DNA of 9,060 nt from Candidatus Mcinerneyibacteriota bacterium (GTDB lineage: Bacteria; AUK180; JAQVHJ01). This document shows, one piece after another, positions 1 through 9,060 of the stretch. The position numbers and the translations under genes are program-made. Below the pieces are notes generated by a model that was not told where the DNA came from, did not search any database, and saw only the letters and a program-made list of their open reading frames with translations. Each line of letters opens with the position of its first letter. Position 1 is the first letter of the stretch. The DNA lies in NCBI GenBank assembly GCA_030630935.1, contig DAOVMD010000095.1, positions 1 through 9,060 of the forward strand, read 5' to 3'.

Positions 1-554
1 TCCAGGACTTTCCTGAACTCATCCGTAATGAATCCCTTCGTCCATTTTGACCCGTCATCAGTTGTGAGATAAAACTTTAACCTTGGATCCTTCAATCTCC
101 AAAACTCCACAAACTCCACCTCGGTCGTTACGCCATAGAAAACATCAAGCGTTTTAATATCCTTCTTCTTCAGAAGTTCCTTAATCAAAAACGCAAATGG
201 TGCATAACCTATCCCGCCTGCAACAATCGCAAGCTGTGAAAGTTTTTGTTTAAAATTAAACCCATTCCCAAACGGTCCGAGAAAATTCACATAATCACCT
301 ATTGCCTTCTGACTTAAATACTCTGTAGATTTCCCAACAACCTTAAATAGAATTTTTATATGTTTTTTATCATCATAGAAAAAATGAATACTGAAAGGCC
401 TGTTCAATAATCCTGAAGACCCGATATCCATCTCCAAAAACTGACCCGGCTTCGGAGAAATTCGTTTGCCCAATAAATTCATTTTAAAAAGGAATGTATT
501 TAATGCAACTTCTTTATTCTCAACAACCTGAACCCTGAAACTATTCCTGGCCAT
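1..554 (-). CDS. pyrK: PyrK, dihydroorotate dehydrogenase electron-transfer subunit (partial, C-terminus outside window)
   Basis: FAD/[2Fe-2S] subunit that passes electrons from dihydroorotate oxidation in PyrD to NAD+ in the class 1B enzyme. The visible 184 residues have a ferredoxin-reductase fold layout: PGQF at 36-39, the flavin-binding NRPFSI at 51-56 (families usually have RRPFSI), GPFGNGF at 93-99, the NAD-binding GGIGYAP at 113-119, then TTDDGS and KGFITD at 164-178. Usual length is about 255-260 residues, so the cysteine cluster that binds [2Fe-2S] lies beyond the window edge and cannot be checked. The start is the ATG at 554, which overlaps the pyrC end by 14 bases. The upstream Shine-Dalgarno match is weak (GGA about 10 bases away), so translation may depend on pyrC. 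Related flavin subunits of sulfide dehydrogenase or transhydrogenase look similar; the position directly after pyrC favours PyrK. Confidence 0.9.
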   Translation of the reverse strand, partial: MARNSFRVQVVENKEVALNTFLFKMNLLGKRISPKPGQFLEMDIGSSGLLNRPFSIHFFYDDKKHIKILFKVVGKSTEYLSQKAIGDYVNFLGPFGNGFNFKQKLSQLAIVAGGIGYAPFAFLIKELLKKKDIKTLDVFYGVTTEVEFVEFWRLKDPRLKFYLTTDDGSKWTKGFITDEFRKVL

Positions 555-1824
555 AAACAATATTTCCATCAACAATTGTCCACAGAACACAGCCTTCGAG
601 TTCCATGTTCAGGAACGGTGAGTTTTTACTCTTTCCAATTAAGGTTTCGGTATTAACCACCCACTTGCATCCCGGATGAATCACAGTAACATCAGCTGGT
701 GCACCTTCCATGAGACTTCCTCCTTCAAGGTCGAATAATTCAGCAGGGCGTGTTGACATTCTATCTATAATTTCCATCCAGGTCATTTTCTTGGTTTTAA
801 TAAAATATTTTACCATTGCTGACAATGCCGTTTCCAAACCAACTACCCCGAACGGTGCGAGTGAAAACTCTCTTTCCTTCTCATCAATCCTATGCGGAGC
901 ATGGTCAGTTGCAAGAATATCAATTACCCCATCTTTAAATCCGGCTTCCAATGCACGCCTGTCTGCTTCTGTTCGAAGCGGGGGTTTCATCTTTAAGTTT
1001 GAATCAAAACCCATTATGTCATTCTCATTAAAGATTAAATGATGCGGTGTAACTTCACATGTGATTTTTAATTTCTTTTTCTTTGCAGTTTTAAGAATTT
1101 CTAAGGTTCGCTTGGAAGAGATATGTGCAAAGTGAACCGGTGCATCGAAATATTCCGAGAGTAAAATATCTCTCGCAACGATTACGGTTTCAGATATTGA
1201 CGGAATCCCCGGGAGCCCTAATGCAGTTGAGACATAACCCTCGTTTACCTGCCCGCCTTTTGAAAGATTATAATCTTCTGCATGCTCAATAAGTTTCAGG
1301 TTGAACATCTTCAGATACTCAAGGGCATTTCTCATGATCGCAGAGTTTTGAATACAATTCCCGTCATCTGAAACTGCAACAATTCCTTCCATCATCATTC
1401 GACCTGTCTCAGCTAATTCCTTACCTTCGAGATTCTTAGTAATTGCACCGATAGGATAAACCTTACAAAAACTTTCTTTCCCCTTCTCAACAACATACCT
1501 GATACTGCTGACAGAATCCAGAACAGGTTCTGTATTAGGCATACATAGAACAGTTGTGAACCCGCCTTTCACAGCAGCGGCAGTACCTGAATAAATATCT
1601 TCCTTGTCTTCATAGCCCGGGTCACGGAGATGAGTATGTGCATCTATAAGACCGGGTGAAACAATACAGCCCTTTGCATCAAGCACCTTTGTGCTTTTTG
1701 TTACGCGTGTAATTTTTTTTCTGACCTTTTTTACTATGCCATTTTCAATCAGGATATCAAGGTTTTTATTTGTATTTGAAGATGGGTCAACAACCCTGCC
1801 GTTTTTTATTAATAGCTTATTCAT
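541..1824 (-). CDS. pyrC: Dihydroorotase, type I (PyrC)
   Basis: Zinc amidohydrolase that cyclises N-carbamoyl-L-aspartate to L-dihydroorotate, the third step of UMP synthesis in the cytoplasm. It is a 427-residue TIM-barrel protein with all expected metal and catalytic residues: DAHTHLRDPG at 61-70 (His63, His65), SDDG at 152-155 (Asp153), EHAED with His181, HISS with His234, and TDHAPH at 306-311 (Asp307). The numbering matches type I enzymes such as that of Aquifex almost exactly. The C-terminal part, from about 365, is the small beta domain typical of the superfamily (EGAPADVTV). The start ATG overlaps the end of pyrB by 8 bases and has a strong AGGAGG five bases upstream, inside pyrB. 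In Aquifex, type I dihydroorotase works as a complex with aspartate transcarbamoylase; adjacency and overlap with pyrB fit that but do not prove it. Confidence 0.97.
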   Translation of the reverse strand: MNKLLIKNGRVVDPSSNTNKNLDILIENGIVKKVRKKITRVTKSTKVLDAKGCIVSPGLIDAHTHLRDPGYEDKEDIYSGTAAAVKGGFTTVLCMPNTEPVLDSVSSIRYVVEKGKESFCKVYPIGAITKNLEGKELAETGRMMMEGIVAVSDDGNCIQNSAIMRNALEYLKMFNLKLIEHAEDYNLSKGGQVNEGYVSTALGLPGIPSISETVIVARDILLSEYFDAPVHFAHISSKRTLEILKTAKKKKLKITCEVTPHHLIFNENDIMGFDSNLKMKPPLRTEADRRALEAGFKDGVIDILATDHAPHRIDEKEREFSLAPFGVVGLETALSAMVKYFIKTKKMTWMEIIDRMSTRPAELFDLEGGSLMEGAPADVTVIHPGCKWVVNTETLIGKSKNSPFLNMELEGCVLWTIVDGNIVYGQE

Positions 1825-2752
1825 CTTTACCTCCTACCAGAAAATATAAAAGTGACATCCTGACTGCAACTCCATTCGTAACCTGCTCATCAATCACGGA
1901 ATATACAGAGTCCGCAACCTCCGATTCAATCTCCACACCACGGTTAATAGGACCAGGATGCATCAGAAGAACATCAGGTTTTGCAAGAGATAACCGCTCT
2001 CTGTTAATCTGGAAAAATTGTGCATACTCCAAAATTGTCGGGAGCAGTCCTTGTTTCTGGCGTTCAAATTGAATCCGCAAACCCATAACAACATCTGCAT
2101 CCGTGATGGCTTCTTCAACATTATACGTAACACTAACATTGAATTTCTCAATGTATCTCGGGAGTAACGTGGATGGACCGCATAAAACGACTTCTGCTCC
2201 AAGCCGGGTTAAACCTTCAATGTTAGACCTTACAACACGGCTGTGTTTAATGTCGCCTATGATCGCAACTTTCAAACCCTTAAACCCGCCCTTCTTCTCA
2301 TAAATAGTGTACATATCAAGAAGTGCCTGAGTAGGATGGGAATGGGCTCCGTCACCGCCGTTTAAGACCGCGCCTTTAATATACTTGGCCACAAGTTGGG
2401 CGGACCCGGGATAACTGTGACGCATTACAAAAACATCTGCTGCCATAGCTTCAAGAGTCCTGACAGTATCTTTCAATGACTCGGATTTCTTCAAACTGCT
2501 CGTGGATGCGGAAAAGTTTACAACATCCGCACTCAAACGCTTCGCTGCAAGCTCAAATGAAATCTTTGTCCGAGTCGAAGCTTCAAAGAATAAAAGAACA
2601 ACTGTCTTACCTCTTAAGGCAGGAACCTTTTTGATATCCCTTCCTAAAACTTCTTTGAAACTTTTTGCTTCTTCAAGAATCATTATAATCTCATCATTGG
2701 TTAAATCATCCATTGTAATGAGATGCCTGACTGCCTTTGCCTTAACTGTCAT
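1817..2752 (-). CDS. pyrB: Aspartate carbamoyltransferase catalytic chain (PyrB)
   Basis: Transfers the carbamoyl group from carbamoyl phosphate to L-aspartate, the committed step of pyrimidine synthesis. At 311 residues it has the usual catalytic-chain length. The N-terminal carbamoyl-phosphate domain shows FFEASTRT at 55-62 (Ser-Thr-Arg-Thr phosphate loop), a Ser/Lys loop around 84-92 contributed to the neighbouring active site, and HPTQALLD at 139-146. The C-terminal aspartate domain shows GDIKHSRVVRSN at 166-177, LRIQFERQ at 225-232 and HPGPINRGVEI at 265-275. The aspartate-binding pattern distinguishes it from ornithine carbamoyltransferase. No regulatory chain gene (pyrI) is seen in the window. 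The ATG has AAGGGAG nine bases upstream, and the gene follows pyrR after a 42-base gap. Co-transcription with pyrR suggests pyrimidine-responsive expression. Confidence 0.97.
   Translation of the reverse strand: MTVKAKAVRHLITMDDLTNDEIIMILEEAKSFKEVLGRDIKKVPALRGKTVVLLFFEASTRTKISFELAAKRLSADVVNFSASTSSLKKSESLKDTVRTLEAMAADVFVMRHSYPGSAQLVAKYIKGAVLNGGDGAHSHPTQALLDMYTIYEKKGGFKGLKVAIIGDIKHSRVVRSNIEGLTRLGAEVVLCGPSTLLPRYIEKFNVSVTYNVEEAITDADVVMGLRIQFERQKQGLLPTILEYAQFFQINRERLSLAKPDVLLMHPGPINRGVEIESEVADSVYSVIDEQVTNGVAVRMSLLYFLVGGKDE
1829..1835 (-). promoter_or_regulatory. Ribosome binding site of pyrC, inside the end of pyrB
   Basis: The minus strand reads AGGAGGT immediately before the spacer to the pyrC ATG at 1824. 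It is the strongest Shine-Dalgarno match in the pyr group and lies within the last codons of pyrB. It fixes the pyrC start and implies coupled or independent re-initiation at this overlap. Confidence 0.8.
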
Positions 2753-2794
2753 ACGACTTTACTCCCTTTAGTTATTTTTTAACTGCATTATTAA

Positions 2795-3628
2795 TTATTT
2801 CTTCTTTTTCTTACCTGATTTCTTGGTCCTTGTTTTAACTGACTGCTTTGCCTTTGTTTTGACTGACTGCTTCGCAGTCTTTTTTGCTTTTGTTCGAACC
2901 GGTTTCTTGACTGACTTTTTTGCCTTTGATTTTGCCGGGTTCTTAGCTTTTTTACTAACCAACTTTTTAGTTTTTGTTCGAGATGGGGTTTTACCTTTTT
3001 TACTAGCCAGCTTTGAAGTTTTTTTCCGAGCCTGGGTTTTACCCTTTTTTCTAGCCGGCTTTGAAGCCGGTTTGGCGGAAGATGGTTTTTCATCCCTGAC
3101 AATAATAAAGACACCGTACTTTTTATCGACCTCTTTTAATTTAACTTCAATTATCTCATTTCCTGCAGTTGGGATTTTTCTACCGATATAATTTCCCATG
3201 ATCGGCAGTTCTCTGTGACCACGGTCAATAAGTACTGCCACCTGAATACTTGCAGGTCTTCCAAAGTCCATGATCTCATCCAGGGCTGCCCTGATTGTTC
3301 TACCTGTATAAAGCACATCATCAACAAGAATAACATCCTTCCCGTTCAGATTAAACGGGATATCGGTTGCGTTCACCATCGGAGCATTCCCGATTGTAGA
3401 AAGGTCATCTCTATACAGAGTAATATCAAGAATTCCAAATGGAACGTTTGTATTCTCTGATGAATCAATCTCTTCCTTTAATATCCTGCCTATTGGAACT
3501 CCGCGTCTCTGAATTCCAAGAATCACAAGATTCTTTGCACCATTGGATTGTTCAATTATCTCATGTGCCAATCGTTTCAATGTCCTGAACATATCTGCCT
3601 TGGACATAATCTGAGCTTTTACTTTCAT
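2795..3628 (-). CDS. pyrR: PyrR bifunctional regulator / uracil phosphoribosyltransferase with a long basic C-terminal tail
   Basis: PyrR family proteins bind pyr mRNA in a UMP/PRPP-dependent way and also make UMP from uracil. Residues 1-180 are a complete PyrR core that aligns along its length with the roughly 180-residue Bacillus protein: KRLAHEII at 18-25, DITLYRDDL at 68-76, the PRPP loop VILVDDVLYTGRT at 99-111, and DRGHRELPI at 135-143. Residues 181-277 are an added tail with 39 Lys and 5 Arg in 97 residues, no Asp or Glu, no aromatic residue, and a Lys5 end. Four 16-residue repeats span 194-257. This composition resembles histone H1-like bacterial proteins and suggests nucleic-acid binding; that is inference. 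The start ATG has GAGGAGA five bases upstream. It is the first gene of the pyr group, preceded by a 500-base non-coding region. Confidence 0.95.
   Translation of the reverse strand: MKVKAQIMSKADMFRTLKRLAHEIIEQSNGAKNLVILGIQRRGVPIGRILKEEIDSSENTNVPFGILDITLYRDDLSTIGNAPMVNATDIPFNLNGKDVILVDDVLYTGRTIRAALDEIMDFGRPASIQVAVLIDRGHRELPIMGNYIGRKIPTAGNEIIEVKLKEVDKKYGVFIIVRDEKPSSAKPASKPARKKGKTQARKKTSKLASKKGKTPSRTKTKKLVSKKAKNPAKSKAKKSVKKPVRTKAKKTAKQSVKTKAKQSVKTRTKKSGKKKKK
2798..3088 (-). repeat. Lys-rich repeat tract encoding the PyrR tail
   Basis: The DNA for residues 181-277 is internally repetitive. Four units of 48 bases lie at 3002-3049, 2954-3001, 2906-2953 and 2858-2905 and encode 16-residue units. 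The first two begin with KKGKT, the third with KKAKN; all end near (S/K)xxS or QSVK. A shorter 24-base period follows at 2819-2866, encoding two SVKT-initiated octets. The frame is kept throughout, which argues for a translated tail rather than decayed sequence. The unit number may vary between strains because such tracts expand and contract by slippage or recombination. Confidence 0.8.
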
Positions 3629-3633
3629 TTATT

Positions 3634-3640
3634 TCTCCTC
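3634..3640 (-). promoter_or_regulatory. Ribosome binding site of pyrR
   Basis: GAGGAGA on the minus strand, five bases before the ATG at 3628. It selects this ATG over the in-frame Met codon at residue 8, which lacks a comparable site. The first seven residues also fit the usual PyrR N-terminus. Confidence 0.75.
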
Positions 3641-3655
3641 TTGTTTTTTCAGGTA

Positions 3656-3676
3656 CTGTGAAATTTTTATTCACAG
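3656..3676 (-). promoter_or_regulatory. Perfect 7-bp inverted repeat in the pyrR leader
   Basis: CTGTGAA and TTCACAG flank a 7-base A/T loop, 28 bases upstream of the pyrR ATG and about 15 bases before its Shine-Dalgarno site. As RNA it would form a small hairpin; as DNA it could be an operator. The arms recall CRP/FNR-family half sites (TGTGA/TCACA), but the spacing is nine bases rather than six, so assignment to that family is not supported. Confidence 0.45.
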
Positions 3677-3732
3677 AAATTTGTTATTTATCGAATAAAA
3701 CGATCTTTATTAAATATTTACTTGTCACTCCT

Positions 3733-3774
3733 AAAAAAGTTAAACAAACAAACTCGCTTCGCTCAAACTTTTTT
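3733..3774. repeat. A-tract/T-tract inverted repeat, possible weak bidirectional terminator
   Basis: AAAAAAGTT (3733-3741) and AACTTTTTT (3766-3774) form a perfect 9-bp stem around a 24-base loop holding one copy of the GCTTCGC motif. Either strand would give a stem ending in T residues. The stem is almost all A-T, so terminator function is uncertain. Confidence 0.35.
3754..3763. repeat. TCGCTTCGCT motif, copy 1
   Basis: Reverse complement of the 10-base motif at 3986-3995. The complementary strand contains GCGAAGC, a heptamer known from physical studies of DNA to form an exceptionally stable mini-hairpin. It sits in the loop of the 3733-3774 stem. Confidence 0.45.
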
Positions 3775-3781
3775 ATTCACC

Positions 3782-3799
3782 ACCCCGAAAAAACGGGGT
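3782..3799. repeat. GC hairpin, 6-bp stem
   Basis: ACCCCG and CGGGGT surround six A residues. The minus strand carries GAGTTTA just before it, the same lead-in as the next hairpin at 3811-3834, so the two look like diverged copies of one palindromic unit. No T run follows on either strand. Confidence 0.5.
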
Positions 3800-3810
3800 A
3801 AACTCTGGAC

Positions 3811-3834
3811 ATCCCGAAGCAAAAAGTTCGGGAT
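3811..3834. repeat. GC hairpin, 8-bp stem
   Basis: ATCCCGAA and TTCGGGAT form a perfect 8-bp stem with an 8-base loop. Short CCCGAA/TTCGGG palindromes of this kind are recalled as common between genes in several FCB-group genomes, so an interspersed palindromic repeat is as likely as a regulator specific to pyrR. Lack of a following T run argues against a terminator. Confidence 0.55.
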
Positions 3835-3865
3835 AAACTCCGAAAAAAACAAAACAAAAAATAAA

Positions 3866-3900
3866 CTAACCACTGATCTCACGGAACACACTGAAAAAAA
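3866..3900. repeat. Interspersed-repeat-like stretch (CCACTGATCTCACGGAACAC type)
   Basis: The stretch resembles the CCACAGAG...ACACAGAG-type sequence found between genes in many bacteria and often mis-translated as Thr/Glu/His-rich short proteins. CAGTG occurs twice on the minus strand 18 bases apart, and an A7 run closes the element. Recognition is from memory, not from a search. Confidence 0.4.
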
Positions 3901-3985
3901 CTATTGCTCTAAACCAAAGCAGTGAAATCTTTAATGCAAATCGGTTTATCAATTAATAATTATCAATCATAAATCATAAATGTGT

Positions 3986-3995
3986 AGCGAAGCGA
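3986..3995. repeat. AGCGAAGCGA motif, copy 2 (inverted relative to copy 1)
   Basis: Exact inverted copy of 3754-3763, about 220 bases away in the same intergenic region. The two could pair in a long transcript. More probably they belong to a family of short dispersed motifs; a genome-wide count would tell. Confidence 0.45.
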
Positions 3996-4128
3996 AACTA
4001 TGTCAAAGAACTGATTTATATTAAATCATCTTATTAATGAACTTTCGAAACTGCATAAGTAAGAAAAGAGCTTCTTCATATATATACTTTTAAGGTAGTT
4101 TCATTTTCATATTCTTTCATAGCATTTT

Positions 4129-5742
4129 TCAAACCTCTTGTTTTTTCAGCATTGCTTCTGCAAAACCCACAAAAAGCGGGTGCGGTGTTAGTGGTCGGGA
4201 TTGAAATTCAGGGTGGAATTGACATCCAATGAAGAATGGATGATCCTTCAGCTCTACAATCTCAACCAGGTTATTTTTTGGACAGACTCCGGAGACCAAT
4301 AAACCATTTTCAATAAAATCCTTTTTATAATCATTATTAAATTCGTATCTATGTCTGTGTCTCTCCAGAATCAGGTTTGTATCATATAATTTATAAGCGG
4401 TTGAATTTTTCTTAAGTTTACACGGGAAAGACCCAAGCCGCATCGTCCCGCCCTTACTGTTAATATCCTTTTGAGTCTCCTGCAGATCGATTACGGGGAA
4501 CTTTGTTTTCTCATCCCACTCTGTGGAGTTTGCATCTTTAAGTTTACAAACATTCCTGGCAAACTCAATTACTGCAGCCTGCATTCCCAGGCAAATCCCG
4601 AGGAACGGCAGATTATTCTCGCGTGCAAATTGCACCGCATTAATCTTCCCTTCAATTCCTCTCATTCCAAACCCACCGGGTACAAGAATCCCGTCAATAT
4701 CTTTAAGGTCTTTTTCGAAACCGTCTTTCTCCAGTGACTCTGACTCGATCCATTTTATCTCTGCTTTTGCATTGAAAAAAGCAGCAGCATGAATCAAGGA
4801 TTGCGTAATACTTTTATATGAATCTACAATATTTGTGTATTTCCCAACAACTCCAATTTTAATTGTTTTTTTCGGCTCAATTAATTTCTTTACAAAAACC
4901 TTCCAATTCTGCAGAATTTTATTTGATGTATCCTTTGGTTTAATATCTAATAATTTCATAATCCTCTTTTCAATTAACCTTTTCGAAAGTATAATAGGTA
5001 CATAATATGTCGTTGTCACATCAGGAATGGGAATCACATGATCAACCGGAACATTGCAGAATAAAGATATCTTCTCCTTAACTTCCTTCCCAATATCTAC
5101 GGATGACCTGCATAAAAGGATATCAGGCTGGATACCTATTCTTCTTAATTCATTCACGCTATGCTGAGTTGGTTTTGTCTTCACTTCACCAATCGTTTCG
5201 AGGAATGGAACAAGGGTCAGGTGAATATAAAGAACATCTGTTCTTTTGAAATCAAGCCTGAACTGCCTGATCGCTTCGAGAAACGGTTGGCTTTCAATAT
5301 CTCCGACCGTGCCCCCGACTTCTGCAATTAAAATGTCCGGGGCATCCTTCTTCATTAAATAATGAAGTGAATCTTTAATTGCATTTGTAATATGTGGAAC
5401 TACCTGAACCGTATTACCCAAAAAATCGCCCCTGCGCTCCTTCTTAATTACAGAGAAATAAATCTTACCCGTTGTAACATTATTACTTGCGCTCGTATCC
5501 TTATCAAGAAATCTTTCGTAATGCCCGAGGTCAAGGTCTGTCTCTGCCCCGTCAACTGTAACAAATACTTCCCCGTGCTGGAACGGGTTCATTGTTCCCG
5601 AATCAACATTTATATACGGATCAAACTTTAACATTGACACGTCAAAACCTAAATTACGTAACAACATCCCAATTGACGCAGCGGAAATACCTTTCCCGAG
5701 CGATGACACAACTCCACCGGTTACAAAAATGAATTTTTTCAT
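4129..5742 (-). CDS. pyrG: CTP synthase (PyrG)
   Basis: Makes CTP from UTP, ATP and glutamine. The 537-residue protein has both family domains. The N-terminal synthetase domain has GGVVSSLGKGIS at 9-20, DPYINVDSGTMNPFQHGEVF at 41-60, the ERRGDFLGNTVQVVPHIT segment at 102-119 and EVGGTVGDIES at 141-151. The C-terminal class I glutamine amidotransferase domain, from about 295, has GGFGMRG at 356-362, the nucleophile loop GICLGMQ at 382-388 (Cys384), and HPEF at 510-513 (His510, Glu512). Length and triad are normal. The ATG overlaps the purD stop in an ATGA arrangement, with AAGGA seven bases upstream. It is the last gene of the purine group, so CTP synthesis appears co-expressed with purine synthesis rather than with the pyr group next door. 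Confidence 0.98.
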   Translation of the reverse strand: MKKFIFVTGGVVSSLGKGISAASIGMLLRNLGFDVSMLKFDPYINVDSGTMNPFQHGEVFVTVDGAETDLDLGHYERFLDKDTSASNNVTTGKIYFSVIKKERRGDFLGNTVQVVPHITNAIKDSLHYLMKKDAPDILIAEVGGTVGDIESQPFLEAIRQFRLDFKRTDVLYIHLTLVPFLETIGEVKTKPTQHSVNELRRIGIQPDILLCRSSVDIGKEVKEKISLFCNVPVDHVIPIPDVTTTYYVPIILSKRLIEKRIMKLLDIKPKDTSNKILQNWKVFVKKLIEPKKTIKIGVVGKYTNIVDSYKSITQSLIHAAAFFNAKAEIKWIESESLEKDGFEKDLKDIDGILVPGGFGMRGIEGKINAVQFARENNLPFLGICLGMQAAVIEFARNVCKLKDANSTEWDEKTKFPVIDLQETQKDINSKGGTMRLGSFPCKLKKNSTAYKLYDTNLILERHRHRYEFNNDYKKDFIENGLLVSGVCPKNNLVEIVELKDHPFFIGCQFHPEFQSRPLTPHPLFVGFAEAMLKKQEV

Positions 5743-7016
5743 AAGTCATTCCTTTCGTTTTTTAAACCAATATCTTTTCTATAATATTTTCCTTTAAATT
5801 TAATTTTGTCAGCTGCTCTATAAACCTTATCCCTAACCTCTTCAAAAGATAAGCCGGTACATGTAACACTTAAAACTCTACCACCGGCAGTCACTAATTT
5901 ATTACCTTCCAATTTTGTCCCTGCTTGAAAAACAACAATGTCGTCATCATCAATTTTATCAAGCCCGGTAATTTCAAAACCCTTTTCATATTGAACCGGG
6001 TACCCTTCAGATGCCAGGATCAGACAGATTGAATGTTTATCCTTCCATTCGACTTTTACATCATTAAGTGTTCCGTTTATTGTGGCCTTAATTAAATCTA
6101 TTATATCGGAATTAAGTAACCGCATCAGCACCTGTGTCTCAGGATCACCAAATCTACAGTTATATTCAAGGACCTTTGGTCCGGCGGATGTAATAATCAG
6201 ACCGGCATATAAAAGGCCCTGGTACAGAATCCCGTCATCTCTTAACCCGTCAACAGTCGGGAGCATTATCTTCTTAATGATCTCACTGGTTAAGTCTTCT
6301 GTAATGAATGAAACCGGGGAAATCGCACCCATACCACCGGTATTAGGACCTTTACCGCCATCTAATAACTGCTTGTTATCCTGGACAGGGATTAAATTCA
6401 AAATATTATAACCGTCAGTCAGGGCAAAAACAGAAATCTCGGGACCATGAAGAAAGTCTTCAAAGACAATCCCGGACTGTTCACCAAATTTCTTTTTTAC
6501 AAAAACATCTTTAATAAATTCATGTGCTTCTGTATCATTCGTTACGATTTTCACTCCTTTACCTGCTGCAAGACCGGCTGCTTTAAGAACAACTGGATAA
6601 GTGTTTAATGAAATTATCTCTTTTGAGGCGTTCTCAAAATTATAAAAAACTTTAAAGTGCGCGGTTGGAATATGATATCTCTGCATGAACTTTTTTGACC
6701 AGGCTTTATCAGTCTCGAGCCTTGACGCTTCTTTGTTAGGACCAAAAACAGAGATCGAATTCTCCTGAAGAAAGTCAACTATACCTTTCGCTAACGGAAG
6801 CTCGGGCCCGACAATTACAAGATCAATTTTATTATCTTTGATGAAATCAAGCAAGCCGTTAAAATCATTCAGATAATCAAGTTTGAATTTCCGGGTTTTC
6901 GGAGCGGTTCCGCCATTTCCATTTATCCAGAATATCTCCGTAACTTTTTCTGATTGCGAAATCTTCCAGGCAATTGAGTTTTCCCTGGCGCCTTCGCCTA
7001 AAATTAAAACGTTCAC
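5739..7016 (-). CDS. purD: Phosphoribosylamine-glycine ligase (GAR synthetase, PurD)
   Basis: ATP-grasp ligase joining 5-phosphoribosylamine to glycine, the second step of IMP synthesis. The 425 residues follow the family order: an N-terminal dinucleotide-like loop LGEGAREN at 6-13, VGPELPL at 69-75, the ATP-binding KAAGLAAGKG at 145-154, GPNTGGMGA at 223-231, the Mg-binding and catalytic segment EYNCRFGDPETQ at 284-295, and AGGRVLSVT near 377-385 in the C-terminal domain. Two positions differ from the consensus as I recall it: GREHA is GARENS at 9-14, and KADG is KAAG. Most other signature residues are intact, so it should be active. The start is a GTG that overlaps the purB stop by four bases (GTGA), with GGAG eight bases upstream. 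The length is typical of a monofunctional enzyme, with no PurM or PurN fusion. Confidence 0.97.
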   Translation of the reverse strand: MNVLILGEGARENSIAWKISQSEKVTEIFWINGNGGTAPKTRKFKLDYLNDFNGLLDFIKDNKIDLVIVGPELPLAKGIVDFLQENSISVFGPNKEASRLETDKAWSKKFMQRYHIPTAHFKVFYNFENASKEIISLNTYPVVLKAAGLAAGKGVKIVTNDTEAHEFIKDVFVKKKFGEQSGIVFEDFLHGPEISVFALTDGYNILNLIPVQDNKQLLDGGKGPNTGGMGAISPVSFITEDLTSEIIKKIMLPTVDGLRDDGILYQGLLYAGLIITSAGPKVLEYNCRFGDPETQVLMRLLNSDIIDLIKATINGTLNDVKVEWKDKHSICLILASEGYPVQYEKGFEITGLDKIDDDDIVVFQAGTKLEGNKLVTAGGRVLSVTCTGLSFEEVRDKVYRAADKIKFKGKYYRKDIGLKNERNDL

Positions 7017-8323
7017 TTTAACTTCTCCAGGTTTGAAGTGTAATCTCGAAATATTTTATCTTTATGCTTGAGGAAATCTTTCAAGTCAAAAATCTTTTCC
7101 AGTTCCTTTCTTGAGAAATGTTTTGTTATCTCCGATTTGGTTAATATCATTTCTTTTAAGTCTGAATTCTTTTCCTTTGCACTGAATACATTCTTTTGAA
7201 TCGTTTCATAAGCTTTCTTTCTACTGAATCCCTTCTTCATCAACTCGGTTAATAATCGCCCCGAAAACACAAACGTCCCCGCTGATTTAAGGTCCTGTTT
7301 TATCTTGACCTTATCAACCTGAAGTTCATTCAGAATCCGTGTGAAATCTTTAATTATAAAATGCAGAAGGTTCATTGAGTCAGGAAGGATTACACGTTCA
7401 TTGGACGAATGTGAAATATCACGTTCGAGCCACAGCGGAATATTCTCAAGGGCAGTAACCGAATACGCACGTAATAACCTTGCAATCCCTGAGATTCTTT
7501 CAGAACTGACCGGGTTCTTTTTATGCGGCATTGCAGAAGAACCTTTCTGGCCTTTTGAAAAGCCTTCCTTTATCTCTCCAATCTCAGTTGAATGAAGTAA
7601 TCGAATATTCACAGCAGCGCGTTCAAGTGCAGATACAAATATTGCGGCGTTACAAATCACTCTTGCAAATCTATCCCTTGCAACTATTTGTGTTGCCGGA
7701 AGTTCATTCTTGATCCCGAGTTTTTTGAAAACAAACTTCTCAACCTTCGGCGGGATATTTCCATAGTTCCCGACCGCCCCGGAAATCTTACCTACTGCCG
7801 ACTCTTTAATTGACCTGATCAACTCCAGTAACGAACGGTGAATCTCTGAGTGCCAATTTAAAAACCTTAAACCTAATGTAGTCGGTTCTGCATAAACATT
7901 ATGAGTTCTCCCGATTATTGATAGGGATTTATATTTCTTTGCAAGACTTAGGAGTGCTTTATCAAGAAGCTTTGCAATGGGAATCAAAACTTCTAAGGAC
8001 TCTTTCATCTGAAGTGCAGTGGCTGTATCTAAAATATCTGAAGATGTAAGACCCTGGTGAAGGTACCGGGACGGGATATATTTTTTCTCTTCAAGAAATT
8101 CAAGAAACGCAAGGATGTCATGACGGGTAGTTTTTTCAATTGCATTGATTCTCTTACTGTCAATCTTAATGTTTCTCTTACGTCGGTTAAAAACTGATTT
8201 GGGACAATCACCTGTCTTGACCATTGCTTCAATTACTGCATCTTCAATCTCTAAGAATAATTCAAGCCGGTGATCCTCTCCCCAGATAAATTGCATCTCT
8301 TTTGTTGAATATCGTTCTATCAT
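7013..8323 (-). CDS. purB: Adenylosuccinate lyase (PurB)
   Basis: Removes fumarate from SAICAR in IMP synthesis and from adenylosuccinate in AMP synthesis. The 436-residue protein is of the short bacterial (Bacillus/Thermotoga) class of the fumarase/aspartase superfamily. Key elements are TRHDI at 66-70 (His68), QGLTSSDILDTA at 90-101, GRTHNVYAEPTT at 138-149 with catalytic His141, the mobile signature loop GSSAMPHKKNP at 261-271 with catalytic Ser262/263, and ERDISHSSNERVILPD at 300-315. The His141 loop usually reads GRTHGxHAEPTT; here Asn and Tyr replace Gly and His, a modest divergence. The ATG lies 8 bases after the purE stop with AGG seven bases upstream. It serves the same branch as the neighbouring purA. 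Confidence 0.97.
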   Translation of the reverse strand: MIERYSTKEMQFIWGEDHRLELFLEIEDAVIEAMVKTGDCPKSVFNRRKRNIKIDSKRINAIEKTTRHDILAFLEFLEEKKYIPSRYLHQGLTSSDILDTATALQMKESLEVLIPIAKLLDKALLSLAKKYKSLSIIGRTHNVYAEPTTLGLRFLNWHSEIHRSLLELIRSIKESAVGKISGAVGNYGNIPPKVEKFVFKKLGIKNELPATQIVARDRFARVICNAAIFVSALERAAVNIRLLHSTEIGEIKEGFSKGQKGSSAMPHKKNPVSSERISGIARLLRAYSVTALENIPLWLERDISHSSNERVILPDSMNLLHFIIKDFTRILNELQVDKVKIKQDLKSAGTFVFSGRLLTELMKKGFSRKKAYETIQKNVFSAKEKNSDLKEMILTKSEITKHFSRKELEKIFDLKDFLKHKDKIFRDYTSNLEKLK

Positions 8324-8331
8324 AATTTAAC

Positions 8332-8763
8332 CTATTTGATTCCTAAGTTTTCCTTAAAGCTTTTTATTTTATCATATTCTCCGAAAATTCGCAATACAAA
8401 AATAAACGCATTAATTAACCCGGCCTTATCAAATGACATGCACGCAACAGGAACTCCCTTCGGCATCTGTACAATTGAAAGGAGGGCATCAATTACAACC
8501 GGTGATGATGAAATTGGAACACCAACTACAGGAAGGTCGGTGACTGCAGCGGCTAAGCTCGGTAGAAGTGCGGAGTAACCCGCAACACAAATAAAGACAC
8601 CATCTTTTTTACTCTTGACATAATCGAGTAATTCATACGTGTTTCGATGAGCTGATAAAACCTTCTTCTCAAATTCGATACCGGACTTCTCTAAACTGGG
8701 TTCGACTAAATCAAAATATTTAAAATCAGATTTACTGCCGAAGATTAAATAAATATTTTTCAT
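8332..8763 (-). CDS. purE: PurE-type 5-(carboxyamino)imidazole ribonucleotide mutase / AIR carboxylase, divergent
   Basis: Forms CAIR, either from N5-CAIR (class I, with PurK) or directly from AIR and CO2 (class II). From the ATG it is 143 residues, slightly short because the C-terminal tail is brief. Phosphate-loop GSKSD at 9-13, SAHR at 37-40 with catalytic His39, and LLSIVQMPKGVPV at 94-106 are class I-like. The CO2/substrate loop is unusual: class I normally has GGAAHLPG, while here it reads AGYSALLPS at 61-69, placing Leu66 where a conserved His sits. The AGxS element recalls the class II pattern AGRSN. No purK is in the window, so the class is uncertain. The ATG overlaps the purA stop (ATGA). 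An in-frame TTG at 8769 is an alternative start. Confidence 0.9.
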   Translation of the reverse strand: MKNIYLIFGSKSDFKYFDLVEPSLEKSGIEFEKKVLSAHRNTYELLDYVKSKKDGVFICVAGYSALLPSLAAAVTDLPVVGVPISSSPVVIDALLSIVQMPKGVPVACMSFDKAGLINAFIFVLRIFGEYDKIKSFKENLGIK

Positions 8764-9060
8764 TTCCAAATTGCCTCCCTTAAAATATATTTACTGCGTT
8801 GTGCTCCAAGTGAAACGATTGAAGCTTTTATATTTAAAAATTTCTCAATGAATTTAATATAGCTTCTTGCATTCTTCGGCAGTTCCTTGTATAAATCCAT
8901 GTCACCAAGATTCGGCTGCCAGCCTTTTATTAACTTCAGCTTTAAATCTTTCGTTTTAAGAAATGCCTTTTCAAGATTGTTTTTTCTTACTGAGCTCTTA
9001 GTTCCGGTAAAAACTCCAATTTCATCGAACCCGGAAAGAACATCCAGCTTGGTCAGAGCA
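8760..9060 (-). CDS. purA: Adenylosuccinate synthetase (PurA), C-terminal fragment (N-terminus outside window)
   Basis: GTP-dependent ligation of aspartate to IMP, the first step from IMP to AMP. Only the last 99 residues are here, about a quarter of the usual 425-430. They begin with ALTKLDVLSGFDEIGV, which matches the family segment LTKLDVLDG(L/F)DEI. Later they contain a Trp-containing WQPNLGD segment, then LPKNARSYIKFIEKFLNI, matching the LPxNAxxYIxxIE region, and end with VSLGAQRSKYI where the family has SVGPxRxxTI. The Pro-to-Ala change in that last element is a mild divergence. The stop TGA overlaps the purE ATG by four bases. The reading frame is open to the window edge with no sign of disruption. 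Confidence 0.93.
   Translation of the reverse strand, partial: ALTKLDVLSGFDEIGVFTGTKSSVRKNNLEKAFLKTKDLKLKLIKGWQPNLGDMDLYKELPKNARSYIKFIEKFLNIKASIVSLGAQRSKYILREAIWK
8774..8780 (-). promoter_or_regulatory. Ribosome binding site of purE
   Basis: AGGGAGG on the minus strand lies 10 bases before the ATG at 8763 and 4 bases before an in-frame TTG at 8769. The ATG is preferred because it is the stronger codon and 4 bases is tight spacing; the TTG would add only two residues. Confidence 0.6.

Follow-up and report, generated by a model that had tools for sequence, protein, structure and literature searches.

The PyrR encoded in this Candidatus Mcinerneyibacteriota genome continues in frame from an ordinary core of 180 residues into a polycationic tail of 97. 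By analogy with lysine-rich tails on other bacterial proteins, we put at about one in two the probability that this tail, confined to one lineage and expanded by repeats, tethers an otherwise ordinary PyrR to nucleic acid.

The pyrR gene and the PyrR core

In the window (the whole 9,060-nt stretch analyzed), the main genes between positions 3 and 9060 all lie on the minus strand as a compact purine-pyrimidine cluster, in the order purC, purE, purB, purD (by eye), then pyrG, pyrR, pyrB, pyrC, and a pyrK-like gene. pyrR is linked to pyrimidine biosynthesis genes as pyrG-pyrR-pyrB-pyrC on one strand, and the relevant features are as follows.

541 to 1824, minus strand: pyrC (dihydroorotase)
1817 to 2752, minus strand: pyrB (aspartate carbamoyltransferase), next downstream, beginning 42 nt past the pyrR stop codon
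2795 to 3628, minus strand: pyrR, single frame with ATG start, 277 codons, 277 aa
3089 to 3628, minus strand: PyrR core (uracil phosphoribosyltransferase/pyr regulator), residues 1 to 180, from profile and structure matches
2798 to 3088, minus strand: polycationic tail, residues 181 to 277, with 39 K, 5 R, 12 S, 11 A, 10 T, 6 P, and 0 D/E
2912 to 3055, minus strand: three 16-residue tandem repeats, ARKKGKTQARKKTSKL, ASKKGKTPSRTKTKKL, and VSKKAKNPAKSKAKKS
2816 to 2887, minus strand: three 8-residue repeats, AKKTAKQS, VKTKAKQS, and VKTRTKKS
2798 to 2812, minus strand: C-terminal Lys5 (KKKKK)
3629 to 4128, minus strand: pyrG-pyrR gap, a possible leader of 500 nt, with no PyrR-binding RNA element detected
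4129 to 5742, minus strand: pyrG (CTP synthase), neighbor upstream of pyrR

Residues 1 to 180 are a complete, ordinary PyrR. They scored 234.7 bits (E = 4.7e-70) against the NCBIfam PyrR profile NF003549, above its cut-off of 138, and their best structure matches were solved PyrR structures (1ufr, E = 4e-56). The PRPP-binding loop VILVDDVLYTGRT is intact, the invariant core columns of a 24-sequence PyrR alignment are present, and the AlphaFold model assigns the core pLDDT values of mostly 84 to 98, with one weaker loop. An earlier note on this DNA had described a complete 180-residue core and a 97-residue tail with 44 basic and no acidic residues, ending in Lys5; both descriptions held, the core by its profile and structure matches and the tail as part of the single 277-aa frame.

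Composition and repeats of the tail

The 97 residues include 44 K/R and no acidic residue, for a net charge of +44. Their DNA is a tandem repeat with a period of 24/48 nt, and residue identity within the tail peaks at 34% at lag 8 and 47% at lag 16, against ~15% at unrelated lags. The tail is predicted to be disordered, with pLDDT of ~50 and no secondary structure in the AlphaFold model. Searched alone against Pfam profiles it matched no family at E ≤ 1, and it does not belong to the linker-histone or Hc2 profiles. The label "histone H1-like" used in the earlier note is therefore apt for composition and not for histone family: the tail is lysine-rich, predicted to be disordered, and repeat-built like H1 and Hc2, which is resemblance rather than membership.

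Between adjacent repeats, ~27 codons have changed, both synonymously and non-synonymously, and none of them to an acidic residue. Under random point mutation of the tail codons, ~11% acidic changes are expected, so that 0 of ~27 corresponds by our own arithmetic to roughly P = 0.04, which is modest. The repeat comparison suggests, with modest weight, that charge has been kept, and says little for kept sequence. Non-synonymous differences between the repeats are common, as expected under weak constraint, and with the 24/48-nt tandem repeats they favor the main rival to a tether, in which additional residues at the PyrR C terminus are tolerated and slippage multiplied A-rich in-frame repeats that have no specific function. 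Such near-neutral growth is possible, though we place it clearly below even odds: 97 codons without an acidic residue or a stop speak against it, as does the net charge of +44, which probably has some biochemical effect. If growth was neutral, the gene would cleanly exemplify how a low-complexity tail can grow on an enzyme that is itself conserved.

Distribution of the tail among relatives

The phylum was represented by seven genomes, two in the PyrR-tailed family and five in its sister family. The only other genome of the PyrR-tailed family, from a different genus (JAQVHJ010000043.1, isolate STE_202; L002/L031), has a PyrR core 84% identical to that of the window, followed in the same frame by a tail of 33 residues with 15 K/R and 1 D/E. 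No alignment was obtained between the tail DNA of this sister genus and that of the window, and the basic character is the same, which suggests that composition was kept and sequence was not; retention of basic composition without alignable DNA also counts against near-neutral growth. The PyrRs of the five sister-family genomes end near residue 181, so that conservation within the lineage extends to the sister genus, in shorter form, and not to the sister family.

In other phyla, a basic tail was absent from ~60 PyrRs read to the stop codon and from the 20 PyrRs with the most suspicious open frames, and most open frames in a longer list of PyrRs were too short to fit one. Among the homologues examined, only two genomes carried a basic tail, those of the window and of the sister genus. 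The PyrR of a Thermotogae MAG (L067, from about 1632) has an unrelated, neutral tandem-repeat tail with GSAGGTHNSGIR repeats and GAGSAGGTHNSGIR units. This tail indicates that the PyrR C terminus tolerates growth, a point in favor of near-neutral expansion.

A frameshift or misassembly could have fused a repeat to the PyrR frame, since the stretch is repetitive and the genome is a draft of 471 contigs at 80% completeness. Assembly error is unlikely because the separate sister-genus genome has the same gene with an in-frame basic tail and the same pyrR-pyrB-pyrC order; the start of pyrB 42 nt past the pyrR stop codon argues against it as well. Artefact, the least probable of all the explanations considered here, is largely refuted; misassembly may still affect the exact number of repeats. 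Sequence comparison confirms that the basic PyrR tail is real and lineage-restricted.

PyrR-binding RNA and pyr control

The classical PyrR mechanism is UMP-dependent binding of an anti-antiterminator (PMC7430163). The PyrR-binding RNA element, RF00515, was found neither in the window, even at E ≤ 1, nor near the pyrR genes of relatives, nor across the seven phylum genomes, whether their PyrR was tailed or untailed. It was present in 11 of 60 genomes searched, all 11 from other phyla, and at the sensitivity used it went undetected in most PyrR-bearing genomes of other phyla. The leader, compared with that of the sister genus, gave no alignable conserved element. Bacillus-type attenuation is thus not supported in the window genome, where the pyr leader lacks a detectable RF00515; this element is not needed for membership in the protein family.

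It had been proposed in the earlier note that the tail might replace a sequence-specific attenuator, in which case it would have assumed pyr operon regulation once that attenuator was lost. The lack of a PyrR-binding RNA element in the window genome and its relatives would fit, but the five untailed PyrRs of the sister family are equally without a detectable element, so that lack of the element and presence of the tail do not go together, and the tail cannot be called an attenuator replacement. Non-detection of RF00515 in most other-phylum PyrR genomes at this sensitivity weakens the proposal further. We consider it very unlikely; on these sequences the two traits are unlinked, and there is no obvious sign that an attenuator gave way to the tail. 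It is also unlikely that the tail supplies specific recognition of pyr mRNA.

We considered whether loss of the conserved Arg in 'LPIRAD', replaced by Met in the window PyrR, points to lost RNA binding, and dropped the idea because an other-phylum PyrR beside a strong RF00515 (L013/G033) has Phe there. In the remaining aligned PyrRs of the phylum this residue is Met, Leu, or Phe.

Lysine-rich modules elsewhere in the phylum

The window genome encodes a free-standing 147-residue protein with AKKKPAKKKVVKKK repeats (L127:770-1213, minus strand, contig C29), which gave a weak Hc2 match (PF07382) below the cut-off. Its relatives are L223 in the sister genus, matching PF07382 at the cut-off, and the 57-residue L224 in G004 of the sister family. 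Lysine-rich linkers were also seen in the window genome in CheA (L094:8188-10578, minus strand), in the N-terminal part of IF-2 (L085:12170-14404, plus strand), and ahead of a likely membrane segment in a SPOR-domain protein (L088:2844-5969, plus strand). In the sister family, an OmpA-like outer-membrane protein (by eye; L229, G002) has an internal K-rich linker before its OmpA-like domain.

A census of basic tails covered 21% of the window genome (674 kb, 528 non-overlapping ORFs of at least 90 aa). The C-terminal 30-mer had a net charge of at least +9 in ~1% of these ORFs, and no long basic tail on an enzyme was found in this 21%. When the window genome was searched with the tail, only the tail itself matched, a composition-biased query that also missed the genome's own Hc2-like protein. 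A KK-spaced DNA pattern scored across the phylum occurred as often as its reversed control and was uninformative.

Long tails were found on PreA, a dihydropyrimidine dehydrogenase subunit, which carries K-rich repeat tails of ~95 to 215 residues in four of the five sister-family genomes (L230, L231, L233, and L234 in G002, G003, G006, and G004, respectively). No lysine-rich tail was present on PreA of the PyrR-tailed family or on 18 PreA-like proteins of other phyla. The lysine-rich module is a recurrent phylum feature that settles on different hosts. Since phylum relatives bear similar tails on other proteins, the PyrR tail represents a lineage habit and not a mechanism newly shown for PyrR. 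The earlier note had named the same tail on many unrelated proteins of the genome as a refutation; this was partly borne out, in that comparable lysine-rich tails or linkers were seen in the phylum (PreA, CheA, IF-2, OmpA-family, and Hc2-like proteins), but in the 21% of the window genome covered by the census long tails are rare.

The occurrence of two pyrimidine-enzyme hosts in complementary families is striking and, with seven genomes only, could be chance. None of the seven genomes bears a tail on both PyrR and PreA. It seems doubtful that the phylum has repeatedly equipped its enzymes for uracil and related pyrimidines with polycationic tethers to nucleic acid, PyrR in the one family and PreA in the other. 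If it had, RNA or the nucleoid would be the physical site of pyrimidine salvage and breakdown.

Proposed role of the tail

Non-specific RNA/DNA affinity, as first suggested in the earlier note, is by analogy the most plausible role for the tail. A short basic tail would have arisen in the ancestor of the PyrR-tailed family and lengthened in the window lineage through in-frame duplication of 24/48-nt units. It may bind nucleic acid through charge, independently of sequence, and so hold the enzyme close to RNA or the nucleoid, where PyrR could become locally more concentrated on transcripts or, alternatively, uracil salvage could be brought near RNA turnover. There are precedents for these steps in other bacteria: the C-terminal domain of AlgP is H1-like, binds DNA, and is required for granule spacing (PMC9239181), the tail of PhaF is unfolded and binds DNA (PMC3574117), lysine repeats stabilize TopA on DNA (PMC7398561), and Hc2 variation consists of in-frame repeat duplication (PMC2848022). 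A tether is favored by the combination of core and tail, the repeats, the predicted disorder, the sister-genus tail, and the basic modules elsewhere in the lineage; against it we counted the restriction to two tailed genomes, the frequent non-synonymous repeat changes, and the lack of a match to a DNA-binding family.

Polyphosphate was weighed as another ligand, as with the granule association of AlgP, and lysine-rich sequences of other bacteria bind polyphosphate (PMC9239181; PMC12077175). We hold such a partner for the PyrR tail to be very improbable, because neither PPK1 (PF02503) nor PPK2 (PF03976) was found in the seven phylum genomes, five of which are at least 90% complete, and controls were detected.

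If the tail is a nucleic-acid tether, a metabolic regulator would have gained non-specific affinity as its repeats multiplied; taken together with the tails on PreA, this would hint at a phylum localizing its pyrimidine metabolism. The PyrR tail also serves as a natural test case for the way in which unrelated bacterial proteins acquire H1-like tails.

Comparison with known systems

PyrR with an H1-like tail is a combination of known kinds for which we found no precedent here, and not a new system; a literature search of open-licence papers returned no PyrR with such a tail, in agreement with the earlier note. The window PyrR resembles known PyrRs (NCBIfam PRK05205; PDB 1ufr, 1non, and 1a3c) in core sequence, PRPP loop, and position before pyrB-pyrC. 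Known PyrR models and solved chains have 171 to 201 residues, whereas the window PyrR has 97 extra basic residues and no PyrR-binding RNA was found in its genome.

In Pseudomonas AlgP and PhaF, too, a folded domain carries a C-terminal tail that is disordered, K-rich, and built of repeats; these are KPAA there, whereas the window PyrR, a nucleotide enzyme, has 8/16-residue repeats that are S/T-rich and poorer in P/A. Chlamydial Hc2 and Bordetella BpH1 (PF07382) share the lysine-rich repeats, which in Hc2 vary in number in frame, but they are free-standing and built of pentamers, and the PyrR tail gave no PF07382 match while separate small proteins of the phylum did. Actinobacterial topoisomerase I has H1-like lysine repeats at the C terminus of an enzyme; TopA acts on DNA, in contrast to PyrR, which acts on uracil/PRPP and pyr mRNA. 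The sister-family PreA is a pyrimidine enzyme of the same phylum with a long K-rich repeat tail, yet that tail is of the KKxxPKK type, has an Hc2-like match in two genomes, and occurs where PyrR is untailed.
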